DNA of 44,006 bases from a virus: the IMG/VR virus record IMGVR_UViG_3300031974_002308, positions 1-44,006 of that record; one strand, 5' to 3'. Made by a program: the position numbers and the translations under genes. Positions 1 through 44,006 of this stretch are shown one piece after another (position 1 is the stretch's first letter; each line of letters begins with the position of its first letter). The notes beneath the pieces were generated by a model. It was not told where the DNA came from. It was given only the letters and a program-made list of their open reading frames with translations, and did not search any database.

Positions 1-1522
1 AACCCGCATTAGTTGTACTTGCAATTAAAGTATGCAATGAAGAACCAGATGGAGCTGTAGTTGAACCTATTAATACTTTACCTGAGCTGTCTATTCGGAG
101 ACGTTCAGTATTCGCTGTAACAACATAAAAAGTATTATCAGCAGGAAATCCAAAATATGTATCATTATCACCATAGTGTGTTATTTTAGCTGGTAAGAAT
201 ATTTCATTTGGGATAAAGTTTCTTGAGCTATCTATTACAGTTGTGCCATTCAACTGGTAACTACCAATTGCATTAAAATTACCAGAGCTATCTAGGGTTG
301 CTCTGTTTGCTGAACTGTTTGTCCCTGATCTAAAAAATAAAGTACCAGCAGACCCCCAATCAATAAACAAGTTGCCACTTGAAGCATGAAATCTACCTCT
401 ATCGCCAGCATCAGATGTAGCACCTATCCAATAACTTTGACCTAATGGTATAAGTACACCATTACTAACAGTTTCAAACTTTTTAGTGCCGTTATGATAT
501 AACTCAGAAGCACCATCTTGGGTAAACTTAGCCATAGTTTCGGTAAAGTCATTTTTGGCTATTTCTACAACACTACCTGCAATTCTTAGATTACCTGTAC
601 CTGTATCTTGGATGTTGCTGTGTGAGCCGTTGTGATAGATTTGTAGGTCGTTGCTTGCACCAAACTGGGCTTTGATATTGTCTGGGAAGGTTGTGCCATT
701 GGCATCTAGGTAGTCTTCTATCTTAGTGTTTAATGAAGCAGTGGTTGCTTGGTTAGATGCATTACCTATAAAGATGTTGCCATCATTAAGGTTTGGGGTG
801 TCATTTGATCTTCCCGCACCACCTACCTTGATCGCCCCGGCAGTAGGATGAGACCTTTGAACTTTACCTATGTTTTGTATTAAAGAAGATTCACCTGTAG
901 GTTTAGAATTAGTTAATACTCCTGCGGTTGTAGAAATATATAAAGTATCGCCAAGGCTGAATGCAGAAGTATCAAAGCCTGAAATACTACCAAAGGTAAC
1001 AACTTCAGTTGAACCATTAGCACTAGCGGCTGTTAAGATCAAACCAAAGGCAGGCATCTTAGCCGAATCATCAGCATCGGCTTTTGCTACTGTTGGAGTG
1101 TTACCGGATATACCATTAACATAAACTACATCCCCTTTAGCAACCGCTTCAGTGGCTTGGGCTTTAAATACGACTGCACCACGCAGATCACCGATGAACT
1201 CCTCTGCTGTTAACTCATTTCCATCTAATTGCGGGAACAGCTCAAGAACACCTGCTGTTAATCTAAGTTCTGCTTGGTTATTTTGTGAGAAAGCACGGGC
1301 TGTTGTTCCTTCTTGAGCCCTGACAACTGTAAGAGTATTTCCTGATATAGCAGTACACTTAACTATTTCATTATTAGTTAAGTCATCTAATGTTAAAAAA
1401 AATACATCCCCACCGCTTAAAGAGGGGAATACTGAACCGTCTGTTACTGTTATAGATGTTGCAGACGAAGTAATTCCTGCAGAAAGAGTGGTCTTTGCAT
1501 TGTTCTTAAAAACAACTGCCAC
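1..1522 (-). CDS. Tail fibre protein, N-terminal 507 residues (continues at 43789-44006)
   Basis: Probable receptor-binding tail fibre. It starts with GTG at 1522, preceded by a good Shine-Dalgarno (AAGGGGG, about 7 nt upstream); no ATG lies nearby. The N-terminus is a short beta-rich domain (SATSITVTDGSVFP). The middle carries fibre repeats of the LQIYHNGSHS / LYHNGTKKF / RLRIDSSGKVLIG kind, which are typical of phage fibres. There is no stop before base 1. Joining base 1 to base 44006 completes a TAC codon and keeps the frame to a TAA at 43789, so the whole protein is 579 residues. It is downstream of the tail-connector genes in the late unit. Fibre identity rests on repeat style; the host receptor cannot be read from the sequence. 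Confidence 0.8.
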   Translation of the reverse strand, partial: MAVVFKNNAKTTLSAGITSSATSITVTDGSVFPSLSGGDVFFLTLDDLTNNEIVKCTAISGNTLTVVRAQEGTTARAFSQNNQAELRLTAGVLELFPQLDGNELTAEEFIGDLRGAVVFKAQATEAVAKGDVVYVNGISGNTPTVAKADADDSAKMPAFGLILTAASANGSTEVVTFGSISGFDTSAFSLGDTLYISTTAGVLTNSKPTGESSLIQNIGKVQRSHPTAGAIKVGGAGRSNDTPNLNDGNIFIGNASNQATTASLNTKIEDYLDANGTTFPDNIKAQFGASNDLQIYHNGSHSNIQDTGTGNLRIAGSVVEIAKNDFTETMAKFTQDGASELYHNGTKKFETVSNGVLIPLGQSYWIGATSDAGDRGRFHASSGNLFIDWGSAGTLFFRSGTNSSANRATLDSSGNFNAIGSYQLNGTTVIDSSRNFIPNEIFLPAKITHYGDNDTYFGFPADNTFYVVTANTERLRIDSSGKVLIGSTTAPSGSSLHTLIASTTNAG

Positions 1523-1534
1523 AGTTTAACCCCC

Positions 1535-1960
1535 TTAAGAAACTGTTACAGTCCAAGTAATTGTCATTGAGTCAGATGATCCTTTATTGACTACTGAGAA
1601 TACTGTTCTACATAACATGGTGCCGCCTGAAGAAGCATTAAATAAGCCAGCTTCTGTAATAGCACCTGTACCTGTGCCAGCCCCAAATGTTGCCACATAA
1701 GCAACTTCTGCGTTTGTCACAGTTGTTGATGTTAAAGCAACTCTTGCTGCTTGTGTTCCTAGTGCAGAATCACCAGCTGCTGCAGGTGTAGAACCAGTAC
1801 CAATAGCCATATGAGACATAGCTGTTGCAGTAGCATCTTTCATTCTGCTAGCAACAAACTCTTTTCCATCTGTAACAACTAAGTTATCAACCTCTTGTAC
1901 AACTTCATCGTTGATAGCGATTGACAATTTACCTTTTAGTTTGAAATTATCGTTTATCAT
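1535..1960 (-). CDS. Phage tail/fibre-associated structural protein, 141 aa
   Basis: A small beta-rich protein of a type often found next to phage fibre genes. The core reads MSHMAIGTGSTPAAAGDSAL, followed by TQAARVAL, then GAITEAGLFNASSGGTML and a C-terminus SMTITWTVTVS. Such proteins are usually annotated as tail or fibre structural proteins; no enzymatic motif is visible. It lies 7 nt after the repeat-rich gene at 1968-3386 and 12 nt before the fibre gene, so all three are likely co-translated late proteins. I infer a role in the distal tail. It could also be a fibre adaptor or trimeric tip. The start has a good GGAGC Shine-Dalgarno. Confidence 0.7.
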   Translation of the reverse strand: MINDNFKLKGKLSIAINDEVVQEVDNLVVTDGKEFVASRMKDATATAMSHMAIGTGSTPAAAGDSALGTQAARVALTSTTVTNAEVAYVATFGAGTGTGAITEAGLFNASSGGTMLCRTVFSVVNKGSSDSMTITWTVTVS

Positions 1961-1967
1961 AAAGCTC

Positions 1968-3386
1968 CTAATTTAAAGTACTAGTATTTAATGCCGAAGT
2001 GTTTAAAACACTGGAGCTGCCACTAATTAAGTTAACAGCTATCGACTCACCTATTGTAACACTATCTAAAGCGGTTGTGTTAAAACTATAAGCAAGTGAT
2101 TCGGTTATAGAGACAATATTTGTTTTAACTAAATCCGTATCAGTTGCTAAGTCATCAGTAACACTTGACTTATCATCCATTGTAAATGCATCTGTAAAAC
2201 TTCTGCTAAATATTAAGGTCTTAGATAAATTTTCAGAAATGGACAATGAATCAGACTTTGGCAAAGAGTTACTTAAAACGGGAGCATCAGACAGCGATGA
2301 GCTATCAGAAAAACTTCTTGAGTATTGAACAGTTCTGCTCAAGCTTTCAGACATAGACACTGTATCTGCTTTTGCCACAAAAATAGCTAAAACAATTTCT
2401 TCTGCAACACTTAATGACTCAGATTTACCTAAGCTATTAGCTAATGCAGGAGAGTCTGAAAGAGTATAACTATCTGTTTTATCAGAACTTAAACCATACG
2501 CTGTGCTTTCACTAATGGTTAATGTTTCTGATTTGTTAAGTGCAGAATCTAAGGCTGCACTTTCTGATAAGGTTAAAGTGTCTGCTACACCATCTTTTGC
2601 TAATGTGAAAGAATGTTCATCAGTAAAACCAAAAACATTGCCTTTACCTAAGCTTGTATCTGTTTGCAAAGGATCATCAACTGAAGCCCTATCATCAAGA
2701 GAAAATGCATCTGAGAATTCTCTGGCATACTGTACTGTTCGGCTAAAACTTTCTGTTACTGAGAAAGAATCATCTTTACCTAAGCTTGGCTGCAATACAG
2801 TAGATTCAGCTATTGAAAAACTATCAGATTGACTTGAATCAAAAGATTTTGCTAGCAGTTCTGTAATACTGAAATCATCTTCATGAGCTCTGTTGTATGC
2901 CATTGCAGTGACCAATGACTCACTTATACCAAAAGAATCAGATAATACTTTTCCTACTGCTCTGCTAAGTTCCTCAGTTACTGAGAAAGAATCAGACTCT
3001 GATTTACTTGTAGCAATAATATGGTCTTCTGTCATGGAGAAGCTATCTGCTAACTGTTTGGCAACATCTAAAGCAGCTTGCTCTGTCACACTGACAGTAA
3101 CTGCATTTGGATTCCCGGGATAGAAGTATAGGTTCTTAGTATCAGAATCTAAGAAAGTAGAAATGTGGAAGTTCTCATAATTGAGTTCAGCATCAAGATT
3201 TATATAGTTCAGGAGTATTCCTGATATAGGTGCTATAACCTGATTGGAAACACTTATATCTAAATCAACAAAGGAAGTACTTAAGCTGGGTGCTGAGGTA
3301 TCAGCTGTTTCTGTAGAGAGAACTACATCTTGAAACTGAATTGAAGCTTGTAGGTCTACATACTCTACAATTAATTTTATAGCCAT
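1968..3386 (-). CDS. Repeat-rich tail protein with DSFS-x-x-E repeats, 472 aa
   Basis: Serine-rich protein. After about 100 residues of beta-like N-terminal sequence it contains some fifteen degenerate repeats of roughly 20 to 30 residues. Each is centred on (S/D)DSFS(V/I/M)(T/S)E followed by a short helical stretch (for example SDSFSVTEELSRAVGK). There is no signal peptide or membrane segment. The C-terminus is a small repeat, TSALNTSTLN. Start ATG at 3386 overlaps the stop of the preceding gene by 1 nt. Position between the connector genes and the fibre suggests a virion surface or tail-stalk protein. Function is unknown; an adhesin-like role is inference. Confidence 0.65.
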   Translation of the reverse strand: MAIKLIVEYVDLQASIQFQDVVLSTETADTSAPSLSTSFVDLDISVSNQVIAPISGILLNYINLDAELNYENFHISTFLDSDTKNLYFYPGNPNAVTVSVTEQAALDVAKQLADSFSMTEDHIIATSKSESDSFSVTEELSRAVGKVLSDSFGISESLVTAMAYNRAHEDDFSITELLAKSFDSSQSDSFSIAESTVLQPSLGKDDSFSVTESFSRTVQYAREFSDAFSLDDRASVDDPLQTDTSLGKGNVFGFTDEHSFTLAKDGVADTLTLSESAALDSALNKSETLTISESTAYGLSSDKTDSYTLSDSPALANSLGKSESLSVAEEIVLAIFVAKADTVSMSESLSRTVQYSRSFSDSSSLSDAPVLSNSLPKSDSLSISENLSKTLIFSRSFTDAFTMDDKSSVTDDLATDTDLVKTNIVSITESLAYSFNTTALDSVTIGESIAVNLISGSSSVLNTSALNTSTLN

Positions 3387-3760
3387 TAGTCAAAATCATC
3401 TCTCACATTAAATTTAATTAAATCATTAACTGTTTGGATATTGCCATCTGACTTTGTTATTTCTATTTCTCCCTCGTATAAGCCTGCTGACTCAAATGTG
3501 TCTGATGTAAATGCCATTGCACATTTACCGTTTGTGGGGTCAGTATTAGAGCAAGTGATAGTTTTTAAAATAGCTGTTGTTCCAATCTTTCTAATTCTGA
3601 CTCTAGTTGTTGCTCCAGTTAGATCAATAGCTGCGAATGTGGTTGGGTCTTCTGCATCTAAAGTTTGCCCTGAGGCTGCTGTATTTGAATCTCTTAAGGT
3701 AAAGTTAAGCTCTGGGTGTGTGTCCCCTACTACTACTTTGATTGTTGATGAATATGCCAT
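3386..3760 (-). CDS. Beta-sandwich baseplate/tail protein resembling BppU N-terminal domain, 124 aa
   Basis: The pattern DTHPELNFTLRDSN, then IDLTGATTRVRIRKIG, then SAGLYEGEIEITKSDG and VNDLIKFNVRDDFD at the end matches the small domain of siphophage upper-baseplate protein BppU and similar tail proteins. These bind other tail subunits through a beta sandwich. I recognise this from the spacing of 'DLTGATVRF' and 'GxYxGEIEIT', not from an alignment. The gene abuts its neighbours with 1-nt overlaps on both sides, indicating tight translational coupling with the connector gene upstream and the repeat protein downstream. It is probably a structural anchor for the distal tail. Confidence 0.6.
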   Translation of the reverse strand: MAYSSTIKVVVGDTHPELNFTLRDSNTAASGQTLDAEDPTTFAAIDLTGATTRVRIRKIGTTAILKTITCSNTDPTNGKCAMAFTSDTFESAGLYEGEIEITKSDGNIQTVNDLIKFNVRDDFD

Positions 3761-4437
3761 TAAATAAACTCCTGATATCTAATTGTCAGTGGTGCTCCTA
3801 CTCTACCATATTTTGACTTTCTCACTGCTTGAGCTTCGCCTTTATCGTACATTCCTTTGTTAATTGTTGCTGCATTGTAATCTGTCCAAGGACTATCTTT
3901 CATCATTTGCAGTCTATAAATAGCACCATGCACAATTGTTTCTAAGTACTCATTAACAATTATATTAGGAATTGTTGTTGCTGTCGAAGTTGGTTTTAAA
4001 CTATATAAAACATATAGAGAATAGTTTTTGTCTGGTGTTGGAGCAACTAATATAACTTCAGCATTTCTTTGGCTGTAGTATCTTGGTTTCCCTTTGCCAT
4101 ACTGATCAAACAATGATGGCTTACCAATCAATGATGATGGTTCCAGCCTTGATAATTTTTTTTCAGATACCTGTACATCTGATTGTCCATGCTCGTAAAA
4201 AACATCAATAATATGGTTTAACTCAGTCCCAAGAGGAATATCTAAATCGCTTGGTTCGTATTCATTTATGCCTGTTAATGTTTGAAATAAAGTAAGTTCA
4301 GATAAATAAATATCTGTGTTTGTGCAGAAATCGATAATGGTGTTTCTTAATTCATCAATAACTAATTGTTTGGGACAGGAAGGAACTTCCCTTTTAACTC
4401 TTGGTACTAATGTTTCAATTTTTTTTGCTACTGCCAT
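3760..4437 (-). CDS. Head-tail connector/tail tubular protein, 225 aa
   Basis: No catalytic motif. The N-terminal third is helical (LVIDELRNTIIDFCTNTDIY) and is followed by a beta-rich core (LDIPLGTELNHIIDVFYEHG). The C-terminal part is helical (EYLETIVHGAIYRLQMMKDS). Length and order directly after the DUF6682-like adaptor fit a podovirus gp11-like (tail tubular A / gatekeeper) protein. I see the helix-beta-helix layout but did not align it. It sits 2 nt from the 220-aa gene and shares 1 nt with the next. A connector role is inferred mostly from position. Confidence 0.6.
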   Translation of the reverse strand: MAVAKKIETLVPRVKREVPSCPKQLVIDELRNTIIDFCTNTDIYLSELTLFQTLTGINEYEPSDLDIPLGTELNHIIDVFYEHGQSDVQVSEKKLSRLEPSSLIGKPSLFDQYGKGKPRYYSQRNAEVILVAPTPDKNYSLYVLYSLKPTSTATTIPNIIVNEYLETIVHGAIYRLQMMKDSPWTDYNAATINKGMYDKGEAQAVRKSKYGRVGAPLTIRYQEFI

Positions 4438-4439
4438 AT

Positions 4440-5102
4440 CTATTCTGGTTGATCAGGTCTCGGTGCCGCTCCTGCATCTACTTGGTTTTTAACATTCAAT
4501 GCACCGTTGAATGCTGAAAAATAACTGTTTGCTCTCTGCAAATCTCCAGCATACTCTGTGTCTTTAAGATATGCTCTATAGAGGATATAGTCGAGTATTG
4601 CGTTAGCATAAACATCATCAACTCCAATAACATCAGTATCTGTTGAAAAATTACTAATGGTGATTTCTGATGGTATTGCTGAATAAACTATTTCTATAGT
4701 GGCATCAGATGCTGTTGTGTGTGGATACACATAAAATGTTTTTGGATCAAGGTTATCATAAACATAATACTCAACTGCTGTGCCCGTTGAACCATACCAG
4801 TCATTAACCTTGTCGTCTAATACTGCTCTATCTATTTGAGCTATTGGGTTTGTGTTTGGATTTGAATTTCTATACACCTTAAGCAATCTCATGCCAGCTG
4901 CAGGTAAAGATTGCTTCGCTGTGTTAGCTGTTAAGGTAAGAGATGCATTGACTGGATTAGCATCTGGTCTATAGAGCACAATCTCTCTTTGAGCATCGTT
5001 TAGATAATCAAGTAAAGATTGCTGTGACCATCTAACATTGCTATTGTCCTGAAGAATTTCTTCAGCCCTGTCGATGATATCTATTACCTTAACTGTTGCC
5101 AT
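4440..5102 (-). CDS. DUF6682-like head-tail adaptor, 220 aa
   Basis: The N-terminus VKVIDIIDRAEEILQDNSNVR, followed by WSQQSLLDYLNDAQREIVLY and an LTLTANTAKQSLP strand, matches the DUF6682 type of podovirus head-to-tail adaptor protein, which occupies the ring below the portal. The C-terminal half is a beta region (EYYVYDNLDPKTFYVYP) and a closing helix (ILDYILYRAYLKDTEYAGD). The usual length of the family is about 200 to 220 residues, so it looks complete. It overlaps the upstream gene by 1 nt and lies in the canonical order coat, small proteins, adaptor, tail tube. Confidence 0.72.
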   Translation of the reverse strand: MATVKVIDIIDRAEEILQDNSNVRWSQQSLLDYLNDAQREIVLYRPDANPVNASLTLTANTAKQSLPAAGMRLLKVYRNSNPNTNPIAQIDRAVLDDKVNDWYGSTGTAVEYYVYDNLDPKTFYVYPHTTASDATIEIVYSAIPSEITISNFSTDTDVIGVDDVYANAILDYILYRAYLKDTEYAGDLQRANSYFSAFNGALNVKNQVDAGAAPRPDQPE

Positions 5103-5389
5103 TATAATCCTAGAGACTTCCTTTCTTCGCTAGTAAGAGCTCTTTCATCATAGATGAATGTCCAGAACTCTTCTCTATGTCTAGGGTTCCAAGGAACTAT
5201 TTTTCCATGTTCGCCTTTTGAGAACAATGGTGTTCTGCCATCTGATTCAACGACTTCCTCATCCTCAACGACAGGATTGGCATTTTCTAAAGATTTTAAC
5301 TGGAGCTCTAAGTCAGCCAGTTTGTCTTTAGGATTAAGAGAAACATTAAAGTTCTCTTTTGCTAATTTAACTATTTCGTCTTTAGTCAT
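5102..5389 (-). CDS. Small late protein with acidic hinge, 95 aa
   Basis: Function not recognised. The N-terminal 35 residues are helical (MTKDEIVKLAKENFNVSLN) and look like a small helical or SAP/Rho-N-like fold; this is a weak resemblance. An acidic linker (VVEDEEVVESDG) follows. The C-terminus is conserved-looking and aromatic (KIVPWNPRHREEFWTFIYDE). It overlaps the basic protein upstream by 4 nt, starts after a good AGGAGAAAAA Shine-Dalgarno and precedes the adaptor gene. In this position phages often encode minor head or head-completion proteins, which is the best guess. Confidence 0.55.
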   Translation of the reverse strand: MTKDEIVKLAKENFNVSLNPKDKLADLELQLKSLENANPVVEDEEVVESDGRTPLFSKGEHGKIVPWNPRHREEFWTFIYDERALTSEERKSLGL

Positions 5390-5577
5390 TTTTTTCTCCT
5401 AGTTTTTCTAGATTTTATTTTACCACTACTTGATGCCTTTTTGGCACCTGATGGTCCTAATACTCTTGTTAGTGTTCCGTATATATATTTGTTAAGTTGT
5501 GCTCCCTTTAAACCTTTCTTTTGTCCTTGCGACTTTAGTCTTTTTTCAAGAGCTTCTTTTTTTGATCCCTTCGGCAT
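5386..5577 (-). CDS. Very basic small protein next to coat gene, 63 aa
   Basis: Lysine- and arginine-rich throughout (PKGSKKEALEKRLKSQGQKKG at the N-terminus, SGKIKSRKTRRKK at the C-terminus), with a central short helix. No known enzyme motif. A protein this basic probably binds DNA or RNA; being made next to the coat it could be a packaged DNA-binding protein. It lies just downstream of a strong terminator that follows the coat gene, so it is transcribed by read-through or from an unseen promoter. Start ATG at 5577 is the first in frame. Function is inference only. Confidence 0.6.
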   Translation of the reverse strand: MPKGSKKEALEKRLKSQGQKKGLKGAQLNKYIYGTLTRVLGPSGAKKASSSGKIKSRKTRRKK

Positions 5578-5585
5578 GATTATAA

Positions 5586-5611
5586 ATAAAAGTGGGGAGC
5601 CGAAGCTCCCC
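5586..5611 (-). terminator. Intrinsic terminator (UUCG hairpin) after the coat gene
   Basis: On the minus strand the hairpin GGGGAGC-UUCG-GCUCCCC (5594-5611) has a perfect 7-bp stem and a stable UUCG tetraloop. It is followed by ACUUUUAUUUAU. It lies 11 nt beyond the coat stop codon and before the next late gene, so it probably stops part of the transcription and keeps coat mRNA in excess over downstream tail genes. Confidence 0.8.
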
Positions 5612-5621
5612 GTAGTTACAA

Positions 5622-6488
5622 TTAAGCTGTTTGTAGCTTAAATTCACCAAGTGCTGTAGGTAGGACAACTTTGTATCCGTACACAGCTAATCCTCTAACA
5701 CCGTCACCAAATGAAGACTCAAGTCTTACTGATTCTGTGTTAGTGAACTGAGAGGCATAAGCAATAGCTTTTGGATGCCCATACAGACCAGATGATACAC
5801 CTGCTGATGTGCTTAGGTTGTTAGAAACATACATTTTGAATCTATCAACCATACCAATGAAGCCATTTCTTAATGGTGATACTGAATCACCTGTTAAGTA
5901 TGCTTGTCTTAGTTCTGATTGTTTCAACACTGAAGCCACTGCTGGGTTGATGATCATAAATCTATCCTCTTCAGGAATATTATTTTCATCAAGGTTTTGA
6001 CCAGCTTCAAGAATGAATCCAAGAACATTAGATGTTGTAATGTTTGATGGAGTTGCGTTCACATCTGTTAGAGATGATGAAGCAGCTACATTAGCAAAAA
6101 CATCTTGCTCGATCTCAATCTTCATGTTTTGAGCTGCATCTTTTGATGCTTCGTTCATGAAGTCGATATCAGCTTGTTCTCTTAAAATGTCATCCACTTT
6201 AAAAGCATAGCTTTTAGCTTTATCAATGTTTAACTCAATGGTACTTGAAGTAACATCTGCATAGGATAGTGATCCTGTGTAGTCCGCTACTGTGACAGCA
6301 GGAACTGATCTGATGTTAACTTTATTACCTAACCCTGAAATTTCTCCTTCGTACTCGTTAGTTGTTACTTCAGATAAAACGGTCTGAGCGTAAAACTTAG
6401 CTTGTAACTTCTTAGAGAATACTTCAGGTATAAAATGTTGCTCGCCAGCTGCGAAAGAAAAACTTCCGCCAGATGATGAATATGCCAT
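5622..6488 (-). CDS. Major capsid protein, 288 aa
   Basis: Coat protein forming the icosahedral head. The N-terminus SFAAGEQHFIPEVFSKKLQA with AKFYAQTVLSEVTTNEYEGE, then VNIRSVPAVTVADYTG, has the order 'FIPEVWS..v...f...tV...l...d..g.i...G.tV.i....' common to podo- and siphophage coats of the HK97 fold. The middle ENNIPEEDRFMIINPAVASVL is the usual 'vP..gR..vvsP.....Ll' element. The C-terminal part carries YGHPKAIAYASQ. Good Shine-Dalgarno (TAGGAGAACGAA). The preceding scaffold gene and the terminator just after it support the assignment. Length is on the short side but typical for this class. Confidence 0.88.
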   Translation of the reverse strand: MAYSSSGGSFSFAAGEQHFIPEVFSKKLQAKFYAQTVLSEVTTNEYEGEISGLGNKVNIRSVPAVTVADYTGSLSYADVTSSTIELNIDKAKSYAFKVDDILREQADIDFMNEASKDAAQNMKIEIEQDVFANVAASSSLTDVNATPSNITTSNVLGFILEAGQNLDENNIPEEDRFMIINPAVASVLKQSELRQAYLTGDSVSPLRNGFIGMVDRFKMYVSNNLSTSAGVSSGLYGHPKAIAYASQFTNTESVRLESSFGDGVRGLAVYGYKVVLPTALGEFKLQTA

Positions 6489-6534
6489 TTCGTTCTCCTA
6501 TATATTCAAATAAAAATTTATCTATATAGCAAAA

Positions 6535-7509
6535 TTATTTCGGACTAACTCTTCCATCTTCGTAAGCTTGATCAATCTCTTTCTCAAACTTTAAGTACTC
6601 TTTATCAGAAAGTTTACCAATTTCCGAAGCAGTCCAAATTCTTTTGCTACTACTTACATTTTGCTTCCTAGCTTTGGATAAAGTTGGCTCAACATTTTGT
6701 TTTGCCTTTTCAACCAATTCTTCTTTAGAAGCAGTCTTTTTGGAAACTAGACCTAAATCTTTTTTGTACTTTGAAAGCAGGGCTATAACATCTTCTGTGT
6801 CCCCATCGGTTGCAGCTTGTTGCCACATCCTTGATTGTCTGCCTAACCATAAAGTGAAATCTTCACTTGATGATGTTGACTTCCAATCTGGGTGCACTTC
6901 AGCGATAGCACTGTAGTGTTTTCTATCAGCTTCTTCTTGTTGAGCTTTTAAGAGTTCCTGTGAAGCCTGTGAAACTTTATTGTCGACAGCAGCGATTCGG
7001 GCATCTACATAAGTCTGTAGTGGTTTAACTATCTCTGGATAATCTTTCATTATCTGAGACAGATCAACATTGACCTCTTCTTTTTGCTGTTCAATCTTAG
7101 CTTCGGACTTCATCGCCTCCATCGCTGTGATTTTATTATTCATCTCAGCAATCTTGGCTTCCATATCTTTAGCCCTTTGGGTTTCTTTGGTCATCTTCGC
7201 CTGAGCGTTTTTGTACCTTTCTTCCCATTGTTCAGCTGATAATAAACCTTTCTTAGATTCAGTATCATCTTCCTGAGTCTCTTCTATCTGATCAGATGCT
7301 TCTTCGGTGTCCTGAGACTCTTCGGGTGAAGCTTCAACATTTTCTACTTCCTCTTCAGGGGTGTCCTCTACTTCCGCCTCTTGGGTTGCAAGCCCTTTAG
7401 CTTCTGGTTCGGATTCCTGTTGAGAATCTTGAACTTGTTTCAACATCTCATCAGCTTCTTTTTCAAGCTTTTCAGCGATTAACTCGCCTTTCGTCTTTTC
7501 TCTTTCCAT
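6535..7509 (-). CDS. Scaffolding protein, 324 aa
   Basis: Very acidic N-terminal half (residues 25-90, rich in E, D and Q), then a long predicted coiled coil (residues about 95-200, with heptads such as KAKDMEAK, AKIAEMNNKITAMEAM). A helical segment follows (EVHPDWKSTSSSEDFTLWL) and the tail is basic. This is the architecture of scaffolding proteins, which bind the coat through a charged C-terminal helix and guide procapsid assembly. Start ATG at 7509 follows a strong AAGGAGG. It lies between portal and coat, the standard place. No protease domain is visible, so it is not a fused protease-scaffold. Confidence 0.82.
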   Translation of the reverse strand: MEREKTKGELIAEKLEKEADEMLKQVQDSQQESEPEAKGLATQEAEVEDTPEEEVENVEASPEESQDTEEASDQIEETQEDDTESKKGLLSAEQWEERYKNAQAKMTKETQRAKDMEAKIAEMNNKITAMEAMKSEAKIEQQKEEVNVDLSQIMKDYPEIVKPLQTYVDARIAAVDNKVSQASQELLKAQQEEADRKHYSAIAEVHPDWKSTSSSEDFTLWLGRQSRMWQQAATDGDTEDVIALLSKYKKDLGLVSKKTASKEELVEKAKQNVEPTLSKARKQNVSSSKRIWTASEIGKLSDKEYLKFEKEIDQAYEDGRVSPK

Positions 7510-7541
7510 TTTATCGGTCCTCCTTGGGGTATCGATTAAAA

Positions 7542-7811
7542 TTATTTATATATGTTAGGGGTGTCCTTACGGGTGCCTAACGAGTTGATTACTTTGTCAG
7601 CAATCTCGTCTAAAGATACTATAAACTTTAAAATGTCGCAACGACCTTGACTAAAGCGGTAATTGTCCGTTATTTCCAACTGGTCCCGCTCCATTTGGCG
7701 GAGCGACTCCATTTCTTCCATCAGGACCGACCATTCCTTCCCCATTTGGGACTTGATCAATTTGACCGCCCTGCTGGCTGGCAAGGAAAGCTTGTTGTAA
7801 TGCTTGCTCAT
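7542..7811 (-). CDS. Small protein overlapping the portal 3' end, 89 aa
   Basis: It follows the portal and overlaps its last 161 nt in another frame. The conserved-looking part is the C-terminal two thirds (EWSVLMEEMESLRQMERDQL, then TDNYRFSQGRCDILKFIVSL). This resembles the 'W..l...le...e.L....d....QG.i..l..l' pattern of small helical proteins encoded after podovirus portals. A GAGGAG 8 nt upstream supports ATG 7811, but that string also encodes portal residues. In-frame ATGs at 7745 and 7721 are alternatives that reduce the overlap. Function unknown; a minor portal or scaffold-associated role is a guess. Confidence 0.6.
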   Translation of the reverse strand: MSKHYNKLSLPASRAVKLIKSQMGKEWSVLMEEMESLRQMERDQLEITDNYRFSQGRCDILKFIVSLDEIADKVINSLGTRKDTPNIYK

Positions 7812-9654
7812 TCATTAACTCCTCTTGAGATTTAATTACTTCATCTGGATCAATATCCAAGGACTTAGCAATATCAGTCAATAGTTTTTCTCTATCAACC
7901 ATTTGTGCATCCATTGGATTATTAATCAGAGATAGGAACTGTAGCAATCTTTGTGATTGTACTTCCTTCTGAATCAGGGCTGTGGAACCTTTCGCAACTA
8001 TACGCATATCGGACTTAACTTTGTCATTGTCATTCCAAGTCATATTCCAATCGTACAAGCTACGAATCATAGGTCTGGTTAGGTAGTCATCAATATTTTT
8101 AATAACAGACTTAAGAACAATGTTGGCATTGCTCATTAGGATAGATATACCTGTCGCTGTTCTATTTAGTGATGATTGGGTTTGTCCATGTGTGTAAGAA
8201 GGTAGGGCTGTGGTTTCATCGGCAAACCTTCTGAATAATTCAATCACTGAAACTAATGCCGGTGAGTTTGATTGTGGTTGGTAGAATCGAACCATAGGTT
8301 GATTACCATCACCACCTTCTCGCAAGAATACTCGCCATGGATAAAGTTCTGTTGGGTCTTCACCTGATGCCATGATATCGGTATTAACCTCAACCATAGG
8401 ACCAGATGATAAAGCCACATTATCTAGATAGATTCTAGTAGCAGCGTTCATTGTGTTCTGTGAGTCTCTCATCATTCTAGGAATACCTGTACCCCAGAAA
8501 GCATGAGGATTCTTTTCGTATGGGAAAATAAAGTATGGGATCACTGCACCCGGTAATGGGTTAAGCTGGGCTTTAATAACTTTGCCAGCAACGACCCAGA
8601 TGTTAGCTGAGTACTCCATTGACAAATCATCATCATCGCCAAACTCAATACCAACATCTTGCAGGTCATATCCGTTAAGTGAACCCCAGAATTCTAGTAA
8701 TTCAAATTTGTTTGTTTGTGTTGATCGGTCTCTAACATTGGCAATCTCTCTTCTATCCTTTTCGTGCTGTGCTTCATCGTGGTTACCATCAGGATACATT
8801 TCAATACACACATCTATTTCATCGTTGTTGAAACCCGGAAAGTCTTTAAGATCAACAAATTCTTGTCTAGAGATAATATGTCTTCTAAACATATCTCTCA
8901 TATCTTCCATTGATGTGGCAAACGGATCAGGGTATAAATCAAAGATTGAGACCGCTTCCATTTCGGGAGCTGGTGACTCTTCGTAAACTAAATTAAAACC
9001 TTCATCGCCTTTGATCCATCTATGATCTTTATCTACCCTTAGTGTTCCCGCTTTCATAGCACCAGTACCAAAGATAACTTGCTCCATGATGGCATCTTTC
9101 ATTTTACCTTCTAGGTTGCTTTCTAATGCTTGGTCAAGGATAGCTTCTTCCATATTAGCTACCCGTGCTTCTGTTTCTTCTTTAAGCTCATCTTCTAGTT
9201 CCATCAAACGAGCTTGAATTAATTCATCCACTAGACCGGGATCAATAACTTGAGCAGCCTGCATAATCTCTAGAGCTGCTTTCTCCATGAGTTCTTTTTC
9301 TAGTAAGGGTTGTTTAGAGATAGGTGTAGGTTCAATAGAGAAGAACTTTTGACCCGGCTGGAATAGTAAGTCAGTGATTCTTGAGAAAGCTGCGAGCACC
9401 TTGGTTCGGGTTAAACCAACATAAACCTGTGATCTTTCCCCTTTGGATTGAATCTTGGCTAACACATCTGGATCATACTGACCCATAAATGCTCTGAGGT
9501 CTTCTATCCAACCATCTTCGATATCATCTCTCGCATCTTTGTACTCAATGTATTTTGAATACAATATACTACCTAGCGAGTTTAATTGTTCTTGTTCTTC
9601 TTCGGTGGCATCAACTGCCTTAGAGATTCCTTCAGGTCCTAATTCGTTATCCAT
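7651..9654 (-). CDS. Portal protein, 667 aa (P22-like)
   Basis: Dodecameric channel at the head vertex through which DNA enters and leaves. The N-terminus has a helical region (YSKYIEYKDARDDIEDGW), then the wing with YVGLTRTKVLAAFSRITDLL. A core segment carries ESPAPEMEAVSIFDLYPDPF, a pattern ('g..v..vsp.diyPDP.') seen in P22-type portals. Further down, FFPYEKNPHAFWGTGIPRMM-like sequence and QTQSSLNRTATGISILM are also diagnostic. The C-terminal 90 residues are Q/N/G/P rich and disordered. Length is close to P22 gp1 (about 725). It lies 3 nt after TerL and ahead of the scaffold, as expected. Confidence 0.9.
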   Translation of the reverse strand: MDNELGPEGISKAVDATEEEQEQLNSLGSILYSKYIEYKDARDDIEDGWIEDLRAFMGQYDPDVLAKIQSKGERSQVYVGLTRTKVLAAFSRITDLLFQPGQKFFSIEPTPISKQPLLEKELMEKAALEIMQAAQVIDPGLVDELIQARLMELEDELKEETEARVANMEEAILDQALESNLEGKMKDAIMEQVIFGTGAMKAGTLRVDKDHRWIKGDEGFNLVYEESPAPEMEAVSIFDLYPDPFATSMEDMRDMFRRHIISRQEFVDLKDFPGFNNDEIDVCIEMYPDGNHDEAQHEKDRREIANVRDRSTQTNKFELLEFWGSLNGYDLQDVGIEFGDDDDLSMEYSANIWVVAGKVIKAQLNPLPGAVIPYFIFPYEKNPHAFWGTGIPRMMRDSQNTMNAATRIYLDNVALSSGPMVEVNTDIMASGEDPTELYPWRVFLREGGDGNQPMVRFYQPQSNSPALVSVIELFRRFADETTALPSYTHGQTQSSLNRTATGISILMSNANIVLKSVIKNIDDYLTRPMIRSLYDWNMTWNDNDKVKSDMRIVAKGSTALIQKEVQSQRLLQFLSLINNPMDAQMVDREKLLTDIAKSLDIDPDEVIKSQEELMNEQALQQAFLASQQGGQIDQVPNGEGMVGPDGRNGVAPPNGAGPVGNNGQLPL

Positions 9655-9657
9655 ATC

Positions 9658-11247
9658 TTAAAAAAATTGTTTCTTAGTTCTCTTAAAATTCTGCCTATGC
9701 TTTCTCGGCATACTATTTAATCCGAACAATGCAATAGCATATGCCATTATTCTATCATCAAAACACCCGTTCTGGGCATTTGTTATGCCTCGAGCATCAA
9801 CTACATAAGTTCGCAGTTCATCTATGAGGTCCATATCTACTATACCACTTTCTCCTTGTCGTAGTAAGTGTGCTAAGTTATCAATAATTAAAGGCTTTGT
9901 CTTGCTTGTTGTCATAAACCCTGCTCGCCTTGTTAACTTATCCACATAAGCATCATCAACAGTTTGCTCAACATAGAGATTAGGATAATTTAATTCTTGT
10001 ATTTTTCTAATGGTGGTGAGTCCATGATTGTTTCTTTCGATCAGGGTCCAAGCTTTGTTGTAGTACATACCAATCTTATGCACGATGGTGGCGAGGTCAA
10101 ACGGGTCAACATGACCAGACCAAGTGGCAACTTGGTTCCCCATATGATCCAGCACTTGAATGCAAGAGTAGTCACCATGCTCCAAACCTTCAGCGACATC
10201 AACACCCATGCAATATCTTAGAGAGCCCTTTGGGCTCTCGAAAATTTTTAGCAAACCTTGATGATGTTCAACGAACTCAGTCTCACGCACATCGAAGCGG
10301 TGAATCGGGGTGTAGCATTCAACCGCTGCTTGATCGATGTACTTAGGCTCAACAAACAGACGACCTGTTGTTAAGAAAGCTTCCTGCGGGGTAGAGGGGT
10401 ACTCTTGTCTAAATAAATCCTCGCTGCCTAGTTCCTGAATCTTTAATCGCCTGAACATGATTTGCTCGTTGGTCAGCTTGAACATTTTCTTAATGTCTTC
10501 TTCTTCCCGCTCTAATTCGAAGTATGGGTCACACTTACGCTGATAGTCGGGCATCATGTACCATGGAATAAAACATATATCCCATTCACCTTCGCCACGC
10601 AGGGCTCGCATACACGCATCATAGAACCAACCACCGGCACCATTGGCAGTAGATTCTAATAGTATCTCGGACTCCGCTTCGGGGACTGTCTGTAGTAGAC
10701 CGGGGATAATATCGGCATTGGGATAGAAAGCGACCTCAGAACCATGCAGATAGTTAGTGGTCCAACCTCTTCCTACCTCCCCGGTTCGGGCTGTCGCTAT
10801 TCGCCACCGGGAGCCATGGGTAAAAGCCATAGAGTTGTTGGTGGATTCTTTGAGCTCTGGAGTAACTATTGGGTGTGGTAAGTTCTCATAGAAGTTCTTA
10901 ACAATGTTAAAGATAGCTTTAGTAGACTCATTCAAATGCGAAACTACTACCGCATTCTGGTTTTGGGCTGATACTGTCTTCCAAAAACCCCGAGCCTGAC
11001 AATAAGTTGATATCCCCGTCTGCCTAGATTTAAGGATGAGCATCCGCACTCGACCCTCTTTTTTGTATTGCTCGTTGATTTGTTTGTCTAAAAGGAGCTG
11101 TGCCTCGTTAAATTCAAATGGAATAACCTTACCTTGTTTGTTTATGATCTTCAGGCAGTGTTTAGCATACTGCGTGAGATTGCTTTTAAAGGTTTTTATA
11201 ATTTTTTGTATTTTATTTTTTTCGTTTTCCATTCGTAAATTTACCAT
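9658..11247 (-). CDS. terL: Terminase large subunit, 529 aa
   Basis: ATP-driven DNA packaging motor with nuclease. The Walker A variant is KSRQTGIST (residues 73-81), the Walker B region ILLESTANG (near 195) and the RNase H-like nuclease begins at YCMGVDVAEGLEHGDYS (about residue 350), with a second acidic region CFDDRIMAYAIA near the C-terminus. Length matches the family. The start is uncertain. ATG 11247 sits immediately after a GGGGGG run, too close for a normal Shine-Dalgarno, and ATG 11232 (MENEKNK) is the alternative. It is separated from TerS by an unusual 181-nt gap and a terminator. Confidence 0.93.
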   Translation of the reverse strand: MVNLRMENEKNKIQKIIKTFKSNLTQYAKHCLKIINKQGKVIPFEFNEAQLLLDKQINEQYKKEGRVRMLILKSRQTGISTYCQARGFWKTVSAQNQNAVVVSHLNESTKAIFNIVKNFYENLPHPIVTPELKESTNNSMAFTHGSRWRIATARTGEVGRGWTTNYLHGSEVAFYPNADIIPGLLQTVPEAESEILLESTANGAGGWFYDACMRALRGEGEWDICFIPWYMMPDYQRKCDPYFELEREEEDIKKMFKLTNEQIMFRRLKIQELGSEDLFRQEYPSTPQEAFLTTGRLFVEPKYIDQAAVECYTPIHRFDVRETEFVEHHQGLLKIFESPKGSLRYCMGVDVAEGLEHGDYSCIQVLDHMGNQVATWSGHVDPFDLATIVHKIGMYYNKAWTLIERNNHGLTTIRKIQELNYPNLYVEQTVDDAYVDKLTRRAGFMTTSKTKPLIIDNLAHLLRQGESGIVDMDLIDELRTYVVDARGITNAQNGCFDDRIMAYAIALFGLNSMPRKHRQNFKRTKKQFF

Positions 11248-11412
11248 CCCCCCCTAGGTCCATAGGGTGTATGGGGTATATATGTACATGAGGTACCCAG
11301 CCCAGCACTCCCTCCCCATGCGGGATGCAGCGGATCGAGGTGTACATCTGTACAGTATGCTGGCAGGACATTTTTTTAAGGAAATTTTTCTCAAATCAAT
11401 CAAATTATTTCT
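11248..11412 (-). other. GC-rich structured gap between terS and terL
   Basis: No gene seen. The segment is much richer in G+C than its surroundings and carries three TGTACA palindromes (11283, 11341, 11349). On the minus-strand transcript ATGTACA (11347-11341) can pair with TGTACAT (11288-11282), closing a domain that contains GCAUCCC/GGGAGUGC-type pairing. It could be a packaging signal (cos/pac), a promoter region for terL or a structured leader. I cannot choose between these. Confidence 0.4.
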
Positions 11413-11442
11413 CAAAAAAAAGAATCACCTAATTGAGGTGAT
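11413..11442 (-). terminator. Intrinsic terminator overlapping the terS stop
   Basis: Minus-strand hairpin AUCACCU-CAAUU-AGGUGAU (11442-11424) followed by UCUUUUUUUU. The terS stop codon TAG lies in the 3' side of the hairpin, so the terminator is built into the gene end. It would separate lysis/terS expression from terL unless antiterminated. Confidence 0.8.
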
Positions 11443-11839
11443 CCTTTTCTGAATCAAAATCGATCTGTTCGAACCATGAGTCCTTCATTGAGAGCTCAAG
11501 TTTCTGAGAACTGTCGATCATCTGATAGTACTTCATGAGGAGCTCCAGAGCCTTTACACGAGAGCCTGCGGTATGACCCACTACATCACCAAGGGCTTCC
11601 TCTTTTAAACGCTCTATGATCGCATCATGGTCTGCTAGATTGCGTTCTCGAGACTCCGCCAACTCTTTTGCAAGCATTTGTTGTACTTCATCATCGTTCA
11701 TCAATCTGTAGCCTTGGTTGTAACTACTCTTCTCTGAATAGCCACATCGCTTTGCAGCTTCAGTCGCATTCTTTGTCACTAAGAAATGCTGCACGAATTC
11801 CTCTTTTCTTTGTCTCATTGTCTTCTCTTTGATAGCCAT
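11429..11839 (-). CDS. terS: Terminase small subunit, 136 aa
   Basis: DNA-recognition subunit of the packaging terminase. The N-terminus MRQRKEEFVQHFLVTKNATE continuing AAKRCGYSEKSSYNQGYRLM is the helix-turn-helix of the Terminase_2 / phage terS family ('F...yl...NatqAa..aGYs..sa...g..Ll.'). A coiled coil oligomerisation region (MLAKELAESRERNLADHDAI) and a C-terminal tail follow. Length is typical. The gene shares 1 nt with the HNH gene upstream and ends in the terminator at 11413-11442. Order before terL supports it. Confidence 0.85.
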   Translation of the reverse strand: MAIKEKTMRQRKEEFVQHFLVTKNATEAAKRCGYSEKSSYNQGYRLMNDDEVQQMLAKELAESRERNLADHDAIIERLKEEALGDVVGHTAGSRVKALELLMKYYQMIDSSQKLELSMKDSWFEQIDFDSEKDHLN

Positions 11840-12366
11840 TATTTACTCCTATTGTTATCAGCTATTAGTTTACACCAATCTACCAGTTCATCTAAGTCCA
11901 ATGTGTATTTCATCATGTTAGTAGCTAGGCAGACCAGAGCTATGTTTCTCTTCACATAGCCTTTGCTGTTATCTATCCGATCAATACTCACATTAGTTAA
12001 GTGGTAGCCTGTGCCATCCTTGATATGAGTCATCTTGATACCTGAGTACTTGCACACACCTTTCTGCTTCTTCCAGAGGTAATGCATATACTCCTTAGTG
12101 ACTGTGAATTGATGTGTCTTCTTCCTTCTGTACTTTAGTTGGTTGTATAGGTTGTCTATGTAGCGGTAAGGACTGTTGCTCATTTTTTCTCTCTCCCGAT
12201 TTGACCGGCAGAGGATACATATCTTTCTTCTGAGGTTGTTGCGTTTGTCTAATTCGTAGCGATGGATAGGGAGAGACTTCTGGCAGTCCTTGCATTTCTT
12301 TCTTTGTTTACTCTGACCAGTCGTATGGGAACGAGTCTTTGATTTTAAGGCTGAAGCTTTGAACAT
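11839..12366 (-). CDS. HNH endonuclease, 175 aa
   Basis: Two zinc-binding CxxC pairs (CKDC and CILC, residues about 25-55) sit in a basic N-terminal region. A C-terminal HNH fold follows, with CKYSGIKMT, then LTNVSIDRIDNSKGYVKRNI and ALVCLATNMMKYTLDLDEL. The 'S.DRIdn.kGY...Ni..vc...N.mK' string is typical of phage HNH enzymes near terminases. These either act as packaging nuclease partners or as free-standing homing endonucleases. It overlaps the DUF5675 gene by 59 nt, unusual for a late gene and consistent with later insertion. Start ATG 12366 is the only one upstream of the zinc pairs. Confidence 0.82.
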   Translation of the reverse strand: MFKASALKSKTRSHTTGQSKQRKKCKDCQKSLPIHRYELDKRNNLRRKICILCRSNREREKMSNSPYRYIDNLYNQLKYRRKKTHQFTVTKEYMHYLWKKQKGVCKYSGIKMTHIKDGTGYHLTNVSIDRIDNSKGYVKRNIALVCLATNMMKYTLDLDELVDWCKLIADNNRSK

Positions 12367-12718
12367 CCTTGAGCAGTTTCATGAATCTATTTACTGCTAC
12401 CCTACTTGAAGATACAGCAGGTTTGCCCGCCATTATTTTTTCCCCGAGTAGCAGGCAGCCGTGAGAATCTTTCTCTGGGTAATTGCCAACATGAAACAAT
12501 ATGTAGGTTCTATCTGGGACATGCATCAACTGGAATGTGTCACCAAACTTTGGACTTTGATACCTCTCACAAATATATTCACCTATGGGTACACAACTAA
12601 CATAAGGTTGGTTGTTTCGCCAAGGTCTTTCAGCCACCATGAACTGATGGTCACCAATAGTTAATTTGCCGAGTGTTGCTTCGGGGTGATAAGCGAATCT
12701 TTCTAGGACTGCATCCAT
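12308..12718 (-). CDS. DUF5675 family protein, probable lysis enzyme, 136 aa
   Basis: The order 'LgkL.i.g..f...ErPW..N.p..SCiP.G.Y.ce..' followed by 'fhvGNyp.DShGCillGe' matches DUF5675. Here it is seen as MVAERPWRNNQPYVSCVPIG and FHVGNYPEKDSHGCLLLGEK. The SHGC element resembles the catalytic SHGC of L,D-transpeptidase-like folds, but this comparison is inference. It lies directly after a membrane anchor of holin type (12736-12990) and no other lysozyme was found in the window. A role in cell-wall degradation is therefore likely but unproven. Confidence 0.75.
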   Translation of the reverse strand: MDAVLERFAYHPEATLGKLTIGDHQFMVAERPWRNNQPYVSCVPIGEYICERYQSPKFGDTFQLMHVPDRTYILFHVGNYPEKDSHGCLLLGEKIMAGKPAVSSSRVAVNRFMKLLKDVQSFSLKIKDSFPYDWSE

Positions 12719-12735
12719 GTAAATATTATAGGTGA

Positions 12736-12990
12736 TTACAAGAAGTATAGGAAGCTTCCAACTAGGGCTGTGATCAACACATAAATGCCTCTCTCAAGCC
12801 AGCCAATGAAGACATTATCTTTTGCTTGTTTCTCTTCCAGTCTTCTTAGTCTTACTTCGTGATCTGATAGATCATCTTTGTGCCCAATCATTCTTTCCTC
12901 GATTCGAGGCAGGATGGAGACAACCTTGATGACCTCATCAACTTTCTTTTCGAGGTTATCAATTCTCATTTCTAGTTCTTTGAGTTCCAT
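12736..12990 (-). CDS. XhlA-like holin/lysis membrane protein, 84 aa
   Basis: N-terminal coiled coil (residues 1-58, MELKELEMRIDNLEKKVDEV and DHEVRLRRLEEKQAKD) and one C-terminal membrane segment (GIYVLITALVGSFLYFL), ending at the membrane. This is the layout of hemolysin XhlA-type phage lysis proteins. It is first in the late unit, next to the DUF5675 lysis candidate. A second, different holin (3-TM type) lies at 43124-43510, so this one may be a regulator or a spanin-like partner. No signal peptide. Confidence 0.65.
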   Translation of the reverse strand: MELKELEMRIDNLEKKVDEVIKVVSILPRIEERMIGHKDDLSDHEVRLRRLEEKQAKDNVFIGWLERGIYVLITALVGSFLYFL

Positions 12991-13090
12991 TTGAATTATT
13001 TGTTGAAAAAAAGATACAACAGCTAGTCGTTTAATACAAAGGCTTTAAAGATATTAATGCAAATCAGTGAAGAAATCTTTGTCATCTTTG

Positions 13091-13119
13091 TTGACATTAC
13101 ACAATATATCGTGTTGAAT
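13091..13119 (+). promoter_or_regulatory. Sigma70-type promoter for the ribozyme operon
   Basis: TTGACA at 13091-13096, 17-nt spacer, TTGAAT at 13114-13119. The -35 is perfect and the -10 matches moderately. Transcription would begin near 13126 and give a leader of about 130 nt that contains a UACCC/GGGUA hairpin and the first hammerhead ribozyme. Confidence 0.6.
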
Positions 13120-13183
13120 ACACTCAAACGCACAGCTTTGACTACCCCAGAGGGTACGATGTTCGGGAAGCGATACACCCAGC

Positions 13184-13236
13184 GACTGTAAGAGGATGAG
13201 TGTCCTCTCTGATGATTGCAAAAGCATGAAACAGTT
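13184..13236 (+). ncRNA. Hammerhead ribozyme HHR1 (type III), 5' leader
   Basis: Self-cleaving RNA. Stem III GACUGU (13184-13189) pairs with ACAGUU (13231-13236). The cleavage site follows GUA at 13190. Stem I AGAGGA/UCCUCU has loop UGAGUG. The core CUGAUGA is at 13209-13215, stem II is UUGC-AAAA-GCAU and GAAA is at 13228-13231. All invariant core bases are present. The oddity is a U-U opposition at the base of stem II where G-C is usual, which may lower activity. It lies 20 nt before the first gene of the operon. Confidence 0.85.
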
Positions 13237-13256
13237 TTAACTATGGAGAAAAAATT

Positions 13257-13520
13257 ATGTTAGACGGATTATTATTCGGAATCGTTGACAACGGAGTACT
13301 AGCTCTGTGTGCCCTTTGGGGAATTGATCTTGATCAGAAGTTTGCTGGTAAAGGTGTAAACGGTGCTTTGTATGGAGCATTGATTGGTAACTCACTATCA
13401 GACTTCATCGGTGGTGTCATGGACTTCAGCTTGCTGGTGTCATTCAACATTGCAGTTGGTTGCTTGATCGTTATCCCGGTAGTAAACATTTATCTTAGAT
13501 ATGCAGGAGGGCAGAAGTAA
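13257..13520 (+). CDS. Small membrane protein, 87 aa
   Basis: Glycine-rich protein with likely two or three membrane segments: LFGIVDNGVLALCALWGI, then GVNGALYGALIGNSLSDFIG and LLVSFNIAVGCLIVIPVVNI. Motif GLL.G.VDNG.LAL.A..GI followed by G.GA..GA.IGN..SD recurs, as far as I recall, in marine phages without known function. First gene after HHR1, with a GGAG Shine-Dalgarno, sharing 1 nt with the next gene. It could be an early host-membrane modifier; this is a guess. Confidence 0.7.
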   Translation: MLDGLLFGIVDNGVLALCALWGIDLDQKFAGKGVNGALYGALIGNSLSDFIGGVMDFSLLVSFNIAVGCLIVIPVVNIYLRYAGGQK

Positions 13521-13792
13521 TGAGAACAATCAATCTTAAAAACGATGACAGACTCCCAAATTCTGAGTACATCAAAAAAGCTGAGAGAATGTGGTACGAC
13601 AATTGGGTAGAGCTTGGTCGTAAGGATGAAGGCACTTGTGTTCTTGGTGCTCACATTGATTCAAGTGTTGGTAGGATCGATCCACCACCTGTACAAGGGA
13701 ATGTTAGTAAGTACGAATCTGCTAAGGTTGTTATGGACTATCTTGATGATCAAGGTATCTCATGGCGATACGATGATGGGATTATGGACTAA
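13520..13792 (+). CDS. Unknown early protein, 90 aa
   Basis: Not recognised. Soluble, mixed charge, with a central loop HIDSSVGRIDPPPVQGN and a helical C-terminal segment SAKVVMDYLDDQGISWRYDD. No metal or nucleotide motif. It shares 1 nt with the membrane protein upstream and ends 20 nt before a very stable hairpin and HHR2. The two genes would form one mRNA about 644 nt long if both ribozymes cut. Probably a small host-takeover protein, by position only. Confidence 0.65.
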   Translation: MRTINLKNDDRLPNSEYIKKAERMWYDNWVELGRKDEGTCVLGAHIDSSVGRIDPPPVQGNVSKYESAKVVMDYLDDQGISWRYDDGIMD

Positions 13793-13811
13793 CCTTTTCT
13801 TTCCCCGAGTT

Positions 13812-13827
13812 GGCTCCTTCGGGAGCC
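13812..13827 (+). other. UUCG tetraloop hairpin before HHR2
   Basis: GGCUCC-UUCG-GGAGCC, a perfect 6-bp stem with a UUCG loop, one base upstream of ribozyme stem III. No U-tract follows, so it is not an intrinsic terminator. After cleavage it would sit 7 nt from the new 3' end, where it could block 3'-exonucleases. Inference. Confidence 0.75.
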
Positions 13828-13828
13828 T

Positions 13829-13876
13829 GCTGTCGGCAAGTAGGCTTGCCCTGATGAGTTCAAAGAACGAAACAGC
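13829..13876 (+). ncRNA. Hammerhead ribozyme HHR2 (type III), intergenic
   Basis: Textbook hammerhead. Stem III GCUGU (13829-13833) pairs with ACAGC (13872-13876). Cleavage follows C13834 (GUC). Stem I GGCAAG-UAGG-CUUGCC is perfect, CUGAUGA is at 13851-13857, stem II GUUC-AAA-GAAC is perfect and GAAA is at 13869-13872. Every invariant position is intact. It lies between gene 2 and gene 3 of the operon and 20 nt before the ATG at 13897, whose leader ACAUAAGGAAAAAUU is nearly the same as that after HHR3. Confidence 0.95.
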
Positions 13877-13896
13877 TAACTACATAAGGAAAAATT

Positions 13897-14229
13897 ATGA
13901 AATTAAAATACGAAAAAAATTATGACGATGGCAGCTACAAAGCTGTTGTACTGAAGCTAACTAGAGGTGAGCTTGTTGTAAATATTGAACCATCATTGAT
14001 TGGTGGTGAAAAATTTTATACAGCTTACATGAGCATTGACATCAATGATTCATGGAGGAGTTATCAATGCGAAAGTGGTTTTGCAACTGGCTATTCACTG
14101 CAATCTATCAAAGACGAAATCGATGAGAGGTTCAGAGACATCATTTTTGACTATGCAGTAAATGAGCTAGAAGGCAATAGCCAGAGTGATCTTTACAAAG
14201 ACCTTGGGCTTACTAGGGAGGTTGTATGA
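13897..14229 (+). CDS. Unknown early protein, 110 aa
   Basis: Not recognised. Begins beta-rich (LKYEKNYDDGSYKAVVLKLT), ends helical (SIKDEIDERFRDIIFDYAVN). No transmembrane segment, cysteine cluster or catalytic motif. Start fixed by AAGGA 6 nt upstream in the leader after HHR2; ATGA-type 4-nt overlap with the next gene shows coupling. First gene of the second ribozyme-delimited segment. Confidence 0.65.
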   Translation: MKLKYEKNYDDGSYKAVVLKLTRGELVVNIEPSLIGGEKFYTAYMSIDINDSWRSYQCESGFATGYSLQSIKDEIDERFRDIIFDYAVNELEGNSQSDLYKDLGLTREVV

Positions 14230-14543
14230 CTTACTGGAATAACACAGGCAGGTATCAGAAACTTGCTGACGAACTTCAAGAACTTGTCCCAACAACGGGT
14301 GAGGTTAAGGATGTTGAAAACAACCCACACCTTGAAAAGTTCAGAATGGTTATCAACGCATACTATGACCTCTACAACAATGGGGGAGCCAATGACGATA
14401 CTAGATTTGTATCGCATTACTTTCCCAATTGTGTGCGGCTTGCAGATTTAAACATGTGGGATTTGTGTCACGGTATCACTGAACCCATAGTTGATAAAGC
14501 TGTGATTGCCGCTAGTGTCGAGCAAGGGATACTAGAAGGTTAG
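14226..14543 (+). CDS. Unknown early protein, 105 aa
   Basis: Not recognised. Helical, mostly acidic protein (YQKLADELQELVPTTGEVKD, then EKFRMVINAYYDLYNNGG). No motif of known function. It overlaps the upstream gene by 4 nt. Its stop codon TAG (14541-14543) shares its G with the first base of stem I of HHR3, so the coding region ends exactly where the ribozyme begins. Confidence 0.62.
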   Translation: MTYWNNTGRYQKLADELQELVPTTGEVKDVENNPHLEKFRMVINAYYDLYNNGGANDDTRFVSHYFPNCVRLADLNMWDLCHGITEPIVDKAVIAASVEQGILEG

Positions 14544-14639
14544 CACTACTGACGAGGTTTTATTAACCGAAACCTTGGAGCCAATTTTTTTTATATTAAC
14601 TTCGCAAATCTGATATGCGTTGGCTCCGAGGTCTAGTGC
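14543..14639 (+). ncRNA. Hammerhead ribozyme HHR3 (type I), intergenic
   Basis: Stem I GCACUA (14543-14548) pairs with UAGUGC (14634-14639). The core CUGACGA (14549-14555) has C at the variable position 7. Stem II is GGUU-UUAUU-AACC, GAAA is at 14569-14572. Stem III is 12 bp (14573-14584 with 14620-14631, one U-G wobble), closed by a 35-nt loop that contains U8AUAUUAA. Cleavage is after GUC at 14633. The stem III strand shares GUUGGCUCC with the hairpin before HHR2. The permutation differs from HHR1 and HHR2, so it is not a simple copy. Confidence 0.95.
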
Positions 14640-14679
14640 AGAGTCGGGTGACTCACACATAAATTTATAAGGAAAAATT

Positions 14680-14940
14680 ATGAATAAATTTACTACACCC
14701 AAGATGGAACATTGGGTATCACTTTATGGCTATCAGCCAGTTGTAATGCAGGAAGATTTTGCTGATGCAGAATTTGTCCTTTTTGTAAATCAAACTTATC
14801 TCAAGTTGCTAGAAGGCAATGTCCAAGATAATTTTGCAAAACAGGGTCTTAACTATGATCCTGCTATTAAAACTTCTTTTGAGTTCTACTGTGCTAATCA
14901 GAAAGAACTTAGGAGTTTATTAATCATGGGAGGTCAGTAA
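14680..14940 (+). CDS. Unknown early protein, 86 aa
   Basis: Not recognised. Aromatic, near-neutral protein (HWVSLYGYQPVVMQEDFADA; FEFYCANQKELRSLLIMGGQ) with a short helix at the end. First gene behind HHR3. Leader UUAUAAGGAAAAAUU precedes the ATG, matching the leader behind HHR2. Shares 1 nt with the next gene. No membrane segment. Function unknown. Confidence 0.65.
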   Translation: MNKFTTPKMEHWVSLYGYQPVVMQEDFADAEFVLFVNQTYLKLLEGNVQDNFAKQGLNYDPAIKTSFEFYCANQKELRSLLIMGGQ

Positions 14941-15134
14941 TGGATAACTTCAATATGAGCAAGTTTAAAGTTTCTTTTGTGCCGCATGATGTAGTCCAGT
15001 ACGACTACATCGTTGAAGCCAAAGATGAAGACCAAGCATATGATAAAGGTCTTGATGAGCTAAGATGGGCTATAGGTCGTGATGCTTCTAAAGATTGGGA
15101 GTGCAGTAATGTTGAGGAGGTGTCTGATGATTAG
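14940..15134 (+). CDS. Small unknown protein, 64 aa
   Basis: Not recognised. Beta-strand N-terminus (SKFKVSFVPHDVVQYDYIVE) and a helix (EDQAYDKGLDELRWAIGRD), a pattern like small dsRBD/ferredoxin-like or 'EAxdedqAyxkG' phage proteins (the latter is common in phage genomes with no assigned role). Overlaps the next gene by 8 nt. Function unknown. Confidence 0.62.
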   Translation: MDNFNMSKFKVSFVPHDVVQYDYIVEAKDEDQAYDKGLDELRWAIGRDASKDWECSNVEEVSDD

Positions 15135-15435
15135 GTTGCGTTTTGATGAATCTAAAATCTGGCAAAACTTTCAGATTACTTTTTCGAATGGCTACACAGT
15201 TTCTATTGGTATTGGCAGTGCTCATTATTGTCAAAATAGAATAAATGAGGCAAATGACGAGCCTGTTGAGGATTATTCCATGGACTGTGAAATCGCAATA
15301 CTAAAACCTAATGGCAAGTTTTTGCGATACAGGGGGGATGATGTACAGAGTTATGTTTTCCCAGATCGTGTAGCAGAAATTATCGCTTATGCAAAAAGCT
15401 TAGAGCCCAACAACCATGGGAGGGTAGCAGCATGA
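15127..15435 (+). CDS. Unknown early protein, 102 aa
   Basis: Beta-rich protein, IWQNFQITFSNGYTVSIGIG then HYCQNRINEANDE, an 'xxSxxVSIxxGxxHYCxNR' pattern I associate with small phage proteins of unknown role. The middle has CEIAILKPNGKFLRYRGDD. ATG 15127 chosen because GAGGAGG lies 8 nt upstream; an in-frame ATG at 15079 has no ribosome binding site. Overlaps neighbours by 8 and 4 nt. Confidence 0.68.
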   Translation: MIRLRFDESKIWQNFQITFSNGYTVSIGIGSAHYCQNRINEANDEPVEDYSMDCEIAILKPNGKFLRYRGDDVQSYVFPDRVAEIIAYAKSLEPNNHGRVAA

Positions 15436-15872
15436 GTGCATGGTTATGTAGCCCTAATCACATTGGCGAAATCTGTAGCAGATCAGGTCATGTCTCTGGT
15501 TATAATCTCGTAACTAAAGACAGATATGATATGGATGCTTCTACCTTAGCTGGTCTGTTAGCTCATCAGAACTTGTTGAGCTTACAGGCAAGGTATCCTG
15601 ATATGTGGGAAGAGTTTCTTTCCCCGTATGAGGGTGCGGACACAACAGAGAAGAAGACAAACTTTATCTGGCAATGTCAGCAACGAGCTAAGGGTTTGCC
15701 TAGAAAGAGCAAGCAGGATTGTGTTGGTTTGATTAGATCATACCGATATCAAGCTTGTGAAACAGAAGACTGGATCACATCAGATGTTTCTTTCATAACT
15801 CAAGGAATATTAGATAGTCTGTATCATGATTTAGTTGAAACAACCCTTTGGGCATACGATGAGGAGGATTAA
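15432..15872 (+). CDS. Unknown early protein, 146 aa
   Basis: Not recognised. Begins WLCSPNHIGEICSRSGHVSG. Two later regions look helical (STLAGLLAHQNLLSLQARYP; WQCQQRAKGLPRKSKQDCVG). Three to four cysteines occur but not as a clear metal site. Coupled to the preceding gene by a 4-nt overlap and to the zinc-ribbon gene by 1 nt. Largest protein of the ribozyme operon. Function unknown. Confidence 0.62.
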   Translation: MSAWLCSPNHIGEICSRSGHVSGYNLVTKDRYDMDASTLAGLLAHQNLLSLQARYPDMWEEFLSPYEGADTTEKKTNFIWQCQQRAKGLPRKSKQDCVGLIRSYRYQACETEDWITSDVSFITQGILDSLYHDLVETTLWAYDEED

Positions 15873-16063
15873 TGGTTTGTTCATGTGGTAAAGCAAAAAC
15901 TTTTGTAAAAGATGTTAGACCATTTGAGGATGGTAGAACTATATGGCGGAAAAGGGTTTGTAAGAAATGCGGTAAGTCTTTTTCTACATTCGAAGTTGAC
16001 TCAACTCGCTTTGCTGTAGGAGGCAAAGTTGATTGGAGAAGTCAAGGAAATGTAGATAAATAA
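15872..16063 (+). CDS. NrdR-like zinc-ribbon protein, 63 aa
   Basis: Zinc ribbon CSCG (residues 3-6) and CKKCGK (about 31-36), with VKDVRPFEDGRTIWRKRVCK between and SFSTFEVD after. This matches the N-terminal zinc ribbon of NrdR ('CP.C...t.V.DSR...dg..iRRRReC..Cg.rFtTfE'), the repressor of ribonucleotide reductase operons, but without the ATP-cone. Here the first pair is CxC rather than CPxC. It may be a DNA-binding transcription factor acting on host or phage promoters, or a decoy of NrdR. Last gene before the operon terminator. Confidence 0.72.
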   Translation: MVCSCGKAKTFVKDVRPFEDGRTIWRKRVCKKCGKSFSTFEVDSTRFAVGGKVDWRSQGNVDK

Positions 16064-16073
16064 AGACGGAATA

Positions 16074-16112
16074 AGAGCTGTGCGTTCATTGAATGCATGG
16101 CTCTTTTTTTTT
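16074..16112 (+). terminator. Intrinsic terminator of the ribozyme operon
   Basis: Hairpin AGAGCUGUGC (16074-16083) with GCAUGGCUCU (16095-16104), 10 bp including two G-U pairs, an 11-nt loop and a run of nine U. It lies 11 nt beyond the last gene. The U-run flows into TATATTAA, the same T8ATATTAA string present inside HHR3. Confidence 0.85.
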
Positions 16113-16131
16113 ATATTAAGATTCTATGTTA

Positions 16132-16302
16132 ATGAAAGAAGCAATAATCGAAGTAGCGAGGGAACTTAAAAAAACCGACACAATAAATTTCCAAGACCCA
16201 CAAATTTTATCTGGGTATCCTAATGATTTGGGTAACGAAGATATCGAGAAAGCATTGAGAGCTATCTCAGCAGTATCAGATATTATTCTTAAAGTAAGCT
16301 AA
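16132..16302 (+). CDS. Small unknown protein, 56 aa
   Basis: Short plus-strand frame MKEAIIEVARELKKTDTINF to SAVSDIILKVS, helical at both ends. It lies after the operon terminator, so it needs its own promoter; an ATG two codons upstream (16126) is in frame. TATATT just before could be a -10 box. Its 3' end overlaps the convergent minus-strand gene by 14 nt. Coding is plausible from composition, and no function is recognised. Confidence 0.45.
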   Translation: MKEAIIEVARELKKTDTINFQDPQILSGYPNDLGNEDIEKALRAISAVSDIILKVS

Positions 16303-16486
16303 TATTTTTGACAGCTTCATCGAAGTTGTTGCCAAGCTTAGACCACTCAAGATCACCATCTAATTTATAAATCCAACCATTCAATTTGTGCTGTTTACCA
16401 TATGGGTTTTTAGGCACCCATCTTAACTGAACTCTATCATGCCCAGCATTTTTGAAATGTTGTTCTAGATCATTCTTCCTGTTCAT
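16289..16486 (-). CDS. Small unknown protein, 65 aa
   Basis: Basic, W/N/K-rich protein (QLRWVPKNPYGKQHKLNGWI; KLDGDLEWSKLGNN). No recognised domain. It is the last gene of the minus-strand early block and overlaps the upstream 51-aa frame by 17 nt. No signal or membrane segment. Confidence 0.55.
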   Translation of the reverse strand: MNRKNDLEQHFKNAGHDRVQLRWVPKNPYGKQHKLNGWIYKLDGDLEWSKLGNNFDEAVKNISLL

Positions 16487-16625
16487 ATTGCTCTGTCCAA
16501 TACTCTTCGAATATAGTTCTAAACTGTTCTAGTGTTGGGATTTCTACGACATCTGTTTTTGCTAAGTCTAATATGTACTGTGAATAAGCTTCTTTAAGTG
16601 CCTTCTCGGTATATAACAACATCAT
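16470..16625 (-). CDS. Small acidic helical protein, 51 aa
   Basis: Begins MMLLYTEKALKEAYSQYILD, ends FEEYWTEQYEQEE. It is a phage-type small helix-rich protein resembling 'Y.eeal.eAY..Y........p.tleeFR..fEe.w' strings found after small basic phage proteins. The ATG overlaps the stop of the preceding gene as ATGA, good evidence for coupling. Too short for default gene calling. Function unknown. Confidence 0.6.
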   Translation of the reverse strand: MMLLYTEKALKEAYSQYILDLAKTDVVEIPTLEQFRTIFEEYWTEQYEQEE

Positions 16626-16966
16626 TTTTTTGGTGGACTTTTTTTACTCCCGCCTTTGCCTGCCCAGAGGTCTTTACGAGCCCAATAGTTTGCTGAAAAC
16701 TTGTCATTTTTCGTGAGTTGACCAGACTTATTTCGAATACCACCTGACCTAGCCATATAGCTGCTACGAGCCTTAGAACTATAATTATGCCCATAAGACT
16801 TGTGTCCGTAATTAACAACTTTGATTTCATCACCTTTCTTAGCTAGTACTGTTTTCTTATATTTGCCAGAACCGCTATACCTTTTAGGCTTATTGAAACC
16901 GGGATACTTCTTACCCCTGTACATCACACCATCAGCTACTCTTTTTGCATCACTTGCTTTTGCCAT
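16622..16966 (-). CDS. Basic G/Y/K-rich small protein, 114 aa
   Basis: Start ATG 16966 fixed by AGGAGG nine nt upstream (AGGAGGTACAGATAATG) and a TAATG overlap with the preceding gene. The same frame stays open upstream to 17182 but that part is not a normal protein sequence. Content: VMYRGKKYPGFNKPKRYSGS, then KKTVLAKKGDEIKVVNYGHK and NDKFSANYWARKDLWAGKGG. High lysine and tyrosine suggest nucleic-acid binding. I associate this type with marine phage cyanophage-like genomes. Function unknown. Confidence 0.68.
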   Translation of the reverse strand: MAKASDAKRVADGVMYRGKKYPGFNKPKRYSGSGKYKKTVLAKKGDEIKVVNYGHKSYGHNYSSKARSSYMARSGGIRNKSGQLTKNDKFSANYWARKDLWAGKGGSKKSPPKK

Positions 16967-17220
16967 TATCTGTACCTCCTGCTTATGTTTCTTGCTCTCT
17001 TTGTTTGTGGAACAAACTGCTTGCCTTTCTTCATACCTGCCCTTTTCTTTCTGGAAGTGGCTGCATATTCTTGCGGTGTCATAGCAGAAATAGCAGCGGA
17101 AGGTAGATACCTTTCCCCTGTTGCATTCTTTCCTTGAACTGATGGCTTGCCTGATTTGGTTCGCCATTTCTGTGCTGTCCACATTTTAAGAGATTTTTGT
17201 GACTTTTTTAATCCTTTCAT
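16966..17220 (-). CDS. DUF5872-like basic protein, 84 aa
   Basis: The order LKKSQKSLKMWTAQKWRTKSG, then GERYLPSAAISAMTPQEYAA, then SRKKRAGMKKGKQFVPQ fits the DUF5872 pattern ('slk.Wt.qkWrt..Gk......rYLP..a...L...eyaat...K..g...gkQfv.qP') found in many environmental phages and giant viruses; its role is unknown. Highly basic, so nucleic-acid binding is likely. Directly coupled to the downstream basic gene by a 1-nt overlap. Confidence 0.75.
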   Translation of the reverse strand: MKGLKKSQKSLKMWTAQKWRTKSGKPSVQGKNATGERYLPSAAISAMTPQEYAATSRKKRAGMKKGKQFVPQTKRARNISRRYR

Positions 17221-17246
17221 AACAAAAACTTATAATTAATTATAAA

Positions 17247-17726
17247 TTATCCTAATGGATTAGCTAAGGCATCCATTGCTCGCCAAGCTGAATCCATATC
17301 TTTCTGAAGTACATCTATTTGTTCTTCTAGTTCTTTAATTCTAAGCTCATATGACTGCACTAGCAAATCGTTTTCCTTTGAGGTGACCTCGATGTCCTTG
17401 AAAGAATCTTTGAGGTTCATGAGCTCTTTCTGAGCCTCCATGATCAATGATAAATTGGTACCTAGTTCAGCCAGCTTACCTTGCAGTGAAGAAATGTCGT
17501 TGTCGTTTATGGATTGTTCAATTGAAGATACTCTGGCATCAAGACTATTTATAAGTCCCGAATGAGAGCTATTACTACTAGCCATGGACTGGATAGAATC
17601 AATGCGATTATAAAAGTCACTAACATACCAGACACCACCACCAATGCTTGAGAGGAGCGGTAAGAAGATAGCAATGTAAATACCTTTAAAGGTATATTTT
17701 CCCAGTTTGATTTCAAAGTTATCCAT
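17247..17726 (-). CDS. Membrane-anchored coiled-coil protein, 159 aa
   Basis: A short cytoplasmic stretch (MDNFEIKLGKYTFKG) is followed by one membrane segment (IYIAIFLPLLSSIGGGVWYV). A long coiled coil then runs to the C-terminus (LDARVSSIEQSINDND; LRIKELEEQIDVLQKDMDSA). This resembles inner-membrane spanin-type or tail-needle-like phage proteins. Start ATG 17726 overlaps the exported protein gene by 8 nt; ATG 17756 is an in-frame alternative with poorer context. It may form a complex with the two exported proteins encoded just upstream. Confidence 0.65.
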   Translation of the reverse strand: MDNFEIKLGKYTFKGIYIAIFLPLLSSIGGGVWYVSDFYNRIDSIQSMASSNSSHSGLINSLDARVSSIEQSINDNDISSLQGKLAELGTNLSLIMEAQKELMNLKDSFKDIEVTSKENDLLVQSYELRIKELEEQIDVLQKDMDSAWRAMDALANPLG

Positions 17727-18546
17727 CAGTTCCACATTGTGAAAAGTCATACCCACAAGCTATAGGGCTTGTTGTGTAAAACTCGGACTGTTGCCCTGCT
17801 GAATAGAACTCGTCAGCAGTCAAATAGTATTGAGATAAGTCAACAGAATGACCTTTAAATTCTCTAGTCATGTTGATCCATTGAATGGTTAGGGCTTGAC
17901 CTACAGCATCAAAGTTGATTGTAGCATCTAGGAAAGACTCACCATATGCTTCCGCAGTACTTTGGAATTCAGCAACATATGATTCGTTAGATAATACAGC
18001 TGTGTATGCTCCTAGCTGTCCGCCATATTCTTCTATGTCTGTAATTGCTTGGTTGTATGAGCTTACTTCTGCTTCTGTTAAGTATGTCTCATCACCTATA
18101 AAATCTTGTAGTGCTTCCTGATCTCTTATTTCCCCCGATTCCTGTGCCTCCTCAGCTAATCTATTCACTTCAATTGTTTGGACAATTGCTAAGGTTGCTT
18201 CAACAAAATCAGAAATAGCACCTTCCATATTTTCTTGAGCTGCTTGCTGTTGATCTTGTAAAAAGTCTTGTGCTGAATAAAAGGTTGTATTCTGGACAGC
18301 CTGCAAGGCAGCGTTGTATGCCTCCATAGTTTCGAAAGTAATATAACCAGACTGCATTAAACTCTGTGGGGCAATGCCTCCATTCCCAGCGTAGACGGTG
18401 AACCCACCAATTCCTTGGATTGCTATGTCGATATTGCCTCTTAGTATTGCTGATTGGGTTACAAGATCGTCAACCTGCTGGTTGGAGCGAAGCTCTAAAC
18501 CGCTCAGAAATAGAGCGAGTGTCATTACTAATTTCTTCATTGTCAT
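17719..18546 (-). CDS. Exported protein of unknown function, 275 aa
   Basis: Signal peptide MKKLVMTLALFLSGLELRS (from the second ATG, 18540), no lipobox. The mature part has helical regions rich in A, Q and E and one strand-like segment GGFTVYAGNGGIAPQSLMQS. Two cysteines lie at the very end (CGYDFSQCGTDG). No known enzyme signature. It overlaps the upstream exported gene by 77 nt and the downstream coiled-coil gene by 8 nt, so the three are translationally coupled. It would act in the periplasm or at the cell surface. Confidence 0.65.
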   Translation of the reverse strand: MTMKKLVMTLALFLSGLELRSNQQVDDLVTQSAILRGNIDIAIQGIGGFTVYAGNGGIAPQSLMQSGYITFETMEAYNAALQAVQNTTFYSAQDFLQDQQQAAQENMEGAISDFVEATLAIVQTIEVNRLAEEAQESGEIRDQEALQDFIGDETYLTEAEVSSYNQAITDIEEYGGQLGAYTAVLSNESYVAEFQSTAEAYGESFLDATINFDAVGQALTIQWINMTREFKGHSVDLSQYYLTADEFYSAGQQSEFYTTSPIACGYDFSQCGTDG

Positions 18547-19279
18547 CTGCTGTATGTATATCCAGTATGGTATTATAAAACTCTTGCTCTTTCGAGTACT
18601 TAGGCTCTTTAATCACTATTGATTCTTCATCACAATCTATAACCTTTTTAGAATCAGCAAATCTTCTGCAAGCAAATCCTATTCTTACTTTGTCTTTAAT
18701 CTCACCGTAGCCCGGTATGTAAAGCTGTGGGTTTTGTTTCATAACTAAGTAAGCTGATCGACCAGCGACTAATCTACCATTAACCAGTATTGGACAAGGT
18801 GTACCAGCAGTGAACATAGCCTTCCAGTTATTTGGGTTCTGGCACATCAGGGCTATAGCTGGGACAGTCATGCCTAGGTCTTTCAAAACTTTAGCATCCT
18901 TTCTTCTGTTACATTCTTCATCTTGCACATAGGCACCAGCAGAGGCACCCAAAGAAAATACTTGCAAGCCACCATTACGAGACATCAAGCACGAATCCAT
19001 GCCGCTAGACATTAAGCTTGGTGATATTGCTGATCCAACAGGCATTGAACCGGGACTTGAGCCAGCACCACTGTAGTTGTTGGTAGTTGCTGTTGTGTTG
19101 TTGTGAGAACTTACAGTTGAATTATTGTTATTAGTACCGAAGTTATCGGCTGACTGATTGTTACCGCCTGTATCTTCTTGTGAAAAGACAATGCCTGCTA
19201 AAAATAACAGGCATATTACTGATACTAATCTGAATGATCTATTTCTTAGATTTTTTTCTTCGTTTTGGTTTCTGGGCAT
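18470..19279 (-). CDS. Exported cysteine-containing protein, 269 aa
   Basis: N-terminal basic stretch then signal peptide hydrophobic core (FRLVSVICLLFLAGIVFSQE). After it comes an N/S/T-rich low-complexity linker of about 40 residues (SHNNTTATTNNYSGAGSS). A conserved-looking domain follows, with GMDSCLMSR, DEECNRRKDAKVLKDLGM, IALMCQNPNNW and GTPCPILVN. I recall the 'E.C..R.DAK.L.dlGM.v.A..L.CQ......AGTPCP' pattern from marine phages, without known role. Six or more cysteines suggest disulfides in the periplasm. Overlaps neighbours on both sides. Confidence 0.65.
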   Translation of the reverse strand: MPRNQNEEKNLRNRSFRLVSVICLLFLAGIVFSQEDTGGNNQSADNFGTNNNNSTVSSHNNTTATTNNYSGAGSSPGSMPVGSAISPSLMSSGMDSCLMSRNGGLQVFSLGASAGAYVQDEECNRRKDAKVLKDLGMTVPAIALMCQNPNNWKAMFTAGTPCPILVNGRLVAGRSAYLVMKQNPQLYIPGYGEIKDKVRIGFACRRFADSKKVIDCDEESIVIKEPKYSKEQEFYNTILDIHTADDNEEISNDTRSISERFRASLQPAG

Positions 19280-19442
19280 TTCTGTCTCTCATCATATTTA
19301 AAACATCCCATCCACTTTTTAACCAGTTCCAAAACCATATGGCTATTTTCTTTAGCCAATTCCAAATCCATAACATTACTTTTTTTAGCCAATTCCAAAA
19401 CATTAGCCAATATTCTTTAAGTTTTTCTAATCCAAAATACAT
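19239..19442 (-). CDS. Tryptophan-rich amphipathic peptide with 11-residue repeats, 67 aa
   Basis: Three tandem 11-residue units headed FWNWLKK (15-21), IWNWLKK (26-32) and FWNWLKS (37-43), ten tryptophans in all. A strongly basic tail follows (QKPKRRKKSKK). Such sequence forms an interfacial amphipathic helix, like cationic antimicrobial peptides or phage disruptin. TAATG overlap with the preceding gene; overlaps the exported gene by 41 nt. It lies directly before two exported proteins and a membrane coiled coil, so membrane remodelling or lysis is a fair hypothesis. Confidence 0.7.
   Translation of the reverse strand: MYFGLEKLKEYWLMFWNWLKKVMLWIWNWLKKIAIWFWNWLKSGWDVLNMMRDRNAQKPKRRKKSKK
19302..19400. 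repeat. 33-nt tandem repeat, three units
   Basis: In-gene repeat encoding the 11-residue units. The core TTTAGCCAATTCCAAA recurs twice almost exactly, and once as TTTAACCAGTTCCAAA. Codon-level divergence shows the repeat is under protein selection. Confidence 0.85.
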
Positions 19443-19651
19443 TATTTATATCCTCCGCCAGCTGCTTTATATTCTCTAGCTAGCATTTGAGCCTTACGAG
19501 CTGACCACTGTCCCGGCTTGCCACCTTTCCCGCCACGCAAAATCTTTTGAAACAATCTTTTACGCATTGTTGGTTTAGTGTAGTTACCAGCTTCGTTAAC
19601 TCTTGATTTACTTTTTCTTTTTTTTGCCGGACTTTTTCTTTTTACTGCCAT
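19442..19651 (-). CDS. Small basic protein with GKPGQWSARKAQ motif, 69 aa
   Basis: Highly basic N-terminus (VKRKSPAKKRKSKSRVNEA), then RLFQKILRGGKGGKPGQWSA and RKAQMLAREYKAAGGGYK at the end. The C-terminal block 'GKPGQWSARKAQ.la..YK..GGgYk' is a recurring module of marine phage small proteins (from memory). Probably binds nucleic acid or host ribosome parts. Coupled by 1 nt to the amphipathic peptide gene. Confidence 0.7.
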   Translation of the reverse strand: MAVKRKSPAKKRKSKSRVNEAGNYTKPTMRKRLFQKILRGGKGGKPGQWSARKAQMLAREYKAAGGGYK

Positions 19652-19669
19652 AGCCTTTATTATATCCCA

Positions 19670-19849
19670 TTACTTTCTCCAAAATGTTTTAGCTTTATTT
19701 TTAGCTTTTTGGTTTAACTCTCCGTAATGAAAAAGTCTCACACTACTAGAATTGTGTTTTGTTCCAGAGTGCAAAGAGCCATCAGGCATCTTGTGTGTAC
19801 CACCTCTGTGGAGAGTGCCATCTTTTTTGTAGTGATTAACTCCTTTCAT
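19670..19849 (-). CDS. Small His/Lys-rich phage protein, 59 aa
   Basis: MKGVNHYKKDGTLHRGGTHK then MPDGSLHSGTKH, with SSSVRLFHYGELNQKAKNKA. The pattern 'H..kdGt.h.GgtHkMpdG.lHtG..Ht..S..lfh..eL...ak..a' recurs in marine phages of several morphologies, as I recall. Overlaps the stop of the 99-aa gene by 14 nt. Eight histidines could bind metal, but no standard site is seen. Unknown role. Confidence 0.72.
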   Translation of the reverse strand: MKGVNHYKKDGTLHRGGTHKMPDGSLHSGTKHNSSSVRLFHYGELNQKAKNKAKTFWRK

Positions 19850-20135
19850 TTTTAAATATATCTACAACTCTATGATAGACCATGCTTTTCATGCCTATAA
19901 AAGTTTTATTATGCTCTGGTAATTCATCCCAAGCTTTCTTTCTTTCTTCCCGAGTTGGCAAGCTAGCAATAGTTCTAGGGAGAGCCATTTGCATAGAGGT
20001 AAGATACACTATGTCATGAAACTTTTCATCTATATCTGCCATGTAATCCATCCTCTCCTCATGAGTCTTAAGTTTGCTGATGGCATGAGCGTATGCCAGT
20101 TGATCTGGTTGATTATTTCTTGCTGCGTGCTTCAT
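19836..20135 (-). CDS. Unknown helical protein, 99 aa
   Basis: Helical, basic N-terminus (KHAARNNQPDQLAYAHAISK), then KTHEERMDYMADIDEKFHDI and THREERKKAWDELPEHNKTF-like charged helices. No catalytic motif recognised. Overlaps the upstream membrane gene by 23 nt. Fits the pattern of small early proteins between the replication genes and the exported cassette. Confidence 0.6.
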   Translation of the reverse strand: MKHAARNNQPDQLAYAHAISKLKTHEERMDYMADIDEKFHDIVYLTSMQMALPRTIASLPTREERKKAWDELPEHNKTFIGMKSMVYHRVVDIFKNERS

Positions 20136-20370
20136 GGTTTTTAAAATACACTCTAGTTAAATATCTTCTGACAATAGCTGTAAGCGTTAGTACCCCTGTT
20201 GTCCAGAATGTAATAACGAAGCTGTTGCTGGTGAACATTAAACAAATATGAACAACTAGCCAAGAGAGAGGAAAGTTTACTGCTAACCCTAACATAGTGT
20301 CAGCCACACTTTCTCTTAATGAGTTTTTACATATTTTTGGTTTAGGTTTTCTTTTTTCGAATCTTGTCAT
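20113..20370 (-). CDS. DUF7220-like two-TM membrane protein, 85 aa
   Basis: Basic N-terminus MTRFEKRKPKPKICK, then ADTMLGLAVNFPLSWLVVHI and SNSFVITFWTTGVLTLTAIV as two membrane helices, then RRYLTRVYFKNHE. 'S....i.G..vn.p.s.........ts........t..lT..sivR.Y..Rr.Fn' is the DUF7220 pattern. Start ATG 20370 chosen for the GGAAAG ribosome site; ATG 20391 is in frame but lies inside the previous gene. Inner membrane, function unknown. Confidence 0.68.
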   Translation of the reverse strand: MTRFEKRKPKPKICKNSLRESVADTMLGLAVNFPLSWLVVHICLMFTSNSFVITFWTTGVLTLTAIVRRYLTRVYFKNHEARSKK

Positions 20371-20455
20371 TTTTCTTTCCAAATATTGCATCCCAATTAT
20401 TTTCGAATGTTTTTTTATCTACTTGTGTTTTTCTTCTTTTAGAACCTTTACTCAT
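20342..20455 (-). CDS. Tiny basic protein, 37 aa
   Basis: MSKGSKRRKTQVDKKTFENN, then WDAIFGKKNDKIRKKKT. Starts in an ATGA overlap with the DUF3310 stop and overlaps the membrane gene by 29 nt. The pattern 'MsKGskrRk..v....f..nWd.IFgkk' is, from memory, a frequent small-phage-protein signature next to DUF3310. Too short for usual gene callers. Coding is well supported by the overlap and motif. Confidence 0.7.
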   Translation of the reverse strand: MSKGSKRRKTQVDKKTFENNWDAIFGKKNDKIRKKKT

Positions 20456-20682
20456 GATCTTGCCTTAACATTTTTAATCAGTCTTTCTAGATACCATTTT
20501 GCTTTATGCAAGTCTTCAAGTTGATCTTCATGCTTGCTGTGATATCGCCATAAATATTTAATAGTGTTGCATTGTGCCACTACTTCTTTAGGGTATGGGT
20601 TCATATCTGCTACTGTTTCTAATGCATCTATGCACTGTATTTTTCCAGACTTGTAGTGATCTGGATTTATTTTATCTTTCAT
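20452..20682 (-). CDS. DUF3310 protein, 76 aa
   Basis: INPDHYKSGKIQCIDALETV, then CNTIKYLWRYHSKHEDQLED and LHKAKWYLERLI match DUF3310 ('inpdHYk.g.iecid.i.....f..gn.iKYlwR...K....dL.KA.wYle.l') from start to end, and length is typical. The family is often listed as nucleotide kinase-like but no activity is established. 4-nt overlap with the Ref gene. It is part of the phage nucleotide/replication block. Confidence 0.85.
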   Translation of the reverse strand: MKDKINPDHYKSGKIQCIDALETVADMNPYPKEVVAQCNTIKYLWRYHSKHEDQLEDLHKAKWYLERLIKNVKARS

Positions 20683-20972
20683 AATAAATCTTTTACCTTT
20701 TGTAATAATTCTTCCTCTGTTCCGTACCTCTTTACAAATTCTGTTTTGTAAGGATGTCTAGACACATACATATCATTGTTAACTCCCTCTCTGTGGTGTC
20801 TATAACAAAGAGGTATTGTGTTCATGTGAGCTCCCTCTTTTGTCTTACCATCGATGTGGTGTACTTCTGCTGGAGAATCACAATCGAAATGAACTCTACA
20901 AACTATGCACCCCAAAGTACTTATTGAGTCCATCCATATCTTTTCCTTTTTGTTCGGATTTCTGCCTTTCAT
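20679..20972 (-). CDS. Ref-type HNH nuclease, 97 aa
   Basis: LGCIVCRVHFDCDSPAEVHHI, then GAHMNTIPLCYRHHREG and SRHPYKTEFVKRYGTEEELL, match the Ref (recombination enhancement, RecA-dependent nuclease) family. Conserved CxxC, HH and CxxHH supply zinc and catalytic sites. P1 Ref cuts the ssDNA displaced in RecA joints. Start ATG 20972 keeps the NKKEKIWMDS helix usual in the family. Overlaps the 70-aa gene by 77 nt and DUF3310 by 4. Confidence 0.83.
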   Translation of the reverse strand: MKGRNPNKKEKIWMDSISTLGCIVCRVHFDCDSPAEVHHIDGKTKEGAHMNTIPLCYRHHREGVNNDMYVSRHPYKTEFVKRYGTEEELLQKVKDLL

Positions 20973-21108
20973 ATTTGTGTTGTAAGAAGTTAAGGTTTTT
21001 TTTCAGATAATCATTATAACTTATATCTGGTTCTCCTCTTCTCATTCTTCCACTAATATTATTTTGGTGCATCCTGTTACAAAAATTTTCAAATGTTTCA
21101 TGCTCCAT
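20896..21108 (-). CDS. Small unknown protein, 70 aa
   Basis: MEHETFENFCNRMHQNNISG, then EPDISYNDYLKKNLNFLQHK. Helical, basic. AGGAGA about 10 nt upstream of ATG 21108. Its 3' end overlaps the Ref gene by 77 nt and its 5' end overlaps the coiled-coil gene by 11 nt. Function unknown; coding probable because the arrangement keeps the operon continuous. Confidence 0.55.
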   Translation of the reverse strand: MEHETFENFCNRMHQNNISGRMRRGEPDISYNDYLKKNLNFLQHKYERQKSEQKGKDMDGLNKYFGVHSL

Positions 21109-21433
21109 ATCTACTTCTCTCCTGTCTTAGGTTAGCCATCTTCGTTCTCCATTCCTCGAACTGCATGTCAACAGCGGCTTTCTCTGTTTGCAGTCCATCG
21201 AGGCTGGCTTTTGCCACAGCTACAGCCATAGTAGCTGCACTGTACTCGTCACTTGCTTCAGCTTTAGATTTCTGAGCATTGTAACTTCGCTCTCCATCAT
21301 CTTTAGCTTTGCATAGTTCTATCCAAAATACTCTTTTTAATTGAGTCTCTGCTTTGAGAACATTAATCCTAGCTTCAGATATCTTAGGAATAATATCTCT
21401 TAACTGTTGGTGAAAGTTTTCAGATTTGTCCAT
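21098..21433 (-). CDS. Coiled-coil early protein, 111 aa
   Basis: Mostly one long alanine/lysine-rich coiled coil (SEARINVLKAETQLKRVFWI; ATMAVAVAKASLDGLQTEKA). ATG 21433 chosen, as it lies inside the dnaB end with a 14-nt overlap; ATG 21463 is in frame further upstream. No recognised domain. Position right after dnaB suggests a helicase accessory or loader-like role, but no ATPase motif is present. Confidence 0.6.
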   Translation of the reverse strand: MDKSENFHQQLRDIIPKISEARINVLKAETQLKRVFWIELCKAKDDGERSYNAQKSKAEASDEYSAATMAVAVAKASLDGLQTEKAAVDMQFEEWRTKMANLRQERSRYGA

Positions 21434-22721
21434 AAGTTTTTTTCTCTCTCCCGAATGCGGCATCCTCTGGGTCTAAGAACTTTGATCTTGAGCCATCAAA
21501 ATGAAGTTCGAATTCACCGGCTTCGCCCATTCTATTTTTTCTAATGATCACTTCTGCAAGTCCAGTATCAAGTGAATCATAATACTCTTGTCTATATAAC
21601 ATGATAACCATGTCAGCATCTTGTTCAATAGAACCTGAGTCTCGTAAATCTGAAAGGACTGGTCTCTTGTCCGTTCTCGCTTCCACACCCCGATTCAATT
21701 GCGATAACGATATTAACGGACAGCCAACTTCTTTAGCCAGCCCCTTCAGAAGATTTGATATGTAGCTCATGCTTGCTGTTCTAGAATCAGAATTGCTTGG
21801 AGCTTGATTTGATGTCATAAGTAACTGCAAGTAATCAACAACGATGAGTTCAACATTAGTGACTGCTTGCACAGCTTTTGTTTTGCTTATAAGTGTTTCA
21901 ATTGTTATTGGTGATTTGTCATATATGTAAAGACCGCATTGATCTAATTCTTTTCTAGCCTTTTGAAACTTGACCCAATCCTGTGCATCTAATTGACCAG
22001 TAATTAATTTATCCATACTGATATCGTATTCAGCACTTATTATTTTTTTTAGTAATTGCTCTTTAGTCATTTCTAAACTAAAGACTAAAACTGTTTTGCC
22101 TTTAGCCATATTGTTAGCAGCAACATTTAGTGCCCATGTTGTTTTTCCCATGCCGGGTCTGCCAGCAACAACAATTAAGTCACCAGATTTGAAACCCTTG
22201 ATCTTGTCATCAATACAATTGAACCCTGTACCAATAATATTTTTAGATATAAGTTCAGCATTTTCCAATTCATCTTGCACCGCATCAAATATTTCATTAA
22301 CTTTAATAGGTGCTCCAACATTTTTGGTTACTTTATTTTGAATAACTAGACTGTTAACTCGATCAACTTTCTCATTAATCTCTAAATCTTCAGCAACAAT
22401 CTTAGGAATATCAGAAGCTAACTTTAAAAGTTTATTGTTAGCAGTCTTTTCATGCATAGATTTAATCCATGTTGTGTAGCCAGTAGAGCTTATGCAGTTA
22501 TTCATAGCTGAATTAATAACATCATGCTGAAACTCATCTAGCCCTGCTCTTACTGTGATAATGTCAGCTGCTTGTCTTTTGATCATTACTTCGTATGCTT
22601 GCCTAAAGGTTTTATTTTCAAAATCTTCTGGCAATAATCCATCTTCCTGTGATCTTTTGAAATACTTACCATTCAAAAGCATTGAGCCAATCAGGTTAGC
22701 TTCTAACTCATAACTATGCAT
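21420..22721 (-). CDS. dnaB: Replicative DnaB-family helicase, 433 aa
   Basis: Hexameric 5'-3' helicase. The N-terminal DnaB domain (residues 1-100, LEANLIGSMLLNGKYFKR) is followed by a RecA-like domain. Walker A is GRPGMGKT (187-194), Walker B LIVVDYLQLL (about 293-302), LSQLNRGVEARTDKRPVLSD and a sensor RDSGSIEQDADMVIMLYR follow. The C-terminus has IIRKNRMGEAGEF. Length is full. Overlaps the initiator gene by 8 nt, consistent with an initiator/helicase pair as in lambda O/P-type systems, though no loader was found. Confidence 0.95.
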   Translation of the reverse strand: MHSYELEANLIGSMLLNGKYFKRSQEDGLLPEDFENKTFRQAYEVMIKRQAADIITVRAGLDEFQHDVINSAMNNCISSTGYTTWIKSMHEKTANNKLLKLASDIPKIVAEDLEINEKVDRVNSLVIQNKVTKNVGAPIKVNEIFDAVQDELENAELISKNIIGTGFNCIDDKIKGFKSGDLIVVAGRPGMGKTTWALNVAANNMAKGKTVLVFSLEMTKEQLLKKIISAEYDISMDKLITGQLDAQDWVKFQKARKELDQCGLYIYDKSPITIETLISKTKAVQAVTNVELIVVDYLQLLMTSNQAPSNSDSRTASMSYISNLLKGLAKEVGCPLISLSQLNRGVEARTDKRPVLSDLRDSGSIEQDADMVIMLYRQEYYDSLDTGLAEVIIRKNRMGEAGEFELHFDGSRSKFLDPEDAAFGREKKTYGQI

Positions 22722-23346
22722 ATGTCCTCTCTATGATTAGATGAAATTGTGTTGGTGATAACAATGTTCTTAAATTTGGTTTACCTGACATAAAACTTCT
22801 AAGATAATTAACATGTCCTTGGCTATTAGCAATTTCAAAATATGAATACCAAAACTCTCTTTTAGTTAAGTCAATCTTGTTTCCAGTTTTAGGTGATGTG
22901 ATTCCTTTTCTTGCAAGTTCTCTTAATTCCTTCCATCTATTTTTAGCTACAAAACTATTTGCAGAATGTGTATAAAACATACTACTAGTTACCTCTTTAT
23001 AAATTTCATGTATCTCTTCTAAATCTAAAATATATTTAACTTTAGTATATGTTTTAGTATTGTAGCCATCTGTAGACCCCCCATAGCCATCTGTAGACCC
23101 CCCTAATATTTTGTATAAATTGCTAGTGTTATCTCTTTTTTGCCACTCGATATAACCAGCATTTTGCAACTTTCTAAGATTATCTTTTACGGCTGATAAG
23201 GAGAGCCCGGTCAATGCACAAAGTTTTTTGTGTGAAGGGTAAGACTGACCAGACTCATCGGAATAGTTTGCTAAGACAAATAGAATTAGCTTCTGTGTTG
23301 GTGTGCATTCGTATTTTATAACTTTAGTAATGTATTCAACTGACAT
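22714..23346 (-). CDS. Winged-helix replication initiator, 210 aa
   Basis: N-terminal winged helix (residues 15-75: TPTQKLILFVLANYSDESGQ, then PSHKKLCALTGLSLSAVKDN) as in lambda O-like and DnaD-like initiators. Then a repeat GGSTDGY-GGSTDGY (82-95) encoded by two 20-nt iterons, then a helical C-terminal region (LDLEEIHEIYKEV; WYSYFEIANSQGHVNY) that may recruit the helicase. Followed directly by dnaB. Repeats inside an O-like gene normally mark the replication origin. Confidence 0.8.
   Translation of the reverse strand: MSVEYITKVIKYECTPTQKLILFVLANYSDESGQSYPSHKKLCALTGLSLSAVKDNLRKLQNAGYIEWQKRDNTSNLYKILGGSTDGYGGSTDGYNTKTYTKVKYILDLEEIHEIYKEVTSSMFYTHSANSFVAKNRWKELRELARKGITSPKTGNKIDLTKREFWYSYFEIANSQGHVNYLRSFMSGKPNLRTLLSPTQFHLIIERTYA
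23063..23103. repeat. Two 20-nt iterons, candidate replication origin
   Basis: Unit TAGCCATCTGTAGACCCCCC occurs exactly twice (23063-23082 and 23084-23103), one base apart, so the period is 21 nt. Next to it (22990-23060) the DNA is strongly AT-rich, suitable for unwinding. It lies inside the initiator gene, like the lambda and lambdoid origins. Confidence 0.65.
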
Positions 23347-23368
23347 TGTGTACCCTCATACTTTCCCT

Positions 23369-23397
23369 AATTTAAATTAAAAAATATTCAATGTAAA
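23369..23397 (-). promoter_or_regulatory. Promoter for the replication block
   Basis: On the minus strand TTTACA (23397-23392), 17-nt spacer, TAAATT (23374-23369). It points at the initiator ATG at 23346. It lies back to back with the promoter at 23401, separated by 3 nt, so a regulator binding here could switch both blocks. Confidence 0.55.
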
Positions 23398-23400
23398 GTG

Positions 23401-23429
23401 TTGAATTAATTTTTTTTATTGTTTACAAT
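23401..23429 (+). promoter_or_regulatory. Promoter for the recombination block
   Basis: TTGAAT (23401-23406), 17-nt spacer, TACAAT (23424-23429), 19 nt before the ERF start codon. Good -10, fair -35. Confidence 0.6.
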
Positions 23430-23447
23430 TCTTACAAGGAGTAATTA

Positions 23448-24059
23448 ATGACAACACAGAAAATTAATACAGCTCTTCAGAATGTGCAAAAGTACATGAT
23501 GGAGAACCCAATTGCGTTATCAGCTGAGAATAAATTTCAAGGCTACAAATACAGAGGGATCAAAGAAGTTATTCAAGCTTTTTCTAAACCATTAGCTGAA
23601 AACAACATAATCGTTCTGCCACAGAATATTAAAGTCTCTACTAAATTTTTAGAAGACGGCAAAAACACACTGACAAGAATTACTGGTGAGGTTAGATTGT
23701 ATTGCACACTGGACGGATCATATATTGAAAGATCATATGAGGGTCACAGCAAGTCTAACCAAGGCAAAGACTTAGAAGCTGCCAAGTCATTCGCATTTAG
23801 AGATGCTTTACTAGAAACATTTTGCGTTCCTTTTGAGTCAGTCGTTGAACCAGAGATGGAAGGTGTTGACGAAAGTGATGAGCCAGTAGATGGTTCTCAA
23901 GAAACAGTTAATGCTTTCGTAGCTGATCTTGAGGGTCTAATAGATGAGTCAGATGCTGAAGAAGTTTTTAAGAACTATTCAAAAGCGGCTGAACTATCTG
24001 GTGATAGAGAGCTACTAAAGAAAATTAATCTTGAATACATAAAGTTTACTAAAGAATGA
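23448..24059 (+). CDS. erf: ERF-family ssDNA-annealing recombinase, 203 aa
   Basis: The ERF core is seen as FQGYKYRGIKEVIQAFSKPLAE, then GEVRLYCTLDGSYIERSYEG and SNQGKDLEAAKSFAFRDALL. The pattern '...yrYr.ld.v...v.p.la...l' followed by 'h..s.GS.....G........k..qa.GsA.TYarR..L....' marks P22 Erf relatives. The C-terminus is acidic. ERF proteins anneal single strands made by a 5'-3' exonuclease, here the YqaJ enzyme coupled by a 4-nt overlap. It probably acts in genome circularisation and repair. Good AAGGAG Shine-Dalgarno. Confidence 0.85.
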   Translation: MTTQKINTALQNVQKYMMENPIALSAENKFQGYKYRGIKEVIQAFSKPLAENNIIVLPQNIKVSTKFLEDGKNTLTRITGEVRLYCTLDGSYIERSYEGHSKSNQGKDLEAAKSFAFRDALLETFCVPFESVVEPEMEGVDESDEPVDGSQETVNAFVADLEGLIDESDAEEVFKNYSKAAELSGDRELLKKINLEYIKFTKE

Positions 24060-24994
24060 TTAAGCAAGGTACACAGGCTTGGCACGACCAAAGAAAGAAT
24101 AGAATTACTGGAACAAGAATCCAGAAAGCTATTAGAGAGTGCCAATGGACTAGAGGAGATCAATGGGAAGCACTGGGCAGGGATATGTACAGAGAAGCAA
24201 ACAGACTTGTGCAAGACCCATTCGATTCACGAGCATTGTTTGCCATTGAGTATGGTAAAGAACATGAGCCTCATGCCTTACAGCAACTCAAAGAGATGGG
24301 CTATCAAGTAACTCAGCCCTCTTTTGTTGTTCATCCAGATCATGATTGGCTTGGTATGTCTCCAGATGGAGTATTAGTTAAAGGTAGAAAGGGCAAGATT
24401 GCAGCAGTGGAAATTAAATGCCCACAAACAAAACCCGCAACTAATGTTAAAGATCAGAAAAGAAACTATTGGCACCAGATGCAACTAGGCATGGAGTGCA
24501 TGGATATAGATGAAATGCTGTTCTTCCAATGGTATGAAAACAACAGCCATCAAGAATGGGTTGATAGAGACCCTAGCTGGGCAGAGACATATATTCCAAA
24601 GGCAAAAGAATTTATGGATTGGTATGCCAAAGCATCCAAAGACCCTGAATACATAGCCAGATGGTCTGAAGATAAAGAAGAACCGGGTATCAATTACAAG
24701 AATGTACAAGAAGATGATAGTTCACAGGAATTAGCATCTGTCTTAAAAGAACTAAAGCAGCTCGATGAGAGAAAGAAAATCCTTGAACCAAGGAAAAAAG
24801 AACTCTCAGCTTTGTTAATAAAGCAGCATCGTGGTGCCTTTAGTACCCCTAATGTGAGATGTCATATGACTCAAGCAAGGGGTCGTATCAATTATTCTAG
24901 GCTTGTGAAAGAGCAGAATATCCCTTATGAAACTATCGAAGGATACAGATCAGAGGGTGATTCTAGAATTTATACTAAGCTTATTGAGGAGTAA
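24056..24994 (+). CDS. YqaJ/lambda-exo family exonuclease, 312 aa
   Basis: Restriction endonuclease-like fold. GTQAWHDQRKNRITGTR at the N-terminus is the 'gs.eW...R...ItaS' element. YGKEHEP (67-73), LGMSPDGVL (99-107, catalytic D104) and AVEIKCPQ (117-124, E119 and K121) make the metal site. The C-terminal part is helical (LKQLDERKKILEPRKKELS). It supplies 3' single strands to ERF, the phage-type recombination pair. Overlaps erf by 4 nt (ATGA). Confidence 0.9.
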   Translation: MIKQGTQAWHDQRKNRITGTRIQKAIRECQWTRGDQWEALGRDMYREANRLVQDPFDSRALFAIEYGKEHEPHALQQLKEMGYQVTQPSFVVHPDHDWLGMSPDGVLVKGRKGKIAAVEIKCPQTKPATNVKDQKRNYWHQMQLGMECMDIDEMLFFQWYENNSHQEWVDRDPSWAETYIPKAKEFMDWYAKASKDPEYIARWSEDKEEPGINYKNVQEDDSSQELASVLKELKQLDERKKILEPRKKELSALLIKQHRGAFSTPNVRCHMTQARGRINYSRLVKEQNIPYETIEGYRSEGDSRIYTKLIEE

Positions 24995-24996
24995 AT

Positions 24997-25161
24997 ATGG
25001 ATATAAATGCCAAAAAACCAATTAGTTCCAGAGTCAATGCCGCTGTCTATGACAGAATGGTTGAGGTTGCTAAAGACCCTAACCATAGATTTCATGACAG
25101 AAAAGTTGCCTATATAGTCAACAAGGTATTGGAAGACTGGTTAGCGAAGGAGGATAATTAA
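24997..25161 (+). CDS. Ribbon-helix-helix-like small protein, 54 aa
   Basis: KPISSRVNAAVYDRMVEVAK (strand then helix), then RKVAYIVNKVLEDWL (second helix) fits the Arc/CopG ribbon-helix-helix layout of dimeric repressors. GAGG ten nt upstream, TAATG overlap with the next gene. This is the only repressor-like protein I found in the recombination/integration block, so it could control the promoter pair at 23369-23429. Fold call is by eye. Confidence 0.55.
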   Translation: MDINAKKPISSRVNAAVYDRMVEVAKDPNHRFHDRKVAYIVNKVLEDWLAKEDN

Positions 25162-25406
25162 TGGCTGATTACGATAATACAAATCGTGGTGCGATTTGGA
25201 AAAACGATAATAAAGAAAAAGAAAAACAACCTGATTTCACGGGTGTTTTAAATGTAGATGGTGTTGACTTTAATGTGAGTGCTTGGAAGAGAAAACCGGG
25301 AGCAAGTGAATCTGCTCCAGCGTTATCTTTTGCTATTCAACCTAAAGGCAATGCTAAACCTCAACAATCTTCAACAGATAAACCTGAAGAAGATATACCT
25401 TTCTAA
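25161..25406 (+). CDS. SSB-like protein with DIPF tail, 81 aa
   Basis: NTNRGAIWKNDNKEKEKQPD, then FTGVLNVDGVDFNVSAWKRK, with a C-terminus KPEEDIPF. The last residues are the tip by which bacterial SSB binds partner proteins. The body is a small beta domain of the 'DyTG.i.vdG.ey..saW' type common in phages. Place after ERF and exonuclease supports ssDNA binding. Much shorter than bacterial SSB (about 160). Confidence 0.7.
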   Translation: MADYDNTNRGAIWKNDNKEKEKQPDFTGVLNVDGVDFNVSAWKRKPGASESAPALSFAIQPKGNAKPQQSSTDKPEEDIPF

Positions 25407-25415
25407 GGAGGAAAT

Positions 25416-25724
25416 ATGGGTAAAATAGTAACCCCAGAGGGGAATGAAGCTCAAAAAACTATCAATCTAAACATTGATGGTGAGCTAAGAGAGTATGACA
25501 TAGAGTCGCTATCTGAAGATGCTAGGAATAAAATTGCCGTTCTTAATTTCTTTAGTGGCAATATTATGCCAATACTCACAGAGGTAATTAGGCTAGTACA
25601 GCTGGGTAATCAAGTTGACCAAGGTCAGCTAACTCGCTCTCTCCCAGAGAAGTACACAGTAGTACAACAAGCTGAAAATGTGGTAGAATCTGATAATACA
25701 GATGGAGAAGATTCATCTAAATAA
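25416..25724 (+). CDS. Unknown early protein, 102 aa (DUF6447-like?)
   Basis: LNIDGELREYDIESLSEDAR, then NKIAVLNFFSGNIMPILTEV resembles the 'i.IdG..y.ldsLsdeak..i..l....' pattern of DUF6447 and similar phage small proteins; this is a loose match. Acidic S/D-rich tail. Strong AAGGAGG six nt upstream of ATG. Not an enzyme by any visible motif. Confidence 0.58.
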   Translation: MGKIVTPEGNEAQKTINLNIDGELREYDIESLSEDARNKIAVLNFFSGNIMPILTEVIRLVQLGNQVDQGQLTRSLPEKYTVVQQAENVVESDNTDGEDSSK

Positions 25725-25729
25725 AGCTT

Positions 25730-26047
25730 ATGGCTTCAGATTTAGACAAGAGTCTCTCAGGTTCTGAGAGGCTCTCCTCTTTACAGGGTGTATCATCACT
25801 CGCAGAAACCCCTTGCACTGGAGATTACTGCTCCACATCATTCGGGGATCAAATTTGCAAAACTTGTGGCAGATCAGAAGTTGAAATTGCACAGTGGCAT
25901 TCTCTTTCAGAAACAGAAAGAAAACTAATTAACATTAAAAATGCAGCTGTTGGGTACAAGATCAGGCAAGTTGTTAACCAAGAGGAACGATGGCAAGAAC
26001 TACAGAAAGCCAAAGCTCAGAAGCGTTCAAAAGAGACCTTAAAGTAG
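25730..26047 (+). CDS. DUF1289-like cysteine protein, 105 aa
   Basis: CTGDYCSTSFGDQICKTCGR, then EVEIAQWHSLSETERK corresponds to DUF1289 ('CigiC......g.C.GC.RtldEIa.W..ls..er'), a small domain with four cysteines that probably binds iron or zinc. N-terminal serine-rich stretch of about 25 residues is extra. Its end overlaps the nuclease gene by 58 nt. No strong Shine-Dalgarno. Confidence 0.68.
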   Translation: MASDLDKSLSGSERLSSLQGVSSLAETPCTGDYCSTSFGDQICKTCGRSEVEIAQWHSLSETERKLINIKNAAVGYKIRQVVNQEERWQELQKAKAQKRSKETLK

Positions 26048-26445
26048 GTCAAGAACTTGAGCAAAAAGTTTTAAAAAACATTCACAAAAAATATCCGTCT
26101 GCTGTTTTAATTCCCGGAAAGTTCAAACCCTTTGATATTTATGTGCCAGAAACTGGGCATAAGATAGAAGTCAAAGCAGATTACAAAAGCCAAGAAACTG
26201 GCAACATCATTATAGAGGTTTTGATGTACGACAAACCATCAGCTTTGCTATCAACAGAAGCAGATTACTGGATCATATGCACAGGCGAAGAATACCTGTG
26301 GACCACACCACAAAAAATAGTGCAATGCATCATTCTTCACAACATACGCTGCCAAGACATTTTAGGGGATGGAGACAGCCAAGTTAAACTAGCTTGCTTG
26401 ATCCCGATAGAATTATTTAAAGATTATGTTTGTCACATAACTTGA
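25990..26445 (+). CDS. PD-(D/E)XK nuclease-like protein, 151 aa
   Basis: Central motif KPFDIYVPETGHKIEVKADY with D, then E-x-K (IEVKAD), is the classic PD-(D/E)XK active site. Helix LKVGQELEQKVLKNIHKKYP precedes it. Strand and helix order fit Holliday-junction resolvase or VRR-like enzymes, length about 150 also. GAGGAACG precedes ATG 25990. Probably resolves branched DNA during recombination and packaging. Specific substrate is inference. Confidence 0.72.
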   Translation: MARTTESQSSEAFKRDLKVGQELEQKVLKNIHKKYPSAVLIPGKFKPFDIYVPETGHKIEVKADYKSQETGNIIIEVLMYDKPSALLSTEADYWIICTGEEYLWTTPQKIVQCIILHNIRCQDILGDGDSQVKLACLIPIELFKDYVCHIT

Positions 26446-26469
26446 CATTAAATGTAATTAGTGTATTCT
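26442..26469 (+). promoter_or_regulatory. Sigma70-type promoter before the integration genes
   Basis: TTGACA (26442-26447), 16-nt spacer, TATTCT (26464-26469). Lies right at the nuclease stop and 31 nt before the next ATG. The -35 with its TTA flank equals that of the ribozyme-operon promoter. It could give integrase its own control. Confidence 0.6.
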
Positions 26470-26500
26470 TTGTATTATGAATAATTTAAAAGAGGATAAT

Positions 26501-26701
26501 ATGAATAAAAAATATATCTTTGATAACTACTTTATGGGCAAATGGAAAGCCGGAAGAATGATACTGGAGGTAAGATCAGTAGGACACAAATGGGTCTGGG
26601 TCAAGCCAACAGGGAGGAAGCAATTCAGTAGAATAACCAGAGCAGAGTGGGACCAAATCTCTAGCTCTAAAAAATTTGAGGAGCTTAACAATGATTCGTG
26701 A
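26501..26701 (+). CDS. Small unknown protein, 66 aa
   Basis: Basic, W/K-rich, beta-like: NKKYIFDNYFMGKWKAGRMI, LEVRSVGHKWVWVKPTGRKQ. 'G.kWv.vk..gr.....it..eWd.i' resembles small DNA-binding or translation-like SH3 folds; uncertain. ATG 26501 chosen (AGAGGA five nt upstream); 26477 is an in-frame alternative. First gene after the promoter at 26442. Confidence 0.6.
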   Translation: MNKKYIFDNYFMGKWKAGRMILEVRSVGHKWVWVKPTGRKQFSRITRAEWDQISSSKKFEELNNDS

Positions 26702-27155
26702 GAACAAAGCAATAAAATTTTACGAAGATGAAAAGACTAGACTGCAAGCCTCTAGGGTTAAAAAAATGTTGGTCTTGAAAAGACTTAAGCAGCAGATAGT
26801 TGATCAAGAGGACAGTATTAAAAAAGTTTCTGAACAAATTAGTACAATCAAACACGAAATAGAAGATTGGCAAGATGAAAAATTTTGGAAAAGAAAATGT
26901 TTCGCTTTAGTCAAAAAACATAACTATATCGGGTTTGATGATAGTGAATATACAGACGAAGAAGACAGCTGGGATTATCCAATTTCCTTTTGGTTTTGGT
27001 CGGATGATTTTGACAGTGATGATCTAAACGATCCATATCACGATGCACACCATTGCAGCAGTTGGTCAGAGCTACACAAAGCTCTTAGCGACTATGTAAA
27101 GATTCGCAAAGATAAAGAAATCGATGCGGAGCTTGATACGGAGGCGGCACAATGA
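26691..27155 (+). CDS. Coiled-coil acidic protein, 154 aa
   Basis: N-terminal coiled coil (YEDEKTRLQASRVKKMLVLK; QQIVDQEDSIKKVSEQISTI) then an acidic, aromatic C-terminal half (DDSEYTDEEDSWDYPISFWF; DFDSDDLNDPYHDAHH). ATG 26691 has GAGGAG nine nt upstream; 26676 is an alternative. The strongly negative surface could mimic DNA, so an inhibitor of host DNA-binding proteins is possible. That is speculation. Confidence 0.58.
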   Translation: MIRENKAIKFYEDEKTRLQASRVKKMLVLKRLKQQIVDQEDSIKKVSEQISTIKHEIEDWQDEKFWKRKCFALVKKHNYIGFDDSEYTDEEDSWDYPISFWFWSDDFDSDDLNDPYHDAHHCSSWSELHKALSDYVKIRKDKEIDAELDTEAAQ

Positions 27156-27376
27156 ACTATGGATTTGAAGGAGTAACTATGGAATATTTTGGAGAAGAAG
27201 CTTTACGAGTTGGATCACGCTTAGAGGACTGGCTACAACAGTTATCTTATCGTGGTCACACTAAACAAGATGTTTGGGTTGAAAGAGTTAAGGCATACAA
27301 GTACTTAAGAACATCTGGTCTAACCCAAGACACAGCAAGACATTTATTTAATCTTTTTTACGGTATAGAGGAATAG
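27152..27376 (+). CDS. Small unknown protein, 74 aa
   Basis: Helical protein (LRVGSRLEDWLQQLSYRGHT; WVERVKAYKYLRTSGLTQDT). ATGA overlap with the previous gene supports 27152; the ATG at 27179 is also in frame with its own AAGGAG. Directly followed (1 nt) by the duplicated small frame and then integrase, so it may be part of an excision/integration control group. No motif recognised. Confidence 0.58.
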   Translation: MNYGFEGVTMEYFGEEALRVGSRLEDWLQQLSYRGHTKQDVWVERVKAYKYLRTSGLTQDTARHLFNLFYGIEE

Positions 27377-27377
27377 T

Positions 27378-27545
27378 ATGGTTGCGGTTGCCCAGCGGTT
27401 TTTCCTTATTTTAATTTTCCGTTCATTGAGGGATTGGCTCACCCAAGGGCAAAACGAGCCATCAATCGCCCAAGGTGTATCATTAAACCTTACATTGAGG
27501 GAGTGGCTCACCCAAGAAGGCAAAAACGAGCTACCTACATTATGA
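27378..27545 (+). CDS. 55-aa protein with internal duplication, coupled to integrase
   Basis: Starts after GAGGAA and ends in an ATGA overlap with the integrase start. A hydrophobic N-terminus (MVAVAQRFFLILIF) is followed by two copies of a 13-residue unit: LRDWLTQGQNE and LREWLTQEGKNEL. Third-position and conservative changes between copies (D/E, Q/K) show that protein sequence is maintained. 'tLReWl.qeGkn' resembles the start of MerR/Xis-type winged helices, so an excisionase or directionality factor is possible. Too short for default gene callers. Confidence 0.6.
   Translation: MVAVAQRFFLILIFRSLRDWLTQGQNEPSIAQGVSLNLTLREWLTQEGKNELPTL
27424..27531. repeat. Imperfect direct repeat of about 37-39 nt before int
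   Basis: Units 27424-27460 and 27493-27531 share CATTGAGGGA-TGGCTCACCCAAG-GGCAAAA-CGAGC. Each holds a TGGCTC/GAGC(C/T)A inverted repeat. Period 69 nt. It could be coding duplication only, or binding sites for integrase or its partner. Confidence 0.75.
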
Positions 27546-28342
27546 AAACTTGGAAAGAAGCAGTTAAAGAATATTACAGATTCAACAAGATGGGTAAGAA
27601 TGACTTTACCTATAGAAAGTATTTTGATCCTTTGTTTAAGGATTGGGATGTTAACGATATTACTAAAGAACACATAGCGAGAGCCAGATCGGGGATCAAA
27701 GGAAAACCCGGTACTGTCAATCGCTATCTAAATTACTTCAGGGCAATACTTATGTATGCCTATGAAGAGCTAGGCTGGTTGGACTCCAAGCCGATTGTTA
27801 AGAGGGTTAGAGAAGAGCATACCTCCCATAAGTATTTCTCTAAAGAAGATATAGATAGGTTGGTAAATAATTTGCCACCTCACCTCGTAAAGCCTTTTAT
27901 ATTTTCACTCTTGACTGGGGTGAGGATGTCCAACTGCTTCAAGCTGCAATGGGATCACATCAAAGAAGATCAGATTGCTCTTGATGCTACAGAAACTAAA
28001 AATGGTAAGCCATTATGCGTACCATTGAATAAGAAGACGAGAGAGCTTCTAGGATCAATTGATAGGGTTAGCCCATATGTATTTACCTATGCAGGTAAAA
28101 ATATCAGCAGAGCATCAAATACGGGCTGGTATAGTGCATTAAAGAAGTCAGGGTTAGAGGGATTCCGCTGGCATGATATAAGGCACACTTGGGCAACCCA
28201 TCATGTTCAGAACGGGACACCTTTGCACACACTGCAACATCTTGGTGGTTGGTCTGATTTTAATATAGTTAATAGGTATGCACACTTATCTAAAGATTAC
28301 TTGAGTGATGCTTGTGAGAACAGTAATACTTTGATATCTTAA
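27542..28342 (+). CDS. int: Tyrosine integrase, 266 aa
   Basis: Site-specific recombinase. N-terminal SAM-like core-binding domain (residues 1-95, TWKEAVKEYYRFNKMGKNDF), then catalytic domain. Catalytic residues visible: R128 (LTGVRMSN), H211 and R214 (WHDIRHTWATHH), W237 (LGGWSDF) and nucleophile Y246 (VNRYAHLS). Short for an integrase, lacking an arm-binding domain, as in many marine podophage integrases. ATG 27542 fits the family start; the frame stays open upstream to 27434 but that sequence is the frame-shifted repeat. Indicates a temperate or once-temperate phage. Confidence 0.93.
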   Translation: MKTWKEAVKEYYRFNKMGKNDFTYRKYFDPLFKDWDVNDITKEHIARARSGIKGKPGTVNRYLNYFRAILMYAYEELGWLDSKPIVKRVREEHTSHKYFSKEDIDRLVNNLPPHLVKPFIFSLLTGVRMSNCFKLQWDHIKEDQIALDATETKNGKPLCVPLNKKTRELLGSIDRVSPYVFTYAGKNISRASNTGWYSALKKSGLEGFRWHDIRHTWATHHVQNGTPLHTLQHLGGWSDFNIVNRYAHLSKDYLSDACENSNTLIS

Positions 28343-28372
28343 AGACTGTTTTAATTATTACCCTTTTTGAAG

Positions 28373-28438
28373 GACTGGTAGGTGAAAACCATAATTTTTC
28401 CAAATAGTGTTTTATAATCCCTCATCCACTTACCAGTC
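28373..28438. terminator. Inverted repeat between convergent int and giant gene
   Basis: GACTGGTAGGTG (28373-28384) and CACTTACCAGTC (28427-28438) pair over 12 bp with one G-T, with a 42-nt spacer. On the plus strand TTTCTTTTTTTA follows, fitting termination of int transcripts. Loop is long for a terminator, so the alternative is a pair of integrase sites (attP arms). No tRNA fragment is recognisable here. Confidence 0.5.
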
Positions 28439-28447
28439 TTTCTTTTT

Positions 28448-31400
28448 TTACCTTCCTTCTTGTAAAGCTTCTCTGTAAACCTTATTGAACTCTTGCATGA
28501 TTTTTATTTCTTCTTGTTCGAGTTCATCATAAATTTCATAATATTTCTTACGATCTCTTTCGTAATATTCTTCTCGGGCAGTTTGTTGCTGGTCTTTTAC
28601 TTGTTTCAATCTTTTTTCTGTAGCTGCCAATAAGCTATTGTTCCCGAACCTTCTTGTTGCATAAGCATTTAAAGTGTTGCCCAAACTTTCTAGTGGGAAG
28701 TTAATTCTATCTAAAAATTCTTGCGGTTCTTCTGATGGATCAAGAGATTCCATAAGGTCTCTATAAGCATTTTCTGCTCGCTGAACTTCTGCTGCATTTT
28801 CATAGAAATATTCAACATCCATTCTATCATTTGGTGTAACGGTTATTCTTCTCCATATTGGGATTTGATTTGATGATGGTCTATCTGGATTAAAAGCAAA
28901 ATTCCATGTTCTTCTTGCAGTTCTTCCTAAACCACCAGCACCCTGATCAAACAAATACATCCAAGGTGCCGGATCAATGTCAAGCTTGCCTGCGTAGAAT
29001 TCATTACCACCAGACACATCATTTATTATTCTTACTATACCTTTAATAAACTCAGGTATTTTTTTATTTTCTCTGTAAGATTTTGGTGTTGTGTCATTAA
29101 AGTATGGCTCATAATAAATAGGTGATCCAAAGTGATCTCTATTAATAGCTAGCTCTCCAAATGGTTTGAATACAGATGGCAGCAATGATACCCCGATGTT
29201 TTCAAAGAAGTTTCCTTCTGTTGAGTACGGAAGTGGTGAGAAGTTATGCAATGCGGAGTGTGCAAATTCTTTGGCAGCATCTGCTAGACCATAATCGTAA
29301 TTATCTAATTCTTTAGCAAGCAGTAATTCTGTAGATATTCTTGCAACATTAGCAAAGAATGCATAACCATATGGCATTGGTAATCCTACCCCTATTGCTT
29401 TTTTCTCCCCGTTTTGATCTATGGTGAAGTATTTGCTACCAGAGCCCCACTCTTCAATAATTACTTCTCCTTTGCTGTTAACATCAACACCCGGCAACAT
29501 AACAATATATTTTGTTTGTTTTTCCCAATCAGAAAGCTTGTGATACATATTTCTACCATCTTCGTCTTCATCGGCAGTAAGAAGATTGTACATAGCAGTC
29601 AAAGATGCCATGCCCATTATCCCACCAATAGCTTTGGCTTTTCTTGAAGCATAGAAGTTTTTGTCAAGTGGATTGACTCCCCTAAATGTGTTGACTGTTC
29701 CTTGGATACTAGCATTAAAGAACATATAAAGAGCATTAGCGGTAGGTCCCATAGTCCCCATTCTGTTAAAGTTAACTGTTAAGTTTTTAGAAAGTGCAGC
29801 TGCTCGTTCATATATAGCTGGAGTTGCATTTTCTAGTCCGCCCATCATCTCGACATAACCTTGGAAGGCTGTGTACCTAGCTGCATTCTCAATACCCATG
29901 TTGTATCTTTCTATAAACTTGAAAGCAGCATTTGTGCCAGCTTTAAGATTGCCTTTAAATGTGCCTTCATACATATCCATCATGTCTTGCAATTCATCTG
30001 TTAGCTTATCAACTGTCCTTGATTCAATGTAACCAGTTTCACCACCATACTTTTTAAAGTTTCTTAAAAGAATTTGTTGCTTGGCATCTTTAGGGCTGAG
30101 TTTGTATCTTTCTTCTACCTGTTTAACTAGTTCTGGTGTTATTTCAATACCTTCACCAGCCAAGGAGTTTAGATACATATCTATGTCATCCTTATTAAGT
30201 GATCTATTGTTTTCGAATCTAATTAAATCCTTAGCATTTCTAAGTATGTTGGCACTTGTGTAGTACTCTTTAGCTATCTCAAGACCTCTAGCTCTTCCAC
30301 CCTCAATATCTTGCTCTGCCAATAAGTTATAATAACCAGTTTGAACATCACGCAAGAAGTTGTTGATCATGAATGTTGGGTCAAGTGATGTGTTAACCAT
30401 AGAAAGCCATCTAGTTCCAAACCTCATAAGCTTCATAAAATTACCAGTAATGCTGGTATCAAAGTTGTCAAAACCTTTAGCTAATAACTCGTCATATATT
30501 TCTACATATTTTTGCTCACCGTTTTCTCTAAAGCCAACTCTTGAATAACCCTTAGTTTCATCCCATTTAGCATCAACAACAAGATCACCAACATCTTCTG
30601 AAACACTATACATTTTGCTAGGGAAGGCTCTAGCAAGATCAGCTAGTGATTGGATTACTCTATTTTTCTCTGCTTGGATTGCTGCTGATGATGCTTGAAC
30701 AACTGATTGTTGTAGTGGAGCTGCTGCTAAAGATTCTCTACCCTTAGCTTCTTTAACTAATGAACCTGCTACAGCCATTTGACTATTTATTAAGCCGCTT
30801 TTTGTTTGTTTTCTTTTTATTTCTCTCCCGGTTTTAGGGTCGATAAGAGTTTCTTCTGAAAATCCTTGAAGCGGAACATAATACTTATATCTTGCATCCC
30901 AATCTTGTACAGCTTGTTCTGTCTCTAAGCCACTATCAATCATTATTTTTCTAGTAAAGTCCATCATAGGCTTATGATATCTATTGAAAGCTTCTAATAG
31001 ATTTTTACCTTTTGTTAGAGAGCCTCTGGCTTCCATGGTTTTTAGATCGAATATAACTCCATATTTTTTCAATGTAGCTACAGCTTGAGCTGTTGATATT
31101 CCTGAACCTTTCTCAGCCTTTTTAATTTTATTTTTTAATGTTGTTACTTTTCTTCTAGCATTAGCTAATGTTTGCTTAGTTGATAATCTGCTTTTTTCTA
31201 ACTCAGCAAGCTCTGATTCTGCTTTTTTCAAGTCTTCAGCAAACTTGGTAGGTAGGTAGGCATTTCTTTCCGGAGCATGTAAGTTATAAATAAATTGATT
31301 GTACTCTTTTTCATTTATTCCCTTTGATTGCAGGAATTCTACTAGAGGCTCAAAGTAATCTTCTCTAATATCTCTTAGCAAATCTTTTATTCTTCCAGAA

Positions 31401-34400
31401 AAGATGTCTGTTTGAGTAGTAACTCGCCAGTCTCTTGAATTAGGATCAATGCCAAGAGCTGCAAGTCTCTGTAAAACTTCTCTTTCCCCAAACTGGTCTA
31501 TCAGGTTTTCTTCTATGGTCCATAGTCTGCCAAATCTATTGGCAACTGTAATATTAAATTCTTCCATCTTTGTTTGGAAGAAACTCATTTCTCTTAGTGA
31601 GAAGTTACCGTCTGGGTCTGGTCCTCCCGGTGGAGGCGGTGGTGTTGGTGGGAGATTGTCTAGAGCTTCTTCTAGCTCAAGTTGTTGATCTGGTGGCAGC
31701 GGGGAAGGTTCTCTTCTTAGTCTTGGTCCGCCTTGACCTGTGGTTGGGAAGGCTCCATCGACTCCTGTGTCATAGTCTCCTGATCTGTATCTGTCGAAGA
31801 TTGCATCAACCTTTGACCTGATACGAATAAGCCTCTGTTGTAAGCTTTTGCTTTCGAGTCTTCCTTTAAGATATTGATTTCCATCTGGGTTTTCTTGCCA
31901 ATTATTTGTTAAGTACTGTGTATTGTATCGTATGTTATGTTGAATGTCAGCTTTTGCACCTTCTAGCCCGACACTCTCAAGAGCAGCTTCTATCTTTTCA
32001 TTAAAGTTTTCAACAACCTGTCCATTAAATTTAAAGTTTATAATACCAATTTCATTAGCACTTAACTGAGTAAACCCATCGATACCCTGTTTTCTTAGAG
32101 CTTCGTTTAATTGTTTTCTTAAGACATCATTAATATCAATTGGAGCACCTGTTTGTTTGTCTACAAAAGTAATTTCAGAACCAACATTAACAGCCTCATT
32201 GGTCATATCATTTATTTCTTGCTCAGTTATGTTTTCATTAGCAACGAAATAAGGGACAGCATCCTGTCTAAAGACATAACCCCATGCTCTTAAGAAATCA
32301 TCAGCATAAGATAGATCAACATTACTAAACTGCTTATCACCTTGGACCTTTTCCAATAGCAAGCTAGTTACTATATTAGGATTAATCTTGCCATCATAAG
32401 CTCCGAAGCTATGTGAAAACTTGTAGAGACCTGTCCCGGGAAACAACTCCATAATCATATTCTTGCCTTCAGATGTTGTTATAGCTTCAAGCAAATCTCT
32501 AGTCATCATGGCTTTAGCTTTTGGATTTAATTTTTCCCCGAATGTGAACTCAGGAAGTGATTGAGTGGGGATAACTTCTGTTGTTACTGTTGCACTCGCT
32601 TTATCTATAAATGTTTCGTAACCAACATATTCTGCTGGCTTACCTTTGGCTTGTAATTCTTTGTTTCTTGCATAGGTCCAGAGAACAGCTTGCATCTCCA
32701 TTGGAGTAAGATTGTCATTGTGTTTCTTGTTATAAAGTCTGGTGGCTTCTTGGATTACAGATGTACCATATCTGTGGTTAGCTAATTTGTTTTGCATTTT
32801 ATCAAAGCCTAACAATTTGAACATCCAAGTATCCATAGTTACTGCATCAGGATTTTTGCCTGTTAAGTTTTCATAAAAGCTTTGTAGTTTGAAACCTACA
32901 CCGGGCAGCTTGGTTCCAAAATCTTGTGCATTTAGGGCTGCTGATGCAAACTCCCCTGCTTCTGGTTGGAATCCGGGCAGTGGGTCACCATTCTTTGCTA
33001 AGGCAACCAATGATCTTAGGGTGTATGCTAGGTTAGTTTCTACTGGAGTTTGAGAAGAATAGATTGTTAATAATCTAAGAACATCTTCTTTAAGCTTGGC
33101 ATTGCCTCTAGTTAGATTATCTATTTCAACATTAACATTCTTGTACCAGTCTCTGCTTTGATCAATGAGTGATAAAGGATTTTCTGCTAGCTTGACTAAA
33201 TCTCTTGCTAGCTTATTGAAGTCTTTTTGAGTGTTTCTGAAAGAACCGTCTTCGTTCTTTGGTGAACCTGCGAATGTTTTGGTTGTTTCGTTTAGCTTAA
33301 GTTGTCCGATTGGGACATAGTTGCTTTTGGCAGGGTCTTGTTCTGGAACTGGAACACTGTCCTCTTGTCTTTGAGCAGGTCTTTCCACTCTGCGATAGGT
33401 TGATTCTGGTCCAAAGACTTCTGCAATATCTCTTCCAGCTGCTCTTCTTCTGTATATTTGAGAATCTGCATCGGAACGATCTGATTGAAACGCATCTCGT
33501 ATTCTGAGACCAATTGTTGCAAATTTGTTATCAGTGGTTGCATTGTTTATATCTTCTATTAATTTTAAGGTTCTTGGAGCATAGCTCTTAAGAATCTTAC
33601 GATTAGTATAATATAATCCGTAAGCTTGTGCGAATAGTTCTGATCTAACAAATGCTTGGTCTCCTTCTTTCCCCATATTGATATCTGCTAGATATCTGTC
33701 AAAAGGATAGGATAGTATTCTCCCTCCTAGTGGACTCATGTTTGGTCCAGTTCTTGAAACTAAGTAAAGATTAAATAACTCTCTAAATATTTGACCACCT
33801 GTTGTAAACTTATGCATCAATACTTTATCAATGTCTAACCTTCTCATTACACCATCCATAGACAGTTCAGGATCAAGACCATTGTCTTTAGCTATTTTTG
33901 AAAACTCAGCATCAATGTCGATACTCTCAAACAGTGGAGATGTTGCGGCAAAACTTTTTTGATTTGCTATGTAATCTATGCTGTGAGCAATTTCATGAGC
34001 AAGTGTTTGTTGTAAATCAGCTTTTGATGCAGTGAGGAAGTCTTTAACATCTTGCCCAATATTATTTAAATCAATGTTTGGGTCAATTCTGTCTTTGTAT
34101 GCAGACTCATTTAAGAGAGTTGCATTACCTACGAGAACCATCCCTGATTCTGGTCTAAACTCGCCAAGAGGAGATGCGGTTCCTCTAGATGCTCCAACAA
34201 CTCCGATAAATGGCATTATCTTAAATACCTGTTCTGGCATTCCTTGTTTAATTAAGTTGTCTATAACTTCTGCTACAAGAACAGATTCTTGTTCGGTAAA
34301 GTCTCTTACATCACCTGTTTCAAATGAACCGCCCACATCCTTTGTTCCCGGACCAACCTCTAAATCTCTTGGTCCCGGCAGAATATCTTTGAGATCGCCA

Positions 34401-36433
34401 TTTTCTAAAGTTGAAAAGTAGGAAAGTTTAAAGTTTTCTCTATTAAATTCTAAAGGTCTAAGAATTTCTTTCTGAACACGCTCAATGTCTCTAGGGTCTG
34501 TTTCTTGTTTTATCTGTCCTTCTATACTTTCCGGGTTGCTTTGTATTGCCTCAATAGCTGGCAAAGCATTCATCAGGCTACTATCATCATCATAATAAGA
34601 GTCTCCTAAATTATCAGTACCATAAGCCTTTCTCTCTAAAGTTTGCTCTTGAGTTTTAGGAAGATTTTTATTTATGTAGTTAGTTAAGGTTTGCTTGTCA
34701 GTCTCTAAAGTATTAAGCAGTTCTTTTGCTGAATCTCTTTGTTCTTCAGAAAGTTTTTCATTATTTGACCTTGTTTTTGCAGACTCTATTTGATTGTTAA
34801 TCTGTACTATTCTTTCTTGAACTTTGCTGTCGAACTCAGCAACATCAAGTATGTTGTCATCCTGCATAATGTTTATAACTTTTCTAATTTGCTCCACAGA
34901 TTCAACTGGATCAAAATCTTCCGTTGCAAATTCTGCGGCATATTCTCTTACTAATGTTTTTTCTGCATCATTAAGTTCTTCTGAAACAATATCTCTAGCT
35001 AGGATTCTTTCTGCAAAATATTCATCTGGCAATATTTCAGGATTTCTAAGATAGTATGCTTGCCTTGATGGAGCTAAGAATTGCTCAGGAGACATATTGT
35101 AAAAATCTTTTGGTCCCTCTTCAGGTGTTTCAAGAGCCATAATTGATCTTGAAGGGCTTAAAAGACCAGACTTAAAAACATATTGATAAGTATCATCAAG
35201 AGCTTTAAATTGTACTTCTGCTCTATCTACTAAGAGATTTAGTTCTCTAGCTATTTTTCTTGCTGGATTTCTATCAAAGGTGTTTAAAACATTTTTTTGT
35301 ATGTCGGGTCCAAATGCTGCTACACCTTGTGCTGACACCATACCGCCAGAACTAACCAATGCTGATACAGTTGTCATATAAGCATTGTCTGCCATAACTT
35401 CCCACCATTCTGGACCATCGTATTCGGGGTTATCTTTGTTTGCCCAAGCCACTGCAAATTCTGTTTGAACCCCACCCATAGCTTTGTTAGTTTCTTGTAA
35501 AATTGTATTAACATTTTCAGAACCAATATTAATCATTGCTGTTGTGGCTCCATCTCTGGCAAATTGTTGTAATGTGCTGCCATTATCCTTCCAATATTTT
35601 TTCATTGTTTTAGAAACAAATGGTAGGGGTATTAATTCAGTACCAACTTCGAACAAAGCATTCATGCCAGATACTCGCATGGCATCTTTGTGAGATAGTC
35701 CTGACATTCTGGCTTCTCTATAAGAAGAGCCTCTTTCCATATAACCAAACACTGGTAGCATTCCATACATGAAGGTTGGGTTTTTGGTTGCTAAAGTTAA
35801 AGCAAAACCAGAAGCTTGTATGCCAAAAGATGTAACACCGCCTGAAACAGCTCTTGCAGTTTTACCTAGACCTTGTGTGTTTTTTTCTATTATTTTTTGT
35901 TGAGCTTGCCATTCATCAAAATTTTCATCTAAGGCATTTAGATAGTTATTAACATAGTTTATTTTTTCTACCCGAGGTAAAGCATTAAAAGTGTCTTTCT
36001 TTTCTTTTTGCCAGTCACTGATAAATTTAGTTTCTTGCGGTACAAACAGCCTTCCAGCTGCTCCTTCACCAAAAGTTGTTCCGAAGCCCAATGGTTTGGG
36101 CGGAGCTATTTTTCCAGTTTCTGTAAGAAATTCTTGTTCAATTTTTTCAAATTCATTGTTTATAAGAGCTTGTTGTACTGATGCTGGTATATTTTTGACA
36201 CCTGATGCAAAACCAGTTGCTAGTTGCCCTATAAAAGATTGTGGAGCATAGGCACTAGCTCTTGCTCGATTAGATGCTGTAAAGTCGTAAATGAATTCTT
36301 CTTCAGTAAGCTTAGGTTGAACAACCTCTGGTTCTTTTTCTTTTAGCCCTAAAGCTTCTTGAGCTAGCTTTTCTTTCTCTTCTTCTGGTAAGAGTGAGAA
36401 TGGGTCATTGAGTGTAAATCTTGAATCTGCCAC
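28448..36433 (-). CDS. Giant polyvalent virion protein with metallopeptidase motif, 2661 aa
   Basis: Last gene of the late unit. The N-terminal part is helical with Gly/Ala-rich segments. Around residue 813 HEIAHSID is an HExxH zinc metallopeptidase motif (H813, E814, H817). Around 1190 comes AVTMDTWMFKLLGFDK, around 1590 a proline linker (TPPPPPGGPDPDG). Around 2010 MINNFLRDVQTGYYNLLAEQ and near 2215 NFNRMGTMGPTANALYMFFN correspond to the large-polyvalent-protein-associated region seen in giant phage proteins. Hydrophobic stretch near 2265 (GIMGMASLTAMYNLL). Likely packaged and injected with DNA; its zinc domain may cut host proteins. Confidence 0.82.
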   Translation of the reverse strand: MADSRFTLNDPFSLLPEEEKEKLAQEALGLKEKEPEVVQPKLTEEEFIYDFTASNRARASAYAPQSFIGQLATGFASGVKNIPASVQQALINNEFEKIEQEFLTETGKIAPPKPLGFGTTFGEGAAGRLFVPQETKFISDWQKEKKDTFNALPRVEKINYVNNYLNALDENFDEWQAQQKIIEKNTQGLGKTARAVSGGVTSFGIQASGFALTLATKNPTFMYGMLPVFGYMERGSSYREARMSGLSHKDAMRVSGMNALFEVGTELIPLPFVSKTMKKYWKDNGSTLQQFARDGATTAMINIGSENVNTILQETNKAMGGVQTEFAVAWANKDNPEYDGPEWWEVMADNAYMTTVSALVSSGGMVSAQGVAAFGPDIQKNVLNTFDRNPARKIARELNLLVDRAEVQFKALDDTYQYVFKSGLLSPSRSIMALETPEEGPKDFYNMSPEQFLAPSRQAYYLRNPEILPDEYFAERILARDIVSEELNDAEKTLVREYAAEFATEDFDPVESVEQIRKVINIMQDDNILDVAEFDSKVQERIVQINNQIESAKTRSNNEKLSEEQRDSAKELLNTLETDKQTLTNYINKNLPKTQEQTLERKAYGTDNLGDSYYDDDSSLMNALPAIEAIQSNPESIEGQIKQETDPRDIERVQKEILRPLEFNRENFKLSYFSTLENGDLKDILPGPRDLEVGPGTKDVGGSFETGDVRDFTEQESVLVAEVIDNLIKQGMPEQVFKIMPFIGVVGASRGTASPLGEFRPESGMVLVGNATLLNESAYKDRIDPNIDLNNIGQDVKDFLTASKADLQQTLAHEIAHSIDYIANQKSFAATSPLFESIDIDAEFSKIAKDNGLDPELSMDGVMRRLDIDKVLMHKFTTGGQIFRELFNLYLVSRTGPNMSPLGGRILSYPFDRYLADINMGKEGDQAFVRSELFAQAYGLYYTNRKILKSYAPRTLKLIEDINNATTDNKFATIGLRIRDAFQSDRSDADSQIYRRRAAGRDIAEVFGPESTYRRVERPAQRQEDSVPVPEQDPAKSNYVPIGQLKLNETTKTFAGSPKNEDGSFRNTQKDFNKLARDLVKLAENPLSLIDQSRDWYKNVNVEIDNLTRGNAKLKEDVLRLLTIYSSQTPVETNLAYTLRSLVALAKNGDPLPGFQPEAGEFASAALNAQDFGTKLPGVGFKLQSFYENLTGKNPDAVTMDTWMFKLLGFDKMQNKLANHRYGTSVIQEATRLYNKKHNDNLTPMEMQAVLWTYARNKELQAKGKPAEYVGYETFIDKASATVTTEVIPTQSLPEFTFGEKLNPKAKAMMTRDLLEAITTSEGKNMIMELFPGTGLYKFSHSFGAYDGKINPNIVTSLLLEKVQGDKQFSNVDLSYADDFLRAWGYVFRQDAVPYFVANENITEQEINDMTNEAVNVGSEITFVDKQTGAPIDINDVLRKQLNEALRKQGIDGFTQLSANEIGIINFKFNGQVVENFNEKIEAALESVGLEGAKADIQHNIRYNTQYLTNNWQENPDGNQYLKGRLESKSLQQRLIRIRSKVDAIFDRYRSGDYDTGVDGAFPTTGQGGPRLRREPSPLPPDQQLELEEALDNLPPTPPPPPGGPDPDGNFSLREMSFFQTKMEEFNITVANRFGRLWTIEENLIDQFGEREVLQRLAALGIDPNSRDWRVTTQTDIFSGRIKDLLRDIREDYFEPLVEFLQSKGINEKEYNQFIYNLHAPERNAYLPTKFAEDLKKAESELAELEKSRLSTKQTLANARRKVTTLKNKIKKAEKGSGISTAQAVATLKKYGVIFDLKTMEARGSLTKGKNLLEAFNRYHKPMMDFTRKIMIDSGLETEQAVQDWDARYKYYVPLQGFSEETLIDPKTGREIKRKQTKSGLINSQMAVAGSLVKEAKGRESLAAAPLQQSVVQASSAAIQAEKNRVIQSLADLARAFPSKMYSVSEDVGDLVVDAKWDETKGYSRVGFRENGEQKYVEIYDELLAKGFDNFDTSITGNFMKLMRFGTRWLSMVNTSLDPTFMINNFLRDVQTGYYNLLAEQDIEGGRARGLEIAKEYYTSANILRNAKDLIRFENNRSLNKDDIDMYLNSLAGEGIEITPELVKQVEERYKLSPKDAKQQILLRNFKKYGGETGYIESRTVDKLTDELQDMMDMYEGTFKGNLKAGTNAAFKFIERYNMGIENAARYTAFQGYVEMMGGLENATPAIYERAAALSKNLTVNFNRMGTMGPTANALYMFFNASIQGTVNTFRGVNPLDKNFYASRKAKAIGGIMGMASLTAMYNLLTADEDEDGRNMYHKLSDWEKQTKYIVMLPGVDVNSKGEVIIEEWGSGSKYFTIDQNGEKKAIGVGLPMPYGYAFFANVARISTELLLAKELDNYDYGLADAAKEFAHSALHNFSPLPYSTEGNFFENIGVSLLPSVFKPFGELAINRDHFGSPIYYEPYFNDTTPKSYRENKKIPEFIKGIVRIINDVSGGNEFYAGKLDIDPAPWMYLFDQGAGGLGRTARRTWNFAFNPDRPSSNQIPIWRRITVTPNDRMDVEYFYENAAEVQRAENAYRDLMESLDPSEEPQEFLDRINFPLESLGNTLNAYATRRFGNNSLLAATEKRLKQVKDQQQTAREEYYERDRKKYYEIYDELEQEEIKIMQEFNKVYREALQEGR

Positions 36434-36437
36434 ATTG

Positions 36438-38150
36438 TTACCTTAGTAAAGGATATCTAGATAATAGGTCTAGTATTGCCTGCTCTGATAGTTCTCCTTG
36501 CCCCCTATCTCTGTATGCCGCTCTTGCTGCTTCGATGTAAGCATCGATGTCTTCAGCTGGTATTTGCGGGTTTGCTTGTTTTATTTGTGGCAAGACTGTT
36601 GATAGGGCATCGGTTCTATTCACCGTAACTCCACCAATGGTGTATGTTTGTTGAACTCTTGTTTCTACTTTTGTCTTTTCGAATGGAGTTCCTGCTTTTA
36701 GCCCGTTTGCAATTTCATCAACACTTGGCACATTTTGATCAACTAGTGACTGTCTGACAGACTTAATTAGCCCACCATTCTCATCTCTTTTAAATCTGTA
36801 GTAGGTTGCACCTTCTTTAACATCAATGCCGAGGTCTTCTGCTTCATCTGTAGATAATATGTCAACATCATCGGTAAAATTATATTTAGTAGCTAACATT
36901 CTTATTGACTCACTTTCTCGTTCTGGATCGTTACTACCAATAAATTTAATTTCACTAGGAAGGTTTGAGTCTAATTGTAATTGTTGTGAAAATCTGTTTG
37001 AGTAAACTCCGAATGTCTCGATAGCCTGTGCATTTATGTTTGCTAATTTATTTGGGTCTCTTTCATATAGATTTCTTTTTCTTTCGGCAACATCAGCGGC
37101 AACTTGGAAAATTGCAACATTGTTAGGATTTAGTGCAGTTTGGATAATGCTTCTAGATGCTGCTGCTGTATCCATTAGATCACCTAATGATATTGAAAAA
37201 GCATCTGTAGATTCTTGTGCTTCAGTTATGACTGCTCTTGATGAGTCTGGGATGTATGATAGAACCTCAGTACCATCATCAAGTTTAAATGTTCCTTTTA
37301 TTAAAACATTGCCGCCTGATCTTTCTGAACCTGATACTCCCTCTAAAGAATTAAAATCTATATTTAAGCCTGTTATTTTTGCTTTGGTCCCGTCTGCTTT
37401 TTTAAATGTGCTGCCAATAAATTCATTTTTTCTTATATCAAGCATTTTGTTGAGTTCTGTGTTGTAATCTCCAAGGTTGACATTTTCTAGCCCTGCCCCA
37501 GATTGTAGTGCGTTAAACAAAGGCTCTAGTGCCAGCATATTTTTTGCATAGTCTTTGTCTAACATACTTAATAAATCAACAGCTCCTGCTCTATCTAGTG
37601 AGTTTGCCTGTTCTGCAAAACCCTGCACAACCAAGTCATAGGCAGCTGTACCTTTAGACTCCATAAAAACTTGATCATTAGCATGAACCAGTAAACCGTT
37701 AAATATATCTAAAGAAAGCTTAGAATTGTCGTAGTCTTGTTGATTTTTAATACCTTTGCTTTTGATAACATTATCCATCTCAAGACCTTCATTAGACAAC
37801 TGTATGGTGTTTAGGTTTGCTTGTGCTGTGGCATCAGAAGTTGCTAGTCTTTCTCTATAGCCTTTAAGTTCAATATCAATCATTTCTGATTGTTGCCCCC
37901 TTAATCTTGTTGTTGCTTTTGAGGATTCTATTTGTGCCCCTTGAGTTCTTAGAGCCATTACATCTCCAGCCTCTCTTACAGTGGTGCCTGTTTCAAATTG
38001 ATCTGCTAGGTCTGGAGCAACATCTGCTACATCTTGTGTTAATTCTGTTTCTCTTTGTTGTTTTAATTCTTCTTCTTCTTTTAGAAGATTAGTCCTTTCT
38101 AAGCTCAACATTAAGCTTAAGCTACTATTAAATCCATCAGAGAAACTCAT
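36438..38150 (-). CDS. Internal virion protein, coiled coil, 570 aa
   Basis: N-terminal coiled coil (LKEEEELKQQRETELTQDVA), then long Q/N/S/D-rich helical and beta parts (KITGLNIDFNSLEGVSGSER; ELSEQAILDLLSRYP near the end). No enzyme motif. It lies between small Gly-rich proteins and the giant gene, the place of ejection or internal core proteins in podophages (gp15/gp16-like). It has no signal peptide. Ends 5 nt before the giant gene start. Role inferred from order and composition. Confidence 0.65.
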   Translation of the reverse strand: MSFSDGFNSSLSLMLSLERTNLLKEEEELKQQRETELTQDVADVAPDLADQFETGTTVREAGDVMALRTQGAQIESSKATTRLRGQQSEMIDIELKGYRERLATSDATAQANLNTIQLSNEGLEMDNVIKSKGIKNQQDYDNSKLSLDIFNGLLVHANDQVFMESKGTAAYDLVVQGFAEQANSLDRAGAVDLLSMLDKDYAKNMLALEPLFNALQSGAGLENVNLGDYNTELNKMLDIRKNEFIGSTFKKADGTKAKITGLNIDFNSLEGVSGSERSGGNVLIKGTFKLDDGTEVLSYIPDSSRAVITEAQESTDAFSISLGDLMDTAAASRSIIQTALNPNNVAIFQVAADVAERKRNLYERDPNKLANINAQAIETFGVYSNRFSQQLQLDSNLPSEIKFIGSNDPERESESIRMLATKYNFTDDVDILSTDEAEDLGIDVKEGATYYRFKRDENGGLIKSVRQSLVDQNVPSVDEIANGLKAGTPFEKTKVETRVQQTYTIGGVTVNRTDALSTVLPQIKQANPQIPAEDIDAYIEAARAAYRDRGQGELSEQAILDLLSRYPLLR

Positions 38151-38377
38151 CCGAACAACCTCCCAGCTAAAAAGCCAATGGCTGCACCAACTGGACCACC
38201 AACATATGCACCAACCGCAGTAAGTGTTCCTGTTGTCTGTGCTTGTGCTGCTTTTCTTTGTTGATCTAGCTGTTGCTGCAAAACTTCTCGTTCTGCTTCT
38301 AATCCTGCTGCTCGTGTTAAACCTTGTAAAGCTTGTTTCTTTTGTAGAGTTCCTACTCCTAATAATCCTCTAGCCAC
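38147..38377 (-). CDS. Small internal virion protein with glycine-zipper segment, 76 aa
   Basis: Coiled coil (GLTRAAGLEAEREVLQQQLD) followed by a small-residue hydrophobic stretch (AVGAYVGGPVGAAIGFLAGR), a glycine zipper able to enter membranes. This matches the small ejection or channel proteins of podophages. 4-nt and 8-nt overlaps with the neighbours indicate coupling to the internal core proteins. Could help the DNA cross the cell envelope; inference. Confidence 0.65.
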   Translation of the reverse strand: MARGLLGVGTLQKKQALQGLTRAAGLEAEREVLQQQLDQQRKAAQAQTTGTLTAVGAYVGGPVGAAIGFLAGRLFG

Positions 38378-38858
38378 TTAATGTACTCCTTTGTGTCATT
38401 GCACTACCGCCAAGACCTCCGCTAAGAACATCGGACCTTCTTTGTTCTGATGCTATCCTTGCAAAGTTCCTTGCCTGCACTAATGCAGATGTTTCTGCTC
38501 TTCTAAAATCTTGTCCAGAGCCCGGTCTTAAAGATAACCCAAAACCGCCCAATCGTCTGCCTTCTTGTCCTCTAACATTAGCATACTGTCTAGCTACTGC
38601 TCTCTGTGCTCTGCCTATTTCTTCTTGTTGTAGTTCTTCAAAACCTGTTGTCATTTGATATATCAGGTCTTGTTCTACTGGAAAAAACCTAGCCAAATAA
38701 TCTTGAAACTCTGCTTGGTATAAATCTGCTAAAGTGTCTTGAGCTGCTGTGTCACCTTGTCTATAAGGATTAATATAGGTGTAGCCGGGGTTAGGGGTGT
38801 CTATGCCACCATAACCGGGCTCGCCACTAAATGGATTACTTGTTGTGTAAAAAGCCAC
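38370..38858 (-). CDS. Internal virion/tail protein, 162 aa
   Basis: N-terminal Gly/Tyr/Pro-rich disorder (NPFSGEPGYGGIDTPNPGYT), helical centre (DLYQAEFQDYLARFFPVEQD; GRAQRAVARQYANVRGQEGR), Gly/Ser tail. Similar in layout to podophage internal proteins upstream of the large core proteins. No catalytic motif. Shares 1 nt with the preceding gene and overlaps the glycine-zipper gene by 8 nt. Confidence 0.6.
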   Translation of the reverse strand: MAFYTTSNPFSGEPGYGGIDTPNPGYTYINPYRQGDTAAQDTLADLYQAEFQDYLARFFPVEQDLIYQMTTGFEELQQEEIGRAQRAVARQYANVRGQEGRRLGGFGLSLRPGSGQDFRRAETSALVQARNFARIASEQRRSDVLSGGLGGSAMTQRSTLSG

Positions 38859-39442
38859 TAGGTGTCTCCGCCTCCGCTATTCATGCCATACAAACCTATG
38901 CCTGTTCCTATAGCTGATCCTAAGAACTGACCCCTAGCTAAGTCGCCAGCTAGAGCTGATCTAGCTCTTGCACCAGCAACGCTTTGTGCTTGTTTACCTA
39001 TTTCTCCTAAACCTGTAATTGCTTGTCCTGCTTGTCCTTGTCCCATTGCTACGATATTCTGCATACCCTGATAGTATCTATCTACTTGTGATGATAATCC
39101 TTGGACCAATCCTTCTGATTGACCTCTTGCTTGGACCCTTGCTAAATCTTCTGCTCGAGCTTGGTATTGTCCACTTTGTGGGTCTATGCCTCTTTGGAAT
39201 GCCATGCTTTGCATATTTCTGGCTGCTGCTTGAAATTGTGGTTGTGTTGCTGCATTAACAAAACCAGCAACTGAATCAAAAGCTGATGGGTCCATCATGC
39301 CATAAACTTCACCTATGTATTGGTTTTCTAATGGCACATAATATTGTTGATAAAGGTTAAATCTTTGTGCTGCTATTGAAGCCAAAGCCTTCTGAGAAGG
39401 TGTGTCCTTTATTGTTGTTGATCCACTTCCACCGAATGACAT
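38858..39442 (-). CDS. Internal virion protein, helical, 194 aa
   Basis: Helical, Q/A-rich protein (QKALASIAAQRFNLYQQYYV; DLARVQARGQSEGLVQGLSS) with a C-terminal Gly-rich segment (LGSAIGTGIGLYGMNSGGGD). The pattern 'qkalA.iA...wn.yq..y.Plen..i..' recurs in podophage internal proteins near the gp14-like position. Shares 1 nt with genes on both sides. Probable component of the internal core or ejection apparatus. Confidence 0.65.
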   Translation of the reverse strand: MSFGGSGSTTIKDTPSQKALASIAAQRFNLYQQYYVPLENQYIGEVYGMMDPSAFDSVAGFVNAATQPQFQAAARNMQSMAFQRGIDPQSGQYQARAEDLARVQARGQSEGLVQGLSSQVDRYYQGMQNIVAMGQGQAGQAITGLGEIGKQAQSVAGARARSALAGDLARGQFLGSAIGTGIGLYGMNSGGGDT

Positions 39443-39846
39443 TATATTTTCTTCTCCACTACATATAGTTTAGTTTGATAATCTATTGATTCCAACGATT
39501 GTGCTAGTCTTCTATGTGGGGTCCAGAACTCAATTTTATTGCAACCTCGTTCTTTCGCCATCTGCTCTAAATGAGCCATGTACTTGCTAGCTGCTCCGCC
39601 TCTTTTATCATACGCAATCCAAATCAAAAATGATTTAGTTGGCATAAAAATATTAGGCTTTTCTTGCAAAATGATAAAACTTTCACAAGGGTCTTCGTCT
39701 ATATCAATATACAACTCTGCTACATTATTAAGTAATGCTGCGTATATGTCTTCTGGTTTCCACTCTGGGTCTGAATGGTTTTTTATTTCCCAGATGCCCG
39801 GAGCTATGGAATCCCAGTAAACTCTTACATCTACTCTTGTTAGCAT
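39442..39846 (-). CDS. GNAT-like acetyltransferase domain protein, 134 aa
   Basis: Beta strands and helix order of GNAT enzymes: SFIILQEKPNIFMPTKSFLI, WIAYDKRGGAASKYMAHLEQ and MAKERGCNKIEFWTPHRRLA. The segment around RGGAASKYM replaces the acetyl-CoA loop R/Q-x-x-G-x-G/A in a weaker form. Similar GNAT-fold proteins sit among T7-like internal core genes (gp13), so a structural or assembly role is as likely as catalysis. Placed between tail chaperone and internal proteins. Confidence 0.72.
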   Translation of the reverse strand: MLTRVDVRVYWDSIAPGIWEIKNHSDPEWKPEDIYAALLNNVAELYIDIDEDPCESFIILQEKPNIFMPTKSFLIWIAYDKRGGAASKYMAHLEQMAKERGCNKIEFWTPHRRLAQSLESIDYQTKLYVVEKKI

Positions 39847-39887
39847 TGTTGTAAAGATATCATTTTTTCAAATATGTATCAAAAGAT

Positions 39888-40175
39888 TTACTCTGGTTCA
39901 GGTGTAGGTGTTGGTACACTAATATCTGGCATCGGTTGATCACCAGCATAGCCGGGTGGGTTAGGAAAATTTATGACATCATCGTCTTCAGAATATGTCC
40001 CCACATTTTCTGGAAAATCTCTAAGAGCCTGTCTATATGTAGCCCATAGAGCTTTGTCTTCATCTGACAACGGACTGTCAGCTGCTTGAGTCCAATCGCA
40101 TTTAGCTAAAGCTAGGTTTCTTTGTTTTCTTAAATCTTGTATAAATGTGCCTGTTCTTAATCTAAACTTTCTCAT
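39888..40175 (-). CDS. Tail assembly chaperone-like protein, 95 aa
   Basis: FIQDLRKQRNLALAKCDWTQ, then SDEDKALWATYRQALRDFPE matches Phage_tail_APC ('lR..RN.lLa.sDWtq..D......k..wa.YRqaLRDip') from residue 12 to 55. Acidic proline-rich tail (SVPTPTPEPE). These proteins help fold or attach tail fibres. It overlaps the fibre-like gene upstream by 1 nt, an expected pairing. Confidence 0.8.
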   Translation of the reverse strand: MRKFRLRTGTFIQDLRKQRNLALAKCDWTQAADSPLSDEDKALWATYRQALRDFPENVGTYSEDDDVINFPNPPGYAGDQPMPDISVPTPTPEPE

Positions 40176-41452
40176 TATTGTCCCTTAGTTATTCTCATAA
40201 CTTGTAAAAAATTATTATCAACAAAAGCATCAGCTGTTAAACCATTATTTTCTTTTACAAAAACTCTTACTTGGAATGACTCATTTTTTGCAGCTGTAAA
40301 CACAGTTGCAACAGTAAAACCCATACCTCGTTCTGCATAGAGTCTCATAGTTTTTGATGTGTTCATGGTACTGTTAGTGTTGCTGTATATTTGCATTAGT
40401 ATGTCAGCACCATCATCACCAGATATATTTTCATTAGGATCAGCTAAGTTTCCAGAATAGAATGCTGAATATACCCCTGCCTCACCGGCAATGAAAGAAG
40501 ATTGGTTACCACCACCTGTGGTGCCGAAGCTGATAACTTCGACATAAGAGCCCCCTTCACCTGAAGCCCCAATTGTTATTGAACCTCTTGCAAATGTTTT
40601 GAAGGCACCTGCTGCTTTGATCGCTAGTTGTCCCTGATCAACACCGTTTGATTTAATTATTAGGTTGCCGCTACCATCAGTGTCTATTGTTACATTATCT
40701 ATTTTTATAGAATCTGCTGAGAGTTCGCCTGTGATAACACTCTCAAGATTAGCAAATGTTCCTGTTAGATTGGTAACATCTAAATCACCAGTAACGGTAG
40801 AAGCAAAAGTTGCAAAAGAACCTGTTAGCTTATCAACAGCAAGGTCCTGTATTTTTGCACTTGTTACAGCTAGGTCTGATATGTCAGTTGTTTCTATGGT
40901 TGCAGTAGTTGCAGAAACACCGTTATCGTCTTGGAATGACCCAGCAACTCCGTTCTTATTAACATGCCTAACCCAATAATATCTAGTGACTCCATTACCA
41001 ACTTGATGATTAAAAACTGTAGATGATGTTTGTCCTAGAAAAATTTTATTAGCAAAATCATCAGTACTGTTTACCCAAACCTCTGTGTGTGAGTGTCCTG
41101 CATACAATGGTCTGTTAAATGTTACAAGAATATTTTGAAAAGCTCCTGAAGCAGCAACTCCTGCTGGTATGCTTGCAGAGTCAACTCCTTGATCTACAGT
41201 TCCTAAAAAGCCAGCACCTGCTGATCCTGAGCTTACTGCAACAGTATTTTTTTTAGCTAGACCAGCTGCTATTAAATCATTAAAGGTTACTGCTTTGTCT
41301 AGGGCATTTCCTTTTTCCCCGGTGAGCTGCTGGATGTTGTCTATTATGTGTTGAGCGAATCTTTTGCCTTCTGGACTAAAATCTCTAGGGACAGGGAATG
41401 TTCCTTTAGCTCCTTGTCTTTTTCTTTTTGGATTGAGTAACTGATTTGCCAC
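40175..41452 (-). CDS. Tail spike/fibre-like protein, 425 aa
   Basis: Contains an FN3-like segment ('lV.fNrP.y.ghshTEVWVns.d.f....lG.t....f.h.vg....yYyWVR.vn.nGv.g'), seen as YAGHSHTEVWVNSTDD and YYWVRHVNKNGVAGSF. Helical repeats follow (SAKIQDLAVDKLTGSFA; LDVTNLTGTFANLESVI) like the stalk region of tail proteins of the J/gp21 type, then a beta-rich head. Probable side fibre or spike made with the chaperone downstream. Confidence 0.75.
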   Translation of the reverse strand: MANQLLNPKRKRQGAKGTFPVPRDFSPEGKRFAQHIIDNIQQLTGEKGNALDKAVTFNDLIAAGLAKKNTVAVSSGSAGAGFLGTVDQGVDSASIPAGVAASGAFQNILVTFNRPLYAGHSHTEVWVNSTDDFANKIFLGQTSSTVFNHQVGNGVTRYYWVRHVNKNGVAGSFQDDNGVSATTATIETTDISDLAVTSAKIQDLAVDKLTGSFATFASTVTGDLDVTNLTGTFANLESVITGELSADSIKIDNVTIDTDGSGNLIIKSNGVDQGQLAIKAAGAFKTFARGSITIGASGEGGSYVEVISFGTTGGGNQSSFIAGEAGVYSAFYSGNLADPNENISGDDGADILMQIYSNTNSTMNTSKTMRLYAERGMGFTVATVFTAAKNESFQVRVFVKENNGLTADAFVDNNFLQVMRITKGQ

Positions 41453-43122
41453 TAGGTGATCTCCTGTGCACTTTCATAAACACAAACTTCGTTTACGGTG
41501 TCTGTACCCTCCAATTGGATTTCAAACTCTTTGGCTCTGTATCCACCGGGCAGTCTAAATATTTCACCACTAGTTACTGTTTGTGTATGTTTAAGTGAGC
41601 CATCTGCAAATAATTTAAATGTTAAGCTGCTGTAAGAATCAGCATCTACTTTTGCTACACCGGGTGATAGCGGTCTATTAGAAAAGAATTGTTTTGATTT
41701 CCATTCGTATGATCTTCTTGTTGAGTTATTAGAAAATATTTTTAATGTGCCATCTATAACTAAATACAGAACATCGTTTTCCCTATCGTTGTAACCTGCA
41801 TGTGCGTAAAAGTCTAGATTAACAAAAGCATTGGCTCCGCCCCTTGGATCAAAGATAAATCCTTTTTTGGTGCTATCATCAGAACCATCATAAGTAAAAC
41901 CTATGTATTTGCCCTCGTACTCATAACCTTCAATGTTCTCTGGATAATACTCTTGCCATTGATCTCTAGTAAATATTTGTTGGGTAATTAATTGTACCCC
42001 TGAGCCTGAGGCAATAACTAAACCATCTGGAGATGAATAGATAGCATACTCACCCATATCAACCAATGATCTCTTATTAGCATTTGGTAAGTTAGCATCA
42101 ATCTCAACGATAGCCATAGCACTTGGATCAGTACCAGATGCCATTAAAGGTTTGCCTTTGGTTGTGACTAGTAAACCAGATGCTATTGAAGCTATAGCCA
42201 CGATGTCATCTTTGGTTGTTAATTGGTTAGCAAGTGGATATGAGTGCGGTAGGTAAGCCTCACTAAACAGCAAAGTATTGCCTGAGAAGCCTGCTGTGAT
42301 GCCATTTGGTAGAGCAGTTATACCAACCATAGGTCCATCAGGGTGATCTGATGAATTTGTGTCTGGTGGGGCTAGGTTGTCTGCGGACTCTATTTCTTCC
42401 CCGAGTAAATCGTCTAAGACATCTTCTGTTATATTTCCTGCTGAGGTTCCAGCTATATCTTTTACAAATCTAAAAACACCATTGACATCAGTTCTATATA
42501 TTCTTCTTTTAGCTATGTTGTAATTACCGCTACTTGCTGCTGGTAAAGCTAATGTAACTGTTGCACCATTTGATGCATCTACTATTTCATCAGAAGTTAC
42601 TGGTGAAGGTGGTCCTTCTTCCCCGTAAGCGGTGATCTCAGTATAAATGTATGCTCTTGAAGAAACAGAGGCTCCGGCATCTGCTGTACTATTATCAACA
42701 CTAGGTGCTGATGTAAATGCTGCTGGAACTGGTAATCCTAATACATATGAGGATGCTGGGTAAGGACCTCCACCACTAACTAATGTGCTTCTAGGTCCAT
42801 ACTTCGGATCAACTCCAGCTTGTGTAAAATAAAATCTATTCTGTGGGTCTTCTTTTATTGGGCTTTTTATAACATCAACATCACCTGTAAATGTAAGCCA
42901 ATTAGAGCTAGTGATTTGAAATATTGTTTTGGTATTAGCATCTATATGTGATGCTGGATGTGAACTAGGTTCTGATGAATGATTAGTATCGCTTTTTAAA
43001 CCTTCCAGTCTTCCAGAGTCCAAGAATGCATTCTCTGCGTTTTGAGCAATACTATCTGAGAGGAGTCTTGGAGACACCTTTTTATTAAGTCCACTAAATG
43101 TTGTAAGTTTAAATCCAGCCAT
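41452..43122 (-). CDS. gp10-like tail nozzle/stabilisation protein, 556 aa
   Basis: MAGFKLTTFSGLNKKVSPRL (N-terminus) with NAENAFLDSGRLEGLKSDTN follows the 'f.Gl....p..l....a..a.N..l..G.L..l' pattern of podophage tail nozzle proteins (P22 gp10, phage stabilisation protein). The middle contains FN3-like SSRAYIYTEITAYGEEGPPS and beta-propeller style repeats (TALPNGITAGFSGNTLLFSE; KGKPLMASGTDPS). ATG 43122 chosen, just after the holin stop (43124) with an AGAGAA ribosome site; the upstream ATG 43143 lies inside the holin gene. Confidence 0.78.
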   Translation of the reverse strand: MAGFKLTTFSGLNKKVSPRLLSDSIAQNAENAFLDSGRLEGLKSDTNHSSEPSSHPASHIDANTKTIFQITSSNWLTFTGDVDVIKSPIKEDPQNRFYFTQAGVDPKYGPRSTLVSGGGPYPASSYVLGLPVPAAFTSAPSVDNSTADAGASVSSRAYIYTEITAYGEEGPPSPVTSDEIVDASNGATVTLALPAASSGNYNIAKRRIYRTDVNGVFRFVKDIAGTSAGNITEDVLDDLLGEEIESADNLAPPDTNSSDHPDGPMVGITALPNGITAGFSGNTLLFSEAYLPHSYPLANQLTTKDDIVAIASIASGLLVTTKGKPLMASGTDPSAMAIVEIDANLPNANKRSLVDMGEYAIYSSPDGLVIASGSGVQLITQQIFTRDQWQEYYPENIEGYEYEGKYIGFTYDGSDDSTKKGFIFDPRGGANAFVNLDFYAHAGYNDRENDVLYLVIDGTLKIFSNNSTRRSYEWKSKQFFSNRPLSPGVAKVDADSYSSLTFKLFADGSLKHTQTVTSGEIFRLPGGYRAKEFEIQLEGTDTVNEVCVYESAQEIT

Positions 43123-43123
43123 T

Positions 43124-43510
43124 TCATTTTTCTCTTGATACACCTTTTGTCTTTTCCCAAGACCTTAAGCCGCCAAGACCAAGCATACCCATAAGTATAG
43201 TAGATAATTGACTAAATTCGAACTCAGGAAGAGTAACTCCCGGTGAATAAATATTAATGATAAGTCCTAAGAGAGGGGCAAGAATAAAGTGGTAAGCTAG
43301 TGCTACTCCGCAACACCAGCCTACAAAAGGTCTCCAGCCACTAACGAATATTGACTGATGACTTGCTTCAACTTTATTCACTTCAAGTTGAGCCATATTG
43401 GCTCTATGAAGTTCTGTTTTTAGTTCGTGAGCGAGTTTTTGTTTTAAATCTTTATCTTGGACAAACTTATCCAGTATACCTGTAACTGGTCCAATTAGAT
43501 TTTCTATCAT
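43124..43510 (-). CDS. 3-TM holin (GTA_holin_3TM type), 128 aa
   Basis: Order: amphipathic helix with lysines (LDKFVQDKDLKQKLAHELKT), charged linker EASHQSIFVSGWRPFVGW, then two or three membrane segments (CCGVALAYHFILAPLLGLII and LSTILMGMLGLGGLRSWEKT). This is the Holin_3TM family of gene-transfer-agent and marine phages. It opens the inner membrane for the wall enzyme. Located far from the DUF5675 gene, inside the tail block, which is common for this family. Shares 1 nt with the preceding gene. Confidence 0.87.
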   Translation of the reverse strand: MIENLIGPVTGILDKFVQDKDLKQKLAHELKTELHRANMAQLEVNKVEASHQSIFVSGWRPFVGWCCGVALAYHFILAPLLGLIINIYSPGVTLPEFEFSQLSTILMGMLGLGGLRSWEKTKGVSREK

Positions 43511-43776
43511 TATGCCCAGATTGCATCGCAGACAGAAACTACAAGTGCATCTTCACCTGAGTAGTCTGTAGCATCTCCGCCATCTGATTCAAATTTTGAT
43601 AAGTGTTTTACTCTTGTTGCAACCACTGGAAGATCATCGTCAGCTGAATCATCTAGGGTGTCCTCATAAACTACCATGACAGTCTCATGGGCTGCGTTAT
43701 GAGTATTATCTGCTGATGGATCAGCTGGAGGATAAACCTCTAATCGTTGTACATTTGTTACTTTAGTAATAGCCAT
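43510..43776 (-). CDS. Small late protein, 88 aa
   Basis: Acidic, beta-like (AITKVTNVQRLEVYPPADPS; HETVMVVYEDTLDDSADDDL), ends SVCDAIWA. 'qkLevyp..d....g...a...v.V.Y.dt.Dd..DddLpv......hl' is a pattern seen in phage genes next to holins; I do not know its role. It lies 12 nt after the fibre stop and shares 1 nt with the holin. Confidence 0.6.
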   Translation of the reverse strand: MAITKVTNVQRLEVYPPADPSADNTHNAAHETVMVVYEDTLDDSADDDLPVVATRVKHLSKFESDGGDATDYSGEDALVVSVCDAIWA

Positions 43777-43788
43777 AATAATGTAATT

Positions 43789-44006
43789 TTACCTTACCTT
43801 TTCAGGTTCTACAATGATTTTACCATTATCATTTGTTAAAGATGATTCGTGTATTTCTTTGTCTTGTCGTTCACCTATCACCAACCAAGATACTTTGGCA
43901 TTTGATTCTGAGTTTTGGCACTCAATAACAAGATGTGACCCCATAACTTTTGCTCTAACATTATCCCAAGTATCCTCATTATTGACAAATGCTTGGATAT
44001 CTCTGT
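43789..44006 (-). CDS. Tail fibre protein, C-terminal 72 residues (joins 1-1522)
   Basis: Open from base 44006 to TAA at 43789. Ends with ECQNSESNAKVSWLVIGERQ and a closing stretch of GKIIVEPEKVR, a C-terminus typical of phage fibre proteins ('...Vsw.ViGeRqd...' then '..Gk.ivep'). The first two bases complete a codon begun at base 1, frame preserved. This is the end of the 579-residue fibre gene split by the arbitrary cut of the circular map. Confidence 0.85.
   Translation of the reverse strand, partial: RDIQAFVNNEDTWDNVRAKVMGSHLVIECQNSESNAKVSWLVIGERQDKEIHESSLTNDNGKIIVEPEKVR

Follow-up and report, generated by a model that had tools for sequence, protein, structure and literature searches.

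Hammerhead ribozymes punctuate an exchangeable accessory-gene operon in an uncultured phage clade and may act as natural insulators

Genes and ribozymes of the operon

Here we analyze a window of viral DNA, the whole 44,006-nucleotide stretch of IMG/VR record IMGVR_UViG_3300031974_002308, in which a + strand operon of nine genes is punctuated by three hammerhead ribozymes. A possible promoter, TTGACA-17 nt-TTGAAT with a weak second hexamer, can be read at 13091-13119, but the promoter scan did not accept it; the scan accepted no sigma-70 promoter upstream of the first gene and found no promoter-like site on the + strand between 12700 and 16088. Hammerhead 1 (13184-13236, +) is followed by a leader with the ribosome-binding site GGAG (13237-13256) and by gene 1 (87 aa, 13257-13520), homologues of which occur in 27 viral contigs, most of them lacking hammerheads. 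Gene 2 (90 aa, 13520-13792) is a truncated copy: the corresponding protein of relatives has 213 aa, and the match is confined to its 85 C-terminal residues. A hairpin, GGCUCC-UUCG-GGAGCC (13812-13827; -15 kcal/mol for 13806-13834), lies directly before the second cut site and, after cleavage there, would form the 3' terminus of the preceding mRNA. Hammerhead 2 (13829-13876, +) is then followed by a leader containing AAGGAAAAATT (13877-13896) and by gene 3 (110 aa, 13897-14229), for which a search by exact patterns found no relatives, yet which is present in loci L002 and L003. The stop codon of gene 4 (105 aa, 14226-14543) adjoins hammerhead 3 (14543-14639, +). Beyond it lie a hairpin, GAGUC-GGGU-GACUC (14641-14654), at the predicted new 5' end, a leader again containing AAGGAAAAATT (14655-14679), and genes 5 to 9 (86, 64, 101, 146 and 63 aa; 14680-16063), with no hammerheads among them. 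The operon closes with an intrinsic terminator having a 15-pair stem and a T tail (16073-16112). Gene 9 encodes an NrdR-like zinc ribbon, and no convincing protein family was found for genes 1 to 8.

An initial annotation made from the sequence had placed three intact hammerheads in this operon. Our analysis confirmed their positions, on the + strand and all in intergenic gaps, as well as the near-identical leaders that follow them. Hammerheads 1 and 2 are type III and hammerhead 3 is type I, with stem I formed by GCACUA/UAGUGC and a long stem III bearing a U-rich loop. Using a descriptor of the core plus three stems, we obtained stem scores of 16, 15 and 24 for hammerheads 1, 2 and 3, and no other type I or type III match scoring at least 15 on either strand of the window; simulated sequence with matched dinucleotide composition gave an expectation of 0.027 per 44 kb. 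A type II match on the minus strand, with a score of 14, was discarded as below threshold and without model support. Covariance models built from relatives only, with the window sequence excluded, matched 13182-13243 (E = 8.5e-18), 13827-13882 (E = 5.6e-17) and 14537-14663 (E = 2.1e-12), with no further match in the window up to E = 10. Against the hammerhead models of Rfam release 15, the middle ribozyme matched RF00008 (38.7 bits, E = 5.6e-5) below the gathering score of 48.5, and hammerheads 1 and 3 had no match.

The core sequences are CUGAUGA, CUGAUGA and CUGACGA, each with GAAA, and the cleavage triplets GUA, GUC and GUC all conform to NUH. RNAalifold recovered the hammerhead fold from the alignments, and both partners had changed in 6 of 16, 12 of 20 and 5 of 16 pairs. 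Orthologues of hammerhead 1 carry compensatory changes in all three stems, and its own sequence also folds as a hammerhead; covariation likewise supports hammerhead 2, and hammerhead 3 is tied to the covarying helices through its match to model R1 and has a fold z-score of -5.0. Core and stems are present in all three, but hammerhead 1 is not fully canonical: it has A at the cleavage position and U-U at position 10.1/11.1, where hammerheads 2 and 3 have the Watson-Crick pair G-C. Because U-U recurs there in 20 of 165 natural copies, 19 of them with A17, we treated it as a core variant and not as grounds for exclusion; together with the GUA triplet, it suggests that hammerhead 1 may cleave slowly. 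We infer that the three ribozymes cleave themselves at 13190^13191, 13834^13835 and 14633^14634 on the + strand. The resulting segments would measure 644 nt, 799 nt and about 1472 nt (from 14634 to the terminator), in agreement with the lengths originally predicted.

A conserved locus with exchanging genes

Ribozyme-punctuated operons occupy the same genomic site in an uncultured clade whose terminases are 76-93% identical to that of the window, in arrays of up to seven hammerheads. In seven hammerhead-bearing genomes (329 kb including the window), the hammerheads lie at this locus and nowhere else, a confinement with which covariance models in the relatives agree. Newly retrieved loci with at least two hammerheads numbered 62, and 60 of these have every copy on one strand. 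The flanking genes are conserved, and the operon genes between the ribozymes turn over almost completely; in several relatives an ArdC-like anti-restriction gene fills a ribozyme-bounded slot. A DNA search of named phages gave no match to the window, the portal and terminase proteins of which are only about 33-35% identical to those of named phages, and no hammerhead array was found in the examined pieces of HMO-2011 and HTVC115P. Also, a type I pattern search of a bacterial and archaeal genome collection did not find the type I motif of the clade. Some relatives matched RAGATH-1-hammerhead (RF03152) at 30-36 bits, none reaching the gathering score of 56.3; they share its type I layout and differ from it in stem III. 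No hammerhead model reached the curated Rfam cut-off in the window or in the relatives searched. As curated models miss most of these ribozymes, they are under-counted.

The distance from cut to start codon is mostly 25-52 nt at type I sites and 60-81 nt at type III sites. At 35 of 88 type III sites the range of the scan included no start codon that had a ribosome-binding site. The narrow distances support the earlier proposal that cleavage trims the 5' end for translation. Hairpins precede type III hammerheads in 58 of 86 cases (15.9 expected) and follow type I hammerheads in 27 of 76 (3.3 expected); such a 5' hairpin is missing at roughly two thirds of type I sites. In the window, a hairpin between cut and ribosome-binding site is found after hammerhead 3 (14641-14654), and the 5' ends after hammerheads 1 and 2 would retain the ribozymes' own stems I and II. 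Since the predicted product ends carry hairpins, separate half-lives for co-transcribed genes are plausible.

Furthermore, some gene gains and losses occurred by crossovers inside the module formed by ribozyme and leader. G014 has a module that is an exact hybrid of two L148 modules and is missing the cassette that separates these two, and blocks of homology overlap at modules in L002/L003, L127/G010 and the window/L002. Breakpoints fell at modules in 63 of 120 cases against 24.6 expected. Compared with ordinary gene junctions, where exchange also takes place about half as often, modules had an odds ratio of about 2 (p 0.01-0.05, the pairs being non-independent).

A proposed insulating role and its alternatives

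We consider it probable, at roughly 0.64, that three active hammerheads split one transcript and act as RiboJ-like insulators for exchangeable accessory genes. The way the genes are spaced and the absence of promoter-like sites within the operon suggest a single + strand transcript, which would be cut into a discarded leader and three mRNAs carrying genes 1-2, 3-4 and 5-9. Behind each cut, the next gene would be left with a short, uniform leader that starts with a 5'-OH and has a terminal hairpin ahead of its ribosome-binding site; the gene in front of the cut would end in a hairpin-capped, possibly stabilized 3' end. On this reading the operon is an accessory-gene island, and as its genes are often exchanged, insulation would free the expression of a newly acquired gene from its neighbors. 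In the last block, only one of the five genes adjoins a ribozyme, which counts against this reading, as do the type I sites lacking a 5' hairpin, the type III sites for which the scan reached no suitable start codon, and gene exchange at ordinary junctions. The repeated modules may double as homology for cassette gain and loss. A more tentative extension, to which we give somewhat less than even odds, makes them both RNA insulators and DNA homology joints for swappable phage cassettes: a crossover within a ribozyme would restore both ribozyme and leader intact, so that the new gene would immediately be expressed from an mRNA of its own.

In phage T7, RNase III cuts the polycistronic early mRNA between genes and leaves hairpin-protected 3' ends. 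The phage operon shares the polycistronic mRNA cut between genes and, by prediction, the protected 3' ends; it differs in that the predicted cutter is the RNA itself and not a host enzyme. By analogy, and with a chance approaching one half, the ribozymes may only separate genes into mRNAs with their own decay rates, the exchange of modules being a by-product of the repeats. The excess of end hairpins over chance fits such a role, as does the match in arrangement and interpretation to the clusters of Perreault et al. 2011 (PMC3088659), but the narrow cut-to-start distance and the persistence of the ribozyme scaffold through near-complete gene replacement are left unexplained. An unlikely alternative is that the phage retains its modules chiefly for recombination, as brief repeated stretches of homology through which cassettes enter and leave, and that cleavage is secondary. 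The G014 hybrid, the overlapping homology blocks and the breakpoint excess all speak for this. Against it stand the compensatory stem changes, which preserve RNA structure while lowering DNA homology, and the exchange of genes at ordinary junctions too, only about half as often.

It is very improbable that the segment ends serve to join the mRNAs into circles, after the manner of retrozymes and viroid-like RNAs, and we reject circularization as a general function. Several consecutive type I hammerheads do share stem I, so that the intervening segment could re-form a hammerhead, and in the window the stem III arms of segment 1 would allow the same. Segment 2, however, starts at a type III cut and stops at a type I cut, with non-complementary arms, and the last segment runs to a terminator. 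In addition, many of these operons start with type III and continue with type I, stem I differs between neighbors in several arrays, and a search for circular products by Perreault et al. gave none (PMC3088659). That the motifs are inactive or chance look-alikes is the least credible reading of all: the failure of every hammerhead model to reach the curated Rfam cut-off could be taken in its favor, but it is opposed by the chance expectation of 0.027, the compensatory stem changes and the restriction to one locus in seven genomes. Division of the mRNA is the part of the original interpretation that is best supported, backed by conservation across the clade; circular mRNAs are unlikely as a general function, and the claim of novelty does not stand.

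Relation to known systems and significance

The initial annotation knew of no operon divided in this way, which was mistaken. Perreault et al. 2011 (PMC3088659) described prophages in which several hammerheads border single genes or short blocks of genes, for example a triple array around ardA in Agrobacterium tumefaciens, proposed that they process long transcripts, and reported that a triple array cleaves in vitro and in E. coli. The operons of the clade, with at least two hammerheads flanking same-direction genes, belong to this type of cluster: in both, hammerheads flank single genes or short blocks, processing into gene-length mRNAs is proposed, and an anti-restriction gene can lie nearby. 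They differ in belonging to an uncultured phage clade, in a type I motif not found in the bacterial and archaeal collection searched, in being confined to a single conserved locus that holds as many as seven copies, in conserved start-codon spacing, and in end hairpins and genes that are replaced while the ribozymes stay. RiboJ (PMC6206723) couples an engineered hammerhead to a hairpin and increases the amounts of both transcript and protein. Like RiboJ, the phage modules place a hammerhead upstream of the ribosome-binding site, with a predicted cleaved 5' end and a hairpin before that site; unlike it, they are natural, repeated between genes, of both type I and type III, and predicted also to shape the 3' end of the upstream mRNA.

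What appears to be new is the conservation across the clade, the exchange of cassettes at the ribozymes and the end hairpins. The role of bacterial and phage hammerheads has been described as open (PMC6155905), and these operons speak to it through their gene content, position, product ends and recombination history. The clade provides many natural replicates differing in ribozyme number and gene order, in which insulation, mRNA processing and cassette exchange become separately testable, and it offers natural counterparts to a synthetic-biology insulator. With an ArdC-like gene at the locus in several members, new anti-defense genes may occur there as well. A ribozyme scaffold that is kept while its genes are swapped is a pointer to what phage hammerheads may be for.

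An operon with three predicted ribozymes, and their structure

In the window, an IMG/VR virus record of 44,006 bases, three hammerhead motifs lie on the plus strand within 13184-14639, each with a predicted cut site: in the operon leader (cut 13190^13191), in the gap between genes 2 and 3 (cut 13834^13835) and in the gap between genes 4 and 5 (cut 14633^14634), upstream of a strong plus-strand operon terminator (16073-16112). Using a descriptor that requires CUGANGA, GAAA, NUH and three stems, we found three type I/III matches scoring at least 15 in the window, against 0.027 expected. Two covariance models, trained on relatives alone with the window sequence excluded, recovered the same elements, hammerheads 1 (E 8.5e-18) and 2 (E 5.6e-17) with the type III model and hammerhead 3 (E 2.1e-12) with the type I model; with E values as high as 10 allowed, neither model matched anything further there. 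Descriptor and models agree with the initial annotation in placing three hammerheads in gaps of a single plus-strand operon. Of the covariance searches, it was the relatives-only models that recovered all three, the Rfam search of the window finding one of the three with a score under its cut-off.

Orthologues of hammerhead 1, chosen by position, fold as hammerheads, and 6 of the 16 pairs show two-sided changes; the corresponding figures are 12 of 20 for the type I set and 5 of 16 for the hammerhead 2 family. Pairing was partly selected for, because the rows were first found by a descriptor demanding at least three pairs per stem. The cleanest structural evidence is the two-sided changes among the same-position orthologues of hammerhead 1. 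The U-rich loop of stem III in hammerhead 3 (14584-14598) has the same sequence as the terminator tail of the operon (16103-16119), TTTTTTTTATATTAA; the ribozyme may have incorporated what was left of a terminator.

A core variant was also recognized. Where positions 10.1/11.1 hold a non-canonical U-U, 19 of 20 hammerheads have A at the cleavage position (A17), compared with 5 of 145 other hammerheads (Fisher p 2e-19, a statistic that ignores relatedness). The combination occurs in both hammerhead types and at several unrelated loci, the set including hammerhead 1 (13184-13236) and loci L052, L053, L088, L092, L093, L127 and L128.

An array conserved at one locus

Searches with the terminase, with genes 1 and 8 and with two DNA patterns for hammerheads gathered about 150 viral loci. 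Phages with terminases 76-93% identical to that of the window have in common a stretch between two flank genes (window 12736-12990, minus strand, and 16126-16302), and hammerheads occur there in every group member whose stretch was examined: three in the window, one in G013, five each in L035, L137, L128 and L150, seven in L127, and at least five in L003, which also has a weakly matching type I candidate for a sixth. All hammerheads of seven hammerhead-bearing genomes (329 kb including the window, both strands) are confined to this stretch. In 389 kb covering relatives along with two cultured phages, the covariance models concur, the sole exception being an insignificant hit (E 0.41). In a further relative, G002 (terminase 89% identical), the upstream flank gene is weakly matched (31%) and no hammerhead was found.

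Seven phage contigs without window homologues (L130, L131, L132, L134, L141, L142, L154) have arrays of 2-5 type I hammerheads, with leaders mostly of 25-31 nt. Contigs L005-L008, with gene 1 homologues 66-82% identical, have no hammerheads and carry a glutamine riboswitch on the opposite strand. Elsewhere, matches to the protein of window 16622-17182 hold several stop codons in G011, G013 and G014, as though an insertion had split the homologue in certain relatives, and a 2661-aa protein (28448-36433, minus strand) has LPD38 and DUF7178 as its only domains.

Gene replacement between ribozymes

The window operon has none or one of its nine proteins in common with the operons of G007, G012, L128, G010, L127, L146, L148 and G014, despite conservation of the flanking genes. 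Close relatives differ by gain or loss of single cassettes, the gene or genes between successive modules of hammerhead and leader. G014 is missing one L148 cassette, and its remaining module is a hybrid to which L148 module 1 contributes the 5' half and module 2 the 3' half; the crossover lies within a ribozyme stretch identical in the two. Homology blocks overlap at modules likewise in L002/L003, L127/G010 and window/L002. Breakpoints fell at modules in 63 of 120 cases against 24.6 expected, genome pairs not being independent; with ordinary gene junctions as the fairer control, the excess is about twofold, and recombination at ribozymes is therefore supported as a secondary claim. Gene 2 (13520-13792) matches just the last 85 residues of a protein of 213 aa in L002, L003 and L035, and lacks the part, comprising the N-terminus and a type I hammerhead, that L002 and L003 have. 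In L127 (8363-8868), two consecutive cassettes encode proteins with the identical start MDELKTFNL, each preceded by its own hammerhead, likely a duplication relative to G010.

Operon proteins mostly lack a known family. One ribozyme-bounded gene in L146 and its kin L133, L144 and L147 encodes an ArdC-like anti-restriction protein, with an ArdC N-terminal domain and a metallopeptidase domain. Perreault et al. described ardA within a triplet of hammerheads and, in Legionella, downstream of hammerheads (PMC3088659). It is a reasonable inference that the operon is an accessory, partly anti-defence island.

Product ends and a proposed role

Among 165 distinct hammerheads from all fetched loci, a ribosome-binding site and start codon follow 76 of 77 type I sites, mostly 25-52 nt past the cut. 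For type III sites the figure is 53 of 88, and the distances peak at 60-81 nt. Hairpins of at least five pairs precede 58 of 86 type III sites (15.9 expected), as before cut 2 of the window (GGCUCC-UUCG-GGAGCC). They precede 15 of 75 type I sites (9.8 expected), not counted as enriched, because there the new 3' end already carries stem III of the hammerhead itself. Immediately after the cut, hairpins follow 27 of 76 type I sites (3.3 expected), as after cut 3 (GAGUC-GGGU-GACUC), and type III hammerheads leave stems I and II on the new 5' end. Both designs would place hairpins at product ends.

The initial annotation knew of no operon divided by hammerheads, a claim contradicted by a 2011 report of hammerhead clusters flanking prophage genes, which demonstrated cleavage in vitro and in E. 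coli and proposed mRNA processing (PMC3088659). As far as the open-licence literature searched shows, what appears new is that the array is conserved at one site throughout the clade, that genes are replaced while the ribozymes around them persist, that crossovers fall within ribozymes, that end hairpins are systematic, and that the U-U/A17 variant exists.

We infer both cleavage and its effect on expression; in the simplest account, a single transcript would be cut into mRNAs that are each protected separately and begin with a standard leader. The engineered insulator RiboJ, which combines a hammerhead with a hairpin after it, achieves such processing by design; in E. coli it increases transcript levels about twofold and protein levels two- to tenfold (PMC6206723). 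The natural modules resemble repeated RiboJ units but, unlike RiboJ, would cap the upstream 3' end too. With operon genes so often exchanged for others, such insulation would make the expression of each gene independent of its neighbours.
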